Position numbers and translations under genes: made by a program. Under the pieces are notes generated by a model. That model did no database searches and was not told the DNA's origin. It was given only the letters and a program-made list of their open reading frames with translations. 64,000 bases of DNA from Micromonospora sp. NBC_01813 (lineage in GTDB: Bacteria > Actinomycetota > Actinomycetes > Mycobacteriales > Micromonosporaceae): contig NZ_CP109067.1 in NCBI RefSeq assembly GCF_035917335.1, positions 6,819,001 to 6,883,000 on the forward strand, written 5' to 3'. Positions 1 through 64,000 of this stretch are shown piece by piece (within the stretch, counting starts at the first letter, position 1; the number at the start of each line of letters is the position of its first letter).

Positions 1-2328
<2,328 letters not shown>

Positions 2329-2814
2329 TCAGCCGGGACCGAGCGTGATCAGCGGCTGGTCGAACTCGACCGGTTCGCCGTCGCCGACGAGGACTGCCTC
2401 GACCACGCCGCGCTGGTCGGCGGTGATCTCGTTCATCAGCTTCATCGCTTCGACGATCCCGATCACCTGCCCGGGTTCGATCACGTCGCCAGCGGTGACG
2501 AACGGTTTGCCGCCCGGCTCCGCCGCCCGGTAGAAGGTGCCGACCATCGGCGACACCACCCGGCGCGGTTGCGCCGTCGGAATTTCGCCACCGGGATCCG
2601 CCCCGGGGGTCGGCGGCTGTCCGGGTACGGCGACCCGGCCGGCCGGGTCGTGCCATTCGATCTCGATCACGGTCTCCCCGTGCCGGACCTGCACCCGCCG
2701 CAGCGGGCCGGCGAGCTCGCCGACCAACGCCCGGGTCTGTTCGGCGAGCCGGCGCAGTTGACTGGCCAGCTCCGGACCGGCCGGGGTTCCGTTGGCGGCG
2801 GCTGCGGACATCAT
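2329..2814 (-). CDS. accB: Biotin carboxyl carrier protein of acetyl-CoA carboxylase
   Basis: A 161-residue protein. The C-terminal biotinyl domain (about 85-161) contains the biotinylation motif EAMKLMNEI with Lys125, preceded by the Pro/Ala/Gly-rich linker usual in AccB; the N-terminal half is a helical segment. The ATG at 2814 overlaps the stop of the upstream carboxyltransferase gene (ATGA); a second ATG follows directly at 2811. It shuttles carboxybiotin between the biotin carboxylase encoded next and the fused carboxyltransferase encoded before it. All three catalytic parts of the enzyme are therefore encoded side by side. Confidence 0.93.
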   Translation of the reverse strand: MMSAAAANGTPAGPELASQLRRLAEQTRALVGELAGPLRRVQVRHGETVIEIEWHDPAGRVAVPGQPPTPGADPGGEIPTAQPRRVVSPMVGTFYRAAEPGGKPFVTAGDVIEPGQVIGIVEAMKLMNEITADQRGVVEAVLVGDGEPVEFDQPLITLGPG

Positions 2815-4607
2815 CGCCTCACCTGAATCGGTCGGTCGGTATCGTCGGCCGGTCCGCCGACGGGAAGATCGGCGGCCCCGGCCGGACCGGGGGCACCGGC
2901 GGCCCCGGCCGGACCGGGAGTACTGGCGGCACCGGCTGGGCCGGCGGCGTAGTGGCGGAACCGGCTGGCACGTCGGCGGAGCAGTTCGGCGGTGGGCAGG
3001 GCGAGCAGATCCGGCAGGGCGGCGAGCAGGGCGGCGCGCAGCCGCTCGCCGGCCCCGGTCGGGTCCCGGTGGGCGCCGCCCGGCGGTTCCCCGACGATGC
3101 CGTCGGCGACGCCCAGGTGGAGCAGATCGGGTGCGGTGAGCCGCAGCGCGGCGGCGGCCCGCGGTGCGGCGGCCCGGTCGTGGAACAGGATCGCGGCGCA
3201 GCCTTCGGGGCTGATCACCGAGTAGACGGCGTTCTGCAGCATCAGCACCCGGTCGGCGACGGCCAGCGCGAGGGCGCCACCGCTGCCACCCTCGCCGGTG
3301 ACGACCGCGATCACCGGCGTCGGTAGCCGGGCCATGGTGCGCAGACAGGTAGCGATCGCGGCGGCTTGGCCCTGCTCCTCGGCGTCCACTCCGGGGTGTG
3401 CGCCGGGGGTGTCGATCAGGGTCACCACCGGAAGGCCGAGCCGGGCGGCCAGTCGCATCACCCGTACCGCCTTGCGGTAGCCGGCGGGGCTGGCCATCCC
3501 GAAGTTGCGGGCCAGCATCTCCCGGGCGTCGTGTCCCTTCTGGTGCCCGATCACGACGACCGGCTGGTCACCGAGCCGGGCCAGGCCGGTGACGATCGCC
3601 GGACAGTCGGCTCCGAGCCGGTCGCCGTGCAGTTCGACGAAGCCGTCGAACACGGTGTGCGCGTAGTCCGACGTGGTCGGCCGGGCCAGGTTGCGCGCGG
3701 CGCGTACGCACTGCCAGGCGTCGGGTGTCTCGCCCCGGCGGGCGGCCGGGACGACGGCCGTCGGGTGGCTGCCGGTGGGTGCCGCCGGACCTGCTCCGAC
3801 CCGGCCGGCCACGGTGAGCGCGAGCAGGGCACGCAGCCGGGGCCGCAGGTCGCGGCGTTCGACGACCAGATCGACCTGGCCGTGTCGGAGCAGGAACTCC
3901 GCGGTCTGGAAACCGGCGGGCAACTCCTGGCGGATCGTCTCGCGGATGACCCGGGGTCCGGCGAACCCCATCCGGGCGCCGGCTTCGGCGATCACCAGGT
4001 CGGTGTTGGTGGCGAACGAGGCGGCGACGCCGCCGTACGTCGGATCGGTGATGACGCTGACGGTGAGCAGGCCGGCGGCGCGCAGGTCGGCGATGGCGCC
4101 GCTGATGGTGGCCAGCTGCATCAGCGCCAGCACACCTTCCTGCATCCGGGCGCCACCGGAGGCGGTGACCAGCACCAGCGGGCTGCCGGTGGCGAGCGCG
4201 TGCTCGGCGGCCCGGGTGATCAGCTCGCCGGTGGCGGCACCGAGGCTGCCGCCGAGGAAACGGAAGTCCATCACGGCGAGGACGGCGCGGTGTCCGCCGA
4301 TGCGGGCGGTGCCGCACACCACGGCCTCCGCCAGGCCGGTCGCGGTTCGCGCCTGGGCGAGCCGCTGCGGGTACGGCAGTGAGTCGACGAACCGCAGCGG
4401 GTCGACCTCGGCGGCCGGTTCACCCAGGTCGGCGAAGCTGTCCGGGTCGGCGAGCTGGCTGATGCGTGCCGGCGCGGTGAGCCGACGGTGGTGTCCACAG
4501 TCGGGGCAGACCTCCAGGTTGCGGCGCATCCGCCGCCGGTAGACCAGGGCGCGGCAGGCGGCGCAGCGTAGCCACAGGTCCCGGGTGGGCGGGCCGGTGG
4601 CGGTCAT
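2811..4607 (-). CDS. Fused acetyl-CoA carboxylase carboxyltransferase (AccD-AccA)
   Basis: A 598-residue fusion. Residues 1-270 are the beta subunit with its N-terminal zinc ribbon (Cys15, Cys18, Cys34, Cys37 in CAAC...CPDC) and the crotonase-like GGARMQEG motif. After a Pro/Ala linker, residues about 290-540 are the alpha subunit (VFDGFVELHGDRL, MRLAARLGLPVVTLIDTPGAHPG given here in part, GEGGSGGALAL). The last 40 residues are a low-complexity Gly/Ala/Pro tail. It transfers the carboxyl group from biotin to acetyl-CoA. AccD-AccA fusions are known in actinomycete aromatic polyketide clusters. The ATG at 4607 overlaps the TGA of the upstream cyclase gene; a longer reading at the same frame is not favoured. 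Confidence 0.9.
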   Translation of the reverse strand: MTATGPPTRDLWLRCAACRALVYRRRMRRNLEVCPDCGHHRRLTAPARISQLADPDSFADLGEPAAEVDPLRFVDSLPYPQRLAQARTATGLAEAVVCGTARIGGHRAVLAVMDFRFLGGSLGAATGELITRAAEHALATGSPLVLVTASGGARMQEGVLALMQLATISGAIADLRAAGLLTVSVITDPTYGGVAASFATNTDLVIAEAGARMGFAGPRVIRETIRQELPAGFQTAEFLLRHGQVDLVVERRDLRPRLRALLALTVAGRVGAGPAAPTGSHPTAVVPAARRGETPDAWQCVRAARNLARPTTSDYAHTVFDGFVELHGDRLGADCPAIVTGLARLGDQPVVVIGHQKGHDAREMLARNFGMASPAGYRKAVRVMRLAARLGLPVVTLIDTPGAHPGVDAEEQGQAAAIATCLRTMARLPTPVIAVVTGEGGSGGALALAVADRVLMLQNAVYSVISPEGCAAILFHDRAAAPRAAAALRLTAPDLLHLGVADGIVGEPPGGAHRDPTGAGERLRAALLAALPDLLALPTAELLRRRASRFRHYAAGPAGAASTPGPAGAAGAPGPAGAADLPVGGPADDTDRPIQVRR

Positions 4608-4939
4608 GGCCGCCGGCCGGTGGAGGCGTCCCAGTGGTAGAACCGGTGGGCCATCGCGTCGCGTGGGGAGCGCCAGGTCGCCAGGTACGGGCTGATGTAC
4701 GCGGCGAGCTGGCGGCTGACCCGGTCGAACTCGGGATGCTCCCGGGCGGCGGCGACCGCCTGCGGACCGGTGGGGTCGGTTTCGATCAGGTGCACGTACA
4801 GGTCGTGCAGGCGGTACAGCGACCGGTGCCGTACCCCGGCCAGGCCGGGCAGGTCGGTGCGGTCCGATTCGGCGAAGATCTCCGCGACCTGCTGTTCCGC
4901 GTCCGGGACCACCTTGGCGATGATCAGCGACCGATCCAT
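4604..4939 (-). CDS. TcmI-type polyketide cyclase
   Basis: A 111-residue protein of the TcmI / WhiE-ORFVII family of small ferredoxin-like cyclases. Visible family features are the start MDRSLIIAKVVPDAEQQVAEIF, cited here as a prefix only, then HRSLYRLHDLYVHLIE, and a C-terminal FYHWDAS. It would catalyse later-ring cyclisation of an aromatic polyketide. The ATG at 4939 follows a good ribosome site (GGGAGGAAGCC). It is the first gene of the minus-strand operon cyclase - AccDA - AccB - AccC - ACP-cyclase - cupin, in which several junctions overlap. Confidence 0.88.
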   Translation of the reverse strand: MDRSLIIAKVVPDAEQQVAEIFAESDRTDLPGLAGVRHRSLYRLHDLYVHLIETDPTGPQAVAAAREHPEFDRVSRQLAAYISPYLATWRSPRDAMAHRFYHWDASTGRRP

Positions 4940-5281
4940 GGCTTCCTCCCAGCGGCGTCGTGCCTTGGTCGCTGCCCACGATGCCGTCGGCGGCGTCACC
5001 GTCGCGTCGCGTCGCGCTGTTCTGACCGGAGGTCGGCGTTGACGCCGAAGTAACGGCGGTCCGGTACAGCGCGTGATCGCCGAGGGTCAGCCGGACCGCC
5101 GGCGATGCCCGTTTGTTCCGTAAGAAGTAGCAGCTCAGACCGGTTGTCGGGTATCTGTCGAGGTGCCCGGTCGACCAAGCGCATCATTGACTGAGAGTAA
5201 TCAGGATTGATAATCTTGGTGACGCAAGGGACGTGGTGCCAGGGCAGTGACCGGTGACTGACGCGTGCAGGGGGTTCCGCC
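4940..5281. promoter_or_regulatory. Divergent promoter region between polyketide operon and SARP gene
   Basis: A 342-base gap between divergent genes. On the plus strand TTGACT (5187-5192) and GATAAT (5209-5214), 16 bases apart, form a plausible -35/-10 pair about 65 bases before the SARP start; this is the most AT-rich stretch in the area. Two heptamers TGTCGGG (5145-5151) and TGTCGAG (5156-5162) are spaced exactly 11 bases apart, the pitch of known SARP recognition repeats. They could be a binding site for the SARP encoded alongside. Promoter and operator roles are inference. Confidence 0.5.
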
Positions 5282-6076
5282 GTGACGTCAGAGGCAGGCA
5301 ACGCGGAAGCATCGGTCCGACTGCTACTTCTCGGCGGATTCCGCCTGATCAGGCGGGACGAGTCGGTAACCGTCCCTCGTGGACTGCAGCGGATCCTCGC
5401 GCTGATCGGGCTGCGTCCCGGTGCCACCCGCGCCCACCTGGCCGGGCTGCTCTGGCCGGACGCAGCCGAGGAGCGTGCCCTCTCGTCGCTGCGCACCGCG
5501 CTGTGGCGGCTGCGCCAGGAACCGAGCTGCCCGCTGCGCACCGCCGGGGACACCGTGCGGCTCGATCCGCAGGTCCAGGTCGATGTGGACGACCTGGTCC
5601 GCACCGCGGCCCGGGTCCGCGACGGCGGCGATCCCCGGCTCGCCGACGTGGTGCTCACCGCCGCCCGGCACGATCTGCTGCCCGGCTGGTACGACGACTG
5701 GGTGCTGCTGGAGCGGGAACGGCTGCGGCAGCTGCGGCTGCACATGCTGGAGCACGTCGCACGGACCTATCTGGAGGCCGGGCAGCACGACGAGGCGCTG
5801 CAGGCCGCCCTGGAGGCGGTGGGCGCCGAACCGTTGCGGGAGACCCCGCACCGGCTGATCGTGCGGATCCACCTCGCCGAGGGCAACGCCTACGAGGCGT
5901 TGCACACCTTCTACGCGTACCGGGATCTGGTGTTGCGGGAGTTGCAGCTGGAGCCGTCGCCGGCGATGTCGGCGCTGCTGGGCGACATCCTGACGCCGAT
6001 CCGCGACGCCCCGGGGCGGCCCCGTCCCCGCCGGCACCACCCGGTCACCGACCCGGTGCGATCCGGTCCGGCGTGA
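5282..6076 (+). CDS. SARP-family transcriptional activator
   Basis: A 264-residue protein with an N-terminal OmpR-like winged helix (about 10-100; LLLLGGFRLIR, AHLAGLLWPDAAEERALSSLRTALWRLR in part) and a C-terminal BTAD domain (about 105-245; LERERLRQLRLHMLEHVA, EPLRETPHRLIVRIHL). This is the minimal SARP layout of pathway-specific activators such as ActII-ORF4, without the NB-ARC part of AfsR. The GTG at 5282 is preceded by AGGGGG. It diverges from the polyketide operon and is its most likely activator. Confidence 0.9.
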   Translation: MTSEAGNAEASVRLLLLGGFRLIRRDESVTVPRGLQRILALIGLRPGATRAHLAGLLWPDAAEERALSSLRTALWRLRQEPSCPLRTAGDTVRLDPQVQVDVDDLVRTAARVRDGGDPRLADVVLTAARHDLLPGWYDDWVLLERERLRQLRLHMLEHVARTYLEAGQHDEALQAALEAVGAEPLRETPHRLIVRIHLAEGNAYEALHTFYAYRDLVLRELQLEPSPAMSALLGDILTPIRDAPGRPRPRRHHPVTDPVRSGPA

Positions 6077-6122
6077 CCGTCGCCGGCCGGCCGGACACGC
6101 GGTCGTCACCCCGACGGATCGG

Positions 6123-6764
6123 TCACCCCGACGGTTCGGTCACCCGCGCGCCGAGGGAGACCCGGACCAGGGCGGCGGCGAATCGCGGCAGGTCGCGATC
6201 TTTGACCAACGTGGCCAGCCGCTCCGGCGAGCCGGGCAGCCCGATCCGGCCGGCACCGCTGGTCACCCGCTTGTCCAGGTACGGCCGCAACCCGGGCCAG
6301 ACCGCCTGCACCTCGCGCAGGTAGATGTCCGCGCCGGTCGGCCCGATCCCGGGGTACGCGGTGAGCAGCCGGCGCAGCGCGGCCGGCTCGTCACCGGCCT
6401 CGGCGTGCAGCCGCCGCAGGTCACCGCCCCATCGGCGTTGGCACAACTCGGCCCCGTCGCCGAGCATGGTGGCGGTCCGCTCGTCGTACCGCCGGTAGTG
6501 ACCGCGACCCAGCGCGTCCACCCGGTCCTGCCAGCTGGCCGCGCCCATCGCCGCCGGGGTGCGGTAGCCGGCGGCGAAGAGTTCCCGCGCCGCGTCGATC
6601 GCGATCCCCGCCGAGATCCGGGTGCTCAGCAGCGTCGCCAGCACCAGCAGCTGGTACAGCGGTGCCGGCTTGTCGGCCAGCGTGATGCCCGCCTCCGCGC
6701 TGAAGGTGCGGCCCTGCTGGTCGAGTAGGGCCGTCACGGTCGTCGCCGGTCGCCGATCGGCCAT
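6123..6764 (-). CDS. HhH-GPD-like (endonuclease III-related) protein
   Basis: A 213-residue protein. The helix-hairpin-helix segment YPGIGPTGADIYLREVQ near residue 140 and the surrounding all-helical fold resemble endonuclease III/AlkA-type base-excision proteins. The C-terminal iron-sulphur cysteine cluster of EndoIII is absent and the usual catalytic Lys/Asp pair is not obvious, so enzyme activity is uncertain. The ATG at 6764 is chosen because it has GGAGGTGGCGGAG upstream; the longer reading beyond it overlaps the ABC gene on the same strand. It lies downstream of the ABC exporter. Confidence 0.7.
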   Translation of the reverse strand: MADRRPATTVTALLDQQGRTFSAEAGITLADKPAPLYQLLVLATLLSTRISAGIAIDAARELFAAGYRTPAAMGAASWQDRVDALGRGHYRRYDERTATMLGDGAELCQRRWGGDLRRLHAEAGDEPAALRRLLTAYPGIGPTGADIYLREVQAVWPGLRPYLDKRVTSGAGRIGLPGSPERLATLVKDRDLPRFAAALVRVSLGARVTEPSG

Positions 6765-6831
6765 CTCCGCCACCTCCGGTTCGCCACCTTGCCGAGCTGC
6801 GGGATACCCCTGGCCGGCCGGGCGAAACGAC

Positions 6832-8715
6832 TCAGCCGGTGGTGCTCGCCAGCAGCGCGTCGGTGTCCGGCCGGCCGTCGGCCCGTGGGTCGGTGCGGTC
6901 ACCGGAGCGGTCGCCGGCCTGCGCGATGTGCAGCGCCTCCACCAGGTCGCGGTACAACTCGTCGGTCGCCAACAGCGTCCGGTGGTCACCGCGGGCCCGG
7001 ACCCGCCCTGCCTGCATCACCACGATGGTGTCGGCGTCGATGACGGTGGAGAGCCGGTGCGCGATGGTGACCACCGCGCCGTGCCTGGCCTGCTCCCGGA
7101 TGCAGTCGTGGATGGCGGCCTCGGTGAGCCCGTCGACCTGGGCGGTCGCCTCGTCGAGCAGCAGGACGTCCGGGCGGCGCAGGATGGCGCGGGCCAGCGC
7201 GATCCGTTGCCGCTGCCCGCCGGACATCGACGACGGGCTCAGCGGGGTGTCCAGCCCGTCGCCGAGCGAGTCGATCTTCTCGGTGAGCTGGACGGCGTCC
7301 AGCGCGCGGCGGATCTCGGCGTCGGTGGCGTCCGGATAGGTGAAGGTGAGGTTCTCCCGGATGGTGCCGGGGATCACCGGGGTGTCCTGCTCGACGTAGG
7401 CGAGTCGCTGCCGGACCTCGGTGTGGCTCAACGCCGGGTACGGCGTGCCGTCGAGCAGCAGCTCACCCTGCTGCGGGGCGAGGAACCGCAGGATCAGGGA
7501 GAACATGGTGGTCTTGCCGGCACCGGACGGGCCGACGATCGCCACGTGGCCGCGCCGGGGCACGGCCAGGTCGACGCCGCGTACCGCCGCCGGCTGGTCC
7601 GGGCCGTAGCCGGCGGTGACCTGCCGCAGCTCCAGCACCGGCAGGTCGTCGCCGGTGGCGCCGACCTGGGTGTCGGCGCTGGCCCGGACGTCGGTGCCAC
7701 TGTCCGGCGCCGACGTGGGGTCGGCCTCGGCCGGCATCGCCGCGATCTGCCGGATCCGGCCGGCGGCGGCGATGCCCGACTGCAGCGCGGTGAGGTGCCG
7801 GCTGAGCGTGGTGACCGGCTCCATCAGCCCGAAGGCGTACAGCAGGAACGCGATCAGGCTGGACACGGCGAGGTCTCCGGTGCCGACCCGCCAGGCTCCG
7901 ATGCCGAGGATCATGATGATGGCGAGCTGGATGCCGCTCCAGGCGATAGTCCAGGCGTAGGCCTCCCGGCGGACCGCTCGAACGCTCTGCCGGGCCGACT
8001 CGCGCGCCTCGCCGACGATCCGGTCCGACTGGCGCTGCTCGGCCCGGCTGACCTTGACGGTCCGGATCGCCCGCAACGTCCCCTCCAGCACCGCCCCGAG
8101 GGTGCCGACGTGTTCCTGGGCCCGCTCCTGCGCCTTGGCGATGCCTGGCATCAGCAGACTGAACAGGAACGCCATCACGACCACCGCCGCGACGGTCACG
8201 CCGAGCAGCACCAGGTCGAGCACGGCCATCAGCACCAGCGTGCCGACCAGCATGACCGAGCCGTTGATCAGGCCGATGACGCTGGACGAGGCGGCTTCGC
8301 GCAGCAGCACCGTGTCGGAGGTGACCCGGGTGATGTACTCGCCGGTGGGTCGGCCGGTCACCGCCGGCACGGTGGCCCGGAACAGCCGGCGCACCATCGA
8401 CTCGCGGGCGTCGAGGACGACCCGTTCGCCGACGGTGCCGAGCAGGATCCACTGCCAGAGCCAGATGACCACGCCGAGGGCGAGCAGGCCGAGCAGGGCG
8501 AGGACCGGTCCGCGCAGCGAGGTGAGACCGGAGAGGCTGTCCAGCACCCACTTGGTGACCATCGGGGTGGCCAGGCTGCCGGCGGATCCGAGCAGCGCGA
8601 GCAGCAGCCCGAGGCCCAGGGCGCGGCGGTGCGGTCGGGCGAACGACCAGAGCAGGTGGAGCCGGGGCAGGCTGGGATCGGCGGCGGAGGGTTCGGTGCT
8701 GGCCGGAGCGGTCAT
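6832..8715 (-). CDS. ABC transporter, fused permease/ATPase (exporter half-transporter)
   Basis: A 627-residue protein of type IV exporter layout. Six membrane helices lie between residues about 33 and 320, followed by a nucleotide-binding domain at about 358-590 with Walker A GPSGAGKTT (395-403), signature MSGGQRQRIALARA, Walker B VLLLDEATAQVD and the switch histidine in IAHRLSTV. It would export a small molecule or peptide as a dimer. The ATG at 8715 faces the divergent TetR gene across a perfect inverted repeat, so it is probably repressed by that TetR, as in drug-efflux pairs. Substrate unknown. Confidence 0.92.
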   Translation of the reverse strand: MTAPASTEPSAADPSLPRLHLLWSFARPHRRALGLGLLLALLGSAGSLATPMVTKWVLDSLSGLTSLRGPVLALLGLLALGVVIWLWQWILLGTVGERVVLDARESMVRRLFRATVPAVTGRPTGEYITRVTSDTVLLREAASSSVIGLINGSVMLVGTLVLMAVLDLVLLGVTVAAVVVMAFLFSLLMPGIAKAQERAQEHVGTLGAVLEGTLRAIRTVKVSRAEQRQSDRIVGEARESARQSVRAVRREAYAWTIAWSGIQLAIIMILGIGAWRVGTGDLAVSSLIAFLLYAFGLMEPVTTLSRHLTALQSGIAAAGRIRQIAAMPAEADPTSAPDSGTDVRASADTQVGATGDDLPVLELRQVTAGYGPDQPAAVRGVDLAVPRRGHVAIVGPSGAGKTTMFSLILRFLAPQQGELLLDGTPYPALSHTEVRQRLAYVEQDTPVIPGTIRENLTFTYPDATDAEIRRALDAVQLTEKIDSLGDGLDTPLSPSSMSGGQRQRIALARAILRRPDVLLLDEATAQVDGLTEAAIHDCIREQARHGAVVTIAHRLSTVIDADTIVVMQAGRVRARGDHRTLLATDELYRDLVEALHIAQAGDRSGDRTDPRADGRPDTDALLASTTG

Positions 8716-8724
8716 ACCTTGAAG

Positions 8725-8742
8725 TGGAACACTTATGTTCCA
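8725..8742. promoter_or_regulatory. TetR operator palindrome
   Basis: Perfect inverted repeat TGGAACACTTATGTTCCA (7-base arms, 4-base spacer) between the divergent ABC exporter (start 8715) and TetR gene (start 8795). It lies only 10 bases before the exporter start, where a bound repressor would block transcription. Its symmetry and position fit a TetR-family operator; binding is inferred. Confidence 0.7.
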
Positions 8743-8794
8743 GAAGCGTCAACAAGTATTCGCTAACGGCACGTCGTACGGTAGTTTCCCGCAC

Positions 8795-9370
8795 ATGGCG
8801 GAAGCACAGCTCGGCGCGGCGGAGACGGCTACCCGGGCCCGGACCCGGCGAGCCATCCTCGACGCGGCGATCACCGCGCTGTCCCGGGACCCGGCGGCCT
8901 CCCTCGGCGACATCGCCGTCGAGGCCGGCGTCGGCCGCACCACGCTGCACCGCTACTTCCCGGAACGCTCCGACCTGATCGACGGGCTCAGCCAGCACGT
9001 GCTGGAGCAGATCGCCGGTGCCACCGACCGGGCCCGCCTCGACCAGGGCACCGCGCTCGCCGCCATCGAACGACTCTGCCAGGAGTACTTCGCCCTCGGC
9101 GACGCGCTCACCATGATCTTCAACGACCCGCAGATGACCTGCCGACCCGAGTGGAGCGAGGAGACCGTGGCCGACCGGTCGATGCTGCGGCTGATCGAAC
9201 GCGGCCACGCCGACGGCAGCATCGACCCGCAGGTCGACCCGGCCTGGGCGCAGCAGTTGCTGTGGGCGCTGCTCTACGCCGGTTGGCAGTACGTCAACGA
9301 CAACGCCGTGCCCCGCTACGAGGCGCTCAACCAGTGCCTGCGCAGTCTGCGTAAGTCCCTCGACGCTTAG
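8795..9370 (+). CDS. TetR-family transcriptional regulator
   Basis: A 191-residue protein. The N-terminal TetR helix-turn-helix is clear (ARTRRAILDAAITAL, LGDIAVEAGVGRTTLHRYF); the C-terminal ligand domain is variable, as usual. The ATG at 8795 starts the compact protein MAEAQLGAA; an upstream TTG-type extension would overlap the operator region and is not preferred. No strong ribosome site is visible before 8795, so the mRNA may be nearly leaderless. It diverges from the ABC exporter and is expected to repress it, and perhaps itself, from the palindrome at 8725-8742. Confidence 0.9.
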   Translation: MAEAQLGAAETATRARTRRAILDAAITALSRDPAASLGDIAVEAGVGRTTLHRYFPERSDLIDGLSQHVLEQIAGATDRARLDQGTALAAIERLCQEYFALGDALTMIFNDPQMTCRPEWSEETVADRSMLRLIERGHADGSIDPQVDPAWAQQLLWALLYAGWQYVNDNAVPRYEALNQCLRSLRKSLDA

Positions 9371-9429
9371 CGCGACCGCGCGCCGTACGATTCGAGACGC
9401 AAGACTCTGTCTCCAGGGAGGGAACCCAA

Positions 9430-11340
9430 TTGAGCACCGGGGTTGAGACGCGTGAGTTCCAGGCCGAGGCGCGCCAGCTCCTGCAGCTGATGGTCCATTC
9501 GATCTACTCGAACAAGGACATCTTCCTGCGGGAGTTGATCTCGAACGCCTCCGACGCGCTGGACAAACTGCGGCTGCAGGCGCTGATCGACAAGGACCTC
9601 GACGTCGACATCTCGGATCTGCACGTCGAGATCGAGGTCGACCGCGAGCGGCGGACGCTCACCGTGCGGGACAACGGCATCGGCATGTCCCGTGACGAGG
9701 TCGTCAGCCTGATCGGCACGATCGCCAAGTCCGGCACCGCCGAGCTGCTGCGCAAGCTCAAGGAGTCCAAGGACACGGCGTCCCAGGAGCTGATCGGGCA
9801 GTTCGGGGTCGGTTTCTACGCCACCTTCATGGTCGCCGACCGGGTCACCCTGCTGACCCGTCGGGCCGGCGAGACCGAGGCGACCCGCTGGGAGTCCTCC
9901 GGCGAGGGCACCTACACCATCGAGCCGGTGGACGACGCCCCGCAGGGCACCACCGTCACCCTGCATCTCAAGCCGGAAGACAAAGAAGACCAGCTCTTCG
10001 ACTACACCGACGAGTGGAAGCTCCGGGAGATCGTCAAACGCTACTCGGACTTCATCGCCTGGCCGATCCGGATGTCCACCGAGCGCCCCGGCGAGTCGGA
10101 GGGGGAGACCACCAGCGAGACGGTCACCCTCAACTCGATGAAGGCCCTGTGGGCGCGACCGCGCTCCGAGGTGACCGACGACGAGTACAAGGAGTTCTAC
10201 AAGCACGTCAGCCACGACTGGAACGACCCGCTCGACATCATCCACATGAAGGCCGAAGGCACCTTCGAGTACGAAGCGCTGCTGTTCGTTCCGGCGCAGG
10301 CGCCGTACGACCTGTTCATGCGCGACGCCAAGCGGGGCGTGCAGCTGTACGTCAAGCGCGTGTTCATCATGGACGACTGCGAAGCGCTGATCCCGGAGTA
10401 CCTGCGCTTCGTCAAGGGGGTCGTCGACGCGCAGGACCTGTCGCTGAACATCAGCCGGGAGATCCTGCAGCAGGACCGGCAGATCCAGCTGATCCGCCGC
10501 CGGCTGGTCAAGAAGGTGCTCTCCTCGGTCAAGGAGTTGATGGACAACGACGCCGAGCGCTACCGCACCTTCTGGACCCAGCTCGGCCGGGCGGTCAAGG
10601 AGGGCCTGCTCAACGACTTCGAGAACCAGCGGGCGATCCTGGACATCTCGTCGTTCGCCTCGACCCACGACCCGGAGCAGCTGACCAGCCTCGCGCAGTA
10701 CATCGAGCGGATGCCCGACGGTCAGACCGACATCTACTACATGACCGGCGAGTCCCGGACCATGATCGAGAACTCGCCGCACCTGGAGGCGTTCAAAGCC
10801 AAGGGGTACGAGGTCCTGCTGCTCACCGACCCGGTCGACGAGATGTGGGTCGCCTCGGTCACCGACTACGACGGCAAGCAGCTGCGCTCGATCGCCCAGG
10901 GTCAGGTCGACCTGGACGGCGAGGACGAGTCGAGCAAGGACCCGGAGCGGGAGCAGCGCAAGGAGCAGTACGCGCCGCTGCTGGGCTGGCTCGGCGAGAC
11001 CCTCGACGCCCACGTCAAGGAGGTACGGCTGTCCACCCGGTTGACCACCTCACCGGCGTGCCTGGTCGGCGACGCGGGCGACATGACCCCGGCGCTGGAG
11101 CGGATGTACCGGGCGATGGGGCAGGACGGGCCGAAGATCAAGCGGATCCTGGAGCTGAACCCGGCCCACCCGCTGGTCACCGGGCTGCGGGAGGCGTACG
11201 GCAGCCGGGCCGACGATCCGGCTCTCGTCGAGACCGCCGAGCTGCTGTACGGCACCGCGCTGCTCGCCGAGGGTGGCGAGCTGGACGAGCCGGCCCGGTT
11301 CGCGAAACTGCTCGCCGACCGGCTGGCCCGTACCGTCTGA
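9430..11340 (+). CDS. htpG: Molecular chaperone HtpG (Hsp90 family)
   Basis: A 636-residue protein with all Hsp90 parts: N-terminal GHKL ATPase (ELISNASDALDKLR, DNGIGMSRDEV, GTIAKSGTAELL, GQFGVGFYATFMVADRV in part), middle domain (RGVQLYVKRVFIMDD, LPLNISRE-like DLSLNISREILQ) and C-terminal dimerisation domain. It is an ATP-dependent cytosolic chaperone. The start is TTG at 9430 behind a strong GGGAGGG site. No CIRCE element is visible upstream. A perfect hairpin at 11356-11385 ends the unit. Confidence 0.97.
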   Translation: MSTGVETREFQAEARQLLQLMVHSIYSNKDIFLRELISNASDALDKLRLQALIDKDLDVDISDLHVEIEVDRERRTLTVRDNGIGMSRDEVVSLIGTIAKSGTAELLRKLKESKDTASQELIGQFGVGFYATFMVADRVTLLTRRAGETEATRWESSGEGTYTIEPVDDAPQGTTVTLHLKPEDKEDQLFDYTDEWKLREIVKRYSDFIAWPIRMSTERPGESEGETTSETVTLNSMKALWARPRSEVTDDEYKEFYKHVSHDWNDPLDIIHMKAEGTFEYEALLFVPAQAPYDLFMRDAKRGVQLYVKRVFIMDDCEALIPEYLRFVKGVVDAQDLSLNISREILQQDRQIQLIRRRLVKKVLSSVKELMDNDAERYRTFWTQLGRAVKEGLLNDFENQRAILDISSFASTHDPEQLTSLAQYIERMPDGQTDIYYMTGESRTMIENSPHLEAFKAKGYEVLLLTDPVDEMWVASVTDYDGKQLRSIAQGQVDLDGEDESSKDPEREQRKEQYAPLLGWLGETLDAHVKEVRLSTRLTTSPACLVGDAGDMTPALERMYRAMGQDGPKIKRILELNPAHPLVTGLREAYGSRADDPALVETAELLYGTALLAEGGELDEPARFAKLLADRLARTV

Positions 11341-11355
11341 CCCGAGCCGCGTCGG

Positions 11356-11385
11356 GTCCCCGGCAGGTGTCGACCTGCCGGGGAC
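11356..11385. terminator. Bidirectional terminator hairpin
   Basis: Perfect inverted repeat with 13-base arms (11356-11368, GTCCCCGGCAGGT; 11373-11385) and a GTCG loop. It lies between the convergent htpG and racemase genes and overlaps neither stop codon by more than the last base. No U-tract follows, which is usual for actinomycete hairpins. It should serve both strands. Confidence 0.75.
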
Positions 11386-12096
11386 TCAGGCGGCGACCGT
11401 CTGGTCGGCCGCGATGGCCTGCTCGACGGCGGCGGTGACGTGCAGCAGTGTGGTCGGGAAGAGCAGCACCGCGGTGTCCTGCTGGCGGATCAGCAGCTCG
11501 ATCTCGGTGCAGCCGAGGATCACTCCCTGCGCGCCGGCACCGATCAGCCGGTCGATCGCCTTCAGGTAGGCGGCGCGGGACGACTCGGTGACCACGCCGA
11601 GGCAGAGCTCGTCGTAGATCACCTTGTGGATCATCTTGCGGTCGTCGGCCTCCGGCACCAGCACGGTCAGCCCGTGGCCGGCCAACCGGTCGCGCAGAAA
11701 ATCCTGCTCCATGGTGAAGGCGGTGCCGAGCAGCCCGACGGTGTGCAGCCCGTGCCGGCGGATCTCGGCGGCGGTCACGTCGGCGATGTGCAGCAGCGGG
11801 ATCCGTACCGCGTCGGCGATCTGGTCGGCGACCTTGTGCATGGTGTTGGTGCACAGCAGCAACAGGTCGGCACCGGCGGCCTCGACCCGGCGGGCGGCGT
11901 CGGCGAGCACCCGCCCGGCGTCGTCCCACTCACCGGCGGCCTGCATACGTTCGATGTCGGCGAAGTCGACCGAGTAGAGCAGGCACTGGGCTGAATGGTG
12001 GCCGCCGCGCCGCTCGCGTACCAACTCGTTGGCGAGCCGGTAGTAGTGCGCGCTGCTTTCCCAGCTCATACCGCCGAGCATGCCGATCGTCAACAT
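11386..12096 (-). CDS. Aspartate/glutamate racemase-family protein
   Basis: A 236-residue protein of the Asp/Glu/hydantoin racemase family. It begins MLTIGMLGGMSWESSAHYYR; the two catalytic cysteine motifs are LLLCTNTMHK (first Cys) and ILGCTEIELL (second Cys). It fits the YgeA/aspartate racemase subgroup that interconverts L- and D-amino acids by the two-base cysteine mechanism. Both cysteines are present, so it should be active; the exact amino acid is unknown. It follows the F420-type oxidoreductase gene by 38 bases on the same strand, so they may be cotranscribed. Confidence 0.87.
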   Translation of the reverse strand: MLTIGMLGGMSWESSAHYYRLANELVRERRGGHHSAQCLLYSVDFADIERMQAAGEWDDAGRVLADAARRVEAAGADLLLLCTNTMHKVADQIADAVRIPLLHIADVTAAEIRRHGLHTVGLLGTAFTMEQDFLRDRLAGHGLTVLVPEADDRKMIHKVIYDELCLGVVTESSRAAYLKAIDRLIGAGAQGVILGCTEIELLIRQQDTAVLLFPTTLLHVTAAVEQAIAADQTVAA

Positions 12097-12134
12097 GTGG
12101 TCATCGTGTCACAGGTGGTCATCGGTAGGGTGGG

Positions 12135-13007
12135 TTACAGCTCGCGCATCCGGGGCAGCACCTGCTCACCGACCTGGCTCACCCAACCGGCCGGGTCGGG
12201 GCCGTTCGGGTTCACCCAGACCTTGTTCACGCCGAGCGCGGCCAGCCGCCGCATCGCCGCGAGGAACCCGTCGACGTCGGCGAGCGGATCCATCGACGTG
12301 ACGACCGTCTTGTCGATCTCGGCGGGATCGCGGCCCTCGGCGTCGCAGTGCCGGGCCAGAACCGCCAGCTTGTGGGCGACCACGTCCGGGTCGTCGGTGG
12401 TCAGGTTGCAGGCGTCGGCGTACCGGGCCACCAACCGTAGGGTCTTCTTCTCACCCGTACCGCCGATCAGCACCGGCGGGCCGCCCGGCTGCAGCGGCCC
12501 TGGCTCACAGAGTGTCTCGGCGAGCTGGTAGTGCCGGCCGACGTACCCGCCGTTGTCGGGTCCCCACATCTGCCGGCAGATCTGCAGGGTCTCCTCGAGG
12601 CGTTCGTAGCGCTGCGTCAGCGGCGGGAACGGCACCCCGAGCCCGAGATGCTCCCGCTCGTACCAGGCGGCACCGATTCCGAGCAGCGCCCGGCCGCCGG
12701 AGAGCACGTCCAGGGTCGCCACCGTCTTCGCGAGCAGCCCCGGGTGGCGGTAGGTGACCCCGGTGACGAGCAGACCGAGGGTCAGCCGCTCGGTCAGCCC
12801 GGCGAGGTAACCCAGCGTGGTGTAGCCCTCCAGCATCGGATCGTCGACGGCCAGGTGTGGCAGTTCCATCTGGAACCAGTGGTCCATGACGGTGAGCGTG
12901 CTGAACCCGGCCTGGTCCGCCGCGCGCGCGGTCGCCGCCAGCGTGCCGGCCAACGCGGGCGCGCCGCCGGGCAGGTCGAAGCGGTACACGTGCAGCGCAA
13001 TCTCCAT
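12135..13007 (-). CDS. LLM-class (F420-dependent type) oxidoreductase
   Basis: A 290-residue TIM-barrel protein of the luciferase-like family. Typical segments are ARAADQAGFSTLTVMDHWFQ, LTERLTLGLLVTGVTYRHPGLLAK in part, LSGGRALLGIGAAWYEREHLGLG in part, and PPVLIGGTGEKKTLRLVARYADACN in part. Actinomycete members of this group mostly use coenzyme F420 rather than FMN. The ATG at 13007 starts directly at MEIALHVYRF; an extension upstream is not supported by a ribosome site. Substrate not predictable. Confidence 0.85.
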   Translation of the reverse strand: MEIALHVYRFDLPGGAPALAGTLAATARAADQAGFSTLTVMDHWFQMELPHLAVDDPMLEGYTTLGYLAGLTERLTLGLLVTGVTYRHPGLLAKTVATLDVLSGGRALLGIGAAWYEREHLGLGVPFPPLTQRYERLEETLQICRQMWGPDNGGYVGRHYQLAETLCEPGPLQPGGPPVLIGGTGEKKTLRLVARYADACNLTTDDPDVVAHKLAVLARHCDAEGRDPAEIDKTVVTSMDPLADVDGFLAAMRRLAALGVNKVWVNPNGPDPAGWVSQVGEQVLPRMREL

Positions 13008-13117
13008 CGGGTCAGCATATGCCGGCCCGACGTCCACGACGGGGCACCGGCCGAGGACGGGGTGACCTATTGTGGACTCATCTGTCGCCACGGGGCCCCG
13101 CTGAGGGAGTGGTCGTG

Positions 13118-15589
13118 ATGCGCGTACCGGCTCGGACCCTGCGGCGCACCGCCGCTGCGACGCTGGCCGCCGCGCTGGCCTTCGGCGCCCCGGCGACCGC
13201 GACGACGACGGCCGGCGCGGCGGATGCCTCCGCTGGTCAGTGGCTCGTCGCCGACCTGGGCATTCCCACCGCGAAGGTCGACCGGGCCGAGGTGGTCGGC
13301 GCGGTCACCGTCGACGACCACCCGGGCGGAGCGCAGCAGCCGTACGTGTTCACGCTCGTCGACGGCGCGCTCTACCTGACGCTGGTCACCGGTGGCCGCA
13401 GCTGGGTGCCGCTCGGTGTGCCGCCGAGCGGCAGCCCGATCGCCGGCGGCGTCGGCGCGATCACCGTACGGGACAGCCTGGCGTCGCCGGCCAGGCCCCA
13501 CGTTTTCCTCCGCACCGCCGACGGTGAGCTGTGGAGTCGCTGGTGGGACGGGGCCCGCTGGAACTGGACGGGCCACGGCGCGCCACCGGGGGCGGCCGTC
13601 ACCAACGGGGTCGGGGTCGTCGCCGTCCAGGACAACCCGTCCGCGGCGCAGCGGCCGTACGTCTTCGTCCTCGGCACCGGTGGGCAACTCTGGCTGAGCT
13701 GGTGGACCGGTGCCCGGTGGCAGTGGGACGGTCTCGGCGCCCCCGACGTGGCCCACCCACAGAACACCACCGGGGTCGGAGTCGGCCTGATTCAGCTGGC
13801 CCCGGAGAACCCGCAGTGGCCGCAGGCGTTCGTCGTCACCGGCGCGGGGGAGGTGTGGCGCAACGGCTGGGACGGCAGCGGTTGGCGGTGGACCGACCAC
13901 GGGGTGGGCCCGGCCGGTCCGCAGGTCACCGTCGGGCTCGACGTGACCGCCGCCGCCGGGCCAGCTGGCGCGACGGTCGCACCGATCGCCTTCACCGGCG
14001 TCGCCTACGGCCTCTACTCGTTGGCGTATCCGACCGTCGGCCAGCGGTGGACCTGGGCCGACCAGGACCTGCCCTACTACGACGTAGAGCTGCCGGCGCC
14101 GGCCGGAGCGGTCACCGTCACCGACAGCCCGACCAGCGCTTCCCGGCCGTACCTGTTCATCTGCGACGCCATCACGGCCGGCCCGCTCTGGTCGAACTGG
14201 TGGGACGGCAGCCGCTGGCAGTGGACCGAACTGCCGGGTACCAAGGCGGCACCGGGCTGGCCGCGCTGCGGCGCGGCGACGACGGTCCGCGACACGGCGT
14301 CCGGCCCACAGCGACCCTTCGTCTACTACTGGTCACCGGGCGCCGACGACGACCAGGTCGGCCACCTGATGGTCAGCTGGTGGGTGCCGACCACAGACCC
14401 GGCCCCGGGACCCGGAGCAGACCGGCAGTGGCATCTCACGCCGATCGGCAATCCGGTGCCCGACGCGCAGACGGCCCAGGTCGTCGGCGCGCTCGCCGTC
14501 GACGACCAACCGGGCGGGCAGCAACGACCGGCGATCTTCAACCTGCTCGACGGGCAGCTGTACGGCACCGAACTGGTCGACGGCCAGTGGCGGTGGACCC
14601 GGCACGGCAGACCGCCCGGCACGACGGACGTGTCAGCGGCGGGAGTGCTCACCGTGCGCGACGGAGCCGACTCGGCGGCCCGGCCGTACGTCTTTCTCGT
14701 CGCCGACGACCAGCTCTGGTGCCGATGGTGGGACGGTGCCCGCTGGCTGTGGAGCAACATCGGCGCCCCGCCGGAGCATCGTGACCTGCGTTCACTCGGG
14801 GTCGTCGCCGTGCGGGACGGCCCCGGCGCGCCACAACGGCCGTACGTCTTCGTGTCGGCGGCGAGCCGGTCGGGGACGGAGCACATCTGGTCGGCCTGGT
14901 GGGCCGGCCTGGGCTGGCAGTGGTCCGACCACGGCAGTCCACCGCAGGTCGCCGACCAGTGGCACGCGATGCCGGTCGGTGCGGCGATCATGCGGTACGC
15001 GGCCGACGCCCCGGAATTCCCGCAACTGTTCCTGATCGAGCCGTACCACCGGGTGTGGCAGCTCGGCTGGGACGGCTCGCGCTGGTCGTGGACCGACCGG
15101 GGCAGCCCGGGCGACGACCTGACCGGTCTGGGGGTCACCACGACCGACGACGGCGGGTTCAATGGGCTGATCAGCCCCTGGGTGTTCGTCGGGCAGTGGG
15201 ACCACGGGGTCTACGCGATGTCGTACGCCGAGAACGGCCCGTGGCCCTGGGCCGACCATCATGGCCCGGCGAAGCAGATCAAGGCACCGGCACCCGCCGG
15301 GCTGGTCACCGTGCGGGACCGGCCGGGCGGCATTCCACGTCCGTACCTCTTCGTCTGCGACCACCTGCGGATCGGCGGGGCGATCGCCACGAACCTGGCC
15401 GCCGGGGACGGCAGATGGTCCTGGTCGGAGCAGGCCGGCACCCGGGCGGTGCCGGGTCAGCCGCGCTGCGGGGACGCCGTCGCCATCCAGGACGCCGGAA
15501 TCGGCCCGCAGCGGCCGTACCTGTTCTACTGGTCGCCGCGCGAACCGGCGCTCCAGCCCGACCAGCTCATGGTCAACTGGTGGCAGTGA
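13118..15589 (+). CDS. Secreted protein with two tandem seven-bladed beta-propellers (PLL-lectin-like)
   Basis: An 823-residue protein with a Sec signal peptide (about 1-40; RRTAAATLAAALAFGAPATA, cleavage near AGAADA). The rest is built of repeated units of 50-60 residues with the pattern V-x-D-x-P..RPYVF...LW..WWDGARWxWTDHG. Seven units can be counted in residues about 45-430 and seven more in 440-823, each set ending in a truncated unit (LMVSWW and LMVNWW). This resembles the seven-bladed PLL/PHL lectins that bind fucose or O-methylated sugars. The two halves align unit for unit, showing internal duplication. A GAGGGAG ribosome site precedes the ATG. Sugar binding is inference; no enzyme motif is visible. 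Confidence 0.75.
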   Translation: MRVPARTLRRTAAATLAAALAFGAPATATTTAGAADASAGQWLVADLGIPTAKVDRAEVVGAVTVDDHPGGAQQPYVFTLVDGALYLTLVTGGRSWVPLGVPPSGSPIAGGVGAITVRDSLASPARPHVFLRTADGELWSRWWDGARWNWTGHGAPPGAAVTNGVGVVAVQDNPSAAQRPYVFVLGTGGQLWLSWWTGARWQWDGLGAPDVAHPQNTTGVGVGLIQLAPENPQWPQAFVVTGAGEVWRNGWDGSGWRWTDHGVGPAGPQVTVGLDVTAAAGPAGATVAPIAFTGVAYGLYSLAYPTVGQRWTWADQDLPYYDVELPAPAGAVTVTDSPTSASRPYLFICDAITAGPLWSNWWDGSRWQWTELPGTKAAPGWPRCGAATTVRDTASGPQRPFVYYWSPGADDDQVGHLMVSWWVPTTDPAPGPGADRQWHLTPIGNPVPDAQTAQVVGALAVDDQPGGQQRPAIFNLLDGQLYGTELVDGQWRWTRHGRPPGTTDVSAAGVLTVRDGADSAARPYVFLVADDQLWCRWWDGARWLWSNIGAPPEHRDLRSLGVVAVRDGPGAPQRPYVFVSAASRSGTEHIWSAWWAGLGWQWSDHGSPPQVADQWHAMPVGAAIMRYAADAPEFPQLFLIEPYHRVWQLGWDGSRWSWTDRGSPGDDLTGLGVTTTDDGGFNGLISPWVFVGQWDHGVYAMSYAENGPWPWADHHGPAKQIKAPAPAGLVTVRDRPGGIPRPYLFVCDHLRIGGAIATNLAAGDGRWSWSEQAGTRAVPGQPRCGDAVAIQDAGIGPQRPYLFYWSPREPALQPDQLMVNWWQ

Positions 15590-15616
15590 CGGGCCGTTGG
15601 CCGCACAATCACCGAC

Positions 15617-16036
15617 ATGGAGATTCGGCGGATCACCAGGGTCGATGAGGTGCTGGCCGCCGGCCAGCTGTTCGACGAGCGGCCGAGCCGGCCGGCGACG
15701 GAGCGGTTCGTCGCCGACGAGCGGCACCACCTGCTGATCGCCTACCTCGACGACGGCACGCCGGCCGGGATGATCACCGGCGTGGAGATGACCCACCCAG
15801 ACAAGGGCACCGAGATGTTCCTGTACGAGTTGGGTGTCGACGACGCGTACCAGGGTCGGGGGATCGGTAGGGCGCTGGTCGCCGCGCTCGCCGAACTGGC
15901 CCGGGGCCGGGGCTGTTTCGGCATGTGGGTGATCACCGACGGGGACAACGCGGCGGCGTTGGCGACGTACCGGCGGGCGGGTGGCGCAAGCGAGGACGGT
16001 CAGGTCGTGCTCGCCTGGACGTTCGACGAGCCATAG
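15617..16036 (+). CDS. GNAT-family N-acetyltransferase
   Basis: A 139-residue single GNAT domain. The acetyl-CoA loop is YQGRGIGRALVAAL (about 76-89), preceded by the beta strand LYELGVDDA and followed by GMWVITDGDNAAALATYRRAG in part. The layout resembles small aminoglycoside AAC(3)-I-like acetyltransferases, but that specificity cannot be assigned from sequence. No ribosome site is visible; CACAAT ten bases before the ATG could be a -10 box of a leaderless transcript. Confidence 0.82.
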   Translation: MEIRRITRVDEVLAAGQLFDERPSRPATERFVADERHHLLIAYLDDGTPAGMITGVEMTHPDKGTEMFLYELGVDDAYQGRGIGRALVAALAELARGRGCFGMWVITDGDNAAALATYRRAGGASEDGQVVLAWTFDEP

Positions 16037-16052
16037 CCGGCGGGCGGCGAAC

Positions 16053-16092
16053 CCGGCAGGCCGGGGTGGGTCAGCCGGCAGGCCGGGGTGGG
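16053..16092. repeat. Short direct repeat at the 3' end of the PucR-type gene
   Basis: The 18-mer CCGGCAGGCCGGGGTGGG occurs at 16053-16070 and 16075-16092, a 22-base period. The second copy encodes the last residues of the minus-strand regulator and its stop; the first is just outside. It looks like a small slippage duplication. Confidence 0.6.
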
Positions 16093-17303
16093 CGGGTGAG
16101 CCGGCTCAGCTTCAGCGCCAGATGCAGGCACAGCCGTTCGTTTCCGTCCTTCAGGTCGGTGTCGGCCAACTGCTCGACCCGTTGCAGCCGGTAGTAGAGC
16201 GTGGTGCGGTGCAGGCGTAGGCGCTCAGCGGTGGCGTGCGCGTTGCCGGCCAGGTCCAGATAGACCTCCAGCGTCTCCAGCAGCACCTGGTGGGTGTCGT
16301 CGCGCAGCATCCGCTCCAGGCCCGGATGCACCCCGGCGAGGTCGAGCTGTCCACCGTCTATCTGCGACAGCAGTCGGTAGATGCCCAGGTTGGCCCAGGT
16401 GACGACGTGCCCCAGGGCCGGCAGCTGCACTGCGACCCGCGCCGACTGCAGCGCCTCCGCGTACGAGTCGATGGTGTCGGCCAGCCGGGGCCGGGGCTGG
16501 CCGACACCGACCACGGCCCGGACCACCGGCGCCAGCCGGGCGGTGGCGGTTTGCAGCGCCTCGCTGAGATGTCGGGCGGTCGCCGGTGGCGAACCTCGCC
16601 CAGCCAGCCGGGCGTCGCGCAACAGCAGCACCCCATGGTCGTGCCGGACCAGGTGCAACGCCTCCCGGGTGCCGACCCAGCGGCGGGTCGCCACCAGCGC
16701 CTGCTCCAACGCGATCCTGGCCACCTCGTCGAGGGTCTGACCGCGCGCGGGGACCAGCTGGGCGACGAGCGCGGTGCTCTGGCCGTCGCTGGCGAGCACC
16801 CCGTCGGACAGCAGCGACCGGACCGTCTCGGCGCGGGTGTCGGCGGAGTCGGACAGCAGGGTACGGGCGGCCTCGGCCTCCCGCTGCGAGGCCAACTCGC
16901 CGATCAGGTTCGTCCGGTACAGCGCCAAGGCCAGGTCCGCCGTCGTGGCCACGGCGGTGGCGATGTCGGCGTCGGTCATGGTGCCGTCGGCGTCGATGAA
17001 CCAGACGAAACCCAGCAGCAGGTCCTGGTGCCGGATCGGTACGCAGACCCGGGGCAGTAGTTCCAGTTCGGGGCAGGCCGGGGTGCGTACCGGGTCGCGG
17101 GCCTTCATGATGCCGACGTCGCGGAACCAGGCGACGACCTCCGGGGTGGTGTGCCGGCGCAGGATCGAGGTCCGGCGTACGTCGTCCATCAGCCCGGTGT
17201 GTTCGCTGTAGACGACGACCCGTTGCCGGCGATCCTCGATCAGCGCCGGCCGGCCGACCCGCGCCGCGACCGTGTCGACGATGCGTTGCAACTCTCCGTG
17301 CAT
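16071..17303 (-). CDS. PucR/CdaR-type transcriptional regulator
   Basis: A 410-residue protein. A GAF-like N-terminal part (about 1-140; VVYSEHTGLMDD, LPRVCVPIRHQDLLLGFVWF) is followed by a GGDEF-like middle region and a C-terminal PucR helix-turn-helix (about 350-400; LLETLEVYLDLAGNAHATAERLRLHRTTLYYRLQRVEQL in part). The ATG at 17303 is the last plausible start before the divergent promoter gap. It diverges from a DapA-family gene 240 bases away, the usual arrangement for a regulator and its target, so it may sense a metabolite and control that gene. Confidence 0.83.
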   Translation of the reverse strand: MHGELQRIVDTVAARVGRPALIEDRRQRVVVYSEHTGLMDDVRRTSILRRHTTPEVVAWFRDVGIMKARDPVRTPACPELELLPRVCVPIRHQDLLLGFVWFIDADGTMTDADIATAVATTADLALALYRTNLIGELASQREAEAARTLLSDSADTRAETVRSLLSDGVLASDGQSTALVAQLVPARGQTLDEVARIALEQALVATRRWVGTREALHLVRHDHGVLLLRDARLAGRGSPPATARHLSEALQTATARLAPVVRAVVGVGQPRPRLADTIDSYAEALQSARVAVQLPALGHVVTWANLGIYRLLSQIDGGQLDLAGVHPGLERMLRDDTHQVLLETLEVYLDLAGNAHATAERLRLHRTTLYYRLQRVEQLADTDLKDGNERLCLHLALKLSRLTRPPRPAG

Positions 17304-17543
17304 CCGTCCCCCCGGTCGTCGCGAGACCACGCGGGGGCGGCCCGGTCGGCGTGCGGTGCGCACCCGTCTGATCTTGGTGAATACCTTCCGGTGTGCCGCG
17401 TCGCTACGCAAGCCTTCGCCGGTCTGCTCCCGACAGAAGTTCTGCCCGGCCGAGCCGGCTTTCGGCAGCTGTCCGAAGACGACGCCCGCCGCCACTGCCT
17501 ACCGTCAGCGCTGCATTGCCACCTGCGGTGAGGAGACCAGGCT

Positions 17544-18452
17544 TTGCCCGTCCCGACGCGGCCCCGCCGGCCCTGGCACCAGGTGGTGGCGGCGGTCGTC
17601 ACCCCGTTCCGCCGGGACCTCACCGTCGACTTCGACCGGTTACAGGAACAGGTCCGCTGGCTCGCCGAACAGGGCTGCCACGGGGTGGCGGCGGCCTGCG
17701 CGTTCGGCGAGTACCAGACGCTGTCCGACGCCGAACGCGTCGACCTGGTCCGGGCCGCGGTGCAGTCGGCGCCGGCCGACTGGCCGGTGCTGGCCGGTGC
17801 CGGCGGGTACGGCAGCCGGCAGGCCCGGCACTGGGCCGAGCAGGCGGCGGCGGCCGGAGCGGCGGCGGTGCTGGTGCCGCCGCCGGCCGGTCATCCGGCG
17901 AGCGCGGCCGAGGTGGTCGCCCACTTCCGGGAGGTGGCGGCGGTCGGACTGCCGGTGGTGGCGGTGAACGATCCGGCGCAGAGTCGGGTCGACCTGACCC
18001 CGGACCTGCTGGCCACGGTCGCCGAGACCGACGGCGTGGTGGCGGTGGTCGACGCCACTGCGGACGTACGCCGGACGCACCGCATCCGCGACCTGTGCCC
18101 ACATCTGGGCCTGCTGGCCGGCACGGGTGACGTGCTGCTGGAGTCGGTGGTCTGTGGCGCCACCGGTTGGCTGACCGGGCTGGCGAACACGTTGCCGGCG
18201 CTGTCGGTGCGGCTGTTCGACTCCTGTGCCGGCGGCGACGTGACGGCCGCGTTGCCGCTGTACGCGGGACTGCATCCGTTGCTGAGCTGGGAGGGCCGGC
18301 CGGACGCGGTCCAGGCGGTCAAGCTCGGGATGGACATCGTCGGGCGGTACGGCGGCCCGTGCCGGCCACCGCGTAACCCGTTGCCGCCGGTCGAGGAGAC
18401 CCGGCTGCGCCGTGACCTGGCCCGGGCGTTGGGTGCCGCCGCCGACCGGTGA
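17544..18452 (+). CDS. DapA-family protein lacking the catalytic residues (probable pseudoenzyme)
   Basis: A 302-residue TIM-barrel protein related to dihydrodipicolinate synthase / N-acetylneuraminate lyase. Start is TTG at 17544 behind GTGAGGAG. Aligning by eye, the Schiff-base lysine of the GIKD motif is valine (GVVAVVDATAD, Val169), the active-site tyrosine of YNVP is valine (VVAVNDPAQ, Val141), and the GTTGE substrate loop is CAFGE (52-56). Without the lysine, aldolase chemistry of this family is not possible. It may be a binding or regulatory protein, or use other chemistry. The fold is clear; the function is not. Confidence 0.8.
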   Translation: MPVPTRPRRPWHQVVAAVVTPFRRDLTVDFDRLQEQVRWLAEQGCHGVAAACAFGEYQTLSDAERVDLVRAAVQSAPADWPVLAGAGGYGSRQARHWAEQAAAAGAAAVLVPPPAGHPASAAEVVAHFREVAAVGLPVVAVNDPAQSRVDLTPDLLATVAETDGVVAVVDATADVRRTHRIRDLCPHLGLLAGTGDVLLESVVCGATGWLTGLANTLPALSVRLFDSCAGGDVTAALPLYAGLHPLLSWEGRPDAVQAVKLGMDIVGRYGGPCRPPRNPLPPVEETRLRRDLARALGAAADR

Positions 18453-18604
18453 CCGCCGGCCTGCCGCGCCGGCGGTCGCCCCGACGGGGTCCTGCATGTG
18501 TCGGAACCCGTCGATCGACGTGGGCGACATCTGCACGGTGACCGGCCGGCTACCCGGCTCCTAGATTCGACTCGGCTAGCTCCCTCTACGAGAGGCGACC
18601 CCCG

Positions 18605-20653
18605 ATGCGCCTACTGTCCACCAGACGTCCGGTGCGCCGCGCGCTGCTCGGCGCGGCCGTCGTGACCGCACTGATCGTGCCGACGGGCGGGGCCACCGTC
18701 GTCGCCGCGCCGGGCAACCCGGCCGGCGGCGGCGGGCCGTTCGAGATTCTCGACCCGCAGTACTGGCAGAACCCGGACACGATGACCTGGGACGACTGGG
18801 TGGCGGTGCCGGGCCGCGACTGGTCCGACCCGACGGTGACCGGATCGGAGCGCAACTTCGACATCGCGTTGGTCACCCTGGACTATCCGGATGAGCCGTT
18901 CGTGGTGACGCAGCGGGCCCGCTCGACGGTCTTCGGCAACCCGCAGGCGAGCGCCGCGAACATCCCCCGGGACCAGGTGGCGCAGTTCTACACCGATTTC
19001 CTGAACACCCCGAACGACCTGAACAAGGGTCACACGCTGCACGAATACTGGATGCAGGACTCAAACGGCAAGTACGGCGTCGATCTGACCGGCTTCGGTC
19101 CGTACGAGATGCCGTCGAAGTCCTACCAGTACGGCATCGACAACGGGTTCAACCCGGGTGCCTGCCCGGCCGGCGAGCAGTGTGCCCGCAACATCCGTAC
19201 CGACGGGTTGGGTGCCTGGCGGGCGGCGGTCGGCGACGAGGTGGCCGACTCGTACGAGCTGGTCTTCATCCTCTCCGCCGGCCAGGACGAGTCGTCGACC
19301 TGGCAGGAGTTCGGCCAGATGATGTTCCAGACGAAGGAGGACGTGCCGGACGCCTGGGGCCCGCCGGATCCGAACCTGCCGAACTGGGCACGGACCCGCT
19401 ACGTCGAGTGGACCTCGTGGAAGGCGGCGGCGTCGATCTGGCCGAACGCCGGCGGCGGGTCGTCGACCCAGGCGGAGAGCTCCGGCATGGGGGTGTACGC
19501 GCACGAGCTGAGCCATCTGCTGAGCATCGGCGACAACTACAACAACCCGTACGGCTCGCCGCTGCGCCGCACGTACACCGGTATCTGGGGAATGATGTCG
19601 CGCGGGTCGTTCAACGGGCCGGGTGGTCCGCACAGTCGCTGGCAGATCCCGCCGACCAACGGTGCCTCGATGGGGTCGTTGCACATGGTCCGCGACAAGA
19701 TCAAGATTGGGTTGCTGGGTGAGGAGCATCTGCTGCGGCTGTCCCGGGAGGCGTTGGCCTCGTCGGGGATCGTCGTCGCCGAGGTCACCGCGCGGTCGGT
19801 CGACGCCGGACCCAACGGCCTGACCGGCATCAACATCGCCATGGACCGGGACCGGTCGCCGGCCTGCAGCACCAGCGCCGACCCGCTCTGCGACGGCGGC
19901 AACTTCAACAACTACACCGTCGAGGTCGTCGACCGGATGGGCGCCGACTCGTTCACCCCGGACGCCGGGGTGCTGCTGAGCAAGACCAAGAACGCCGACA
20001 GCGCCCCGTTCGTCTGGGTGGTCGACGCCAACCCGCAGGACATCGACATGGTCGACTTCTACCAGCCGGACGGCACCCCGCAGAAGATCACCATGGGCGA
20101 CTACCGGCAGCTGTCCGACGCGCTGTTCCACGCCGGCAGCGGCTCCGGCAGCGAGTTCGAGTACGTCGACGAGGCCAACCGGCTGCACTTCTACATCCTG
20201 GACCTGCGCCGCGACCGCGACGGTGTGCTGTCGTACACGGTGGCGGTGCGGTCCCTGGACGGTGCCGGCGGCCCGAGCACGCACGGCGTCGCGGTCGGCG
20301 ACGGCCGGGTGACCACGCCGAACAGCAAGCCGACCAACCGGGGCGTGACCTGCTCGTTCGACCTCACCAACACCGGCACCTACTCGGCCGGTGGCCAGCA
20401 GCACCCGGAGGACGTCTCCGCGTACCTCGACTCCGACGTCTACCGGCTGTCGACCCGGGCGGCCGGGATCGGCTGGCGCTCGGAACTGCCCAACGAGTTG
20501 GCGACCGTCGAGTTCGGCAAGTCGACCACGGTGAAGGTGTCGGTCGCCGCCGCCGCCGACGCGGTGCCCACCGGCTACATCAAACTGACCGCCACCTCGG
20601 TCAGCGACCCGACGAAGACCGTGACCGAGACGTGCCGCGTGAACAAGTCTTGA
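18605..20653 (+). CDS. Secreted M6-type (immune inhibitor A-like) zinc metalloprotease
   Basis: A 682-residue protein with a signal peptide (about 1-34, AVVTALIVPTGGATVVAAP). The zinc site HELSH is near residue 300 (YAHELSHLLSIGDNYNNP), with a downstream GIWGMMSRGSF Met-turn-like segment, as in M6 peptidases. The C-terminal 130 residues form a beta-rich domain. It should be an extracellular protease. It is followed, with stop/start overlaps, by a lipoprotein and a thioredoxin-like lipoprotein, suggesting a three-gene unit for an exported function. Confidence 0.85.
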   Translation: MRLLSTRRPVRRALLGAAVVTALIVPTGGATVVAAPGNPAGGGGPFEILDPQYWQNPDTMTWDDWVAVPGRDWSDPTVTGSERNFDIALVTLDYPDEPFVVTQRARSTVFGNPQASAANIPRDQVAQFYTDFLNTPNDLNKGHTLHEYWMQDSNGKYGVDLTGFGPYEMPSKSYQYGIDNGFNPGACPAGEQCARNIRTDGLGAWRAAVGDEVADSYELVFILSAGQDESSTWQEFGQMMFQTKEDVPDAWGPPDPNLPNWARTRYVEWTSWKAAASIWPNAGGGSSTQAESSGMGVYAHELSHLLSIGDNYNNPYGSPLRRTYTGIWGMMSRGSFNGPGGPHSRWQIPPTNGASMGSLHMVRDKIKIGLLGEEHLLRLSREALASSGIVVAEVTARSVDAGPNGLTGINIAMDRDRSPACSTSADPLCDGGNFNNYTVEVVDRMGADSFTPDAGVLLSKTKNADSAPFVWVVDANPQDIDMVDFYQPDGTPQKITMGDYRQLSDALFHAGSGSGSEFEYVDEANRLHFYILDLRRDRDGVLSYTVAVRSLDGAGGPSTHGVAVGDGRVTTPNSKPTNRGVTCSFDLTNTGTYSAGGQQHPEDVSAYLDSDVYRLSTRAAGIGWRSELPNELATVEFGKSTTVKVSVAAAADAVPTGYIKLTATSVSDPTKTVTETCRVNKS

Positions 20654-21111
20654 CCAGGTCGTCCCGTCACCGCGAGTCGGTCCTCGCCGCGCTGCTGGTC
20701 GGCGCGGCGGGGGCCGCCCTGGCCCTGGTGGCCTGCGGCGGCGCTGCGCAACCGGAGCCCCGGTCGGCGGTCACCGTGCGGGTGCTGGTCCGGGACATCA
20801 ACATCCGCCCGGTAGGGGTGGATTGCGCCGGCACCGGTGCGTACACGTTCTTCCACAACCGGGCACCGTTTCGGATTCTCGGCCCGGCCGGTGAGGTGCT
20901 CGCCGCCGGCGAGCTGCCGCCGGGGACCTCGGTCGCGGCCTTCGAGGAGGACCTTGAAGTGGAACGGATCCCGACGTACTGCGAGTTCGCCGTGCCGGTC
21001 GAGGTGGCCGACCAGGACGGCTACCGGCTGGTGGTCGACGACCGTCCGCCGATCGAGCTGACCCGCGACGACAGCGAGGGGCCGGCGCTGGTGGCCGTGG
21101 TGCCGTCGTGA
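20650..21111 (+). CDS. Putative lipoprotein of unknown function
   Basis: A protein of 153 residues from the TTG at 20650, which overlaps the protease stop (TTGA); a GTG at 20632 would add six residues. A signal sequence with lipobox LVAC (about residue 30) predicts membrane anchoring. The mature part has two cysteines (VDCAG, PTYCEF) in a beta-rich domain that I do not recognise. It sits between a secreted protease and a thioredoxin-like lipoprotein with four-base overlaps, so the three are probably translated together. The cysteines may be a substrate of the neighbouring thioredoxin-like protein; that is only a suggestion. Confidence 0.65.
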   Translation: MTRSSRHRESVLAALLVGAAGAALALVACGGAAQPEPRSAVTVRVLVRDINIRPVGVDCAGTGAYTFFHNRAPFRILGPAGEVLAAGELPPGTSVAAFEEDLEVERIPTYCEFAVPVEVADQDGYRLVVDDRPPIELTRDDSEGPALVAVVPS

Positions 21112-21743
21112 CCACCGGGAGTCCGCGGCTGGCGCGCCACAGCTGCCGACAACGGCGCGCCACAGCTGCTCTGCTCGTGGCCTTGCTCGCGGCAGCGGCG
21201 ACCGGATGCGGTAGCGATCTGATCGAACATCCCGAACCGTCGCCGTCGGCGGTGGCCGGGGGAGCGCTGACGCTGCCCGGCCCGGCGCCGACCGACCTCG
21301 GGTTGCGTCCGGCCCCGACCGACTCTCCGCCGGCCCCGGCGGTCAGCGGTACGTTGACCGACCGCACCCCGCTGGCGTTGGCAGACCTGTGGGGCGACCG
21401 GGCGGTGGTGCTGACCTTCTTCACATCCTGGTGCACGACCTGCGCGGACCAGCAGGCCGCGCTCAGTGAGCTGGCCGGGGCGAACGCCGACCGGGTGGTG
21501 TTCGTCGGGGTGGTCGGCGCCGACGACGACCCGGCGCAGGTGCAGGACTACCTGCGCCGGCACCAGGTGGACCATCCGGTGCTGGTCGACGACGACCAGA
21601 CGATCTGGCGGGCGTACGCGGTGCGTGAGCCGCCGGCCGTGGTGCTGATCGCCCGTGGTGGCGTGCTGCTGCGGGGCTTCCCGGGCGGGATCGAGGCGTC
21701 CGCCCTGGAGCGCATCCTGACTGAGCTGGTCCTGGCCGACTGA
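21108..21743 (+). CDS. TlpA/ResA-like thioredoxin-fold lipoprotein
   Basis: A 211-residue protein with a signal peptide and lipobox AATGC (about 34), a Pro/Ala-rich linker, and a thioredoxin-like domain from about 85. The redox motif is WCTTC in VVLTFFTSWCTTCADQQ; the cis-proline region EPPAVVLIARGG follows. It likely handles disulphide exchange outside the membrane. The GTG at 21108 overlaps the preceding stop (GTGA), giving coupling to the lipoprotein before it. Confidence 0.82.
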   Translation: MTTGSPRLARHSCRQRRATAALLVALLAAAATGCGSDLIEHPEPSPSAVAGGALTLPGPAPTDLGLRPAPTDSPPAPAVSGTLTDRTPLALADLWGDRAVVLTFFTSWCTTCADQQAALSELAGANADRVVFVGVVGADDDPAQVQDYLRRHQVDHPVLVDDDQTIWRAYAVREPPAVVLIARGGVLLRGFPGGIEASALERILTELVLAD

Positions 21744-21797
21744 CAGTCGTCGGCCGGTGGGATCGGGGCGGTTCGGTGGCCCGTCGTCGGCCTGCGG

Positions 21798-22622
21798 TCA
21801 CACCGGAATCCGACCAGCTTTCAGCATTTCGATCATGGAAGGGCCGGTGTCGTACGCCGTCACGCCACCATCGACGGTCAGACAGCTACCGGTGACCATG
21901 CGGGACGCCGCGCTGGCGAGATAGACCGCCGCGCCGGCCAGATCCTCCGGCTCGCCCCACTGGCCCAGCGGCACCGTCCGGATCAGCTCCCTCTCCAGCT
22001 CCGGATTGCCGGCGAAAGCGCTGGTGAGTTGGGTTCTCGTCCAGCCGGGTGCGATCGCGTTGACCCGTACGCCGTGCGCGGCCCATTCCGCCGAGAGGGT
22101 GCGGGTCAGCGAGATCACGCCGGCTTTCGCCACCGCGTACGGCCCGAGCATCGGGACGCCGTTGTATCCGCCGACCGACGCCACGTTGATCACCGAACCC
22201 CGGCCGTTTTCGATCATCTGGCGTCCGACCAGCCGGCAGAAGTGGACCACCGATTCGAGATTGCTACGCGTGGTCCGATTCCAGTCGTCGGTGGTCATTT
22301 CGAGAAACGGCCCGACGTGGCTGAACCCGCCCGCATTGTTGACCATGATGTCGACTCGGCCGAGCTCGGCGACGGCGGCAGAAACGGAGTTCTCGATCTG
22401 CCCGGCGTCCTCGATGTCGCACGTGATCACGAAGCTGCGCCGGCCGAGGTCGGCGATCTCCTTGGCCACCTCCTCCAGCGCGGCGGTGCCGCGCGCGAGA
22501 ACCGCGACGTCGGCACCCGCTGCGGCCAGGCCGAGCGCGATCGCCTTGCCGATCCCACGGGAGGCCCCGGTGACCAGCGCGACCTGGCCATCCAGTCGAA
22601 ACATGTCGGATACGTTCGGCAT
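21798..22622 (-). CDS. Short-chain dehydrogenase/reductase
   Basis: A 274-residue classical SDR. The cofactor motif is TGASRGIG (about 19-26), the NNAG motif follows near 100, and the catalytic Ser-Tyr-Lys are in NVASVGGYNGVPMLGPYAVAKAG, listed here in part only (S, Y and K all present). The ATG at 22622 has a strong AAGGAGGGG site. It diverges from an NTF2-like gene and a P450, so the three may act on the same small molecule. Substrate unknown. Confidence 0.9.
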   Translation of the reverse strand: MPNVSDMFRLDGQVALVTGASRGIGKAIALGLAAAGADVAVLARGTAALEEVAKEIADLGRRSFVITCDIEDAGQIENSVSAAVAELGRVDIMVNNAGGFSHVGPFLEMTTDDWNRTTRSNLESVVHFCRLVGRQMIENGRGSVINVASVGGYNGVPMLGPYAVAKAGVISLTRTLSAEWAAHGVRVNAIAPGWTRTQLTSAFAGNPELERELIRTVPLGQWGEPEDLAGAAVYLASAASRMVTGSCLTVDGGVTAYDTGPSMIEMLKAGRIPV

Positions 22623-22789
22623 CGCCCCTCCTTGCCCGTCGGGCCGTTCGTCGATCCAGCGTCGCACCAACTCCGGCGAATGGAGGTCTTCGACGTTGCG
22701 ACGCGAAGGGCAATTTGAAAGATGTACTGCGAGGTCGACCGCAACAAAGATTGGTTGGAGTGGTATTTCGCCAAATGAGGAGAAGAGTG

Positions 22790-23230
22790 ATGGATCACGA
22801 CGCCTCAACCGTTCGTCCGGACGACGCGGCTGCAGTGCAGGAGATCGTCCGGCGTATTACCATGTCGTGGAACGAAAACGACGCCGACTCCCTGTGCACC
22901 GTGTACGCCGACGACGCGTCGGTCGTCCTCCCCGGCGCCCAGCTCAAGGGGCAGAAGAACATTCGGGAGTGGATGGCGCAGGCCTTCGACGGTAAATGGA
23001 AGGGTACCCATGTGATCGGGCAGCCGTTGGAGCTGCGGTATCTCCGGGACGACGTGCTGCTGATGATCTCGCAGGGTGGCGCGTACCTGCCGGGCTCCAG
23101 CGAGGTGCCGGTGGAGAACGCGATCCGTGGAATCTGGGTGTTCATCAAGGAGAACGGCGAGTGGACCATCACCGGGTACGGGAACACGCCCGTACGGGCA
23201 CCCATTCCACTGCCCGACACGTATCGCTGA
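22790..23230 (+). CDS. SgcJ/EcaC-type NTF2-like protein
   Basis: A 146-residue cone-shaped NTF2-like (SnoaL-related) protein. Typical segments are RRITMSWNENDADSLCTVYADDASVVLPG in part, GQKNIREWMAQAF, and WVFIKENGEWTITGYGNTPV. Relatives occur in enediyne and other natural-product clusters and are often of unknown or accessory oxidative/cyclase role. The ATG at 22790 follows GAGGAGAAG. It is 82 bases upstream of the P450 gene on the same strand and divergent from the SDR gene. Confidence 0.8.
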   Translation: MDHDASTVRPDDAAAVQEIVRRITMSWNENDADSLCTVYADDASVVLPGAQLKGQKNIREWMAQAFDGKWKGTHVIGQPLELRYLRDDVLLMISQGGAYLPGSSEVPVENAIRGIWVFIKENGEWTITGYGNTPVRAPIPLPDTYR

Positions 23231-23312
23231 GCTCGGCAGCCCGGTCGCCGGCGCAACGGACGCGCGACGACCGGGCCCGTTCGCAGTCCCGACGACACAC
23301 AGGGAGGTAGTC

Positions 23313-24548
23313 GTGCGGAGCGACGGCTGTCCGTATGTCATCGACCGTGCCGGCACGGACGTTCAGGGCGAGGCGGCTCAGCTGCGGACACTGGGTTCCG
23401 CGGTCGAGGTCGAACTTCCCGGCGGGGTGCGTGCCTGGTCGATCAACAGCTACGCGCTGGCCAAGCGGTTGTTCGCGGATCCCCGGGTGGCCAAGGATCC
23501 GCGTCGGCACTGGCCGGCGTTCGTCAACGGGGACATCAGTGACGACTGGCCCCTGATCAGCTGGGTCAAGATGGACAGCATGACGATCAACGACGGCGCC
23601 GACCACCGGCGACTGCGCGGGTTGATCGCCCCCGACTTCGGTCCGCGGCGCATCGAGGCGCAACGGGCGATGATCGAAGGCATCGTCGCCGACCTGCTGG
23701 ACCGGCTTGCCGCCCAGCCTGACGGAGTGCCGGTCGACCTGCGGTCGAACTACGCCGCCCCGTTGCCGGCCCAGATGATCTGCGAACTGTTCGGCGTACC
23801 GGAGGATGCCCGACCCGGGTTGTTGCGCGGCCTGGAACTGGCCGTCGACACCACGTTGCCGCCGGAGGTGGCCGCCGCGAACGTACGCGAATGGCAGGCG
23901 GGGCTGCAGAGTCTGGTGGACGCGAAGCGGATGGCGCCGGCCGACGACATGACCAGCCGTCTCGTCCAGGCACTGGACGCCGACCAGCTCAACGACTCCG
24001 AGGTGATCGGCTCGCTGTTCAACGTGCTCGGAGCTGGTTCCGAGACCGTGATGAACCTGATGACGAAAGCGGTCATCGCCCTGCTCACCCATCCGGAGCA
24101 GCGGGCGCTGCTGGATACCGGGCAGACCTCCTGGGACGACGTCATCGAGGAGACGTTGCGCGTCGAGGCACCCATCGCCCAACTACCGATCCGATTCGCG
24201 GTCTCCGACATCGAGCTCGACGACGGTGTCACCATCAGGGCGGGGACCCCGATCCTCATGTGCCTGGCTTCGACCGGCCGCGATCCGCAGCGGTACGGGG
24301 CGGATGCGGACACCTTCGACCTCGGCCGCGCAGACAAGGAACATCTGTCCTTCGGCTACGGCGCTCACTTCTGCATCGGGGCGTCGCTGGCCCGACTGGA
24401 GGCGTCGATCGCGCTTCCGGCCCTGTTCGCCCGCTTCCCGGACCTGGCGCTGGCTGTTCCCGCCGACGAGTTGGGACCAGCCGGAACCTTCATCATGAAC
24501 GGGCACCGGAGCCTGCCGGTCTTTCTGAACGGCAAGCCCACCGGTTGA
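23313..24548 (+). CDS. Cytochrome P450
   Basis: A 411-residue soluble bacterial P450. Visible motifs are the I-helix AGSET (241-245), the ExxR motif EETLR (Glu280/Arg283) and the heme loop FGYGAHFCIG with Cys354. The GTG at 23313 is chosen because AGGGAGGT lies just before it; an upstream extension would overlap the NTF2-like gene. It needs ferredoxin partners that are not encoded here. With the SDR and NTF2-like neighbours it looks like a small tailoring or degradation group, without a visible scaffold-making enzyme. Confidence 0.93.
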   Translation: MRSDGCPYVIDRAGTDVQGEAAQLRTLGSAVEVELPGGVRAWSINSYALAKRLFADPRVAKDPRRHWPAFVNGDISDDWPLISWVKMDSMTINDGADHRRLRGLIAPDFGPRRIEAQRAMIEGIVADLLDRLAAQPDGVPVDLRSNYAAPLPAQMICELFGVPEDARPGLLRGLELAVDTTLPPEVAAANVREWQAGLQSLVDAKRMAPADDMTSRLVQALDADQLNDSEVIGSLFNVLGAGSETVMNLMTKAVIALLTHPEQRALLDTGQTSWDDVIEETLRVEAPIAQLPIRFAVSDIELDDGVTIRAGTPILMCLASTGRDPQRYGADADTFDLGRADKEHLSFGYGAHFCIGASLARLEASIALPALFARFPDLALAVPADELGPAGTFIMNGHRSLPVFLNGKPTG

Positions 24549-24559
24549 CGATGGGGTGA

Positions 24560-24600
24560 ACGCCGGCCCCCGATCCCGCGACGGGATCGGGGGCCGGCGT
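24560..24600. terminator. Bidirectional terminator hairpin
   Basis: Perfect inverted repeat with 19-base arms (24560-24578 and 24582-24600) and a 3-base CGA loop, between the convergent P450 and Xaa-Pro peptidase genes. It is one of the longest perfect stems in the window and should stop transcription from both sides. Confidence 0.85.
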
Positions 24601-24646
24601 GCGTCCGGACGCTGTCGGCTGCCGGTCGACCTGGGTCGGCCGTTGG

Positions 24647-26539
24647 TCAGAGGCCGGCGGCGTGGGCGGCGGCGGTCCCGCCGACCACCGGCAACACGAT
24701 GCGGCTGGTCTTCAACGCCACGTCGATGTTGGCCCGGGTCTGCACCGCCTGGGACGAATACTGCGGGTAGGACGCCACCAGGATCACCCCGATCCGGTGA
24801 CCGGGCTGGAACACGTAGTCCTCGGGCAGCAGCGGGAAACTGAAGTTGTACGCCGTACCCGGGGTCAGTGGGGCGTCCACCCGGATCGACTGTCGGTTGC
24901 TGGCGTCCATGATGCCCTTGGTGACCAGCTCCTGGTCGGCGGTGGCGACCCGTTTCTCGGTCTGCCGGTAACAGCCGTCGTCGAAGGCGCTCGCCTCCCC
25001 CCAACAGTCCTTGGTGGACAGGGTGACGATGCCTTCGCCGGAGGCCCGGTGCGCCACCCGCTCGTCGGTGCCGTAGTCGACCAGGATCGCCCCGAAGTGG
25101 GTGTCGGTCTGGTCGGCGGCGGCCCGGATCTTGATCTCGGCGGTGCCGGAGATGTGCAGCGGGGCGGTCAGCGGCTCGGAGAGGTAGACGAGCCGGTTCG
25201 GCTGCACCGCCTCCGGGTTGCCGATCATCGTGTTCTGACTCTGTGTCGGGTTGTCCTGGAACCGTACGGTGGTCGGCTTCGCCACCGGGACCAGGCCGAG
25301 CCCGCCGGCGCCGTCCGTCCCCGGCTGCAGGAAGACCTCCGTGTCGGCCTTGCCCGGCACCGGCCAGTCGGCGTACGTCTCCCACACGTCGGCGGCCCGT
25401 TCCACGTCCACCCGGGGCTCGTCCATGATCCCGTTCGGCACCTGGTGCAGCCAGAAGTCGAACCAGCGGTGCAGGGTGTCGACCCACTCGGCGCGCCGGA
25501 AGTCGAACGGGTCGACGTGCCCGGTCTGCGTGATCCACAGCTTGCGGGTGACGTCGTGCTCGGCCAGGGCGTACCAGAACTTGCTCATGTGGTCGGCGCG
25601 CACGTTGTCGTCGTTGATCCCGTGCACCAGGAACACACTCGCGGTGATCTTGTCGACCTTCTTGACGTAGCTGCGCTCGTTCCAGAACGCGGTGTAGTCG
25701 CCGTGCTCGTCGCCGTCGTTGGCGGCCAGCGCGTCGCGTACCGGCTTGCAGTAGTCCCGGCGGTCCGGGTTGGTGACCACGTTCGCCAGGTACGACGGGT
25801 AGTCGTTGCCCCGGGTCACCACCCCGTTGCTGCGTACGTAGTCGTAGTACTCGCTGGGGCCGCCGATCGGCACGATCGTGGTCAGGCCCTTGACGCCGGT
25901 CACCGCCGTCGCCATCGCCAGCGAGCCGTCGTACGACTTGCCGATCATGCCGGTGTGGCCGTTGTGCCAGTCGGCGGTGACCGCCTCGCCGGCCGCGTCG
26001 CGGGCCACCGCCCGCCCGTTGAGCCAGTTGACCGCCTGCTTGGCGCTGAGATTGTCCTGGTTGGCGTTGGTGGTCGGGCAGCCGGTGGAGCCACCGGTGC
26101 CGACCATGTCCAGCAGGATGATCGCGTAGCCGCGCGGCACGAAGTAGTTGTCGTAGAACAGTGGCCACTTGTCGAGCAGGCCGTCGCCGTCGAGGTCCTG
26201 CTTGCACTGTGAGTCGTTGCCCCGGCACAGCGTCGTGTAGTACGGGCTGGCGTCCATGATGACGGGCACCCGTAGCCCGTCTTCGGTGGCGCGCGGCCGG
26301 ATGACGTCGAACGCGATGATGTCGCGCAGCCCGTCACCGTCGCTGTCGAAGGTCGAGTCGATGAACAGTTTCTCCCGGATCGCGTCCGCATAGCCGAAGA
26401 CCGGCTGCGTGACGCCGTCGGACACCACGATCGACGGGGCCTGCTGGGCGTACGCCGGTGACGACGCGCCGAACATGGCACCCACGGCCAGTGGCAGGAC
26501 CAGGGTGGCGGCCCCCCACGATCTGCCGATACGTCCCAT
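24647..26539 (-). CDS. Secreted Xaa-Pro dipeptidyl-peptidase (S15/CocE family)
   Basis: A 630-residue protein with a signal peptide (about 1-34, ending SSPAYAQQ). The alpha/beta-hydrolase part has the family motif GKSYDGS with the nucleophile serine, the acid in HGINDDNV, and the histidine in TQTGHVDPFD; the C-terminal jelly-roll domain (from about 420) is that of X-Pro peptidases. It would cleave Xaa-Pro dipeptides or related acyl bonds outside the cell. The ATG at 26539 has AAGGAG seven bases upstream; a GTG six bases earlier is a lesser alternative. It diverges from the LacI gene. Confidence 0.9.
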   Translation of the reverse strand: MGRIGRSWGAATLVLPLAVGAMFGASSPAYAQQAPSIVVSDGVTQPVFGYADAIREKLFIDSTFDSDGDGLRDIIAFDVIRPRATEDGLRVPVIMDASPYYTTLCRGNDSQCKQDLDGDGLLDKWPLFYDNYFVPRGYAIILLDMVGTGGSTGCPTTNANQDNLSAKQAVNWLNGRAVARDAAGEAVTADWHNGHTGMIGKSYDGSLAMATAVTGVKGLTTIVPIGGPSEYYDYVRSNGVVTRGNDYPSYLANVVTNPDRRDYCKPVRDALAANDGDEHGDYTAFWNERSYVKKVDKITASVFLVHGINDDNVRADHMSKFWYALAEHDVTRKLWITQTGHVDPFDFRRAEWVDTLHRWFDFWLHQVPNGIMDEPRVDVERAADVWETYADWPVPGKADTEVFLQPGTDGAGGLGLVPVAKPTTVRFQDNPTQSQNTMIGNPEAVQPNRLVYLSEPLTAPLHISGTAEIKIRAAADQTDTHFGAILVDYGTDERVAHRASGEGIVTLSTKDCWGEASAFDDGCYRQTEKRVATADQELVTKGIMDASNRQSIRVDAPLTPGTAYNFSFPLLPEDYVFQPGHRIGVILVASYPQYSSQAVQTRANIDVALKTSRIVLPVVGGTAAAHAAGL

Positions 26540-26783
26540 CCACACTCCTTCATAGGCTGGAGCCGTCAGGCTAAGTGCCGCCCGGCGGCCGGGACTACCG
26601 CCAACTGTCGGAACCACCGGCGCGCCACCTGCGACGCCCGAACGGCACACCCGCACCGGCCCCCAGGCCACCCGCCACGCCACCCGCGCGGCGCCGGACG
26701 GGCACCCATCGACCGGTGCGATCGGGAAGAATCGATTTAGTGACGGAAGCCGGCGGTGGTCCGGTGCGGCGTGGGAGGCAGCG

Positions 26784-27845
26784 GTGGCTGAGGGCGTACG
26801 CACACGTCGTAGCGGTATGCGGGAGGTCGCGAGGGCCGCCGGGGTCTCGGTCTCCACCGTCGCGAACGTACTGAGCCGACCGTCGATCGTGGCACCGGAG
26901 ACCCGTCGTCGGGTCGAGGCGGCGATCGAGGGCGTCGGCTACGTGCCCAACGGCCCGGCCCGCCAGCTACGCGGCGTGCCCAGCCCGATCGTCGGCAGCG
27001 TCACCCTGGACCTGGCCAACCCGTTCTACGCCGAGGTCAACCGGGGCATCGAGGACCGGCTCACCGAGGACGGCTGCCTGATCCTCGCCTGCAGCACCGA
27101 CCTGCGCGCGGCCAAGGAGCGCGAGCTGCTGAAACTGCTGCAGACCCAGGCGGTACGGGGCATCATCATCTCGCCGATCGGCACGGACCCGCAGCCACTG
27201 CTGCGGTTGAGCCGGCACGGCATCCCGGTGGTGCTGCTGGACCACCCGAGCGGCGGGCTCGAGCTGTGCGCGGTCGTGGTGGACGACGTCGCGGGTGGGC
27301 GGTTGGCCGGCGAGCATCTGCTCACCCTCGGCCACCGGCGGATCGCGTTCCTCGGCGGCACGGTGGACGCCGAGGCGGTGGCCCGGCGTCGCGATGGCGT
27401 ACGCGAGGCGCTGGTGGCAGCCGGTCTCGACCCGGCGGTGGCGTTGCTGGACGTACGCGTACCGCTGCATCCGCCGCCGTTGGTCGAAGCCGCCGCCTCG
27501 GCCGCGGCGCTGATCCTCGACGCGGTCCCGCCGGTGACGGCGACGGTCTGCCTCAACGACCTGGCGGCGCTGGGGCTGCTGGACGGGTTGGCGGCGGCGG
27601 GCGTACGGGTGCCGGCGGACATGTCGGTGGTGGGCTACGACGATCTGTCGTTCGCGCGCCGGCTGGCACCCGCGCTGACGACGGTCTGGCGGCCGAAGTA
27701 TCAGCTCGGCCGGGCCGCCGCCGAGTTGCTGCTGGATGAGGCAGGGCCGGAGCACACGCACCGGGAGGAGTGGTTCGGGCCGTCGTTGGCGGTGCGTGCC
27801 TCCACCGGACCGCCGCCACTGCGTCCGTCGAAGCGCATCGACTGA
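26784..27845 (+). CDS. LacI-family transcriptional regulator
   Basis: A 353-residue protein. The LacI helix-turn-helix and hinge are at the N-terminus (REVARAAGVSVSTVANVL, VGYVPNGPARQLRG), followed by a periplasmic-binding-like sugar sensor domain (GSVTLDLANPFYAEVNRGIED in part; VVGYDDLSFARRLAPALTTV). Start is GTG at 26784 behind GGGAGGCA. Its natural target may be a carbohydrate gene: a glycoside hydrolase remnant follows immediately, while the divergent gene is a peptidase. The 244-base gap to the peptidase contains an AATCGATT palindrome at about 26727 but no convincing full operator. Confidence 0.9.
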   Translation: MAEGVRTRRSGMREVARAAGVSVSTVANVLSRPSIVAPETRRRVEAAIEGVGYVPNGPARQLRGVPSPIVGSVTLDLANPFYAEVNRGIEDRLTEDGCLILACSTDLRAAKERELLKLLQTQAVRGIIISPIGTDPQPLLRLSRHGIPVVLLDHPSGGLELCAVVVDDVAGGRLAGEHLLTLGHRRIAFLGGTVDAEAVARRRDGVREALVAAGLDPAVALLDVRVPLHPPPLVEAAASAAALILDAVPPVTATVCLNDLAALGLLDGLAAAGVRVPADMSVVGYDDLSFARRLAPALTTVWRPKYQLGRAAAELLLDEAGPEHTHREEWFGPSLAVRASTGPPPLRPSKRID

Positions 27846-27865
27846 CAACTATTTGCTTCCGGTCG

Positions 27866-28039
27866 GGGTGTCGACGTAACTGCTTCTCGTTCTCGACGCT
27901 GCACGACTTCGAGGCCAACGGCTGGACGTTGGTGGTCGGTGAGTTCGGCTGGCGGTTCAACTCCGGCGAGGTCGACCACGACACGATCCTGGCCTGCTAC
28001 ACCCAGGCACAGGGAACCTCATCGGTTACTGCCCACTGA
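27866..28039 (+). pseudogene. Remnant of a GH5-type glycoside hydrolase C-terminus
   Basis: A short open stretch ending at 28039 encodes LHDFEANGWTLVVGEFGW followed by SGEVDHDTILACYTQAQG. The GEFG segment matches the nucleophile-glutamate strand of GH5 cellulases/mannanases (Glu codon at 27941), and the following D-x-DTIL helix also fits. Nothing resembling the rest of the barrel precedes it: the LacI gene ends at 27845. It is therefore most likely a decayed gene, next to what may have been its regulator. It could instead be spurious, since the match is only about 45 residues. Confidence 0.45.
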
Positions 28040-28067
28040 AGCGGCTTATGCTCCATAAGATGGGTAA

Positions 28068-28751
28068 ATGAACGATACAAGGAGGTATGTCGCCGAGTTC
28101 ATCGGCAGCCTGCTGCTGGTCTTCTTCGGCGTGGGGAGCGCCGTCGCGGCAGCGGTCGAAGGCGGTGTGGTGGTGGTCGCCCTGGCGTTCGGCTTCATCA
28201 TGCTCGTGCTCGTCTACACGATCGGCCCGCTGTCGGGCAGCCACGTCAACCCGGCGGTCACCCTCGGCGTACTCCTGTCTGGCAAGATCTCACCGGTCGG
28301 CGCCGTCGCGTACTGGATCGCGCAGCTGGCCGGAGCCGTGGTGGCCGCCTTCCTGCTCTGGGTGTTGACCCGATGGGGCGGGGTGGCCGACCAGACCGGG
28401 GTGCTCGGCACCAACAGCTACGGCGCGCACATCAACATGGGTGGCGCGATGCTGCTGGAGACCGTGCTGACCTTTCTGTTCGTCCTGGTGGTGCTCGTGG
28501 TGACGACGCGGACGAAGCACACCGCCTTCTCCGGACTGGCGATCGGACTGGCCCTCGCCGCGGCGCACCTGGTCGGCATCACCCTCGACGGGACCTCGGT
28601 GAACCCCGCCCGATCGTTCGGCCCGGCCTTGTTCGAAGGCGGCGACGCGCTGAGTCAACTCTGGTTGTTCATCGTCTTCCCGCTGCTCGGCGGGGCACTC
28701 GCCGCGTTGGTCGCGCCGCTGCTGCTCACCGGGCAGCCCGAGAAGCCGTAG
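28068..28751 (+). CDS. Aquaporin / MIP-family channel
   Basis: A 227-residue protein with six membrane helices and both NPA boxes: SHVNPAVTLG (about 62-71) and SVNPARSFGPALF. The N-terminus RYVAEFIGSLLLVFFG is typical. The short size and the Arg after the second NPA fit the water-selective AqpZ group more than glycerol channels. The ATG at 28068 has GATGGG upstream; an AGGAGG lies within codons 5-6 but no in-frame start follows it. Confidence 0.92.
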   Translation: MNDTRRYVAEFIGSLLLVFFGVGSAVAAAVEGGVVVVALAFGFIMLVLVYTIGPLSGSHVNPAVTLGVLLSGKISPVGAVAYWIAQLAGAVVAAFLLWVLTRWGGVADQTGVLGTNSYGAHINMGGAMLLETVLTFLFVLVVLVVTTRTKHTAFSGLAIGLALAAAHLVGITLDGTSVNPARSFGPALFEGGDALSQLWLFIVFPLLGGALAALVAPLLLTGQPEKP

Positions 28752-28791
28752 CCGCGCGGATCAGCGACCGCCACGGCGACCCGGGTCGACG

Positions 28792-30012
28792 TCAGCCGCC
28801 GAGGGTGGTCAGTTCCGACACGACCACGTTCGACAGCGCCCGGCCGTCGCGGCGGACCTGACGCAGGTACCACTTCTGGATCGGCGCGTGGGTGGTCTTG
28901 GCGAACTGCCACGGCCCGCGCGGGCTGGTGAGCTGCCCGAGGCCGGCGATCGCCGTGTTGATCTCCTCCGGTGTCGGGTTGACGCCGGCGGCGGCGATCG
29001 CCCGGTCCAGCACGGCGGCCGCGTCGTAGGACGCCATCACGATCGAGGTCGGCACCCGGCCCGGGTAGGCGGCGTTCCACGCGGCGACGAACTCCCGGTT
29101 GGCCGCGTTGTCGAGGTCGGGCGAGTAGTTGAGCCCGTTGTAGATGCCCTCCGCCGCCTCGCCCTGCACTTCCAGGCTCGCCGGTTCGGTCACGAAGCCG
29201 GCCGCGTAGAGCGGCAGGTCGGCGACGTCCGACTCGGCGTACTGCTGGACGAAGGAGATGGCGCTCTGGGCGTCGAAGAAGCAGTAGATCGCGTCGGCAC
29301 CGGACTCGGCGATCTCCTCCAGGTACGGCCCGAAGTCGGTGGTGCCGGGGAACGGCGAGAAGACGGCCTGCCCGCCGGGGTTGGCGATCCGACCACCGAG
29401 CGCCCGGAAGGTGTCGACGAAGCCGCGCAGCTCGTCGCGGCCACCCTGGAAGTCCGGCCCGATCGCGTACACCCTGCCGTTGCCGACCTCCTGCTTGACG
29501 AACGGGGCCATCGCCACGCCAGGCTCTTCCGAGAGCAGGTTGGTGTGCCAGACGTACGTCACGTCGTCCAGCGCTGGCCGGCCCAGCCCACCGACGAGCG
29601 GCACCTTGTTCTCGTTGATCAGGGGCAGGATCGCGGTGACGTTACCGCCGTTGATGATGCCGGTGATCGCCGAGACGCCATCCTGTTCCAGCAGCCGGGT
29701 GGCCGACTCGACGGCCACCTCGCTCTCGTACCCCTCGTCGGCGACGACCATCTCGGCCGGGTGGCCGCCGAGCTGGCCGTCATGGATGTCCAGGTAGAGC
29801 TGGAATCCGTCGCGCAGCTCGGAACCGGGCGCCTCGAGTTGGCCGTCGATGTTGGCGAGCATGCCGATCTTGATCAGCTGCGGGGTCTCGCCCGATCCGC
29901 CGAAGCAGCCGGCGGTGCCGAGGGCGAGCACGCCGGCCAGGCCGGCGGCGAGCAGCCGGTGCGGCCGGGGCCACCAGGTCTGTCGTCGCATCGGTCGTCG
30001 CATCCCGGTCAC
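28792..30012 (-). CDS. Branched-chain amino-acid-type substrate-binding lipoprotein
   Basis: A 406-residue LivJ/LivK-type type I periplasmic-binding protein with lipobox LGTAGC (about 36). Typical segments are IKIGMLANIDGQLEAPG, GFQLYLDIHDGQLGGHP, and VASYDAAAVLDRAI-like ASYDAAAVLDRAIAAAG. The GTG at 30012 overlaps the stop of the roadblock gene (GTGA), so it is coupled to a signalling gene and not to any permease; no ABC permease or ATPase is nearby. It may therefore sense rather than transport a ligand, acting with the sensor kinase. That role is inference. Confidence 0.85.
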   Translation of the reverse strand: MTGMRRPMRRQTWWPRPHRLLAAGLAGVLALGTAGCFGGSGETPQLIKIGMLANIDGQLEAPGSELRDGFQLYLDIHDGQLGGHPAEMVVADEGYESEVAVESATRLLEQDGVSAITGIINGGNVTAILPLINENKVPLVGGLGRPALDDVTYVWHTNLLSEEPGVAMAPFVKQEVGNGRVYAIGPDFQGGRDELRGFVDTFRALGGRIANPGGQAVFSPFPGTTDFGPYLEEIAESGADAIYCFFDAQSAISFVQQYAESDVADLPLYAAGFVTEPASLEVQGEAAEGIYNGLNYSPDLDNAANREFVAAWNAAYPGRVPTSIVMASYDAAAVLDRAIAAAGVNPTPEEINTAIAGLGQLTSPRGPWQFAKTTHAPIQKWYLRQVRRDGRALSNVVVSELTTLGG

Positions 30013-30413
30013 AGCGTCCGCAGCAGGCCGGCGCGGACCGTCGGGGTGAGCGCCTCACCCATCCGGTTCGCGAGATCGGTCATCTCGTACGAGACCTGGC
30101 CCACGTCACAGATGGGGGAGGCGAGCACGAGTAGTGACGCGCCGTCGCTGAATGACATACAGAACATGAAGCCGCCGTCCATCTGGGTCACGTTGGAGAT
30201 CACCGTCCCGGCCTCGAAGAACCGGGCCGCCCCCATGAGCAGGGCGATCAGGCCGCTGCCGGTGGCGGCGAGTTGGTCCGCCCGGTCCCGGGGCAGGCCG
30301 TAGTTGTGCGCGAGGACCAGCCCGTCGGTCGAGATCGCAAGGGCGTGGCTGACCTCCGGGGTCTGGCTGACGAAGTTCTGCAACAGCCAGCTCAAGTCGT
30401 TCGGGCTCGTCAC
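30009..30413 (-). CDS. Roadblock/LC7 (CvnB-like) protein
   Basis: A 134-residue single roadblock domain like the CvnB proteins of streptomycete conservons: DLSWLLQNFVSQTPEVSHALAIS in part, DGLVLAHNYGLPRDRADQLAATGSGL in part, and FEAGTVISNVTQMDGGFMF in part. These proteins act as GTPase regulators. Start is GTG at 30413 with GGAG eight bases before. It follows the NIT-domain kinase by 39 bases. The CvnC (DUF742) and CvnD (GTPase) genes that normally follow are missing here; a substrate-binding lipoprotein takes their place. Confidence 0.88.
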   Translation of the reverse strand: MTSPNDLSWLLQNFVSQTPEVSHALAISTDGLVLAHNYGLPRDRADQLAATGSGLIALLMGAARFFEAGTVISNVTQMDGGFMFCMSFSDGASLLVLASPICDVGQVSYEMTDLANRMGEALTPTVRAGLLRTL

Positions 30414-30452
30414 GGTGGCGCTCCAGGTCGGATGAGGTGGGACTGAACAGCG

Positions 30453-33173
30453 TCAGGAGGGATTGGTGGGGGCGCGGCGCCCGGCCACGCCCTTGGCGTA
30501 CGCCGACATCGCCGCCGACACGGCGCCCGGATCGAGCTTGCGGGGCGCGGCGGGGGCAGGTTGCGGCGCGTCGGGGATGAGGTGATGCTTCGGTACGCGG
30601 CGCGGCAAGCCGTCCGGCGTGGACGACGTGGTCGTCGCGTCCGGCGCGGACGCGACCGCCGTGGCGGCCGTCCACTGTCTGCCTTTGTCGTCGGGCCAGG
30701 TGACGGTCACCGAGTCCCCGTCCAACGCGGTCTTGAACCAGCCGTTCACCGAGTTGCGGTCCTTCACCACCACCGCACCGACCGGCTGCGAGGTGCCGAC
30801 GGGCGCAGTTGCGGGCACACCTGGTGGCGCTGAGGTTGGCACACCGGGCGGCGCTGAGATGGGCACACTCGGCGGCGCTGAGGTGGGCAGTGGGGGCAGA
30901 GCCGGCGGCGGTGCGCTGACCGGCGCGGGCAGACTGGGCAGCGGGGGCCGGCTGGGCGGCGGCTGGGGCGGGGGCGCGCTGAATGGGGCGGGCACATCGG
31001 GCGAGGTAGGCGCGCTGGCGGGTGGGGCTGGGCTCTCCGGTGCCGGCCGGAACAGCGGCGCTGGCGCGCTGACCGTGGCCCGCCCGGCGTTGATCACGGC
31101 CCGTCCGACCCCGGCAGCGGCGTACGGCGGGTTGGTGCCGCCCACTGACGGCACGACCGGGCGGCCGCCGACCATGGACGGCCGGACCTGGCCGGCACCG
31201 GCCGCCACCGGCTCCGGCTGCTGGACCGGCCGGCGGCTGATGACCGAGGCGGGCATCATGACCTCGGCGACCGTGCCCGCCGGTGTCCCGGGGTGCAGCT
31301 CGACCCGGACGCCGTGCCGGTCGGCCAACCGGGCGACCACGGTGAGACCCATCGCCCGGACACCCGACACGTCGACCGTCCCGGGGCTGGCGAGTTGCGC
31401 GGTGAGCTGCTCACACCGTTGTGCGGAGAGCCCGACGCCCTGGTCCATCACCTCGACGATGGCCCGGTCGGACAGTGCGTGACCGGTGACGATCACCTCG
31501 GTCTCCGGCGGCGAGTACCGGGTCGCGTTGTCCAGCAACTCGGCGAGCAGGTGCGCGACCTCGTCGACTGCCTTACCGGCGACGGACAACTCCCGGTCCA
31601 CCGTGCCGATCCGGACCCGGGTGTAGTGCTCGATCTGGGAGAGCGCGGCCTGGATCACGTTGTCGAGCGGGACCGCCTCCTGGCGTACCCGGGAGATGCC
31701 GGAACCGCCGAGCACCAGCAGGCTCTGGTTGATCCGCGCCATCCGGGTGGCGAGGTGGTCCAGCCGGTAGAGCTGTTCGAGCCGGTCCGGGTCGGTCTCG
31801 TCGCGTTCCACCTGGTCGACCTGGGCGAGCATCGCGTCGACCAGTCGCTGCTCACGGCGGGACAGATGGACGAAGATCTCCGCGACGTTGGACCGCAGCA
31901 CCGCCTGCACGCCAGCGACGCGTACCGCTTCGCGGTGCAGCGCCCGGGTCGCGGTCGCCACCTCGGCGATCTCGTCGTTGCCGGTGATCGGAAACTCCGA
32001 CACCGACCGGTCGGCGAACTCCTCGGGATGCACGGTGCCGGCCGGGGCCGCGTCGAGTTCGCGGACCACCGCCGGCAGCCGGTCGTACGCCACCGTGGTC
32101 ACGATGTTGCGCAGGCTGCGCAGCCGTCGGGTGATCCGCCGGGCCACCACACTGGTGAGAACCGCCGTGAGGATCAGCACGAGGAGGATGCCGGCACCCT
32201 GCAGCACGGCGGTGTAGAACCGCTGCTGGCCCTCGGCCGCCACCGCGTCGGCCACTGACGTGTCCATCGCGCGCTGGATCCCGAACAGCTGGCTGATCCA
32301 TCCGTCGGTGGCCTCGACCCAGGTGTCCGGGTTGAGGGCGAACCGCTCGCCGGGAAGTGTCCGGCCCACCTGGTCCTGGAGCTGCTGCCCGGCGACGACC
32401 AGCGGATCGGTGCCGATCTGCTCCCAACGCACCACCCATTGCGGGTCGGCGAGTTCCAGGAACGAGTTGCTGGCCTCGACGAACCGGGCCTGCGCACCGG
32501 CGCTCTCCTGCTGTCCCGCCGGGGTCAGCTCACCGCCGAGGAGGCTGCGCAGCACGATGATCTGCTGCTGCCCGATCGCCTCGCCCGCTTCCGACACCGC
32601 TGCCGCCGCCCGGACCTCGTCGGCGGTCTCCGGCGAGGTTTCGGCGGCCACCGAGGTACGGAAGGCGAGCAGGTCGGCGATGAGAATCCGGTAGCTGAAG
32701 GCGATCGCGGACAGCGAGACGCGCGGGCTGGACCGCACCTGTTCCCGTACGGTGGTCAGCGAGTTCAGCCCGGCGTCGACCCGCCGCAGGACGGCATTGT
32801 CGGCGGCCACCCCGGTGCGTCGCTGCTGGAACGCGACGATCGCCGCATCGGTCCGGGTGACCTGCTCGGCATAGCTGGCGCTGGCGGCTTCGCTGCCGGC
32901 GGTCAACTCGACGGCGGCGATCACCCGCTCGGCCTGCAGGGCGCGGGCCAGCGAACCTGCTTCGGTGGAGAGCAGCACCAGGTCAGATACCCTGTTCGCG
33001 GTCACCACATCCCGGACCGTGCCCTGCAGGGCGAGCCCGGCGAATCCGACGACGGCGACCAGCGGCACGGCCACCAGCAGCTGCAGTAGGCGCACGATGC
33101 TGCCGCTGACCCGCCACCGGCGGCGTTCACCGGAATGGGTGTGCACAGCGGCTGTCGGCAAGGCCCGTGTCAC
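30453..33173 (-). CDS. Nitrate/nitrite-sensing-type sensor histidine kinase (CvnA-like)
   Basis: A 906-residue membrane kinase. Order: cytosolic start, TM1 (about 26-49, VRLLQLLVAVPLVAVVGFAG), a large extracytoplasmic helical NIT domain, TM2 near 315-335 (ILLVLILTAVLTSVVA), HAMP, and a GHKL ATPase domain (LLAELLDNATRYSPPE, GVRAMGLTVVARLADRHG). The classical phospho-acceptor His motif is poor, as in other CvnA proteins. A Pro/Ser/Ala-rich tail with 8-residue repeats (about 680-830) ends in a basic segment. I chose the GTG at 33173 because GGGGACGGAG lies 7 bases before it; a TTG at 33275 in the same frame is the other option. Phosphorylation partner unknown. Confidence 0.85.
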   Translation of the reverse strand: MTRALPTAAVHTHSGERRRWRVSGSIVRLLQLLVAVPLVAVVGFAGLALQGTVRDVVTANRVSDLVLLSTEAGSLARALQAERVIAAVELTAGSEAASASYAEQVTRTDAAIVAFQQRRTGVAADNAVLRRVDAGLNSLTTVREQVRSSPRVSLSAIAFSYRILIADLLAFRTSVAAETSPETADEVRAAAAVSEAGEAIGQQQIIVLRSLLGGELTPAGQQESAGAQARFVEASNSFLELADPQWVVRWEQIGTDPLVVAGQQLQDQVGRTLPGERFALNPDTWVEATDGWISQLFGIQRAMDTSVADAVAAEGQQRFYTAVLQGAGILLVLILTAVLTSVVARRITRRLRSLRNIVTTVAYDRLPAVVRELDAAPAGTVHPEEFADRSVSEFPITGNDEIAEVATATRALHREAVRVAGVQAVLRSNVAEIFVHLSRREQRLVDAMLAQVDQVERDETDPDRLEQLYRLDHLATRMARINQSLLVLGGSGISRVRQEAVPLDNVIQAALSQIEHYTRVRIGTVDRELSVAGKAVDEVAHLLAELLDNATRYSPPETEVIVTGHALSDRAIVEVMDQGVGLSAQRCEQLTAQLASPGTVDVSGVRAMGLTVVARLADRHGVRVELHPGTPAGTVAEVMMPASVISRRPVQQPEPVAAGAGQVRPSMVGGRPVVPSVGGTNPPYAAAGVGRAVINAGRATVSAPAPLFRPAPESPAPPASAPTSPDVPAPFSAPPPQPPPSRPPLPSLPAPVSAPPPALPPLPTSAPPSVPISAPPGVPTSAPPGVPATAPVGTSQPVGAVVVKDRNSVNGWFKTALDGDSVTVTWPDDKGRQWTAATAVASAPDATTTSSTPDGLPRRVPKHHLIPDAPQPAPAAPRKLDPGAVSAAMSAYAKGVAGRRAPTNPS

Positions 33174-33541
33174 CTGCGAACTCCGTCCCCTTGCGTTGTC
33201 GACGTCGGGCACCACCGGACTCAGGCGAACCCGGCGGCCCCGGGTGACTCGATGGGGTGCACGAGCGGATGTCAACCCATGTCAGGGCGCATTCCTACCA
33301 TGAGCCGTGAGTCAGCTTCCAGACCCTTGATCGCCTCCCGGTCGGGGATTGACGTGTCAGACCTGTCCGATACGCGCAACGGCTGACGGTTGGTCCGCCG
33401 ATCGATTGATTCATTGGACGTACGGTCGATATGCGCGCCGGTCGGCTCTTGTAGGAGACCTGGGCGTGCCGGTGGGTCCTACCATGCCGTAGGTGCCCGG
33501 AACGAACGTGCCGAGGGCCGGGTCGACGGCCGGGCCAGCAG

Positions 33542-33919
33542 TGCCACTCGCCGTCGACATCGGACGGCCACGGGTCCCTGGACTACGGATGCGGGCGGCC
33601 GGCCGCGGCCGGCTACTGCTGGAACAGGACGGCGTGCCGGTGCTGCTCGCCGCCGTCGACGGACAATCCCGGCACCATCGACTGGTTCTCGTCGCGCGGC
33701 TGCGGGCAGCTGCTGCCGTTGCGAGGGCTCGCGCCGGCGGACGATCCCCGGGTCAAGGCGTACCGCCGGCAGGTCCGGGACGGCACGTTGCGGCGCCACC
33801 CGCGCCTGGCCACTACCCGGCGGTACGCGACGCTGGGACGAGCTGGCCGGTGCAGTCGGTGGTGTCGCCGATGCCGGCGAAGGTGGTCACTCGGTGTCAG
33901 CGGCCCACCTGCTGCGGTA
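33542..33919 (+). pseudogene. Possible frameshifted cysteine-rich hypothetical gene
   Basis: Between the sensor kinase and DedA genes, one frame from about 33542 shows strong G/C third-position bias and encodes LDYGCGRPAAAGYCWN, then DWFSSRGCGQLLPLRGLAP and DDPRVKAYRRQVRDGTL. At about 33827-33832 it loses coding character, while the next frame continues with WDELAGAVGGVADAGEGG to a TAG at 33917-33919. Removing one base at that point would join the two (YAT|WDELAG). No start with a ribosome site is visible. It may be a decayed gene or a sequencing error; I do not recognise the family. Confidence 0.35.
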
Positions 33920-34657
33920 GACCGTGCCGCCGGATTGCTCCGGGGAGTCGTCGGTGACCTTCTCGATGCCCGTGTCGACGCCGGGGGCGCGTGCCGCCCG
34001 CCGGACCTGCCGGATCCGGGACACCGCGAACCAGCCGGCGGCGAGGACGCAGGCCAGGATCACCAGTCTCTGCAGGACACCGGCGTAGGACTCGACGAGG
34101 TGCCAGTTCTCGCCGAGCGAATAGCCGGCGATCACGAACGTCGTGTTCCAGATCAGGCTGCCGGCCGTGGTGTAGAGCGCGAACACGCCGACGGGCATTC
34201 TCTCCACGCCGGCAGGAATCGAAATCAAGCTGCGGAAGATAGGGATCATCCGGCCGAAGAAGACCGCCTTCTTCCCGTGCTTGAGAAACCAGGCCTCGGT
34301 CTTGTCGACGTCCGACAGTTTGATCAGGGGTATCTTCTCCGCGATGCGGCGCACCCGGTCCCGGCCGAGCGCCGCACCGATGTAGTACAAGGCGAGTGCG
34401 CCGAGAAGTGATCCCAGCGTCGTCCAGAAGATCGCCCCGGTCAGGCTCATTCTTCCCTGGCTCGCGGTGAACCCGGCAAGCGGCAGAATCACCTCGCTCG
34501 GGATCGGTGGGAACAGATTCTCCAGGGCCACCGCCAGGCCGGCTCCCGGGCCGCCGAGCTTTTCCATGAGGCTGACGACGTATCCGGTGATACCACCGTC
34601 CGCCGGTCCGCCGCCGGCCGGACCGTCTGCGGCAAAATACATGACTGTATCAATCAT
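33887..34657 (-). CDS. DedA-family membrane protein
   Basis: A 256-residue protein with the DedA (SNARE-associated) core: ENLFPPIPSEVILPLAGF, the FGRMIPIFRSLISIPAG motif and an NTTFVIAGYSLG helix. Members act as lipid scramblase/undecaprenyl-phosphate flippase-like transporters. Five to six membrane segments are visible; the last 45 residues are a charged cytosolic tail. Start is ATG at 34657; a second in-frame ATG lies at 34642. Confidence 0.9.
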   Translation of the reverse strand: MIDTVMYFAADGPAGGGPADGGITGYVVSLMEKLGGPGAGLAVALENLFPPIPSEVILPLAGFTASQGRMSLTGAIFWTTLGSLLGALALYYIGAALGRDRVRRIAEKIPLIKLSDVDKTEAWFLKHGKKAVFFGRMIPIFRSLISIPAGVERMPVGVFALYTTAGSLIWNTTFVIAGYSLGENWHLVESYAGVLQRLVILACVLAAGWFAVSRIRQVRRAARAPGVDTGIEKVTDDSPEQSGGTVYRSRWAADTE

Positions 34658-34732
34658 CCCGACACTTTTTCTCCGATGCCGACGACCTCGCCGGACGCGT
34701 ACGGATCCGCGACCCGTACGTCGGGATCGCGG

Positions 34733-35095
34733 TCAGACAGTAGCCACCGGTCGGGTCGGCGGTGCCCGGCTGCCGTGCCGGTCGTAGCCGGGGCGTGGAA
34801 TGAGGGAATCTGGGCCTACTCGGCGGGGCCAGGAGATGTTCGGTGTGGGGAGCGCGGTGGCCGGTGTGACGCCGTCCGGCCCGACGGGGGCCAGCCGGTT
34901 CACGCCTTCACGGGCTACCAGCTGCGCGGCCACGTCCGCCGCGGGCACCGCCGAGGCGGGAGCCGACGCTGCGGCTGATTCCGTGGGCGGCCTCTCGGGG
35001 GCGACAGCCGGCAACGGCACCCACGCCAGCAGCGCCAGCAGCGCCAGCAGCAGCGGCACGACCGCCGGGTGCCGAACACTGCGCGGCAGCTGCAC
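34733..35095 (-). CDS. Small secreted or membrane-anchored protein of unknown function
   Basis: A 120-residue protein from the GTG at 35095, chosen because ACGGAGGG lies four bases before it. It has an N-terminal hydrophobic segment (AVVPLLLALLALLAWVPLPAVA) that looks like a signal peptide or anchor, then a Pro/Ala-rich region and a polar C-terminus. No domain recognised. It lies between the AfsR-like and DedA genes on the same strand. Confidence 0.5.
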   Translation of the reverse strand: MQLPRSVRHPAVVPLLLALLALLAWVPLPAVAPERPPTESAAASAPASAVPAADVAAQLVAREGVNRLAPVGPDGVTPATALPTPNISWPRRVGPDSLIPRPGYDRHGSRAPPTRPVATV

Positions 35096-35201
35096 TCGGC
35101 CCTCCGTCCCGATCGCCCGGCGGGATTCTACCGCCAGTCCCTTGCTCACGAACTGTCGAGAGACGGCAAGGACTTCAGCGACGTGCCCGCGCAGATCATG
35201 C

Positions 35202-37232
35202 TCACCCGCCCCGGCGTAGGGCGGCGTCAAGCTGGTCGAGATGACAGGCGACGGGGCCGGCGGTGAGCATGCCGCTGCCGGCCCCGGCCAGCTCACCAGC
35301 GGCGGGCGCGAGCACCGTCCGGGCGCGTTGCATCACCGTATGGTCGTCGACGGCGATCGCGGCCTGGGCGGTGAGACACCACAGTGCCTCGAACAGCAGG
35401 TCGGCCGGCGGATCCGGGGTCTGCCGCAGCGCCGCTGCGGCGTCGGCGTCGCGGTGTCCGGCCAGCAGCACGAGGGGGCGGGCCCAAGGCGCGTACGGGC
35501 CCCAGTCGGTGTCGTCGTCGAAGTCGACCGGGCCGCCGTGCCAGACCCGCAGACACAGCAGGGCCAACGGGAGCAGGCCCTGCTCGACGCCGGGCATGCC
35601 GGCGTCGGCGAGCCCCGCCGCCGCGTCCCGGTACGCGGCCTCGGCGTCCCGATACGCGGGCGGTGCCTCCCGGTGCGTGAACTTCTCGGTCTGCGGCACC
35701 GGCCCGGTCGCGGCCAGCCGCAGCGCCCGGTACCACCGGGTGAACACGCCGACCAGCGGGCGGTCGTGCCGCCGCGCCAGCCCGTCGGCCGCAACGGCAT
35801 GCTGGTCGGCGGCGGCGAAGTCCGCGAGCGCGCTGCGGGCCTGCAGCCGGATCAGGTGCCCGAGGATCTCGTACGTCACCAGACCGTGCCGGGTGGAGAC
35901 GGCGACCAGTTCGGCCCCGATGTCGTCCCGCTCGGGCGCCAGACCCGCACGCTGGAACGTCTGCATGTACACGCCGTTCAGCGCGAACGCCAGCAGGGCG
36001 GGGTCACCCAGCCGGCGGGCGATCCGCTCGGCCTCCCGGGCCGCCGCCGGTCCGCGCGCCGCGCGGGTACCGCGTGACTCCAGCGCGATCGTGGCCAGCA
36101 GCCGGGCCCGGGTGGCCTCGGCCGCGCCGGGCGCGCCGGCGGCCAGCGCCCGTTCGGCCGCCGCGACGATCCGCGCCGCCTGCGCCGGATCGTCCGACCG
36201 GGTCCAGATCGCCGGTACGTCGTAGCCGCCGATCACCCGGGCGGTCAGCTCCGGGTCGCCCAGCTGCTCGGCCACGGTGATGGCGGTGATCCGCTGCTCC
36301 CGGGCGGCCTCGAGCCCGCCCGCCCCGGTCACGGCGAGACTGCGCAGCAGACCGACGGTCGACTCCAGGCGTACTCCGGAACTCGACGGCACGGCCCGGT
36401 CGTAGGCCGCCGCCGTCGCCGCCCAGACCTGCTCCGGCCCGGCTCCAGAGTCAGACCCAAGCCCGGGATGAGGGCCGTCGCCGACCCGATCGGCTTGGCG
36501 CAGGATGTCGGTCTCCAGCAGCCGTAGCCGCGGGCCCGGATCGATGCCGAGCTGCTCCAGGAGCAGGCTGCGGGCCCGGCGTAGGACCGCGAGCGCGTCG
36601 CCCTGGCGCCCCGCCCGGTACAGGGCGAGAGCCAGCAGCCGCCACGCCTCCTCCCGCCACGGATGCTCGGCCACATGGGCGTCGAGATCCGGCACGACGT
36701 CGGCGGCCCGTCCGAGCACCAGCCGCGCCTCGGCCAGTTGCTCGATCGCGTTGAGCCGTAGCTGGTCGAGGCGGGACCGCTCCACGTGCGCCCACGGCTC
36801 GTCGTCGAACCCGGCGTACGCCGGCCCGCGCCACCAGCTCAGGGCCTGATCGAGCCGGTCGAGCGTCTGCCGCGGGGACGTGCTGGACGCGGTGATCGCG
36901 TCTTCGAACCGCCAGGCGTCGACCGCGTCCGGCGTCGCCCGCAGCGCGTACCCCGGGCCGTCGGTGACCAGTAGCCGGGCCGGGGTACGCGGTGGCCGCT
37001 GCGGCTCCAGCGCCCGCCGCAACGCAGCCACGAAGGTACGGACGGCGCTGACCGCACCCGCCGGTGGCTCCCGCCACAGGTCGTCGACGAGCCGGCCGAC
37101 CGGCACGACCCGGCCGCGTGCGACGACGAGCCGGGCCAGTACGGCGCGGTGTTTCGGCCCTTTGAGGTCGATCGGCGTGCCGACGTCGTCCCAGGCGACG
37201 ACCGGCCCGAGAACACCGATTCCGACCCGCAC
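35202..37232 (-). CDS. AfsR/SARP-type regulator with C-terminal helical repeats
   Basis: A 676-residue protein: winged helix (about 1-95; VLGPVVAWDDVGTPIDLKGPKHRAVL in part), BTAD domain (about 100-245; HPWREEAWRLLALALYRAGRQGDALAVLRRAR in part, LLLEQLGIDPGPRLRLLE), then about 400 residues of Ala-rich helical repeats of TPR type. No NB-ARC Walker motif is visible, unlike true AfsR. The GTG at 37232 starts the wing directly, but it lies in a 50-base tandem duplication; upstream in-frame codons encode only low-complexity Gly/Arg/His sequence and are probably not translated. It diverges from an alpha/beta hydrolase gene. Confidence 0.8.
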   Translation of the reverse strand: MRVGIGVLGPVVAWDDVGTPIDLKGPKHRAVLARLVVARGRVVPVGRLVDDLWREPPAGAVSAVRTFVAALRRALEPQRPPRTPARLLVTDGPGYALRATPDAVDAWRFEDAITASSTSPRQTLDRLDQALSWWRGPAYAGFDDEPWAHVERSRLDQLRLNAIEQLAEARLVLGRAADVVPDLDAHVAEHPWREEAWRLLALALYRAGRQGDALAVLRRARSLLLEQLGIDPGPRLRLLETDILRQADRVGDGPHPGLGSDSGAGPEQVWAATAAAYDRAVPSSSGVRLESTVGLLRSLAVTGAGGLEAAREQRITAITVAEQLGDPELTARVIGGYDVPAIWTRSDDPAQAARIVAAAERALAAGAPGAAEATRARLLATIALESRGTRAARGPAAAREAERIARRLGDPALLAFALNGVYMQTFQRAGLAPERDDIGAELVAVSTRHGLVTYEILGHLIRLQARSALADFAAADQHAVAADGLARRHDRPLVGVFTRWYRALRLAATGPVPQTEKFTHREAPPAYRDAEAAYRDAAAGLADAGMPGVEQGLLPLALLCLRVWHGGPVDFDDDTDWGPYAPWARPLVLLAGHRDADAAAALRQTPDPPADLLFEALWCLTAQAAIAVDDHTVMQRARTVLAPAAGELAGAGSGMLTAGPVACHLDQLDAALRRGG

Positions 37233-37319
37233 CGATCCGACCGCCCTTTCCGCGCCCGTGCCCCGCGCCTTCCGACCCGCACCGATCCGACCGCCCTTTC
37301 CGCGCCCGTGCCCCGCGCC
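37220..37319. repeat. Perfect 50-base tandem duplication
   Basis: Bases 37220-37269 are repeated exactly at 37270-37319, followed by degenerate GTGCCCC units to about 37345. It covers the start region of the minus-strand AfsR-like gene. The unit is not a multiple of three, so it shifts any upstream frame and duplicates the region holding the ribosome site. Confidence 0.9.
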
Positions 37320-37423
37320 CGTGCCCCGTGCCCCGTGCCCCGCGCCTCGGGGCTGCTGGGTCCGGCCCTGGCTCAACGTAGCGTGCTCATCGGTTGCTCA
37401 TCCGGTCTCGGCACGCTGGGGCC

Positions 37424-38302
37424 ATGACCATTGACATCCCAGGGTTCGACTATCAGCGCGTCGCGGTCGACGACGGCGTGGCACTGAATGTGGCGGTTGG
37501 CGGGACGGGCAGCCCGATCGTGCTGCTGCACGGCTTCCCGCAGACCCACCTCTGCTGGCGGCACGTCGCCGCCGACCTGGCCGCCGACCACACCGTGATC
37601 TGCCCCGACCTGCGCGGTTACGGTGCCAGCGACAAGCCCGACGAGCGTGACCGCGACACGTACGCCAAGCGGACGATGGCCGCCGACGTCGTCGCCCTGG
37701 CTGGCAGGCTCGGCCACGAGCGGTTCGCGCTGGCCGGACACGACCGTGGCGCGCTGGTCGCCATCCGCGCCGGCCTCGACCACCCCGACCGGATCAGCCA
37801 CCTCGCCACGTTCGACGTGCTGCCGACCTTGGACATGTGGGACATCCTGCACGGTTCCAGCGCCGCTGTCGCTTTCCACCTGTATCTGATGGCCCAGCCA
37901 CCCGGTCTGCCCGAGCAGATGATCAGCGCCAGCGCGGACGCCTTCTTCGGGCACTTCCTCGACGCGTGGGTGCAGGACCCGCAGGCGATCCCGGCCCCGG
38001 TGCGGGCGGAGTACCTGCGCGCCTCGCGGACGGCGGTGCCGTCCATCGTCGCCGACTACCGTGCCTCGGCCGGCATCGACATCGAGCACGACCGGGCCGA
38101 CCAGGCGGCCGGGAACCAACTGACGATGCCGGTCACCGTCGTCCAGCAGGACTGGGGTGCCGCGCTCGGCTACGACGCCGCCGCGCTGTGGCGCCCCTGG
38201 GTCGCGGACCTGGAGCACCGCACCACCTCGGCCGGGCACTTCATGGCCGAGGAGGCACCTGACGAGACAATCAAGGTGCTGCGCTCGCTGCTGGCGCGCT
38301 AA
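37424..38302 (+). CDS. Alpha/beta hydrolase, haloacetate-dehalogenase-like
   Basis: A 292-residue hydrolase with the dehalogenase/epoxide-hydrolase look: LLHGFPQTHLCWRHVA (oxyanion region), CPDLRGYGASDKP, nucleophile Asp in AGHDRGAL, and catalytic His in SAGHFMAEEAP. Fluoroacetate dehalogenases have D-R-x-x-R at the nucleophile, the second Arg binding the substrate carboxylate; here it is Leu (DRGAL). So haloacetate is doubtful and another ester, epoxide or halide substrate is likely. The ATG at 37424 is preferred over an in-frame ATG at 37394. Its end overlaps the convergent HxlR gene by 32 bases. Confidence 0.85.
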   Translation: MTIDIPGFDYQRVAVDDGVALNVAVGGTGSPIVLLHGFPQTHLCWRHVAADLAADHTVICPDLRGYGASDKPDERDRDTYAKRTMAADVVALAGRLGHERFALAGHDRGALVAIRAGLDHPDRISHLATFDVLPTLDMWDILHGSSAAVAFHLYLMAQPPGLPEQMISASADAFFGHFLDAWVQDPQAIPAPVRAEYLRASRTAVPSIVADYRASAGIDIEHDRADQAAGNQLTMPVTVVQQDWGAALGYDAAALWRPWVADLEHRTTSAGHFMAEEAPDETIKVLRSLLAR

Positions 38303-38669
38303 CGGGTCCGCCGCTGTCGGTCTCGTCGTCGAACCGCTCGCGGGCGCGTTCGACGTCGGCCATGTTGGCGGTCGTCCAGCGCAGTAGCGCGTCGATGAGG
38401 TCCTGCAGGGTCTTGCCGAGCGGGGCGATGCGGTACTCGATGGCGAGCGGGCGGGTGCCGACGACGACCCGTTCGACCATCCCGTTGCGTTCGAGCCGGC
38501 GCAGCGTCGCGGTGAGCGACTTCTGGGTGATGACCGGGATCGCCCGGCGCAGCTCGTTGAAGCGTCGGGGCCGCTCGCACAGGGTGTCCAGGACCCGCAG
38601 CGACCACTTGTCCAGCACCTGGTCGAGAAGTTCGCGGTGCTCTGCGGTGATCTGGGGGGTTTCCGGCAT
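38271..38669 (-). CDS. HxlR-family transcriptional regulator
   Basis: A 132-residue winged-helix protein: DKWSLRVLDTLCERPRRFNELRRAIPVITQKSLTATLRRLE in part, followed by a wing (ERVVVGTRPLAIEYRIAPLG) and dimer helix. The N-terminal CxxxP cysteine usual in redox-sensing HxlR members is not visible. The ATG at 38669 faces the RidA gene across an 84-base gap with GATACC repeats, so it probably controls that divergent gene and itself. Confidence 0.88.
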   Translation of the reverse strand: MPETPQITAEHRELLDQVLDKWSLRVLDTLCERPRRFNELRRAIPVITQKSLTATLRRLERNGMVERVVVGTRPLAIEYRIAPLGKTLQDLIDALLRWTTANMADVERARERFDDETDSGGPVSAPAASAAP

Positions 38670-38673
38670 GACA

Positions 38674-38725
38674 CCTAGTATCGTTGAAGTGCCCTTCGGA
38701 TACCAGGTAGACATCAGATACCTAG
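38674..38725. promoter_or_regulatory. Repeated GATACC half-sites between HxlR and RidA genes
   Basis: CCTAGTATC (38674-38682), GGATACCA (38698-38705) and GATACCTAG (38717-38725) are related half-sites in direct and inverted orientation within the 84-base divergent gap. They are the only repeated words there and are candidates for the HxlR operator. Spacing is irregular, so confidence is low. Confidence 0.35.
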
Positions 38726-38753
38726 ATTGTTGGTCGACGAAGGGACCTCTCCG

Positions 38754-39164
38754 ATGACGGTGCGACTGCTCAGCCCGGACGGCATGGCTCAGCCTGTCCC
38801 GTACCACCACGTGTCGATCGGCACCGGCACCCGTCAGGTGCACCTCGCCGGCCAGGTGGGTCGCGACGCCGACGGCAAACCCGTCGGCGTCGACGACCTG
38901 CCCGGCCAGGTCGCGCAGGCCCTGCGCAACACCGCGCTCGGGCTCGCCGGTGCCGGCGCGACCTTCGCCGACGTCGTACGCCTGCGCTTCTACGTCACCA
39001 ACTGGACCCTGGACAAGATGGACGACTTCCTGGCCGGCGTCGCCCGGGTCACCGACGAACTGGGCATCCCGCAACCGCTCCCGCCGTCGTCGCTGATCGG
39101 CGTCGACGTGCTGTACGCCCCGGACGTGCTCGTCGAGATCGAAGCCGACGCCGTCCTCGACTGA
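38754..39164 (+). CDS. RidA-family (YjgF/YER057c/UK114) protein
   Basis: A 136-residue RidA-fold protein: HHVSIGTGTRQVHLAGQVG, AQALRNTALGLAGAGATFADVVRLRFYV in part, and DVLYAPDVLVEIEADAV. The arginine essential for imine/enamine deaminase activity in RidA (the R of the IPDR-type motif) is not in place (LIGVDVLYAP), so it is probably a divergent member. It is divergent from an HxlR regulator. Confidence 0.87.
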   Translation: MTVRLLSPDGMAQPVPYHHVSIGTGTRQVHLAGQVGRDADGKPVGVDDLPGQVAQALRNTALGLAGAGATFADVVRLRFYVTNWTLDKMDDFLAGVARVTDELGIPQPLPPSSLIGVDVLYAPDVLVEIEADAVLD

Positions 39165-39198
39165 CCACGGCCCACCGACGTCGCCGCCGGCTGCGACG

Positions 39199-39876
39199 TC
39201 AGTACGGGGCCAACCCGTTCTGGTACGCCCACACCACGGTCTGCACCCGGTCCCGTACGCCGATCTTGGTCATCGCCCGCCCCAGGTGTGACTTGACAGT
39301 GCTGGTCTCGATGAACAGTTCGTCGGCGATCTCGTTGTTCGACAGGCCCTTGGCGAGCAGCCGCACGATCTCGGCTTCGCGCGGGGTGAGCTGCTGCGCG
39401 GCTGCCGACTCGGGCGGTGCCGCCGGCCGCCGCCGGGCGAACTCCGAGATCACCCGGCGGGTCACCACCTGGTCGACGAGACCGTAGCCGTTCGCCAGCC
39501 GCCGGATCGCGTCGATCAGGTCCTCGGGCTCGCAGTCCTTGAGGATGAAACCACTGGCCCCGGACTCGAGCGCGCCGAAGACGTACTCGTCGAGGTCGAA
39601 CGTGGTCACCACCAGGATGGCCGGCGGCGACTCGGGCGCGGCGGCGAGAATCTCCCGGGTCGCGGTCAGCCCGTCGCCGCCCGGCATCCGGACGTCCATG
39701 CAGATCACGTCCGGGCGCAGCCGGGCGGCCACCGCCACCGCCGACGATCCGCTGGACGCCTCCGCCACCACGTCGATGTCCTCGGCCTGCTCCAGCAGCA
39801 CCCGGAAACCGGCCCGCACCACCGCCTGGTCGTCGACCAGCATCACCCTGATCATTGCGGTATCAGCCGTTTTCAC
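39199..39876 (-). CDS. NarL/LuxR-type response regulator
   Basis: A 225-residue regulator. Receiver domain residues 8-125 with the acidic pair in LVDDQ and phospho-Asp in VICMDVRMPG, Thr in VVTTFD and Lys in FILKDCE; C-terminal LuxR helix-turn-helix (LTPREAEIVRLLAKGLSNNEIADELFIE in part, STVKSHLGRAMTKIG). The GTG at 39876 overlaps the kinase stop (GTGA), so the pair is coupled. Confidence 0.94.
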   Translation of the reverse strand: MKTADTAMIRVMLVDDQAVVRAGFRVLLEQAEDIDVVAEASSGSSAVAVAARLRPDVICMDVRMPGGDGLTATREILAAAPESPPAILVVTTFDLDEYVFGALESGASGFILKDCEPEDLIDAIRRLANGYGLVDQVVTRRVISEFARRRPAAPPESAAAQQLTPREAEIVRLLAKGLSNNEIADELFIETSTVKSHLGRAMTKIGVRDRVQTVVWAYQNGLAPY

Positions 39877-41231
39877 CGCCGTTCACCTCCGTTGTCGGTC
39901 TGCGCCACTGTGACAGACCAGCCGCCCTCGGCCGTCGGCCCGGCCGCGAACCGCGCGCCGATCAACTGGGCCCGCTCCCGCATCCCGACCAGGCCGACCC
40001 CGCTGCTGGTGCGGGCCGCCGGCTCCGGACGCCGCGCCGGCGGATCGTTGACCACCGTCAGCGACACCTCACGCGGCAGGTAGCGCAGCGTGATCAGCAC
40101 CGGTGCGCCCGGCGCGTGCTGCCGGGCATTCGACAGCGATTCCTGCACCATCCGGTACAGCGCCACGTCGGCGATCGGCGACACCGGCCGCGGCGACCCC
40201 TCGCCGACGAACTCGACCGGCGTACCCAGGTCCCGGGCGGTCCGGACCAGGGCGTCGAGCACGGCCAACCCTGGCACCGGAACGCTCCCCTCACCGTCAG
40301 GGCCGGGTGCGTCGCCGCCGCCGCTGCGGTCGGCCGGGGTGCCGCGCAGCACCCCGACGACCAGCCGCAGATTGTCCAGGGTTTCCTTGCCCTGCGCCCG
40401 GATCCAGGCCACCCCCTCCTTGGCCGCCGCCGGGTCGCGGTCGATCAGCCGGTGCACCGCCGCCGCCTGCACCACCATGCCGGACAGATGATGAGCGGCG
40501 ACGTCGTGCAACTCCCGGGCCATCTGGGTGCGTTCCGCGCCGATCGCCGCCCGCACCTTCGCCTGCTGGGCCCGGACCGCGTCGGCCGCCTGCAGCCGCA
40601 GCAGCTGTACGTAGCTTCGGCGGGTCGCCACGTAGTTGCCGACGACCACCGCGCCGAGATTGGACAGAAGGCTCGACCCGGCCGGGCCGATCGCCGCCAG
40701 CAGCAGGTCCGGCGTCGACACGGCGGCCGTACCGAACGCCGCCGCCGTCTCGACCGCCACCGCCACGCCGACCAGCGCGAGCGCCGTCCGGGCCGGCAGC
40801 AGCACCCCGATGGTGTACGCGACGACGAGCGGCGCGAGCCCGCGGATCGTCGCGTCCGGCGGGGACAGGGCGATCATGACGGCCTGCAGGCCGACGACGC
40901 TGGCGAGGCAGACCAGCGGGCGGACCCGACGCAGGCAGAGCAGCAGCGCCTGCCCGACCCCGAGGGCGACGAGCAGCCAGGCCTGCCCCGGACCGAGCAC
41001 GATCTCGCCCGGCGGCGTCACGACCCAGAACAGAGCCGCCATCAACATGAACGTCAACCCGGCGACGCCGACCGCGAGCAGGCAGTCCCGGGCGAACGGC
41101 CCGGTCACCCCGAGGTTGGCGAGCAGCGCGTCCAACCGCGTCGTCAGCCGGGGCGGGGCCGCCGGCTCGGCGTGCTCGGTCGGCTCGGCGGCCGGTGCGG
41201 TGACCGGGCCGGCCCCGATGTGATCGTTCAC
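39873..41231 (-). CDS. NarL-partner sensor histidine kinase (HisKA_3 type)
   Basis: A 452-residue kinase with about six membrane segments between residues 50 and 205, then the HisKA_3 phospho-acceptor helix (ERTQMARELHDVAAHHLSGMVVQ in part; His in ELHDV) and a HATPase domain (MVQESLSNARQHAPGAPV, GVGLVGMRERAQLIGA). The large membrane part and short outside loops suggest sensing at or within the membrane. It precedes its response regulator. The divergent or upstream target is not obvious; the serine hydrolase upstream is on the same strand. Confidence 0.93.
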   Translation of the reverse strand: MNDHIGAGPVTAPAAEPTEHAEPAAPPRLTTRLDALLANLGVTGPFARDCLLAVGVAGLTFMLMAALFWVVTPPGEIVLGPGQAWLLVALGVGQALLLCLRRVRPLVCLASVVGLQAVMIALSPPDATIRGLAPLVVAYTIGVLLPARTALALVGVAVAVETAAAFGTAAVSTPDLLLAAIGPAGSSLLSNLGAVVVGNYVATRRSYVQLLRLQAADAVRAQQAKVRAAIGAERTQMARELHDVAAHHLSGMVVQAAAVHRLIDRDPAAAKEGVAWIRAQGKETLDNLRLVVGVLRGTPADRSGGGDAPGPDGEGSVPVPGLAVLDALVRTARDLGTPVEFVGEGSPRPVSPIADVALYRMVQESLSNARQHAPGAPVLITLRYLPREVSLTVVNDPPARRPEPAARTSSGVGLVGMRERAQLIGARFAAGPTAEGGWSVTVAQTDNGGERR

Positions 41232-41289
41232 CGTGTCAGCATCCTCTACTCGTAGATCGGGACGGATCGGGAGGGGCGGGCCGCGACGG

Positions 41290-43347
41290 TCAGTAGGAGA
41301 TGTTCGGCGAGAGCAGCATGAACTCGACGGCGAACCACCCCGTACCGATCAGGGCCAGCAGGACCAGGGCGCTCCCGGCGGTCCGCGACCAGCCGACCCG
41401 CCGACGGACGTCGTCGGCCAGCCGGACCGCGGCGGGGAGCACCCCGAGCAGGCCGATCAGCTGGGCGACCTGCACGTTGCGGAACGAGACGGTGGAGACA
41501 TCCTCCATGCCCACGATGAGCACGATGCTCCCCACCCAGCCGCCGATCGCGAGCAGGGCGCTGGCGACGGCGATCCGGCTCAGGATGCGTGCGGTGCGGC
41601 CGGCCCGGTCACGCGGTGCCCGCCGCCGCAGCCGGCGAACGATCGCCCCGATCGGCCAGGCCAGGACGGTGAGCAGCAGGACGACCACCGAGGCGACGAT
41701 CACCGGGATGGCCAGGTAGGTGCTGCGTGCGGTATCGACGGGCACCAGGGCGAACGCGGAGTCGAAGCCGATCGCCTCGATCTTGCCGTCGACCGCCCGC
41801 ATCGCGACCGTGCTCTGCCCGCCGACCTCACGCCAGACCCAGGGCTCGATCTCTTCGTAGACGGCAGCGGAATCGGACAGCGGGCGGGGCTCGAACAGCA
41901 GCCGATCGCCGTCCTGGACGCTCACGGTGGTACGCCCCGTCAGGCCGATCAGGGTCATGAAGTTGCTCTCGATGGCGCGGGAACTTTCGTACGTGCCGGC
42001 GGCCATCGCGGCCCGCTCGGCAGAGCCGGCCGGCGTGTTGTTCACTGCCGCGTCGTTTCCTGCCGCGTCGGACACTGCCGGGAAGTAGCGGTCGGCGAAG
42101 GCCTTCGTCAGGTTCTGCCGAAGCTCGTGGTTGGCCAGCCCCGAGGTGCCGGTGCTGTTGAGCGAGACGAACAGGCCGGCGCCCTCCTCCGGGTAGATCT
42201 GCAGGTGGGAGTGGAAGTACTGGGTGTCGCCGCCGTGGCCGATGATCCGCCGGCCGTTGCGACTCTCGTCGAAGAAGCCCAGCGTCATCCTCGGTGCACC
42301 GGCGAGGGTGCCGAGCGTGGACTCGTCGAGCGCCGGCTGGTGCATCAGCTCCAGCGTCGACTCGTCGAGCAGCGGGGTGTCGCCGACGGGTTCGCCCAGG
42401 TGGGCGAGCATGAAGCGGGCCATGTCCGGGGCCGAGGCGCTCATCGACCCGGCGGGCGGGGTGCTGACGATCTCGAAGTACCCGGCCGGGGACGACGCGT
42501 TGTCGTAGCCGTTCGACACCCGGTCGGCCAGGTCCGCCGGCAGCGGCTGGGCGAACGACGACGACGTCATGCCGAGGCGGTCGAAGACGTTACGGTCGAC
42601 GTACTCCTCGAACGGCATGCCGCTGACCCGTTCGACGATGTATCCGGCGAGCGAGTTGCCGTAGTTGGAGTAGGCCGGCATGGTCCCCGGCCGGTAGATC
42701 TGCTCCGGCGGGTCGGTGACCAGCGCCTTGCGCAGGTCGGCTGTGGTGCCTTCCTTACCGATCAGGCCGGCGATCCGCTCCTCGAACCCGGGGGTGTGGG
42801 TCAGCAGGTGCCGCATGGTGATCGGCTCGTCGAAGTTGCGGGGGACGGTGAAGTCGAGGTACTCGTCGATGTCGGCGTCGAGGTCGACCCGGCCGTCCTG
42901 GACGAGTTGCATGACGGCGGTGGCGGTGGCCAGCTTCGACACCGAGCCGATCCGGAACAGGTGCTGCTCGGGGTCGACCGGCACGGCCTCGGTGCCCTCG
43001 GCGCCGGTGTCGACGTGGCCGTACCCCCGGGTGGTGACGGTCTCGCCGTCGTTGACGACGGCGACCGTGGCCCCGGCGATGTCGTTGTCCTTCAGCGCGG
43101 CCGGGAGCGTCTCGTCGAGCCAGGCGTTCACGTCACTGGCGTCCAGCACGGCTGCTCCGGTGGCCGCAGCCGGGGTGTCGACCGACGGGTCCGGCTCCTG
43201 CGCGGCAGCCGACCCGCCGCTGCCGGCGACGCCGGCCCCGACGATGACCGCGGTCGCCAGGGCGGCACCGATCTGCCGCAGGCGGGACGCCGGCCGGGCC
43301 AGCTGCGACCGGGCTCCGATCTGCTTGGTTGCCTCGTTGTTGTCCAT
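41290..43347 (-). CDS. Beta-lactamase-family serine hydrolase with membrane C-terminus
   Basis: A 685-residue protein. Signal peptide (about 24-50, AALATAVIVGAGVAGSGGSAAAQ in part), a class C beta-lactamase/esterase-type domain (about 70-420) with SxxK in RIGSVSKLA, YxN in PAYSNYGNS and HGG in RIIGHGGDTQYF, then a beta domain (about 450-540) and four membrane helices at the C-terminus. It probably hydrolyses peptidoglycan-like peptides or esters outside the membrane; true beta-lactamase activity is not implied. It lies just upstream of the two-component genes on the same strand, 58 bases from the kinase start, and may be in one operon with them. Confidence 0.88.
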   Translation of the reverse strand: MDNNEATKQIGARSQLARPASRLRQIGAALATAVIVGAGVAGSGGSAAAQEPDPSVDTPAAATGAAVLDASDVNAWLDETLPAALKDNDIAGATVAVVNDGETVTTRGYGHVDTGAEGTEAVPVDPEQHLFRIGSVSKLATATAVMQLVQDGRVDLDADIDEYLDFTVPRNFDEPITMRHLLTHTPGFEERIAGLIGKEGTTADLRKALVTDPPEQIYRPGTMPAYSNYGNSLAGYIVERVSGMPFEEYVDRNVFDRLGMTSSSFAQPLPADLADRVSNGYDNASSPAGYFEIVSTPPAGSMSASAPDMARFMLAHLGEPVGDTPLLDESTLELMHQPALDESTLGTLAGAPRMTLGFFDESRNGRRIIGHGGDTQYFHSHLQIYPEEGAGLFVSLNSTGTSGLANHELRQNLTKAFADRYFPAVSDAAGNDAAVNNTPAGSAERAAMAAGTYESSRAIESNFMTLIGLTGRTTVSVQDGDRLLFEPRPLSDSAAVYEEIEPWVWREVGGQSTVAMRAVDGKIEAIGFDSAFALVPVDTARSTYLAIPVIVASVVVLLLTVLAWPIGAIVRRLRRRAPRDRAGRTARILSRIAVASALLAIGGWVGSIVLIVGMEDVSTVSFRNVQVAQLIGLLGVLPAAVRLADDVRRRVGWSRTAGSALVLLALIGTGWFAVEFMLLSPNISY

Positions 43348-43515
43348 GCCGAAAGCCTGCTGCAGCGGCGCGGCCAGGCCATCTGGCGCGGGACCACATT
43401 CGCCTTACGACTTAGGTAGGAGGTCGGCCGCCGTCGCAGGTATACCGTTGATCATCAGCAAGGCGGGTGACCGGCAAGAACGTCCACCCCCGACACACAA
43501 CGGACGGAGGCCGGG

Positions 43516-44616
43516 TTGAGCGGCGAACTGGTGCTGGTGACCGGCGGTTCCGGATTCATCGGCGCGCACTGCGTGCTACGCCTGCTGCGCGACGGCTACC
43601 GGGTGCGGACGACCGTACGCTCGGCGGGTCGGGAGGCCGACGTACGCGCGATGATCACCGCCGGCGGTGTTAACGGTGCCGGCGGCGTCGAGCTGGGCGA
43701 CGCCCTCAGCTTCGCCACCGCCGACCTGCTCTCCGACGACGGCTGGCCGGCGGCGGTCGCCGACTGCGACTACGTGCTGCACGTCGCCTCCCCGGTGCCG
43801 CTGGCCGAGCCCAAGCACGAGGACGAGGTCATCGAGCCGGCCCGCGACGGCGTACTGCGGGTGCTCGGTGCCGCCCGCGCCGCCGGGGTCCGCCGTACGG
43901 TGCTGACCTCGTCGTTCGCCGCCGTCAAGTTCGGCCAACCGGGCAAGCTGGTCTTCACCGAGGCGGACTGGAGCGACCCAGCCGGCGGCGAGGCGATGTC
44001 GGCGTACGCGAAATCGAAGCTGTACGCCGAACGCGCTGCCTGGGAGCTGGTGGCCGCCGCCGGCTCCGGTGCTGGCGTCTCTGGCGTCGCTGGGGTTTCT
44101 GGTGTCGCCGGCGTTTCCGGCGCTTCTGGCGGCGGGATGGAGCTGGCGGTGATCAACCCGGTCGGGGTGTTCGGCCCGGCGCTCGGCCCGGAGCTGTCCC
44201 TCTGGGCCGACCTGGTCGGCAAGCTGCTCGACGGCCGGCAACGGGTGCTGCCCAGGATGCACGTCAACGTCGTCGACGTACGCGATGTCGCCGAGCTGCA
44301 CGTCCGGGCGATGACCGACCCGGCCGCCGCCGGTCAACGGTTCCTGGCCAGCGCCGGCGGCAGGTCGCTGCCGGAGATCGCCGCCCTGCTGCGCGACCGG
44401 CTCGGTGCCGCGGCTGCCCGGGTGCCGACGCGGGCCCTGCCGGACTGGGCGGTACGGGTTGCCGCCCGGTTCAGTCCGCGGGCCGCGTTCGTGCTGCCCG
44501 AACTCGGGACGGCCCGCGAGGCGTCCAGCGACAAAGCCCGGCAGCTGCTCGGCTGGCATCCGCGCCCTGTCGACGAGGCCGTGCTGGACATGGCGACCAG
44601 CCTGATCGATCGTTGA
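43516..44616 (+). CDS. NAD(P)-dependent epimerase/aldehyde reductase-like protein
   Basis: A 366-residue extended SDR of the dihydroflavonol-reductase-like group: TGGSGFIGAHCVLRLLRDGYRVRTTVR in part, VLTSSFAAVKFG, catalytic YAKSK in SAYAKSKLYAERAAWE. Start is TTG at 43516 behind ACGGAGG. Between the catalytic helix and the strand LAVINPVG there is an insertion of Gly/Val/Ser/Ala repeats (GVSGVAGVSGVAGVSGASGG) that most relatives lack. A 21-base-arm palindrome follows the stop. Confidence 0.87.
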   Translation: MSGELVLVTGGSGFIGAHCVLRLLRDGYRVRTTVRSAGREADVRAMITAGGVNGAGGVELGDALSFATADLLSDDGWPAAVADCDYVLHVASPVPLAEPKHEDEVIEPARDGVLRVLGAARAAGVRRTVLTSSFAAVKFGQPGKLVFTEADWSDPAGGEAMSAYAKSKLYAERAAWELVAAAGSGAGVSGVAGVSGVAGVSGASGGGMELAVINPVGVFGPALGPELSLWADLVGKLLDGRQRVLPRMHVNVVDVRDVAELHVRAMTDPAAAGQRFLASAGGRSLPEIAALLRDRLGAAAARVPTRALPDWAVRVAARFSPRAAFVLPELGTAREASSDKARQLLGWHPRPVDEAVLDMATSLIDR

Positions 44617-44631
44617 TCCTGCTTCGTCGCC

Positions 44632-44690
44632 TCGAGGTGAGGCCTACGCACGTCTCGACTACGTCTTAGCGTGCGTAGGCCTCACCTCGA
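44632..44690. repeat. Palindromic element copy A
   Basis: Inverted repeat with perfect 21-base arms (44632-44652, beginning TCGAGGTGAGGCCTACGCAC; 44670-44690) and a 17-base loop, between the convergent reductase and S8 protease genes. The outer words CGAGGTGA and TCACCTCG recur in two other hairpins of the window (62342-62399 and 63435-63491). It may act as a terminator here, but the shared arms suggest a dispersed repeat family. Confidence 0.8.
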
Positions 44691-44713
44691 TGATGGACCT
44701 CAGGGCCCGGTGA

Positions 44714-46561
44714 TCAGGCGACGGTGCAGGGTGCCCCGTTCAGGGTGAACGCGGTCGGCTCGGCGGTGCCGGCGCCGGTGCCGTTGAACCCGATGTCCGC
44801 CGTCTGCTGCGGCAGGAGCGTCGAGTTCCACGACAGCGAGGTCGCGGTGACGTTCTGGCCGCTGGTGCCGTAGATGGCCGACCAGCCGCTGCCGAAGCTG
44901 TGACCGCTGGGCAGGGTGAAGGCCAAGGTCCAGCCGTTGATCGTGCTGGTGCCGGTGTTCGTGATGGTGATGTTGCTGGTGAACGTCGAGCCACCGCTGT
45001 AGATCGCGTACGTCACCTGGCAGGTCCCCGTCGACGTCGACGTCGTGACAGTAGCGATTGGGGAGTACGGCGACAGGTTGCCGGCGGCGTCCCTGGCCCG
45101 AACCCGGAACTGGTAGGCGGTCCCGGCGGTCAGCCCGGTCGCGGCGAACGAGTTCGTCGCCGAGGTGCCGGCCAGCGCGAACGAGCCGCCACTCGGGGCC
45201 CGCTCGATGTCGTAGCTGACCACACCGACGTTGTCGGTGGATGCCGCCCAGGTGAGCGTGGCCGAGGTCGAGGTGATGTTCGAGGCCGCCGGGGTGCCGG
45301 GGGTCGACGGCGCGACGGTGTCGGTCGGCGTGCTGCCCGGGTCGGCGTACATCAGGCGGTTCGGCGACCCGGCGCCGATATTGGTCAGTACGTTGGTGGT
45401 CGCGGCGAGCAGCAGTGCCCCTTTGGCCTGTGCCTTGGTCGCGCTCGGGTTGGCTTCCCAGTAGCGGGCCAACCAGCCGACCACGTGTGGAGTGGCCATC
45501 GAGGTGCCGGACCAGCCGGTGGCAACCGCGTTGTCGCCGGACCTGCCGGCCGAGGTGATGTTGTCCCCGGGGGCGAAAATGTCGATGCAGGAGCCGAAGT
45601 TCGAGCTGGACCACCGGCTGTCGGAGACGGTGCTCGCGCCCACCACGACGCCGTTCGGCGACCGCGGATTGTTGCCGCAGGCGTCACCGCTGTTGTTTCC
45701 GGCGGCGAACACTGCCAGGACCCCGGCGGTGATCATGCTCTCCACGGCCGCGTTCACCTCGGAGCCGTAACCGCCCAGACTGAGGTTCGCCACGGAGCGG
45801 GGGCCAGCGTTGATCGTGACCCAGTCCAGGCCCTCGATCAGGTTGGCGTTGGTGCCGCCATTGAAACAATCCAACACGCGTACATCCCGGAGTTGGACAT
45901 CCTTGGCGACGCCGTACGCCGCGCCGCCGATGGTGCCGGAAACGTGCGTACCGTGTCCGTGGCAGTCACCCGGGCTGTTGCCGTCGTTGACCGCGTCGTA
46001 GGAGAACTGCGCCCGGGTGCCGAAATCGACGTGCGTCGTACGGATCCCGCTGTCCAGAACATAGACGGTGGTCCCGGTGCCGTCGGTGTCGTAGCTGAAC
46101 GACTGGTTGAGCGGGAGGTTCCGCTGGTCCACCCGATCCAGGCCCCACGACGGAGGGTTGGGCTGGGTGGTGGCGCCACCGGCCGCCGGGGCCGGCTCGA
46201 TCGCCTGGACGCGCGAGTCGGCGCGTACGTAGGCCACGTTGGGGTTGGCGCGCACCGCATCGAGACCGCTGGTGGTCAGCTTCGCGGAGAAGCCACGCAG
46301 CACCCGTGAGTACCGGTGGACCTCCCGACCACCGGCCCGCTCGGCGACCGCAGCGGGGTCGTTGGCCGCGCCGCCGATGACCGGTTGATCCTTGACGACG
46401 ACGATATAGCCACCATTCGGTACGCCGCCCTCGGCAGGTAACAGGGGGGCGAGTGCGGTTGTCGGCTGGGCCAGCGCCGGCGTGGCCCCGGAAACGATCA
46501 GAACTGCGGAAGCTGCGGCCGTTACGATTGCATGACGACGATAGCGAAATCGCGTGAACAT
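44714..46561 (-). CDS. Secreted S8 subtilisin-like protease with FnIII and CBM2 domains
   Basis: A 615-residue protein: signal peptide (about 1-32), I9 propeptide (about 48-118), S8 catalytic domain (about 135-400) with Asp in VYVLDSGIRTTH, His in DCHGHGTHVSG and Ser in GWSGTSMATPHVVG, then an FnIII domain (about 418-505) and a C-terminal family 2 cellulose-binding module (about 510-613; ITNTGTSTINGWTLAFTLPSG in part, with Trp residues and an outer Cys pair). The ATG at 46561 is preferred over a GTG at 46585 because AGGAGGG lies between them. It should be exported and bind insoluble polysaccharide while degrading protein. Confidence 0.92.
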   Translation of the reverse strand: MFTRFRYRRHAIVTAAASAVLIVSGATPALAQPTTALAPLLPAEGGVPNGGYIVVVKDQPVIGGAANDPAAVAERAGGREVHRYSRVLRGFSAKLTTSGLDAVRANPNVAYVRADSRVQAIEPAPAAGGATTQPNPPSWGLDRVDQRNLPLNQSFSYDTDGTGTTVYVLDSGIRTTHVDFGTRAQFSYDAVNDGNSPGDCHGHGTHVSGTIGGAAYGVAKDVQLRDVRVLDCFNGGTNANLIEGLDWVTINAGPRSVANLSLGGYGSEVNAAVESMITAGVLAVFAAGNNSGDACGNNPRSPNGVVVGASTVSDSRWSSSNFGSCIDIFAPGDNITSAGRSGDNAVATGWSGTSMATPHVVGWLARYWEANPSATKAQAKGALLLAATTNVLTNIGAGSPNRLMYADPGSTPTDTVAPSTPGTPAASNITSTSATLTWAASTDNVGVVSYDIERAPSGGSFALAGTSATNSFAATGLTAGTAYQFRVRARDAAGNLSPYSPIATVTTSTSTGTCQVTYAIYSGGSTFTSNITITNTGTSTINGWTLAFTLPSGHSFGSGWSAIYGTSGQNVTATSLSWNSTLLPQQTADIGFNGTGAGTAEPTAFTLNGAPCTVA

Positions 46562-47037
46562 GGGAGAGACTGCCCTCCTGGGCACGGTGAATCTTGAACT
46601 ACCGTGGATTAGGCGGTGCGCCCGGCTCGGCAGTCGCCGGGGTCACCGGGCGCTGCGGCCGGGCAGAGCGCTCGGCCCCGCCGATTGCAATTGGAGCACG
46701 CGTCCACCTGTCCGGCCATACCTCGATTATTGGCAACATCAATGAACGATGTTAAGCATGGGGTGTGGCCAGGAGTTGTTCACGGGGCTGTAAAAATGGC
46801 CTGCCTGGGTGATTGCTCTCACTTGTCGGATCACTGATGATCAAGGTACGTGTGACAATTTCTCCTAAGCGGGATGATCCGTTTTGCCGGGACGAACCAT
46901 CCCCTTTGGTGACGGTCGGCGCGCCGGCTGGGTGTCGGCGACCGACGCCGCGTCAGCGGTAGGGTCGGCAGCGGCAGGTGTGAACCTGTGACCCACCGGA
47001 CGCTGCGGACGGACGTTGGTAGTGAAGGGAGCCGCCG
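46562..47037. other. Non-coding divergent gap at the start of the accessory region
   Basis: 476 bases without a supportable gene, less GC-rich than the flanks around 46720-46880. It should hold the promoters of the S8 protease (minus) and the AAA ATPase (plus). A small inverted repeat AACATC/GATGTT (46735-46740, 46748-46753) lies in the AT-rich part. No clear -35/-10 pair is singled out. Confidence 0.5.
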
Positions 47038-48228
47038 ATGAACGCGCTTGATCCGACGACGCCGTTCGTCCGGCGGGTGCGGGTGCGGGGCTTCCGGTCG
47101 CTCGCCGGCTGTGACGTGACGCTGGGCCCGCTGACCGTACTGCTGGGGTTCAACGCGTCCGGAAAGTCGAACTTCCTCGACGTACTGCGGTTTGTGGCGG
47201 ATGCGCTGAACGGCTCGGCGGCGCAGGCGGTGGCCGACCGGGGCGGACTCGGCGCGCTGCTGCACCGGGGGCCGGACGGCACGGTGGAGTCATTCGAGAT
47301 CCGGCTCGACCTGGCGTTGCCGCCCCAGCAGGTGGGAGAAGATCCGATTCCGGCGACGTACGGCTTCGAGGTCGCGCAGGACCCGCAGGGCGAGCTACCG
47401 CTGCTGGTGCGCGGTGAGGCCGCGACAATCGGGATGCCCGACGGTGAGCTGCGGTTGCCGCTGGACCCGGGCACCGATCGCAGCATGCGGCTGCGGCTGC
47501 CGGCGTCGGTGATCCGCGAGGACGACCCACAAGGCGTGCTGGAGTCCCGGCTGCGGGCGATGACCTTCTACGAGCTGGACTCGACCGCGTTGCGAGCGTT
47601 GGACAAACAGTTGCTGCCCGGTGGGCAACTCGGCAGGACCGGTCATTTCCTCGGCTCGGTGCTGGGTGCGCTGGGCCGGGAGGACCCGGTCGGCAAGGAG
47701 CGGTTGGACAGCTACCTCGGGGCGCTGGTGCCGAACGCGCTCGGGGCGGACGAGCGGGTCGAGGGGCGCTACTCGACGGTGCAGGCCCGGTTCCGGGCCG
47801 GGGCGGGCGATGGCGAGGAGATCTTTCTGCGGGAGTCGCTGTCGGAGGGGACGCTGCTCGCGGCCGGGGTGCTGACGGCGTTGTTCCAGCCGGCGGCGTT
47901 CACCGGACGGATCCCATTGATTGGCATCGAGGAGCCGGAGACCGCGCTGCACCCGGCCGGCGTGGGCGCTATGTACGAGGCGTTGGACGACGCTGCGCAG
48001 CGGACCCAGGTGATCGTCACCAGTCAAAGCTCGGAGCTACTGGACAACGAATACGTGAAACTGGAACACGTTCGTGCGGTCGCTAATGTGGACGGCGTAA
48101 CGTACGTCGGAGAGATCGACGCCGCTGGCCGCGCCATCGTGGACAAAGAGCTGATGACCCTCAGCGAATTGCACCGCAGTGGGCAGATGCTGCCCGCCCA
48201 GGTGGGCTATCCAGCGCCGGAGCATTGA
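47038..48228 (+). CDS. AAA ATPase of the OLD/RecF-like type (putative defence ATPase)
   Basis: A 396-residue SMC/ABC-type ATPase. N-terminal VRVRGFRSLAGCDVTLGPLTVLLGFNASGKSNFLDVL contains Walker A GFNASGKSN (about 38-46; quoted here in part). Walker B is LIGIEEPETALHP near 298-310, followed by QVIVTSQSSELLD. The middle is a long beta/helical insertion. This architecture is shared by overcoming-lysogeny proteins, PARIS AriA and other phage-defence ATPases that work with a TOPRIM partner. A DUF4276-like TOPRIM-type gene follows 16 bases later, which supports the defence idea. ATG at 47038; GGAGCCGCCG precedes it. Confidence 0.85.
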   Translation: MNALDPTTPFVRRVRVRGFRSLAGCDVTLGPLTVLLGFNASGKSNFLDVLRFVADALNGSAAQAVADRGGLGALLHRGPDGTVESFEIRLDLALPPQQVGEDPIPATYGFEVAQDPQGELPLLVRGEAATIGMPDGELRLPLDPGTDRSMRLRLPASVIREDDPQGVLESRLRAMTFYELDSTALRALDKQLLPGGQLGRTGHFLGSVLGALGREDPVGKERLDSYLGALVPNALGADERVEGRYSTVQARFRAGAGDGEEIFLRESLSEGTLLAAGVLTALFQPAAFTGRIPLIGIEEPETALHPAGVGAMYEALDDAAQRTQVIVTSQSSELLDNEYVKLEHVRAVANVDGVTYVGEIDAAGRAIVDKELMTLSELHRSGQMLPAQVGYPAPEH

Positions 48229-48244
48229 CGAAGGAGCGAGGCGC

Positions 48245-48835
48245 ATGACCCTGGTCCGCATCGCGACCGTGGTCGAGGGCCAGGGCGAGGTCGCCGCGAT
48301 GCCGGTGCTGCTGCGCCGACTGGCACAGCAGATCAACCCTCAGCTGTACGTCGAATCGCCGCGCCCGCACCGAGTTGCCCGAGGCACCTTGCTACGTGCC
48401 GGGGGAGTGGAGAACGCGGTTGCCACCCTGGTCGAGCAGGTCGGCCCGTCGGCCGGCATCCTGATGGTGGTCGACGCAGACGACGACTGCCCCGCGAAGC
48501 TCGGCCCGGCGCTCGTTGAGCGGGCACGCCGGACCAGGTCGGACGTGAGCACCGCCGCCGTGATCGCCAACCGGGAGTTCGAGGCGTGGTTCCTGGCGGC
48601 GGCACCGTCGCTGGCCGGCCAGCGTGGGCTGGCGGATCCGCTGACCCGGCCGGCCGACCCGGAGGTGCCTCGGGACTGCAAAGGCTGGCTGAGCGCCAAC
48701 CGGGTCGACGGTCGCGCCTACAAACCGGCGAGCGACCAGGCGGCGCTGGCCGCCCTCTTCGACCTGGCGATGGCCCGCGAGCACTCCCCGTCCTTCGACA
48801 AACTCTGGCGCGACTTGACCATGCTGCTCAACTGA
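48245..48835 (+). CDS. DUF4276-like TOPRIM-type protein
   Basis: A 196-residue protein with the features of DUF4276: TVVEGQGEVAAMPVLLRRL (Glu11), ILMVVDADDDCPAKLG (Asp77, Asp79), VIANREFEAWFLAAAPSL (Glu111/Glu113) and a C-terminal FDKLWRDL. The Glu...DxD order is that of a TOPRIM fold, suggesting a Mg-dependent nuclease or nuclease-like effector. Members are commonly encoded after an AAA ATPase, as here. The ATG at 48245 follows AAGGAGCGAGGCGC and is 16 bases after the ATPase stop, so they form one transcription unit. Confidence 0.8.
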   Translation: MTLVRIATVVEGQGEVAAMPVLLRRLAQQINPQLYVESPRPHRVARGTLLRAGGVENAVATLVEQVGPSAGILMVVDADDDCPAKLGPALVERARRTRSDVSTAAVIANREFEAWFLAAAPSLAGQRGLADPLTRPADPEVPRDCKGWLSANRVDGRAYKPASDQAALAALFDLAMAREHSPSFDKLWRDLTMLLN

Positions 48836-48858
48836 CGCAACTACGCCGGGGAGCCGGG

Positions 48859-49299
48859 TCACCGATCAGACTGATTAACGATCTGCTCTGCTTCCAGGAG
48901 CAGACTGTCGAGCTGTTCATCGGTCAGCTCGGCGTCCAACACCAGCTTGAAGAGCAACTGCCCCTGGATCTCGGCGATGATGCCGACATCGAGCCCGTCA
49001 ACGATCTCGTCCACGTCGGGCATCTCCATGTCGAGCATCGCGTACATCACCGCCTCCGCCTCCCGGGCAGGCAGGTTCCGACCCTCGGCCAGGGTCGCCC
49101 TCGCCTCGGCGACGAAGCGGATGATCTCTTCCGGGCTCCGTTGCTCGGCGAACCGCTGCCGCGCGGCGATGTAGCAGGCGTAACCGATCGTCGCTACCGG
49201 AGTGCCCTTTCCTTGGGCTTCGAGCTTCTCCAGGTACGAGTTGTAAGACTCCCAGTCCCGACGGAGAAGCGCTCGGACTAGCTTGCTTTCGTCTTCCAT
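48859..49299 (-). CDS. Hypothetical acidic helical protein (immunity-like)
   Basis: A 146-residue, Glu/Asp-rich all-helical protein without membrane segments: ALLRRDWESYNSYLEKLEAQG, EIIRFVAEARATLAEGRNL, DVDEIVDGLDVG. It starts 2 bases after the stop of the 213-residue membrane-segment protein, with AAAGGA in the overlap region, so both are made together. Small acidic last genes of this kind are typical of immunity proteins in toxin cassettes, but the family is not recognised and this is inference. Confidence 0.6.
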   Translation of the reverse strand: MEDESKLVRALLRRDWESYNSYLEKLEAQGKGTPVATIGYACYIAARQRFAEQRSPEEIIRFVAEARATLAEGRNLPAREAEAVMYAMLDMEMPDVDEIVDGLDVGIIAEIQGQLLFKLVLDAELTDEQLDSLLLEAEQIVNQSDR

Positions 49300-49301
49300 C
49301 T

Positions 49302-49943
49302 TTATCCTTTGCTTTCCTTCTTATCGACCCGTGCTGTTTGCCAAATTCTGGATGCCACCTCGGCCCCCTTGATCCCGACAAGCGCGATCGTGATAGCAGC
49401 GATCAAGGCGTCACCGGCTGACGTACCTGGGGGATGGGTAGGCCGGAGGACAGGCTCCACAGGGCGGCTGACTGCTACGCCACCCGACCCGCCAGCGGCG
49501 TCTTGGAACGTCTCCGCCAACTTCTTGAGGTGTTGGAAGCCATCGTCGGCGCTTCGGACCTGGTGCACCCGCCCCATCAGCTTGCTTGACCGAGAGCCTT
49601 TGCCAGTGGAGTCTGCCAAGAGCTTCTCGCCGGACGGCATGCCGCCGATTTCGGAGGTTCGGGACGGGACGGAGCCGGGTGCGATGCGGTTGGCGTACTC
49701 GGAGATCTCGGTTGCTGCTTCGGCGATGAGCCGGGCGACCTTGCCGGACTTCGCGGCGGCCTCGCTGGCCCGGGCGAGAGCTGTGGTGGCGTGGTTGCTG
49801 TCTGCGCCCTCGGTCGCGGTCTCGTAGTGCTGGAGGCCGTTCGCGGCTTGCTTCTGTGCGTCTTTGGCGTTGACGGCGGCGCCGTCGAGGTCGTTGAGGA
49901 TCTGCCGCAGCACTGCGACGACGTCACCGACGCTGCCGCTCAC
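49302..49943 (-). CDS. Hypothetical helical protein with C-terminal hydrophobic segment
   Basis: A 213-residue protein. The first 90 residues are an Ala-rich helical hairpin like the two small proteins encoded before it (VVAVLRQILNDLDGAAVNAKDAQKQAANGLQHYE in part). The middle (SGEKLLADSTGKGSRSSKLMGRVHQV) is basic and polar, and a hydrophobic stretch DALIAAITIALVGIKGAEVA lies near 182-200. GTG at 49943 overlaps the preceding stop (GTGA). The layout (helical N-terminus plus different C-terminus) recalls WXG/LXG-type exported effectors; no catalytic motif is visible. Confidence 0.6.
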   Translation of the reverse strand: MSGSVGDVVAVLRQILNDLDGAAVNAKDAQKQAANGLQHYETATEGADSNHATTALARASEAAAKSGKVARLIAEAATEISEYANRIAPGSVPSRTSEIGGMPSGEKLLADSTGKGSRSSKLMGRVHQVRSADDGFQHLKKLAETFQDAAGGSGGVAVSRPVEPVLRPTHPPGTSAGDALIAAITIALVGIKGAEVASRIWQTARVDKKESKG

Positions 49944-50200
49944 CCGAGGGCCTTCGCGTACTCCTCGGCACTGCCGGTGCTGTCCTTGATTCTGTCGAGT
50001 ACCAACTCGCCTTCGCGGTCGGCCTCGCGCAGCCGGTGGTGCGCGCCCGTGACGTGGGGGTGCTGGCTATCGGTGAGGACCGCGATGGCGGCGACGTGGC
50101 AGGACCTGACGGTTTCCCGTACGGAGTGGATGGTTGCCGCTGCCGACCGCAAATCGTCGGTCCCCTCGCGTAGCTGGCCCTTGACCTCGTCGACGCTCAT
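49940..50200 (-). CDS. Small helical WXG100-sized protein
   Basis: An 86-residue protein made of two predicted helices: VDEVKGQLREGTDDLRSAAATIHSV in part, and READREGELVLDRIKDSTGSAEEYAKALG in part. Size and Glu/Ala/Gln pattern fit the WXG100-like or DUF6244-like helical proteins common in Micromonosporaceae; no WXG motif is present. It is coupled to the genes on either side (5-base gap upstream, GTGA overlap downstream). Confidence 0.6.
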   Translation of the reverse strand: MSVDEVKGQLREGTDDLRSAAATIHSVRETVRSCHVAAIAVLTDSQHPHVTGAHHRLREADREGELVLDRIKDSTGSAEEYAKALG

Positions 50201-50205
50201 CGTCG

Positions 50206-50469
50206 CTACCCGAGGATACCGGCGTACCGGCGGGTTGCCTCGCCTGCGCCCTGCATGAGGGTGGCGGCTTCTTCCAGTTGCTTCTTGCTCTGTTCGCAGC
50301 GGCTGATCGCTTCACTGACCAGCGGGTGCGCGGTACCGGCGGCGACGGCTTGCAGTTGGGTGAGCATCCGGTCCAGGGCATCCGCCGACGCCCTGAGCTG
50401 TTGAAGCGAGGTGGAGCCCTGCTCGGCGGCCTGGGCCAAGCCGGCCTTGACCTCCTGGATACTGGCCAC
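50206..50469 (-). CDS. Small helical WXG100-sized protein, first of cassette
   Basis: An 87-residue two-helix protein: IQEVKAGLAQAAEQGSTSLQQL, a short HPLVSEAI turn, then EQSKKQLEEAATLMQGAGEATRRYAG in part. It resembles the following 86-residue protein, including the shared HP turn and the C-terminal YA(G/K)-x-LG end, so the two are paralogues that may pair. Start is GTG at 50469 behind GGGGAGAATCTG. It begins the four-gene minus-strand cassette. Confidence 0.62.
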   Translation of the reverse strand: MASIQEVKAGLAQAAEQGSTSLQQLRASADALDRMLTQLQAVAAGTAHPLVSEAISRCEQSKKQLEEAATLMQGAGEATRRYAGILG

Positions 50470-50587
50470 CAGATTCTCCCCAACGTCAGCCTGCGGCGGA
50501 GCGCAGCCGCGCGTTCACCGCTCCTACGTGGTCGGAGCCTATCGGAGTGCATCAACGTCAGTGGCGGACGACGAGTGCATCTCAGGT

Positions 50588-51229
50588 TCAGTTCAGTAGC
50601 CGCTCGGCCCAGTAGATTTGCCTGTCGGGGCCGATGCTGATCAGGGCGACCATGAGATCGTCGACGGCGGCGGGAGCGGACGCGACCGCGAACTCCGGTG
50701 ATGTCTCCGGGCGGGCCGGGTACAGGACGAAGGAGTACGTCACCGGTGCGGCGTCCACTGACGTGACGATGACGACGCTGCCGGAAGTGTAGGAGCCGCC
50801 GTGGACCTCACGTGCGCCGACGCCCTGCAGCCAGGGGTAGCGCTCTTCGACGGCGTTGAGCACACCGTCGGATCCTGTCCCGACCTGGTCCGGTCGATTC
50901 GACGTGGTGGCGATGAACCCCGGCAGGGTGCGGGTGCGTGTGTCGACCACCGCGATGATGAGCATCGCGCCGGGCTCCGCTTGCGGTGGCGGCGTCCACG
51001 CGACCTGGCCGAGGAAGATCTGCGCGCCCTCGCCGGTAGCTTCCAGCAGTCGGCCGCCGAAAGCTGCGTCTGCCCTCGCCTGGTCGACCAGGCGCAGGGT
51101 CGCGGTCGCTTTCAAAACCTCCGGCCCGTACGGCGACCGCTGGTGCCACCACCAACCGGCGGCTCCAGCCACCACGACTACGACGGCTACGGCAGCCGCG
51201 CCCAAGGTCAGCGCTCGTCGATGCCCCAT
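50588..51229 (-). CDS. Membrane-anchored hypothetical protein
   Basis: A 213-residue protein with one N-terminal membrane segment (LGAAAVAVVVVVAGAAGWWW, about 8-28) and an extracytoplasmic beta-rich domain (AMLIIAVVDTRTRTLPGFIATT, TYSFVLYPARPE). No domain recognised. The ATG at 51229 starts the basic MGHRRAL just before the anchor; a longer version would be Cys-rich and is unlikely. It is 118 bases upstream of the helical cassette on the same strand. Confidence 0.6.
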   Translation of the reverse strand: MGHRRALTLGAAAVAVVVVVAGAAGWWWHQRSPYGPEVLKATATLRLVDQARADAAFGGRLLEATGEGAQIFLGQVAWTPPPQAEPGAMLIIAVVDTRTRTLPGFIATTSNRPDQVGTGSDGVLNAVEERYPWLQGVGAREVHGGSYTSGSVVIVTSVDAAPVTYSFVLYPARPETSPEFAVASAPAAVDDLMVALISIGPDRQIYWAERLLN

Positions 51230-51319
51230 GCCGGTAGTACAGCACACCGTAGCCATAACTTGGGACGGCCGACGTGGGCTTGTGCAGCACGACTAGACTC
51301 GCGGAAGGACCTTCTCTTG

Positions 51320-51664
51320 ATGTCTGCCGATAGGTCGGTGTCCTTGGTCATGGGGCGTCAAGATGAGTGGCAAGAGTTGCATATCCCACCCGAGTTTCTA
51401 GATTTCGCTACTAAACACGGTTTGGCGTCGATCTACTCATTGTGGGGCGCTTCTCTTTACTTCGGGCTTTTCGGGATCTTTGGTGCGGCACTCTTTGCCT
51501 CCGGTCACGATTTCGGGGTCGAATTCTTCGTGCTTCTCGCTGCAGGGGCCGCACTGTTCGCTGCGAGTGTAGTTCTCTACCTCAGGAAGAGGAAGAAGGA
51601 TGCGAGTCGGAGGGTGGCGTACGAGAAGTGGAACGCTGAGAAGTTCGGCCGAGCCGGTGAGTGA
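51320..51664 (+). CDS. Small membrane protein with two helices
   Basis: A 114-residue protein: a polar N-terminus (LHIPPEFLDFATKHGLASIY), two membrane segments (about 42-60, ASLYFGLFGIFGAALFA; 66-88, FFVLLAAGAALFAASVVLYL) and a strongly basic tail (RKRKKDASRRVAYEKWNAEKFG). GAAGGA lies upstream of the ATG at 51320. The next gene overlaps its end. Base use here is less GC-biased than in the core genes. Function unknown. Confidence 0.6.
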   Translation: MSADRSVSLVMGRQDEWQELHIPPEFLDFATKHGLASIYSLWGASLYFGLFGIFGAALFASGHDFGVEFFVLLAAGAALFAASVVLYLRKRKKDASRRVAYEKWNAEKFGRAGE

Positions 51665-51978
51665 ACTTCGATCACCAGAATTGCCCTACCGGGTTGGTCT
51701 ATTGGCGCTTCTCTCTGGAGTTGCATTGATCGCGGCAGTGAGATCGGGCGGCGGTGCAGAGGGCGTCGTGTCTGGCGCGGCGGTTCTGGGATTTGCGCTA
51801 GCAGCGTGGCGACTGGCACGAACTAAGGTCGTTGTGACCGGAGCGGTCATCAATGACATCCGGATGATTGGGAAGCGCAGCTACGACCGTTCGCAGGTGG
51901 CGAGCGTTGGCGTCAGGCGTCCTGGCGGTCTGCGGGACGGATTCTGCTTGATCTTGACATTGAAGACCGGCCAAGATG
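51657..51978 (+). pseudogene. PH-domain-like membrane protein gene, 5' part (split by IS)
   Basis: Starts at GTG 51657, overlapping the previous stop. It encodes a polar start, two hydrophobic segments (RVGLLALLSGVALIAAVRS, VSGAAVLGFALAAWRLA) and a beta-rich part (VVVTGAVINDIRMIGKRS, LILTLKTGQD) resembling bacterial PH-like domains. At 51979 the IS begins; the hybrid frame adds AMPFR and stops at 51995. Deleting the IS and one copy of the 10-base target duplication restores a 159-codon gene that ends at 53677. As it stands the gene is disrupted. Confidence 0.75.
51969..51978. repeat. Left target-site duplication of the IS
   Basis: GGCCAAGATG, repeated exactly at 53510-53519 on the other side of the element. 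A 10-base duplication is in the range known for IS4-family insertions. Confidence 0.9.
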
Positions 51979-53509
51979 CAATGCCGTTCAGATAGAGGTG
52001 TCTGGGCAGGCCAGGTGCGGTGTGGGTGGGGCGGGGTGACGGGTGATCCGATCGGTCGGGCGTTTGACGCGGTAGGAGTTGTGGCGGGCGCGTTTGACGA
52101 CGCGGGGGCAGGTCCGGTGTCGGCGGGGCGGGTTGGGCTGGTGGCGGATCTCGGTGAGCGCGTCGGTCAGGGCCTCGGAAAGGTCCTCAGGGGGTGATGG
52201 CCGCCTGGTCGGTGACCTGGCGGCGCACGACGCGGAGGCCTTTGATGAACGACATGCGGTCCGGGTCGTAGCCGGCGGGGTCGGCGGCGTCCAGCAGGAG
52301 AGCACGGATGGCGTAGTGGGCGAGTAGCAGTCCCCACATCTGTTGTTCGACCAGGTCCGGGGTCTTCGAACGGAGGATCTCACCGCGTCCGCGCAGGTCG
52401 GTCTTGATCTCGTCGAGGGCGGATTCCTCTTCCCAGCGCTGGTGGTACGCCTCGGCCAGGGTGAGGGCGTCGATGTCGTGCGGGTCGGTGACGGTGGTGA
52501 TCACCACGATCAGGTCACCGTCGGGGTTGCGGTCCGGGACGGTGTACTCGACCACCCGCACGAGGCGGGCCAGCTCGGCGGGAACCTGGTGGCCGGCTCT
52601 GGCCTGTTCGGCCAGCCTCGCCCGACGGGCGGCGCTCAGCCCGGGGGCGTAGATCAGCGCGTGGTAGGAGCCGTCCGCAAGCCAGTTCAGGTGCCCGACC
52701 GACACCGACGCGCCGATGCGCCAGGCCAGGTCCGCGCCGGTGGCCGCGTACCGGTTGAACAGGTCGTAGGAGTACAGGCCGGCGTCGGCCATCACCAGCA
52801 TGCCCGGCCCGACCGTGCCGGTGAGGTCGGCGGCCAGGGTCCGTTCCCCGGTACGGCACCCGCCGAGGACCGCGCCGACGATGGCGTGGCTGCCGCACTC
52901 GGCCACAGCGGCGACGTGCAGTTTCGGATACGCCGACGCTTTCGGCCCCGAGCCCAACCGGCCGAACCGTTGGGCGTTGTCCGGGGTGTCGGCCACGTCG
53001 AAGCTGGTCGCGTCGATCGCCATCAGCCGGCGCCGGCCGATGAAGGCACCTTTCGTGCCCGGACCGGCCAGGGGCACCGCGGCCCGCTCGAACAACGCTT
53101 TCATCGGCTCGGGCCCGAGTCGCTGCCGGGCCTGGGTGATCGCGGACTTGGTCGGGACCTGCCAGTCGTCGTCCCACGAGCCGAGTTTGCGCAGGTTACC
53201 GACCAGCCGGCGCATCACCTCGTCATACGACTCGGCGAAGAACAACCCCATCGCGATCACGTACCGGACCATCACGTGCGCCGGTAGCCGCCGCGAGCGT
53301 TTCTCCCGCCGCCCCGTGCGGTTGAGGACCTCTTCCAGCAGGTCACGGCCGAACCGGGCCGACACCACACCCAACCCGATATGGTCGGTCAACCGACCCT
53401 GCGGCAGCTGCTCCACCGATGACGTCACGGCCAGCCACCGTACCGGCCTCCACAATCGACGTCAGCTCACCACGCCGACCTCAACCCGCTCCCTATCTGA
53501 ACGGCATTG
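51979..53509. mobile_element. IS4-family insertion sequence (1531 bp)
   Basis: Bounded by perfect 17-base inverted repeats CAATGCCGTTCAGATAG (51979-51995) and its complement (53493-53509), with identity continuing in part beyond. It is flanked by the 10-base direct repeat GGCCAAGATG. It encodes one DDE transposase on the minus strand; about 190 bases at the left end are non-coding. Intact ends, flanks and transposase suggest a recent and possibly active element. It splits the PH-like gene. Confidence 0.93.
52187..53428 (-). CDS. IS4-family transposase
   Basis: A 413-residue DDE transposase from the GTG at 53428 (a TTG at 53455 would add nine residues). Helical N-terminus (LTDHIGLGVVSARFGRDLLEEVL in part) then the RNase-H-like core: first Asp in MAIDATSFDV, second Asp in VMADAGLYS, and Glu in YHQRWEEESALDEIK. 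That last segment fits the IS4 YREK signature exactly (Y-2-R-3-E-6-K). All catalytic residues are present, so it appears functional. Confidence 0.94.
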   Translation of the reverse strand: MTSSVEQLPQGRLTDHIGLGVVSARFGRDLLEEVLNRTGRREKRSRRLPAHVMVRYVIAMGLFFAESYDEVMRRLVGNLRKLGSWDDDWQVPTKSAITQARQRLGPEPMKALFERAAVPLAGPGTKGAFIGRRRLMAIDATSFDVADTPDNAQRFGRLGSGPKASAYPKLHVAAVAECGSHAIVGAVLGGCRTGERTLAADLTGTVGPGMLVMADAGLYSYDLFNRYAATGADLAWRIGASVSVGHLNWLADGSYHALIYAPGLSAARRARLAEQARAGHQVPAELARLVRVVEYTVPDRNPDGDLIVVITTVTDPHDIDALTLAEAYHQRWEEESALDEIKTDLRGRGEILRSKTPDLVEQQMWGLLLAHYAIRALLLDAADPAGYDPDRMSFIKGLRVVRRQVTDQAAITP

Positions 53510-53519
53510 GGCCAAGATG
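53510..53519. repeat. Right target-site duplication of the IS
   Basis: GGCCAAGATG, identical to 51969-51978. Confidence 0.9.
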
Positions 53520-53677
53520 TGTCCTTGGTTGCTTCGCGTGTCTACTCGTTAGTGCCGATTGGTCGGCATGTCGACTACCTGCGGCGCTGGTCGGCAGATA
53601 TCAGTGGCTTCGATGCGGAAGGCGTCGGGATTGGCGGTGCGCCGGAGATCTCTCTGCGAAAGGCCGAAAAGAGGTAA
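53520..53677 (+). pseudogene. PH-domain-like gene, 3' part (split by IS)
   Basis: Continues the reading frame of 51657-51978 across the insertion: after ...TGQD it reads VSLVASRVYSLVPIGRHVDY and ends SLRKAEKR at TAA 53675-53677. The frame is open and in phase once one target duplication is removed. This proves that the IS inserted into an intact gene. No start of its own is visible. Confidence 0.75.
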
Positions 53678-53680
53678 ACG

Positions 53681-53810
53681 ACGACGTTTGATCGCATCCG
53701 CAGCGCGGTGCGACGGAAGCAACTCTTCGTCATCGACGAGCAGGGCGTCCACCTGGGCCCGGATGCGTTTGGCTGGCCGGCGAACAAGACGCTGATCAAA
53801 ACGGCAATGC
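53681..53810 (+). pseudogene. Possible gene fragment
   Basis: In the frame following the split gene's stop, FDRIRSAVRRKQLFVIDEQG and VHLGPDAFGWPANKTLI look like real protein with normal codon bias, but the similarity to a natural protein fades after NKTLI and the frame ends in low-quality sequence at 53932. No start with a ribosome site is seen. It may be the broken end of a second small gene of the same kind. Confidence 0.3.
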
Positions 53811-53861
53811 CCCCAGCGCCGGCCTCGGCGCGGGGGCATCGCTCGTGCGTTCGAGTCAGAC

Positions 53862-54560
53862 TCAGTCGAGAGCGGAGACTGTCGACCGGGGCGAGCGGAG
53901 TACGGAGAGTTGCGTGGCATTACGGCAGATGACTGCGCCACCGACAACTTGGGCGATTAGAAAGGGGTAGGCGGCGCCGCGTTCGATCAGCCCGACGTAA
54001 TCCTGCGGCCCCACAAAAGTGAGGATCAGGCAGCTGAAACCGAAGATTCCAGCGACGGTGAAGTACAGTGACGTCAGCGAGTACCCCTTCGCCTTACGTA
54101 GCAGGAGCCCGGTGAGAAACATGGCGATGTTGCCGCCCCCCATGCCGACCATTGCGCCGATTGCGTGGTACGGGAGCATCCAGGCGGGGGCGTTGTGGAA
54201 TGTTGCGACGACGCAGAGACCGGCGCTGTAGGCGATCGCCAGCCCAAACACCCAACTGCCCGTCCGTGAAGCGCGAAGAATCCGGCGAAAGACGATGGCG
54301 GCCACGAGGGTGAGCGCGCCGTTGATCACCCACCCTGAGTTGATGGCCCATGCTGCGGGCGAGTGGATCCAAATTCCCTCGTTCGTTTCCGCAGGGCTCG
54401 AAACTCCGAGGTCGCTGATCACGTTTGTGATGTAACTATAAGAATCGTCCGGCCAGCCAGCGGCGGCTACTGCTTCGCCGATGATGAAGAGAATCCCGGC
54501 GGCGATCAATGCTACCCCAGCAATGATCGTCGATGTGTTGCTAGCTGGAGTTCGTGTCAT
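53862..54560 (-). CDS. DUF998-family membrane protein
   Basis: A 232-residue protein with six to seven membrane segments: AGVALIAAGILFIIGEAVAAAGW in part, a conserved-looking ISDLGVSSPAETNEG loop, GALTLVAAIVFRRIL, and further helices to LIAQVVGGAVI. DUF998 proteins are membrane proteins of unknown function with the ISDLG-type motif after the first helix. The ATG at 54560 follows GAGGAATCGACC. Base composition is lower in GC than neighbours, suggesting transfer. Confidence 0.8.
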   Translation of the reverse strand: MTRTPASNTSTIIAGVALIAAGILFIIGEAVAAAGWPDDSYSYITNVISDLGVSSPAETNEGIWIHSPAAWAINSGWVINGALTLVAAIVFRRILRASRTGSWVFGLAIAYSAGLCVVATFHNAPAWMLPYHAIGAMVGMGGGNIAMFLTGLLLRKAKGYSLTSLYFTVAGIFGFSCLILTFVGPQDYVGLIERGAAYPFLIAQVVGGAVICRNATQLSVLRSPRSTVSALD

Positions 54561-55103
54561 GGTCGATTCCTCACGTCGATGAAATGGCGCCTTTGGTGGC
54601 GCTTGCGTGCTTTGGTGGAGCGGAATCAATCTGTTTTGGCGCGCCGCAAAATGGGTGCACTCCGCTTGTCCAAAAATTGTCGATGTTCCGCCCCGGGTCG
54701 GGTGGAAGGCGGTGTCAGACCCCTGCGGGGCCGGTCGTACTCATGCCGGCTTGCCAGAATTCCCTGGCGTTGTCACGGGTACGGGATTGGCTCACGCCAA
54801 GCTCTGGTATGTGACCACCGGGTGGTGGCACGGGTCACTGTGTGCGACGTTCTTTGCGCCCTGGCACCTCGGGCCGGCGTTCTCGCCGTTGAAGATGGCG
54901 GTCTTGTCGACCATGACGCCCCCTGATCTACCAGGCATGAAGCGGATCGCGTTCCGCTTCGTCCGCAGAGCATAAGGGGAACGCGTTCCACTTGTCCAGC
55001 CCGCCGGGGACGACGCTCGGTCGACCTCTCGTTGAGGGTGGCGGGCAGAGTGGAGGCTCGGTGCCCGGCAGGCTAGCGGCTGGGACAGATCCGGGTGCTT
55101 TCG
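54561..55103. other. Non-coding region with two palindromes
   Basis: 543 bases with no gene I can support. Two inverted repeats stand out: GAAGCGGA/TCCGCTTC with a TCGCGT spacer (54939-54960), and the perfect GGAACGCGTTCC (54978-54989), 17 bases apart and sharing CGCGTTCC. They may be paired operator sites or a terminator for the TPR-protein gene to the right. Confidence 0.45.
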
Positions 55104-56153
55104 TCAGGCGGCGAGGCCCAGGAGTTCGGTGGCGCGAGTGGTGAAGTGGCGTACCTCGGGGAGGGTGGCGTACGGCTTCAGGCGGTGTTGCAGGTCTTTG
55201 ACGGTCTCCAGGGTGCGGCTGGAGTTGACGGAGGCGGCCAGCTCGACGACGTGGGTGGCGCGGGTGGCGGCGGCTTCGACGTCTGCGCGGTCGAGGTCGG
55301 CGGTGGCCAGGGCGGCGTGGCTGAGGGCGGCGCGGCGGGCGCGGCCCTGCTGACGAGCGCCTTCGGCTGACTCGGTGGCGAAGCGTTCGGTGTCGTCTGG
55401 CTGTCGGAGGTCGCGGAAGCAGTGGGCGGCTTCGCCGTACATGTACGGGGTGTCGATGAATTTGGCCCAGACGGGTTCGTTGTCGTGGTCGACGCGGGCG
55501 AAGGTCTGTTCGGCCTTAGCTACGGCGGCGGCTGCGGGTGTCGACTCGCCGAGTGCGGCGTGCGCGCGGGCTTCGAGGATGTGTAGGTCGGCGAGGCAGG
55601 CGGGGGAGTCGCCGTCGGTGATTCCGCGGCGGCCGGCGCGGGCCAGCATGAGTGCTTCGCGAGGGTGGCCGAGCAGGTTGGCCTGGTCGGACATGCCGGC
55701 GAGGACGTGAGCGCCGAGCGCGGCATGGTTGGCCGCCTGGGCCAGCCGGAGCGCCTGGATCAGGTAGCGCTGGGCGATGCCGTGTTCGCCGTCGTCGTAG
55801 GCCATCCAGCCGACAAGGTACGACTGCTCGGCCGCTGCCTCGTAGAGCGCCTGCTGGACGTCCGGTTCGTGCTCGCGCTTGAGCAGCGGCAGGACGTAGC
55901 TCTGCATGTACTCGACGAGGGCGGTGCGGGCGTGGCCGCCGCCGCGCATCACGTCCAGCTCCTGGAAGAGGGCGAACATCTCCCGGATGCCGGCCACCTG
56001 TCGCATCCCGATCTGCCGGGGGCCGCGCTCGGTCGACGTCTCGTCGAGGGTGGCGAGCAGCCAGTCCCGGCTGGGTGCCCCGAGCGCGGCGAGCACGAAC
56101 GGCGCTTTGACGATGTTGCGGCGGACGACTCCAGCTTCTCGGTGGTTGGACAT
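55104..56153 (-). CDS. TPR-repeat protein related to XRE regulators, lacking the DNA-binding domain
   Basis: A 349-residue all-helical protein with TPR-like units (EQSYLVGWMAYDDGEHGIAQRYLIQALRLAQ in part; ADLHILEARAHAALGE; AALSHAALATADLDRAD). It resembles the C-terminal sensor part of actinomycete XRE-TPR regulators, and the segment VRRNIVKAPFVLAALGAPSRDWLLATLDE in part is the usual start of that part. No helix-turn-helix precedes it. The ATG at 56153 has GAGAGGATG upstream. A full XRE-TPR protein is encoded at 56904-58043, so this one might work with it. Confidence 0.7.
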   Translation of the reverse strand: MSNHREAGVVRRNIVKAPFVLAALGAPSRDWLLATLDETSTERGPRQIGMRQVAGIREMFALFQELDVMRGGGHARTALVEYMQSYVLPLLKREHEPDVQQALYEAAAEQSYLVGWMAYDDGEHGIAQRYLIQALRLAQAANHAALGAHVLAGMSDQANLLGHPREALMLARAGRRGITDGDSPACLADLHILEARAHAALGESTPAAAAVAKAEQTFARVDHDNEPVWAKFIDTPYMYGEAAHCFRDLRQPDDTERFATESAEGARQQGRARRAALSHAALATADLDRADVEAAATRATHVVELAASVNSSRTLETVKDLQHRLKPYATLPEVRHFTTRATELLGLAA

Positions 56154-56286
56154 TGATTCGCATCCTCTCTATGGCTACTTCGGACGGTACCGCTCATTTA
56201 CTCGCATGGATATCGCTGTTTGGGGTCTGACGCGGGGCACCCCTGTTGTGGATCGAGCGCATGGCTGCGTCGATAGGCTTGCCGGT

Positions 56287-56907
56287 ATGGGCGATGCGAC
56301 GGGTGGAGCCGAACGGCTGCTACACGGCCGGATCGACGACGGCACCGGCCCGGAGCGGCCCGACAACTTCCGCTGGCAGGTGTTCGGGGCGCGGACCGTG
56401 TACGAGCGGCGGCCGTGGGTCAGTCTCGACCTGGTCGATGTCCAGCCGCCCGGCGGCGAGCGGTTCGAGCACCATGTCGTACGGCTGTTTCGCGCGGCCA
56501 TCGGCGTCGTCGTCAACGATCAGGACCAGGTGTTGATGCTGTGGCGGCACCGGTTCGTGCCGGACCAGTGGGGGTGGGAGCTTCCCGGCGGAATCGTCGA
56601 CGAGGGCGAGAGCCCGGCAGTAGCCGTGGCGCGGGAGGTAGAAGAGGAAACCGGCTGGCGCCCGGCGGCCATGCGGCACCTGATCTCGTATCAGCCGATG
56701 ACCGGCATGATCGACTCGCCGCACGACGTCTACTACGCCAGCGGGGCCACGTTCATCAGCCGGCCCGCCACGTCCGACGAAGCTGGAGAGGTCGCCTGGG
56801 TGCCACTCGCCAGCGTCCGAGGCCTTCTCGACCGGAACGAGATCCTCGGCTCCGGATCGATCGTCGGACTGCTGCACGTCTTGGCGTTCGGCGTACCAAA
56901 GGGCTAG
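56287..56907 (+). CDS. Nudix hydrolase
   Basis: A 206-residue protein with a complete Nudix box (GGIVDEGESPAVAVAREVEEETGW, in part; G-x5-E-x7-REVEEETGW) near 108-130. The N-terminal WQVFGARTVYERRPWVSLDLVD is like ADP-ribose pyrophosphatases, the likely activity class. It lies between two minus-strand TPR genes, divergent from one and overlapping the end of the other by 4 bases. Confidence 0.9.
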   Translation: MGDATGGAERLLHGRIDDGTGPERPDNFRWQVFGARTVYERRPWVSLDLVDVQPPGGERFEHHVVRLFRAAIGVVVNDQDQVLMLWRHRFVPDQWGWELPGGIVDEGESPAVAVAREVEEETGWRPAAMRHLISYQPMTGMIDSPHDVYYASGATFISRPATSDEAGEVAWVPLASVRGLLDRNEILGSGSIVGLLHVLAFGVPKG

Positions 56908-58043
56908 ACAGCTGCGGCGATTCGGATCATCAGCTGGTTGAGGCGTCGCTGGTTCCTCAGCGATCCGGTCCGGCTGGCAAGCGCCCGAGCGCGTCGTGTC
57001 TCCTGCTCGGCTTCGCGCAGGTCACCGCCGGCAAGGTGGGCATGAGCGAGGCCGATCCGGAGACCGGCCTCAGCACGGGTGAACGTACCGTCCATCGCAG
57101 CCAGAGCGGCATGCAGCTCGTCGACCGCCGAGCGCTCGCCCAGCAGGGCATGGGCGTTGCCGCGCCAACGCGTCAAGTGGGCTTCGTTGAGGAAGATGCC
57201 GGCGACCTCCTCGTCTCGCATCTCCCCACCGCTCGGCAGTGTTGCGGCGGCCCGGTCGAGCGCGGCGTGGGTTGCCGACGCGTCCGATCCGATGGCGGCG
57301 AACTCGGCGTGGGCAGCGTGCAGCCAGGCCAGCAGCCGGGCGGGGGCCTTCCGCTCGGCCACGGCCAACGCCTCCAGGATCAGCATGCGGGCAAGCTCCG
57401 GCTTGCCGGCATCGACCAGGACGTACGCCTGCTCGCCCATGGCGTGTGCGATCAGCGCCGGGCTCGCGGCTTCGACGGCTGCTCGTCGCGCCAACTCGTA
57501 GCAGCGCCAGGCGCGGTCGACAGCGCCGACGTCGAGCGCCTGCCAGCCGGCCAGCGTCGCGGCACCGGCGAGCGCCCGCGCGACCGGCCGTCGCGCGGAC
57601 GGGAGTACGGAGTACGCCAGGGCGTTCTCCAGTGTCTCGACGTGGATGCGCATCTGGTCGCCGAGCGTGGGAGCGCCCATCTGACGGTCGATGGAGCGGA
57701 ACAGTTCGGTCTGCTGGGTGAGCACGCTGACCAACCCGACGTCGACCGACTTGGACGCCTCGATGCGCTTGGCGAGCTCGGCGTACGCGTTGTCGAGCGT
57801 CTCGCCTGCCGTCGTCGCTGTCCCGAACAGTTCAGCGTCGGTCAGTCCGAAAATCGCTCGCAGAACCGCGCGGTACTCGTCGTTGACTGACCGTCGACCG
57901 TTTTCCCACTCGGAAACATAGACCTTTAGGCTTGCCCGAGTGGCCGTAGCTGCACCAGCGGCGGCGCGTCGTCGGGCGATTTCATGAACGAGCCTCGCCT
58001 GCGACCATCCGCGTGACTCCCGTGCTGCCTTCAGCGTGCTCAT
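56904..58043 (-). CDS. XRE-family regulator with C-terminal TPR-like repeats
   Basis: A 379-residue protein. The helix-turn-helix is in the first 70 residues (LKAARESRGWSQARLVHEIARRR in part, KVYVSEWENGRRSVNDEYRAVLRAI in part), followed by Ala-rich TPR-like helices (RRPVARALAGAATLAGWQALD, YELARRAAVEAASPALIAHAMGEQAYVL in part). Such proteins often respond to a small ligand. A perfect 11-base-arm inverted repeat lies 52 bases upstream of its ATG and may be its own operator. Confidence 0.87.
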   Translation of the reverse strand: MSTLKAARESRGWSQARLVHEIARRRAAAGAATATRASLKVYVSEWENGRRSVNDEYRAVLRAIFGLTDAELFGTATTAGETLDNAYAELAKRIEASKSVDVGLVSVLTQQTELFRSIDRQMGAPTLGDQMRIHVETLENALAYSVLPSARRPVARALAGAATLAGWQALDVGAVDRAWRCYELARRAAVEAASPALIAHAMGEQAYVLVDAGKPELARMLILEALAVAERKAPARLLAWLHAAHAEFAAIGSDASATHAALDRAAATLPSGGEMRDEEVAGIFLNEAHLTRWRGNAHALLGERSAVDELHAALAAMDGTFTRAEAGLRIGLAHAHLAGGDLREAEQETRRARALASRTGSLRNQRRLNQLMIRIAAAV

Positions 58044-58094
58044 CCCGCCTCCGTCCGGGTCACGCTCAGACTGCCCTATACGGACTGTGATCGG

Positions 58095-58124
58095 CAGTGG
58101 TTAACAGACAGAAGTTAACCACTG
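58095..58124. promoter_or_regulatory. Inverted repeat, probable XRE operator
   Basis: CAGTGGTTAAC (58095-58105), 8-base spacer AGACAGAA, then the exact complement GTTAACCACTG (58114-58124). It lies 52-81 bases before the XRE start (58043, minus strand) and 66 bases after the end of the AlpA-like gene. Symmetry, size and AT content fit a regulator-binding site. Confidence 0.65.
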
Positions 58125-58189
58125 TGGTCTGTCGGAGATGGCGTGAGGGCAGGTTGACTCGGTGACGCAGGCAAGCAGGAACCCGGAAG

Positions 58190-58378
58190 TCAGTCTTCGA
58201 GTTGCGTCGGTCGGTGGATGCGGATCCACTCGGCGACCGCCGCGCGGGACCAGATCCGGCCCATGGCGAGGGTGTCCAGCGGCGCGGGGAACGACGAGCG
58301 GTTGACGATCTCGGATGCCCGTTGGCGGGAGACGCCACCGAGCATCTGCTGGATCTCGGAGATCCCTGCCAACCGCAT
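58190..58378 (-). CDS. AlpA/excisionase-like small helix-turn-helix protein
   Basis: A 62-residue protein: MRLAGISEIQQMLGGVSRQRASEIVNRSSFPAPLDTLAMGRIW in part, ending AAVAEWIRIHR. This is the winged-helix of AlpA/MerR-like excisionase or phage-type regulators (E-I-x-x-L-GVSRQRA-x-x-I, FPxP, G-R-I-W, x-x-x-V-x-x-W). The ATG at 58378 starts the domain directly. It lies upstream of the XRE gene on the same strand. Single genes of this type are often left from, or belong to, integrated elements, but no integrase is nearby. Confidence 0.78.
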   Translation of the reverse strand: MRLAGISEIQQMLGGVSRQRASEIVNRSSFPAPLDTLAMGRIWSRAAVAEWIRIHRPTQLED

Positions 58379-58447
58379 GTCAACGACCGTACGGAGATGA
58401 CTAGTGTCACCCGCGTCAACTTGACGGGGTTGACACCCGTAAGGGGG

Positions 58448-58711
58448 ATGGGTGATTCTCAGTCAGGCACATCTTCAGAGGAGGTTGAGGCGGCCGTGAC
58501 GCAGATGGATGACGACCGGTGGCGGTCGTGTGGGTCGGACTGGGACGACCCGGGCAGTGGTCCAGGGTCGTTGCCGGACAGCGAGCCCACGTCGCCGCCG
58601 GACGACCGGACCGGTGACACCGGCTCCGGCACCCGCACCGGCACCCGTACCGGCGAGCGCGGCGGCGTCAGCCCGGTCGGCGCGCGCCCCGACCTGGGCG
58701 ACTGCGCCTGA
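58448..58711 (+). CDS. Small acidic low-complexity protein
   Basis: An 87-residue Asp/Ser/Pro/Gly/Thr-rich protein from the ATG at 58448 (AAGGGGG before it); a GTG at 58496, after GAGGAGG, would give 71 residues beginning VTQMDDDRWRSCGSDWDD. It contains TGSGTRTGTRTGERG repeats and ends GDCA. It appears disordered. I recognise no family; coding status is supported only by ribosome sites and position before the DivIVA gene. Confidence 0.4.
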   Translation: MGDSQSGTSSEEVEAAVTQMDDDRWRSCGSDWDDPGSGPGSLPDSEPTSPPDDRTGDTGSGTRTGTRTGERGGVSPVGARPDLGDCA

Positions 58712-58795
58712 CCCAGCGCTCCACCGCTCACGCAACGGAATCCACGATCTGCCCTGGTCGCCGTACTGCCAAGGAAGGCTGCGGTGGTTGGGGCC

Positions 58796-58838
58796 GGGGG
58801 TGGCCCTGCCCGAGTCGGCAAGGGGCCGGGCCACCCCC
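58796..58838 (+). promoter_or_regulatory. Structured leader hairpin upstream of the DivIVA-domain gene
   Basis: Perfect 11-base outer arms GGGGGTGGCCC (58796-58806) and GGGCCACCCCC (58828-58838) enclose a small inner stem (TGCC/GGCA). It ends 56 bases before the ATG at 58895, so it would lie in that gene's leader, or end an upstream transcript. No U-tract follows. Confidence 0.5.
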
Positions 58839-58894
58839 ATCCACCACGCACACCACCAACATCCACAGCACGGCACAGGGGAGGAGCACCACCC

Positions 58895-59344
58895 ATGCGC
58901 AAGCTTTGGCACCGAATCCGGGTCCGCTGGGGACGCCGACGAATGGCGTCGACCCCGCCCAACCGTTGGCCGGCCGGCAACAATCCCGGCGTGCACCGGG
59001 TGCCCGGCAACGACATGCGCTCGGCGGCGTACCGGCCGATCCGGCCCTGGCAGGTCCGCAACCAGCAGTTTCGCGCGGCCGGTGTCGTGGCCCGGGGCCT
59101 CGACCCGGTCGAAGTCGGCGCGTTCCTCGACCGGATCGCCTACGACCTCGGCGTCCTCTACGCCGAGCTGGACCGCACCTGGGAGCAGAACAACCGGATC
59201 AAGGACGCGCTGCGCCGCTGGCAGACCACCCAGGCCATGATCAGCCAGGCCGCAGCCAACCAGGTCACGGCCAACCAGGCCACCGCTCATCAGGCCAAGA
59301 TCGGCCAGGCCGCCGTCTACTACCCGGCGGGTGCCGCCCGGTGA
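58895..59344 (+). CDS. DivIVA-domain protein
   Basis: A 149-residue protein. The basic N-terminus (MRKLWHRIRVRWGRRR) could touch membrane or DNA. Residues about 55-110 form a DivIVA-type domain (FRAAGVVARGLDPVEVGAFLDRIAYDLGVLYAELD in part) with the GLDPxEVxxFL signature, then a Gln/Ala-rich coiled tail with NQxT repeats. DivIVA domains organise poles and septa. The ATG at 58895 follows GGGGAGGAGC. Its stop overlaps the start of the large Cys-rich protein (GTGA), so the two are coupled. Confidence 0.82.
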   Translation: MRKLWHRIRVRWGRRRMASTPPNRWPAGNNPGVHRVPGNDMRSAAYRPIRPWQVRNQQFRAAGVVARGLDPVEVGAFLDRIAYDLGVLYAELDRTWEQNNRIKDALRRWQTTQAMISQAAANQVTANQATAHQAKIGQAAVYYPAGAAR

Positions 59345-61617
59345 CCGACCAGAACAAGGCCGAGCCCGACAAGGCCGAGCCCGACAAGGCCGAGCTCGAC
59401 AACCGTGGCGTCACCGTCGTCGACTGTGCCAGCTGCGACGGCGGTGGCGTCACCTCCCGGCGGTGCAGTTGCACCTGGTACGGCGACCAGCTCATCGTTA
59501 GCGACGACCAGCGGACCACCGGTGCCGGCGCGGGCGGGTCGGCGTACCGTGATTGTCGGGTCTGTGGCGGCACCGGCACGACCTGCTCGACCTGCCTGTC
59601 CTGCGCCGGGCTCGGCCGCCGCCGCGCCCAGCTGGTGCTCACCGTCGCCAACGTCGACACCGCAGCCGTCGCCTCCGTCAACGTCGTGCCCGGCGCGCTC
59701 GCCCCGGTGCACCGCGACGGCCACTGGCTGCTCGACCTCGACGCCGTCGTCACCGAGCTGGCCGCCCGGGTCGGCGCCGAGTACGTCTACGAACCGGATT
59801 CCCCCGACCGCGACATCTACGCCGGCAGCCTCAGCCTGCCCGACGAGTGGCTGCCCGACCTGCACGCCGAGCAGCGGCACGCCCTGGAAGCCGCCGCCAT
59901 CGCAGACCGCGCCACGTACCCGTGGCGGGTCTGGCTCGGCCGCGCCACCCGGCCGCCGCGCCCCGAACCGGCCCGCCACCTCGGCCAGCTTTGCGCCCTT
60001 GCCGAACTGCTCTGCCTCGACCTGGTCGTCGAAACCCGACCCGAGCCGTACGGCGACGGCCGCTACCGCTGGCAGCTGCGCCTCGAACTGCCCGACACCG
60101 ACGTCGGCGACACGTTCGCCGGCAGCATCAGCGGAGCCGACAGCCTCGATGCGGCGATCGTCGCCGCCGGCCTCACCGGCATGGCCGCCGGGCTCAAAGA
60201 TCGCAGCCGCGACGCACCCGCCCACTTCCTGCACCCCAACCAGCCCGACGGCCTCCCGATCGGGCCGCCGAAACTCGACCTCGACCAGCTCGAACGCCGC
60301 ATGGTCGCCGACTGCACCACCCTGGTCACCGGCGCGCCGACCCCGGGCGCGCAAGCCATCTGGCGCGACGGACGCTGGTGGCACACCAGTCTGCGGGTGG
60401 TCGCCGTCGTCGAGGAACTCACCGAACGCGACACCGGACAAATCCGCCGCTGTACGGTCGACAAACTCGCCCGCTCCTGGCAACCGCCGCCGCCGAGCTG
60501 GCAGGGGCCGGCGATCCCATTCGAGCCCTGCCCGTACTGCGTGCCCGAGCAAGGGCTGCGGCGCTGCATCTGCACCGTCGGCGCCGCCACCGCCGACCCG
60601 GAATGCCGCTACTGCGGTGGTGCCGGGCTCAGCGGCCGGCACGGCTCCGGCCTGCTGCGCTGCTTCAGCTGCGGTGACACCGACCAGGTCCGGCACGGTG
60701 TCGTGGTCACCGTCACCGACGGGCAACACTGGGCCCGGCACCTCAACTGGGCTGTGCCCGCCGCCGACTCCGACTCTGCTGTGGCACCGCAGATCGGCAG
60801 CCAGCCCGGCGGGAAACCCATCCACCAGGTGCCGCCGTTATACCGGCTCCCGTCGCACCTCGCCGACTTGGCCGTACGCGATCAGCCGGTGCGCCTGGCG
60901 CAGCTCACGCCGCTCGACGACCATGCTCGCGTCTACGCCGAGGAGCTGTGGCACGGCTGGGCCACCCTCGACCACCCTGGGCAGGACCCGCTCACCGCGT
61001 ACCTGGCGAACGTCGCCAACGGGCACCCCGGCGGTCGGGTGCTGCTGCTCGCTGAGCCGCCGGACGCGCCGCCGCTGGCCAGCACCCTGGCGTTGGCCTA
61101 CGGGCTGGGGCTGGCCCTGGTCGTCACCGTCGCCGATCACCGGCACAACGCCGGTACGCCGTACCAGCTGCAGGGAGTCTCGTGGGGCGCGTACTTCGCC
61201 CCGCCCGGTGCCTCAAGTGCGTCGGGTGCGGCCTTCGGGCTGAACGCGTACCCGGACCGGCCGGCGCTCGGGCAGGCGCTGGCCCGCGCCATCGAGTACC
61301 TGTCGGTCGACACCAACTCGGCGGTGCCGGCCGAGCAGGGCACCCCGATCGCCGTACCGCAATCCGTACCAACGCCTGCCGTTGACCTTGGCCCTGCACC
61401 CGACGGCCCGGCACCCGGTGGTCCTGCATCCGACGACCTGGTGTCGTTGTTGTCGCTGCTCGCGGCGCACCACGCCGGCGAGACGGTGATCATCGTGCTC
61501 GCTGCGTCCCACTGCGAAGTGCACGTACGCGAAGGGCCGCAAACCGTCCGCCGGGTCGTCACCGCCGCCAACCTGCCCGCCGCCGTCACCGCCCTACGCC
61601 TGCACCCACCCGCCTGA
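59341..61617 (+). CDS. Large cysteine-rich (zinc-finger-like) protein of unknown function
   Basis: A 758-residue protein. After a charged repeat (DKAEPDKAE), the N-terminus has DnaJ-like cysteine motifs: CASCDGGG, then CRVCGGTGTTCSTCLSCAGLG in part. A second set lies near 395-445 (CPYC, RRCIC, CRYCGGAG, CFSCGDT). Between and after are alpha/beta regions; the last 100 residues are Pro/Ala/Gly-rich then a compact domain. No catalytic motif is recognised. GTG at 59341 overlaps the DivIVA gene stop. It may bind zinc and act with the DivIVA protein; I do not know the family. Confidence 0.75.
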   Translation: MTDQNKAEPDKAEPDKAELDNRGVTVVDCASCDGGGVTSRRCSCTWYGDQLIVSDDQRTTGAGAGGSAYRDCRVCGGTGTTCSTCLSCAGLGRRRAQLVLTVANVDTAAVASVNVVPGALAPVHRDGHWLLDLDAVVTELAARVGAEYVYEPDSPDRDIYAGSLSLPDEWLPDLHAEQRHALEAAAIADRATYPWRVWLGRATRPPRPEPARHLGQLCALAELLCLDLVVETRPEPYGDGRYRWQLRLELPDTDVGDTFAGSISGADSLDAAIVAAGLTGMAAGLKDRSRDAPAHFLHPNQPDGLPIGPPKLDLDQLERRMVADCTTLVTGAPTPGAQAIWRDGRWWHTSLRVVAVVEELTERDTGQIRRCTVDKLARSWQPPPPSWQGPAIPFEPCPYCVPEQGLRRCICTVGAATADPECRYCGGAGLSGRHGSGLLRCFSCGDTDQVRHGVVVTVTDGQHWARHLNWAVPAADSDSAVAPQIGSQPGGKPIHQVPPLYRLPSHLADLAVRDQPVRLAQLTPLDDHARVYAEELWHGWATLDHPGQDPLTAYLANVANGHPGGRVLLLAEPPDAPPLASTLALAYGLGLALVVTVADHRHNAGTPYQLQGVSWGAYFAPPGASSASGAAFGLNAYPDRPALGQALARAIEYLSVDTNSAVPAEQGTPIAVPQSVPTPAVDLGPAPDGPAPGGPASDDLVSLLSLLAAHHAGETVIIVLAASHCEVHVREGPQTVRRVVTAANLPAAVTALRLHPPA

Positions 61618-61646
61618 CCACCGCCCAGCCAGCTGCCATAGTGAGG

Positions 61647-61673
61647 TATATACTCTGCCTGCTTGAGTGTATA
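61647..61673. promoter_or_regulatory. Operator-like inverted repeat of the VapBC-type module
   Basis: TATATACTC (61647-61655) and GAGTGTATA (61665-61673) pair at 8 of 9 positions around a 9-base spacer, ending 11 bases before the antitoxin start. AT-rich in a GC-rich setting, it probably overlaps the -10 region and is the site for autoregulation by the antitoxin. Confidence 0.6.
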
Positions 61674-61684
61674 AGGAGTGGGCT

Positions 61685-61903
61685 GTGAAGACTGTGATCG
61701 ACTTGGATGAGGAACTGCTCGACCGCGCCCGTCGTGAGTTGGGCACGACTACCAAGAAGGAGACCATCCACGAGGCCCTGCGGCTGGTCGCGGAGCGGGG
61801 GGCGCGGCTCGAAGCAATTCAGGAGCTGCTTTCGATCGACCGTGACTGGACTGGAATCGTCGACGACGACAAGACTCCAGCCGGTGATCGAGACGCCGCA
61901 TGA
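61685..61903 (+). CDS. vapB: VapB-type ribbon-helix-helix antitoxin
   Basis: A 72-residue protein. N-terminal ribbon-helix-helix (KTVIDLDEELLDRARRELGTTTKKETIHEALRLV in part), then an acidic tail (LLSIDRDWTGIVDDD) that would wrap the toxin. The GTG at 61685 has AAGGAG six bases before it. Its stop overlaps the PIN-toxin start (ATGA). Confidence 0.87.
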   Translation: MKTVIDLDEELLDRARRELGTTTKKETIHEALRLVAERGARLEAIQELLSIDRDWTGIVDDDKTPAGDRDAA

Positions 61904-62325
61904 GCATGCCGCGTGGGCTCTACCTCATCGATACCTCGGCCTGGGCGCGAATGTCCGCGCCTGCAGTTGGGAAACGGCTGAAGATGATTCTGCAGGAGAA
62001 GGCCGCCGCGACCTGCCTGCCGCTGGACCTTGAAGACGGTCGCTCCGCACGCAACTTTCGAGACGCGATGACTATCCGCGCCCGGCGGGCCGAGATCATG
62101 ACCGATTTGCCGATAACCACGGCTGTGGCGACCCGGTCCCGCGACATCCAGCTTGCCTTGACCCAACGCGGCTACCACCGCGCTGCGAGTCCGGTCGATC
62201 TGATCGCAGCCGCAGCGGCTGCCGAGTACGGTGCCACCCTGCTTCACTACGACCGCGACTTCGATCTGATCGCCGAGGTCGGCGGACCTCGTAGCGAGTG
62301 GGTGGCCCCACCCGGCACTCTGTGA
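61900..62325 (+). CDS. vapC: VapC-type PIN-domain toxin
   Basis: A 141-residue PIN ribonuclease. Acidic site residues are in place: Asp11 (YLIDTSAW), Glu45 (LDLEDGRSARN), Asp100 (ASPVDLIAA) and Asp118/Asp120 (HYDRDFDLIAE). It would cleave RNA when free of VapB. ATG at 61900 overlaps the antitoxin stop. Confidence 0.88.
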   Translation: MSMPRGLYLIDTSAWARMSAPAVGKRLKMILQEKAAATCLPLDLEDGRSARNFRDAMTIRARRAEIMTDLPITTAVATRSRDIQLALTQRGYHRAASPVDLIAAAAAAEYGATLLHYDRDFDLIAEVGGPRSEWVAPPGTL

Positions 62326-62341
62326 CGCCCTGCGGCCCCTG

Positions 62342-62399
62342 CCGAGGTGAGGCTGGCGCACGTCAAAACGCCGTTTGACGTGCGCCAGCCTCACCTCGG
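62342..62399. repeat. Palindromic element copy B
   Basis: Perfect inverted repeat with 26-base arms (62342-62367 and 62374-62399) and a 6-base loop, just after the PIN gene. The outer part begins CCGAGGTGAGGC and shares CGAGGTGA...GCGCACG-like words with copies A and C. It may end the toxin transcript. Confidence 0.8.
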
Positions 62400-62457
62400 C
62401 GCAGGCGGTTGGAGCCGATCGGACACCGGCCGATCGCAGGTCGATATTCTCGCCGAC

Positions 62458-63390
62458 ATGGCCCACACACCCCACTCGCTTTTCGGCGGAGGGTCGGACG
62501 GGCTGCTTCTGTTCGGCATCACCCCGCCGCGTCGCGACGCCGCACCAGAGCGGATGCGTGAGATCGCCCAGGTCACCCTCGACCGGCTCGCACCGCTCGA
62601 CCTCGACGCTCTGGTGCTCTACGACATCGACGACGAGGCAGACCGTAACCCGGACGAGCGGCCGTTCCCGTACCTGCCGACCGCCGATCCGGCTGCCTTC
62701 CACGCCGAACACCTCGGCACCTGGCACCGTCCGGTGATCGTTTATCGCTGTGTCGGCAAGTACCAGGAGTCGCAGTTGCGGTCGTGGTTGACGACGGTGG
62801 ACACCGATCAGGTTGGCGCGGTCTTTGTCGGCTCTTCCTCGCGCGACAAGCCGGTGCACACCAGCCTGACCCGGGCGCACGAGGTACGCCGTGAGACTCG
62901 GCCGGATCTATTCGCCGGCGCGGTGACGATCACCGAGCGGTACACCCGTGGCCGTGACGAGCACCTGCGCATGTTGGCCAAGCAGGAGCAGGGCTGTACG
63001 TTTTTCATCTCCCAGGTCGTCTACGACGTCGATGCGACCAAGAGCATGCTGTCGGACTACTACTACGCATGCCTCGATCGAGGTGTGGCGCCGCGTACTG
63101 TCGTGTTGACCATGTCGGTGTGCGGGTCGCTCAAGACATTGTCGTTTCTCCAGTGGCTCGGCGTCGACGTCCCCCGCTGGCTGGAGAACGCGCTGCGGCG
63201 CGCCGAAGATCCACTCGCCGAGTCGTACGCTCAGTGTCTACGCAACGCGAGTGACCTGCTCGATTTCTGCCGCCGCCTCGGGTTGCCGTTCGGCTTCCAC
63301 ATAGAGAGCGTGTCGATCCGCAAGGCCGAGATCGAGGCGGCGGTCTCACTCGCGACGGAACTGCGGGCGATGCTCGACCGGAACCGTTGA
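62458..63390 (+). CDS. Methylenetetrahydrofolate reductase-like (MetF-family) protein
   Basis: A 310-residue TIM-barrel protein. Segments DALVLYDIDDEADRNPDERPFPY in part, GAVTITERYTRGRDEHLRMLAKQEQGCTFFISQVVYDV in part, and ESVSIRKAEIEAAVSLATEL fit divergent MetF-like proteins (EH-x-R-x-x-x-K-x-x-x-G-C-x-F-F-I-S-Q is the flavin/folate-side motif). It lacks part of the usual N-terminus and is probably not the housekeeping MetF. No ribosome site precedes the ATG at 62458. It is flanked by palindromic copies B and C. Confidence 0.78.
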   Translation: MAHTPHSLFGGGSDGLLLFGITPPRRDAAPERMREIAQVTLDRLAPLDLDALVLYDIDDEADRNPDERPFPYLPTADPAAFHAEHLGTWHRPVIVYRCVGKYQESQLRSWLTTVDTDQVGAVFVGSSSRDKPVHTSLTRAHEVRRETRPDLFAGAVTITERYTRGRDEHLRMLAKQEQGCTFFISQVVYDVDATKSMLSDYYYACLDRGVAPRTVVLTMSVCGSLKTLSFLQWLGVDVPRWLENALRRAEDPLAESYAQCLRNASDLLDFCRRLGLPFGFHIESVSIRKAEIEAAVSLATELRAMLDRNR

Positions 63391-63434
63391 CGCTGTCACA
63401 GTCGCGTCCGCGCCGCCAGCCCTGTTGATCTCGA

Positions 63435-63491
63435 CGAGGTGACGCCTACGCACGTTACTTCGACGGTTTAGCGTGTGTCAGCGTCACCTCG
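63435..63491. repeat. Palindromic element copy C
   Basis: Imperfect inverted repeat: CGAGGTGACGCCTACGCACG (63435-63454) and CGTGTGTCAGCGTCACCTCG (63472-63491) pair except for a few central positions. The outer words and CGCCTACGCACG match copy A (44632-44690). It follows the MTHFR-like gene. Confidence 0.65.
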
Positions 63492-63498
63492 ACGCGAT

Positions 63499-63625
63499 AG
63501 TTGGTGCGCGACACTTGCTCTGCTTCCTCACCCAGGGCCTGGTCGGGCCGATCCTCATCGGCCTGTACAGCCCGGACGAGGCACTGGCCCTGGTCGACGC
63601 ACAGCTCGACCGGGTGTTCCGCTAA
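63499..63625 (+). pseudogene. Possible gene remnant
   Basis: An open stretch ending at TAA 63623-63625 encodes HLLCFLTQGLVGPILIGLYS and ALALVDAQLDRVFR, with good codon bias. It has no start and looks like a C-terminal tail, perhaps of a regulator. It lies between palindrome C and the LysE-type gene. Confidence 0.3.
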
Positions 63626-63670
63626 GACTCAGCTGACCGGCTAACGGGCTCAGCTGGCCGACTACCGGGC

Positions 63671-64000
63671 TCAACTGACCGCCTGCCAGGCGAGGCGGAT
63701 GGCGAGCAGGGCGATGATGCCGTTGCCGACCAGGGCGGTGATCAGCCGGCCGCGTGGGCTGGCGAGAGTGCGGCCGAGGATTGCGCCACCGGAGGCCAGC
63801 AGCAGTTGCCAACTCGCCGAGGCGACGAATGCCGCGCCGACGAACACCGCGCCGACGAGCGCCGGGCTGCTGCTTGCACCCATCGCATCCCCCTGGTAGC
63901 CGACCACCAGGGCGGCGAAGTAGACGATCGTCATCGGGTTCAGCAGCGTCAGCCCGACGAAGGCGGCGTACGTCCGGGTCAGGGTTCCGGTCGGTGCCGA
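63671..64000 (-). CDS. LysE/ArgO-family amino-acid exporter (partial, C-terminal half)
   Basis: The 109 visible C-terminal residues run off the right edge. The conserved LTLLNPMTIVYFAALVVG motif is followed by helices FVGAAFVASASWQLLLASGGAIL in part and ALVGNGIIALLAIRLAWQA. This matches LysE-type amino-acid exporters. The true start and N-terminal helices are outside the window. Confidence 0.88.
   Translation of the reverse strand, partial: SAPTGTLTRTYAAFVGLTLLNPMTIVYFAALVVGYQGDAMGASSSPALVGAVFVGAAFVASASWQLLLASGGAILGRTLASPRGRLITALVGNGIIALLAIRLAWQAVS

What the first reader, a model, noticed from the sequence alone, without database searches (positions are those of the whole stretch)
47038..48835. 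Two-gene ATPase plus TOPRIM-type system, candidate phage defence
An OLD/AriA-like ATPase is followed 16 bases later by a DUF4276-like protein with Glu11, Asp77/79 and Glu111/113, the acidic pattern of TOPRIM nucleases. The pair stands alone in a variable region next to an IS and a toxin-like cassette. It matches no full known system here: not PARIS (different effector family) and not Gabija (no UvrD-like helicase).
Basis: partly seen in the sequence, partly recalled or inferred. Interest (0 to 1): 0.7.

Follow-up and report, generated by a model that had tools for sequence, protein, structure and literature searches.

The report
HEC-01-type ATPase and nuclease pair
Two neighbouring genes encode a DNA-repair-like ATPase and a probable metal-dependent nuclease that together form an already catalogued candidate anti-phage system, so the find is sound but it is a new copy of a known kind and not a new kind of immunity.

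Summary
The two genes are real and as described: A (47038-48228, 396 aa) and B (48245-48835, 196 aa), 16 bases apart, both under purifying selection. The claim that they match no known system is wrong. Both match PADLOC's candidate system HEC-01 over nearly their full lengths (A: HEC-01A, E 3.9e-116; B: HEC-01B, E 1.7e-74). A models as an ABC ATPase of the SMC/Rad50/PtuA class. B models with high confidence as an alpha/beta domain whose nearly invariant E11/E15, D77/D79 and E111/E113 repeat the spacing of the two-metal site of OLD TOPRIM nucleases; the fold comparison itself is not decisive. The pairing is close to obligate: 75 of 84 loci carry both genes side by side. Relatives sit inside or directly against known defence operons in 21 of 80 loci. 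At this site in the window's genus the pair is intact in 2 of 7 genomes, damaged in 2 and absent in 3. Most likely it is a two-gene, PARIS-like module: A senses infection and controls B, and B cuts nucleic acid. Sensor, target and phage protection are untested here, and the paper defining HEC-01 could not be read. The most interesting open idea is that it guards restriction systems.

The parts
47038..48228 (+). HEC-01A-like protein, 396 aa: ABC ATPase of the SMC/Rad50/PtuA/OLD type. Walker A around residues 37-45, signature S269-x-G271-T272, Walker B E298-E299, switch position Q330 (motif names recalled)
48245..48835 (+). HEC-01B-like protein, 196 aa: DUF4276, probable TOPRIM two-metal nuclease. 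E11, E15, D77, D79, E111, E113, K146
46830..47037 (.). upstream stretch holding the left junction of the variable segment (about 46835-46947) and presumably the leader of the operon
   Evidence: alignment to the pair-less site of G034 and to the G060 copy; promoter not tested
48859..50469 (-). adjacent small-gene cassette (146, 213, 86 and 87 aa), in the same variable segment but not taken as part of HEC-01
   Evidence: no PADLOC hit for the two genes scanned, 146 and 213 aa; no blastn match to it at the site in G034, G079 and G093

Best explanation
The pair is a chromosomal HEC-01-type, PARIS-like two-gene defence module. A is an ATP-dependent ABC sensor/scaffold. B is a metal-dependent TOPRIM nuclease kept inactive, or not yet activated, by A. 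On infection A would change state and B would cut DNA or tRNA, stopping the phage at the cost of the cell. Shown here by computation: the two genes, their families, the conserved catalytic patterns, the near-obligate pairing, co-evolution, defence neighbourhoods of relatives and accessory status. Inferred: complex formation, the trigger, nuclease activity and its substrate, and abortive outcome.
For: PADLOC HEC-01A E 3.9e-116 and HEC-01B E 1.7e-74, nearly full length. Both genes present side by side, same order and strand, in 75 of 84 loci, commonest overlap 4 bases. Searched from the A side, 7 of 7 non-own loci have B sequence directly downstream, though in L136, L140 and L141 one or both genes match only in part or in pieces. 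A/B distance correlation r 0.77 against at most 0.15 in 1000 permutations, 75 rows. B acid spacing equals Bp OLD: E11/E15, D77/D79, E111/E113 versus E400/E404, D455/D457, T506/E508 (passages of PMC6755086). B and A models pLDDT 95.5 and 92.6. PADLOC families hit by near neighbours at E 1e-15: 137 in 110 genes and 168 in 111 genes, against 35 in 108 control genes. Inside or directly against type I RM, DISARM, type III methylase, Wadjet or Hma genes in 21 of 80 loci. Accessory in the genus.
Against: No phage or biochemical test. B has no sequence-level match in the PDB, single or as a profile, the latter at E up to 10; its profile match to OLD TOPRIM is poor (probability 5%); and in the fold comparison OLD TOPRIM ties with maleate isomerase and PH0156. 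The window copy is not itself seen inside a defence operon. In 59 of 80 loci none of the five operon types was recognised, and of ten further neighbours scanned singly eight had no PADLOC hit at E 1e-20, as had two of ten at E 1e-15. The control genes come from three genomes of the window's family and are not matched to the phyla of the case loci; the tool tallies families, not genes.
Confidence: 0.72

Rival explanations
1. Plain toxin-antitoxin or addiction module: one protein is a toxin, the other its antidote, and the pair persists by addiction without defending against phage.
For: Two-gene layout, in relatives most often with a 4-base overlap; PARIS itself has been described as toxin-antitoxin (PMC11455837, whole text); Pfam names AAA_21 after a putative AbiEii toxin.
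Against: A persists without an intact B in G105, G114, L046 and L091 (in G114 A has lost its last few residues), so A is hardly a toxin needing B as antidote; a B-toxin/A-antidote reading is left open. Repeated placement in defence operons and absence of the pair at this site in 3 of 7 genus genomes fit defence better.
Confidence: 0.12
2. DNA repair or chromosome maintenance factor related to RecF, SMC and Rad50 with an accessory nuclease.
Against: Rare and patchy: 8 of 300 genomes of the family (B, E 1e-5) and 8 of 394 of the class (A, E 1e-35), own genome included in both; absent or damaged at this site in 5 of 7 genus genomes; relatives lie among restriction genes.
Confidence: 0.06
3. The window copy is a decaying or inert relic carried with a mobile segment.
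For: Two of four carriers in the genus have lost or broken B (G105, G114); the copy sits in a variable segment with an IS 3.35 kb away.
Against: Both window genes are open over their full length with the conserved acidic and Walker residues, and show purifying selection against G060 (dN/dS 0.14 and 0.22).
Confidence: 0.08

Closest known systems
HEC-01 (PADLOC; Hma-embedded candidate, Payne et al. 2024 preprint, 10.1101/2024.01.29.577857, not held and not read)
   Same: Both genes match its A and B models nearly end to end, adjacent and co-directional; relatives occur inside Hma and other defence operons.
   Different: The window copy was not seen inside a recognised defence operon. Whether HEC-01 itself was validated could not be read; PMC12988326 (passages) says several HECs, including HEC-06, were. 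That HEC-01 comes from this preprint is inferred from the HEC name.
PARIS (AriA/AriB)
   Different: B is DUF4276, while AriB is DUF4435 (recalled). A scores far better as HEC-01A than as AriA.
OLD nucleases and Gabija GajA
   Same: ABC ATPase joined to TOPRIM chemistry; same spacing of metal ligands as Bp OLD; A's best PDB sequence match is an OLD protein.
   Different: ATPase and TOPRIM are on two proteins, and none of the flanking genes scanned is a helicase; GajA and Old models match A only weakly (best E 2.7e-14 and 2.5e-13).
Septu/PtuA of retron Ec78
   Different: PtuB is an HNH-type nuclease (recalled), B is not; no reverse transcriptase among the flanking genes scanned in the window.

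Membership tests
HEC-01 | HEC-01A protein | tested here: met
   PDLC04178 E 3.9e-116, residues 7-388, model 5-384 of 399
HEC-01 | HEC-01B protein | tested here: met
   PDLC04196 E 1.7e-74, residues 1-195, model 1-192 of 197
HEC-01 | A and B adjacent, same strand | tested here: met
   16-base gap; 75 of 84 loci carry both side by side. That PADLOC's rule needs both genes together is recalled
HEC-01 | antiviral activity | not testable with these tools
   no bench work; defining preprint not held
TOPRIM nuclease | acidic motif: E after strand 1, DxD after a later strand, further metal ligands | tested here: met
   E11 after strand 2-10, D77/D79 at the end of strand 70-77, E15 and E111/E113; conservation; model
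TOPRIM nuclease | TOPRIM fold | tested here: inconclusive
TOPRIM nuclease | nuclease activity | not testable with these tools
   no assay
PARIS | AriB of the DUF4435 family | tested here: not met
   B hits DUF4276 and not DUF4435 in Pfam at E up to 1; that AriB is DUF4435 is recalled
PARIS | AriA-type ATPase | tested here: inconclusive
   AriA model E 2.4e-20, but HEC-01A fits far better
Gabija | GajA (ATPase and TOPRIM in one protein) with GajB helicase | tested here: not met
   A is 396 aa and no TOPRIM family is among its Pfam hits; the flanking genes scanned are not helicases
OLD nuclease | ATPase and TOPRIM fused in one protein | tested here: not met
   two separate genes
MADS MAD3 | NCBIfam NF047739 over its cut-off | tested here: not met
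   62.7 bits against a cut-off of 420

The most novel reading that the evidence does not exclude
HEC-01 of this subfamily is a guard of restriction: A detects phage anti-restriction proteins or the failure of the host's modification-dependent defence and then frees or activates the DUF4276 TOPRIM nuclease. It would be the same strategy as PARIS reached with a different effector family, and it would explain why relatives were repeatedly lodged beside methylase, specificity or restriction genes of several unrelated systems.
Probability: 0.25. Interest if true: 0.6.

Novelty: new member of a known kind. Interest (0 to 1): 0.33.

Why it matters
It turns an apparently nameless pair into a named, testable candidate and gives DUF4276 a concrete chemical hypothesis: two-metal TOPRIM nuclease with ligands E11/E15, D77/D79, E111/E113. 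A word search of the held paper library found no paper with the word DUF4276. The repeated placement of relatives next to modification and restriction genes makes the guard idea directly testable.

Tried and rejected
Rejected: 'no known system' (HEC-01 models). PARIS and Gabija as membership. MAD3 and the retron Eco8 effector (NCBIfam hits far under their cut-offs). The small-gene cassette as a third component: among the loci whose neighbours were clustered it recurs beside the pair only in L024 (which did not place B in 20 loci), and in G114 near a B-less A. The idea that B always decays first: A-present/B-broken copies exist (G105, G114, L046, L091), but so do copies with A broken and B whole or nearly so (L040, L141), and L038 with both incomplete.

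Led nowhere: sequence and profile search of B in the PDB (no hits). Profile comparison of B with OLD TOPRIM (probability 5%, only the VEG stretch aligned; two of its 29 rows, L147 and L149, look like misplaced fragments and were not removed). Phages: 1 of 50,697 records; viral contigs: one locus, by a scan limited to three degenerate patterns; so few phage-borne copies were found. Plasmids: 3 of 72,556 records, all Streptomyces. DUF4435 search: 1 of 246 genomes, not used further. AU test for the three type III rows did not finish. Of 15 papers listed for 'HEC-01' only PMC12724379 concerns defence by its title or passage (one passage read). No OLD or GajA chain stood among the 50 rows shown for A's fold, though OLD 6p74 leads by sequence.

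Rows dropped: 12 near-duplicate loci and 8 loci with contig ends or a broken B were left out of the neighbour scan, as were called genes under 70 aa (60 of 80 loci used, 221 genes). Alignment A2 left out L040 and L091; the structure alignments A3 and A4 left out the unnamed-genome rows and some near-duplicates. Neither tree holds L030 or L091; the careful tree also left out L056, L047 and L092 (long branches) and L081 (no complete A). The Foldseek PDB search of B never ran, so only the VIA second look is available.

Full report
What is there. Gene A runs from 47038 to 48228 (396 aa) and gene B from 48245 to 48835 (196 aa), both on the plus strand, 16 bases apart. Both have the codon-position G+C of true genes in this 70% G+C window, and against the copy in genome G060 dN/dS is 0.14 for A and 0.22 for B. 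Pfam places A in AAA_21 and B in DUF4276.

It is a catalogued candidate. In PADLOC-DB A's best hit is HEC-01A (E 3.9e-116, residues 7-388) and B's is HEC-01B (E 1.7e-74, residues 1-195); AriA, GajA, Old and MAD3 models match A many orders of magnitude less well. NCBIfam gives only hits far below cut-off. HEC stands for Hma-embedded candidate; the preprint behind the name (Payne et al. 2024) is not in the library. I saw it cited in PMC12988326 (passages), which says several HECs including HEC-06 were shown to be antiviral. One passage of PMC12724379 lists HEC-01 among systems found in Desulfovibrio piger. Whether HEC-01 itself has been validated I could not read.

The two genes are one unit. 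The genome-contig search kept 80 loci of 81 relatives of B. With four loci from unnamed related genomes, 75 of 84 carry A (over 300 residues aligned) and B (over 165) side by side, in the same order and strand, commonest overlap 4 bases, range -22 to +136; one of these, L040, has A in two frames. The other nine are three contig ends (L069, L073, L081), four broken copies (L038, L046, L052, L091), one with an A too divergent for that cut-off (L030), and one N-terminally truncated orphan B between a PurB-like and a PyrF-like gene (L085; gene names by eye). Searching from A's side, 8 of 394 genomes of the class match (own included), and all 7 others have B sequence directly downstream; in L136 the end of B, in L140 both genes and in L141 A match only in part or in pieces. 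Distances among A and among B proteins correlate at r 0.77 over 75 rows, against at most 0.15 in 1000 permutations.

Neighbourhoods. I scanned up to two nearest called genes on each side in 60 of 80 loci (221 genes). At E 1e-15 they hit 137 (110 genes) and 168 (111 genes) PADLOC families, against 35 in 108 genes from 12 arbitrary stretches of three genomes of the window's family. In the control one family (mad3) was hit by 4 genes and the other 24 shown by one gene each. The tool gives family tallies, not per-gene calls, shows the first 25 families only, and the control is not matched by phylum. Named genes: in L027 two type I methylases and a specificity subunit precede the pair and a type I restriction subunit follows; L061 has JetA before and JetB, JetC after; L084 HmaB before and HmaC after; L039 has DrmMI before; L030 and L060 have DrmA after; L078 has a type III methylase before. 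With these as seeds, tblastn finds such arrangements in 21 of 80 loci: type I RM 9 (L017, L023, L024, L027-L029, L031-L033), DISARM 7 (L030, L039, L041, L043, L060, L081, L091), type III methylase 3 (L057, L070, L078), Wadjet 1 (L061), Hma 1 (L084). In L024 the restriction gene lies 5 kb further on. In DISARM the pair directly precedes DrmA in all seven, and DrmMI was seen upstream in four. Of the type III cases only the upstream methylase was shown; the gene after the pair in L078 is a UvrD-like helicase. Not counted: a DRT gene just upstream in L055, a PDC-S68-like helicase upstream in L076 and L082, a type I restriction subunit on the other strand in L065. For the remaining loci none of these operon types was seen; of ten further neighbours scanned singly eight had no hit at E 1e-20, and of ten two had none at E 1e-15.

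Independent origins. On a tree of 76 joined A+B rows the split embedded/other needs at least 8 changes, and 7 on a careful tree of 72 rows. Holding the nine type I rows together as one clade is rejected (p-AU 6.4e-5), though I named that group before the careful tree but after the quick one. So lodging in defence operons happened several times.

The window copy. In the seven genomes of the genus held here the site lies between a subtilase gene (44711-46825) and a gene at 50588-51256. The pair is intact in the window and G060, present with an internally deleted, frame-shifted B in G105, reduced in G114 to A with a stop near its C terminus and no B, and absent at the site in G034, G079 and G093; no B was found anywhere in G034, G079, G093 and G114 at E 1e-5. 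The pair is 92.4% (G060) and 90.6-92.1% (G105) identical in DNA. Left flanks are 81.8-87.5% in G060; in G105 the long flanking blocks are about 82%, but shorter ones range from 75 to 95%, and some right-hand blocks reach 92-93% in both. So recent transfer is suggested, not shown. No tRNA lies in the window. Carriage is rare: 8 of 300 genomes of the family, own included. One plasmid relative lies two small genes away from an AAA family ATPase followed by an ATP-dependent helicase, which looks like Gabija by annotation only.

How it most likely works. In PARIS an AriA ring holds AriB, and phage Ocr or Arn frees it to cut tRNA-Lys (PMC11455837, whole text); [quoted passage not shown] By analogy I propose that A senses infection and controls B, and B cuts nucleic acid with two metal ions. 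Shown: families, catalytic pattern, pairing, co-evolution, defence neighbourhoods. Inferred: complex, trigger, substrate, cell fate.

Verdict. It is a new member of HEC-01. The remaining interest lies in the untested guard idea and in giving DUF4276 a catalytic hypothesis.

Noticed in passing
own genome G000:C1:3230577-3234080 (L002): A second HEC-01 pair of another subfamily (A 463 aa, HEC-01A PDLC04184 E 6.4e-195; B 210 aa, HEC-01B PDLC04210 E 1.5e-87) next to a gatB-like gene (gene name by eye).
   Followed up: partly
own genome near G000:C1:3357682-3357942 (L004): A third HEC-01A homologue (403 aa, PDLC04183 E 4e-144) with a downstream open frame that has acidic motifs resembling B by eye, not among the Pfam DUF4276 matches of the genome.
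   Followed up: partly
48859-50469 (minus strand) and L024:10698-12342: A cassette of small proteins (87, 86, 213 and 146 aa) beside the pair; partial kin follow the pair in Micromonospora endophytica (L024) in the other orientation. Function unknown.
   Followed up: partly
L095:13998-19901, L096:11534-13420: Large RHS-repeat-like proteins (by eye) lie just beyond the variable segment in G060 and G105; the segment may be a hotspot for toxin and defence cassettes.
   Followed up: no
L119 (G114), reverse strand about 8008-10556: Where B is missing, about 2.5 kb of foreign-looking DNA with a 213-aa open frame of low, flat codon G+C stands in its place.
   Followed up: no
window 47038-48228, residue 330: The switch histidine of the ABC ATPase is Q in 25 of 76 A proteins, the window's among them.
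   Followed up: no
L060:8376-8621 and 10603-14025: A short piece of DrmA-like sequence lies directly upstream of the pair as well as the full DrmA downstream, perhaps a trace of how the pair was inserted.
   Followed up: no
L085:10043-10609: An orphan B lacking the N-terminal VEG motif sits between a PurB-like and a PyrF-like gene (names by eye) in Sphaerotilus mobilis, apparently a relic.
   Followed up: partly
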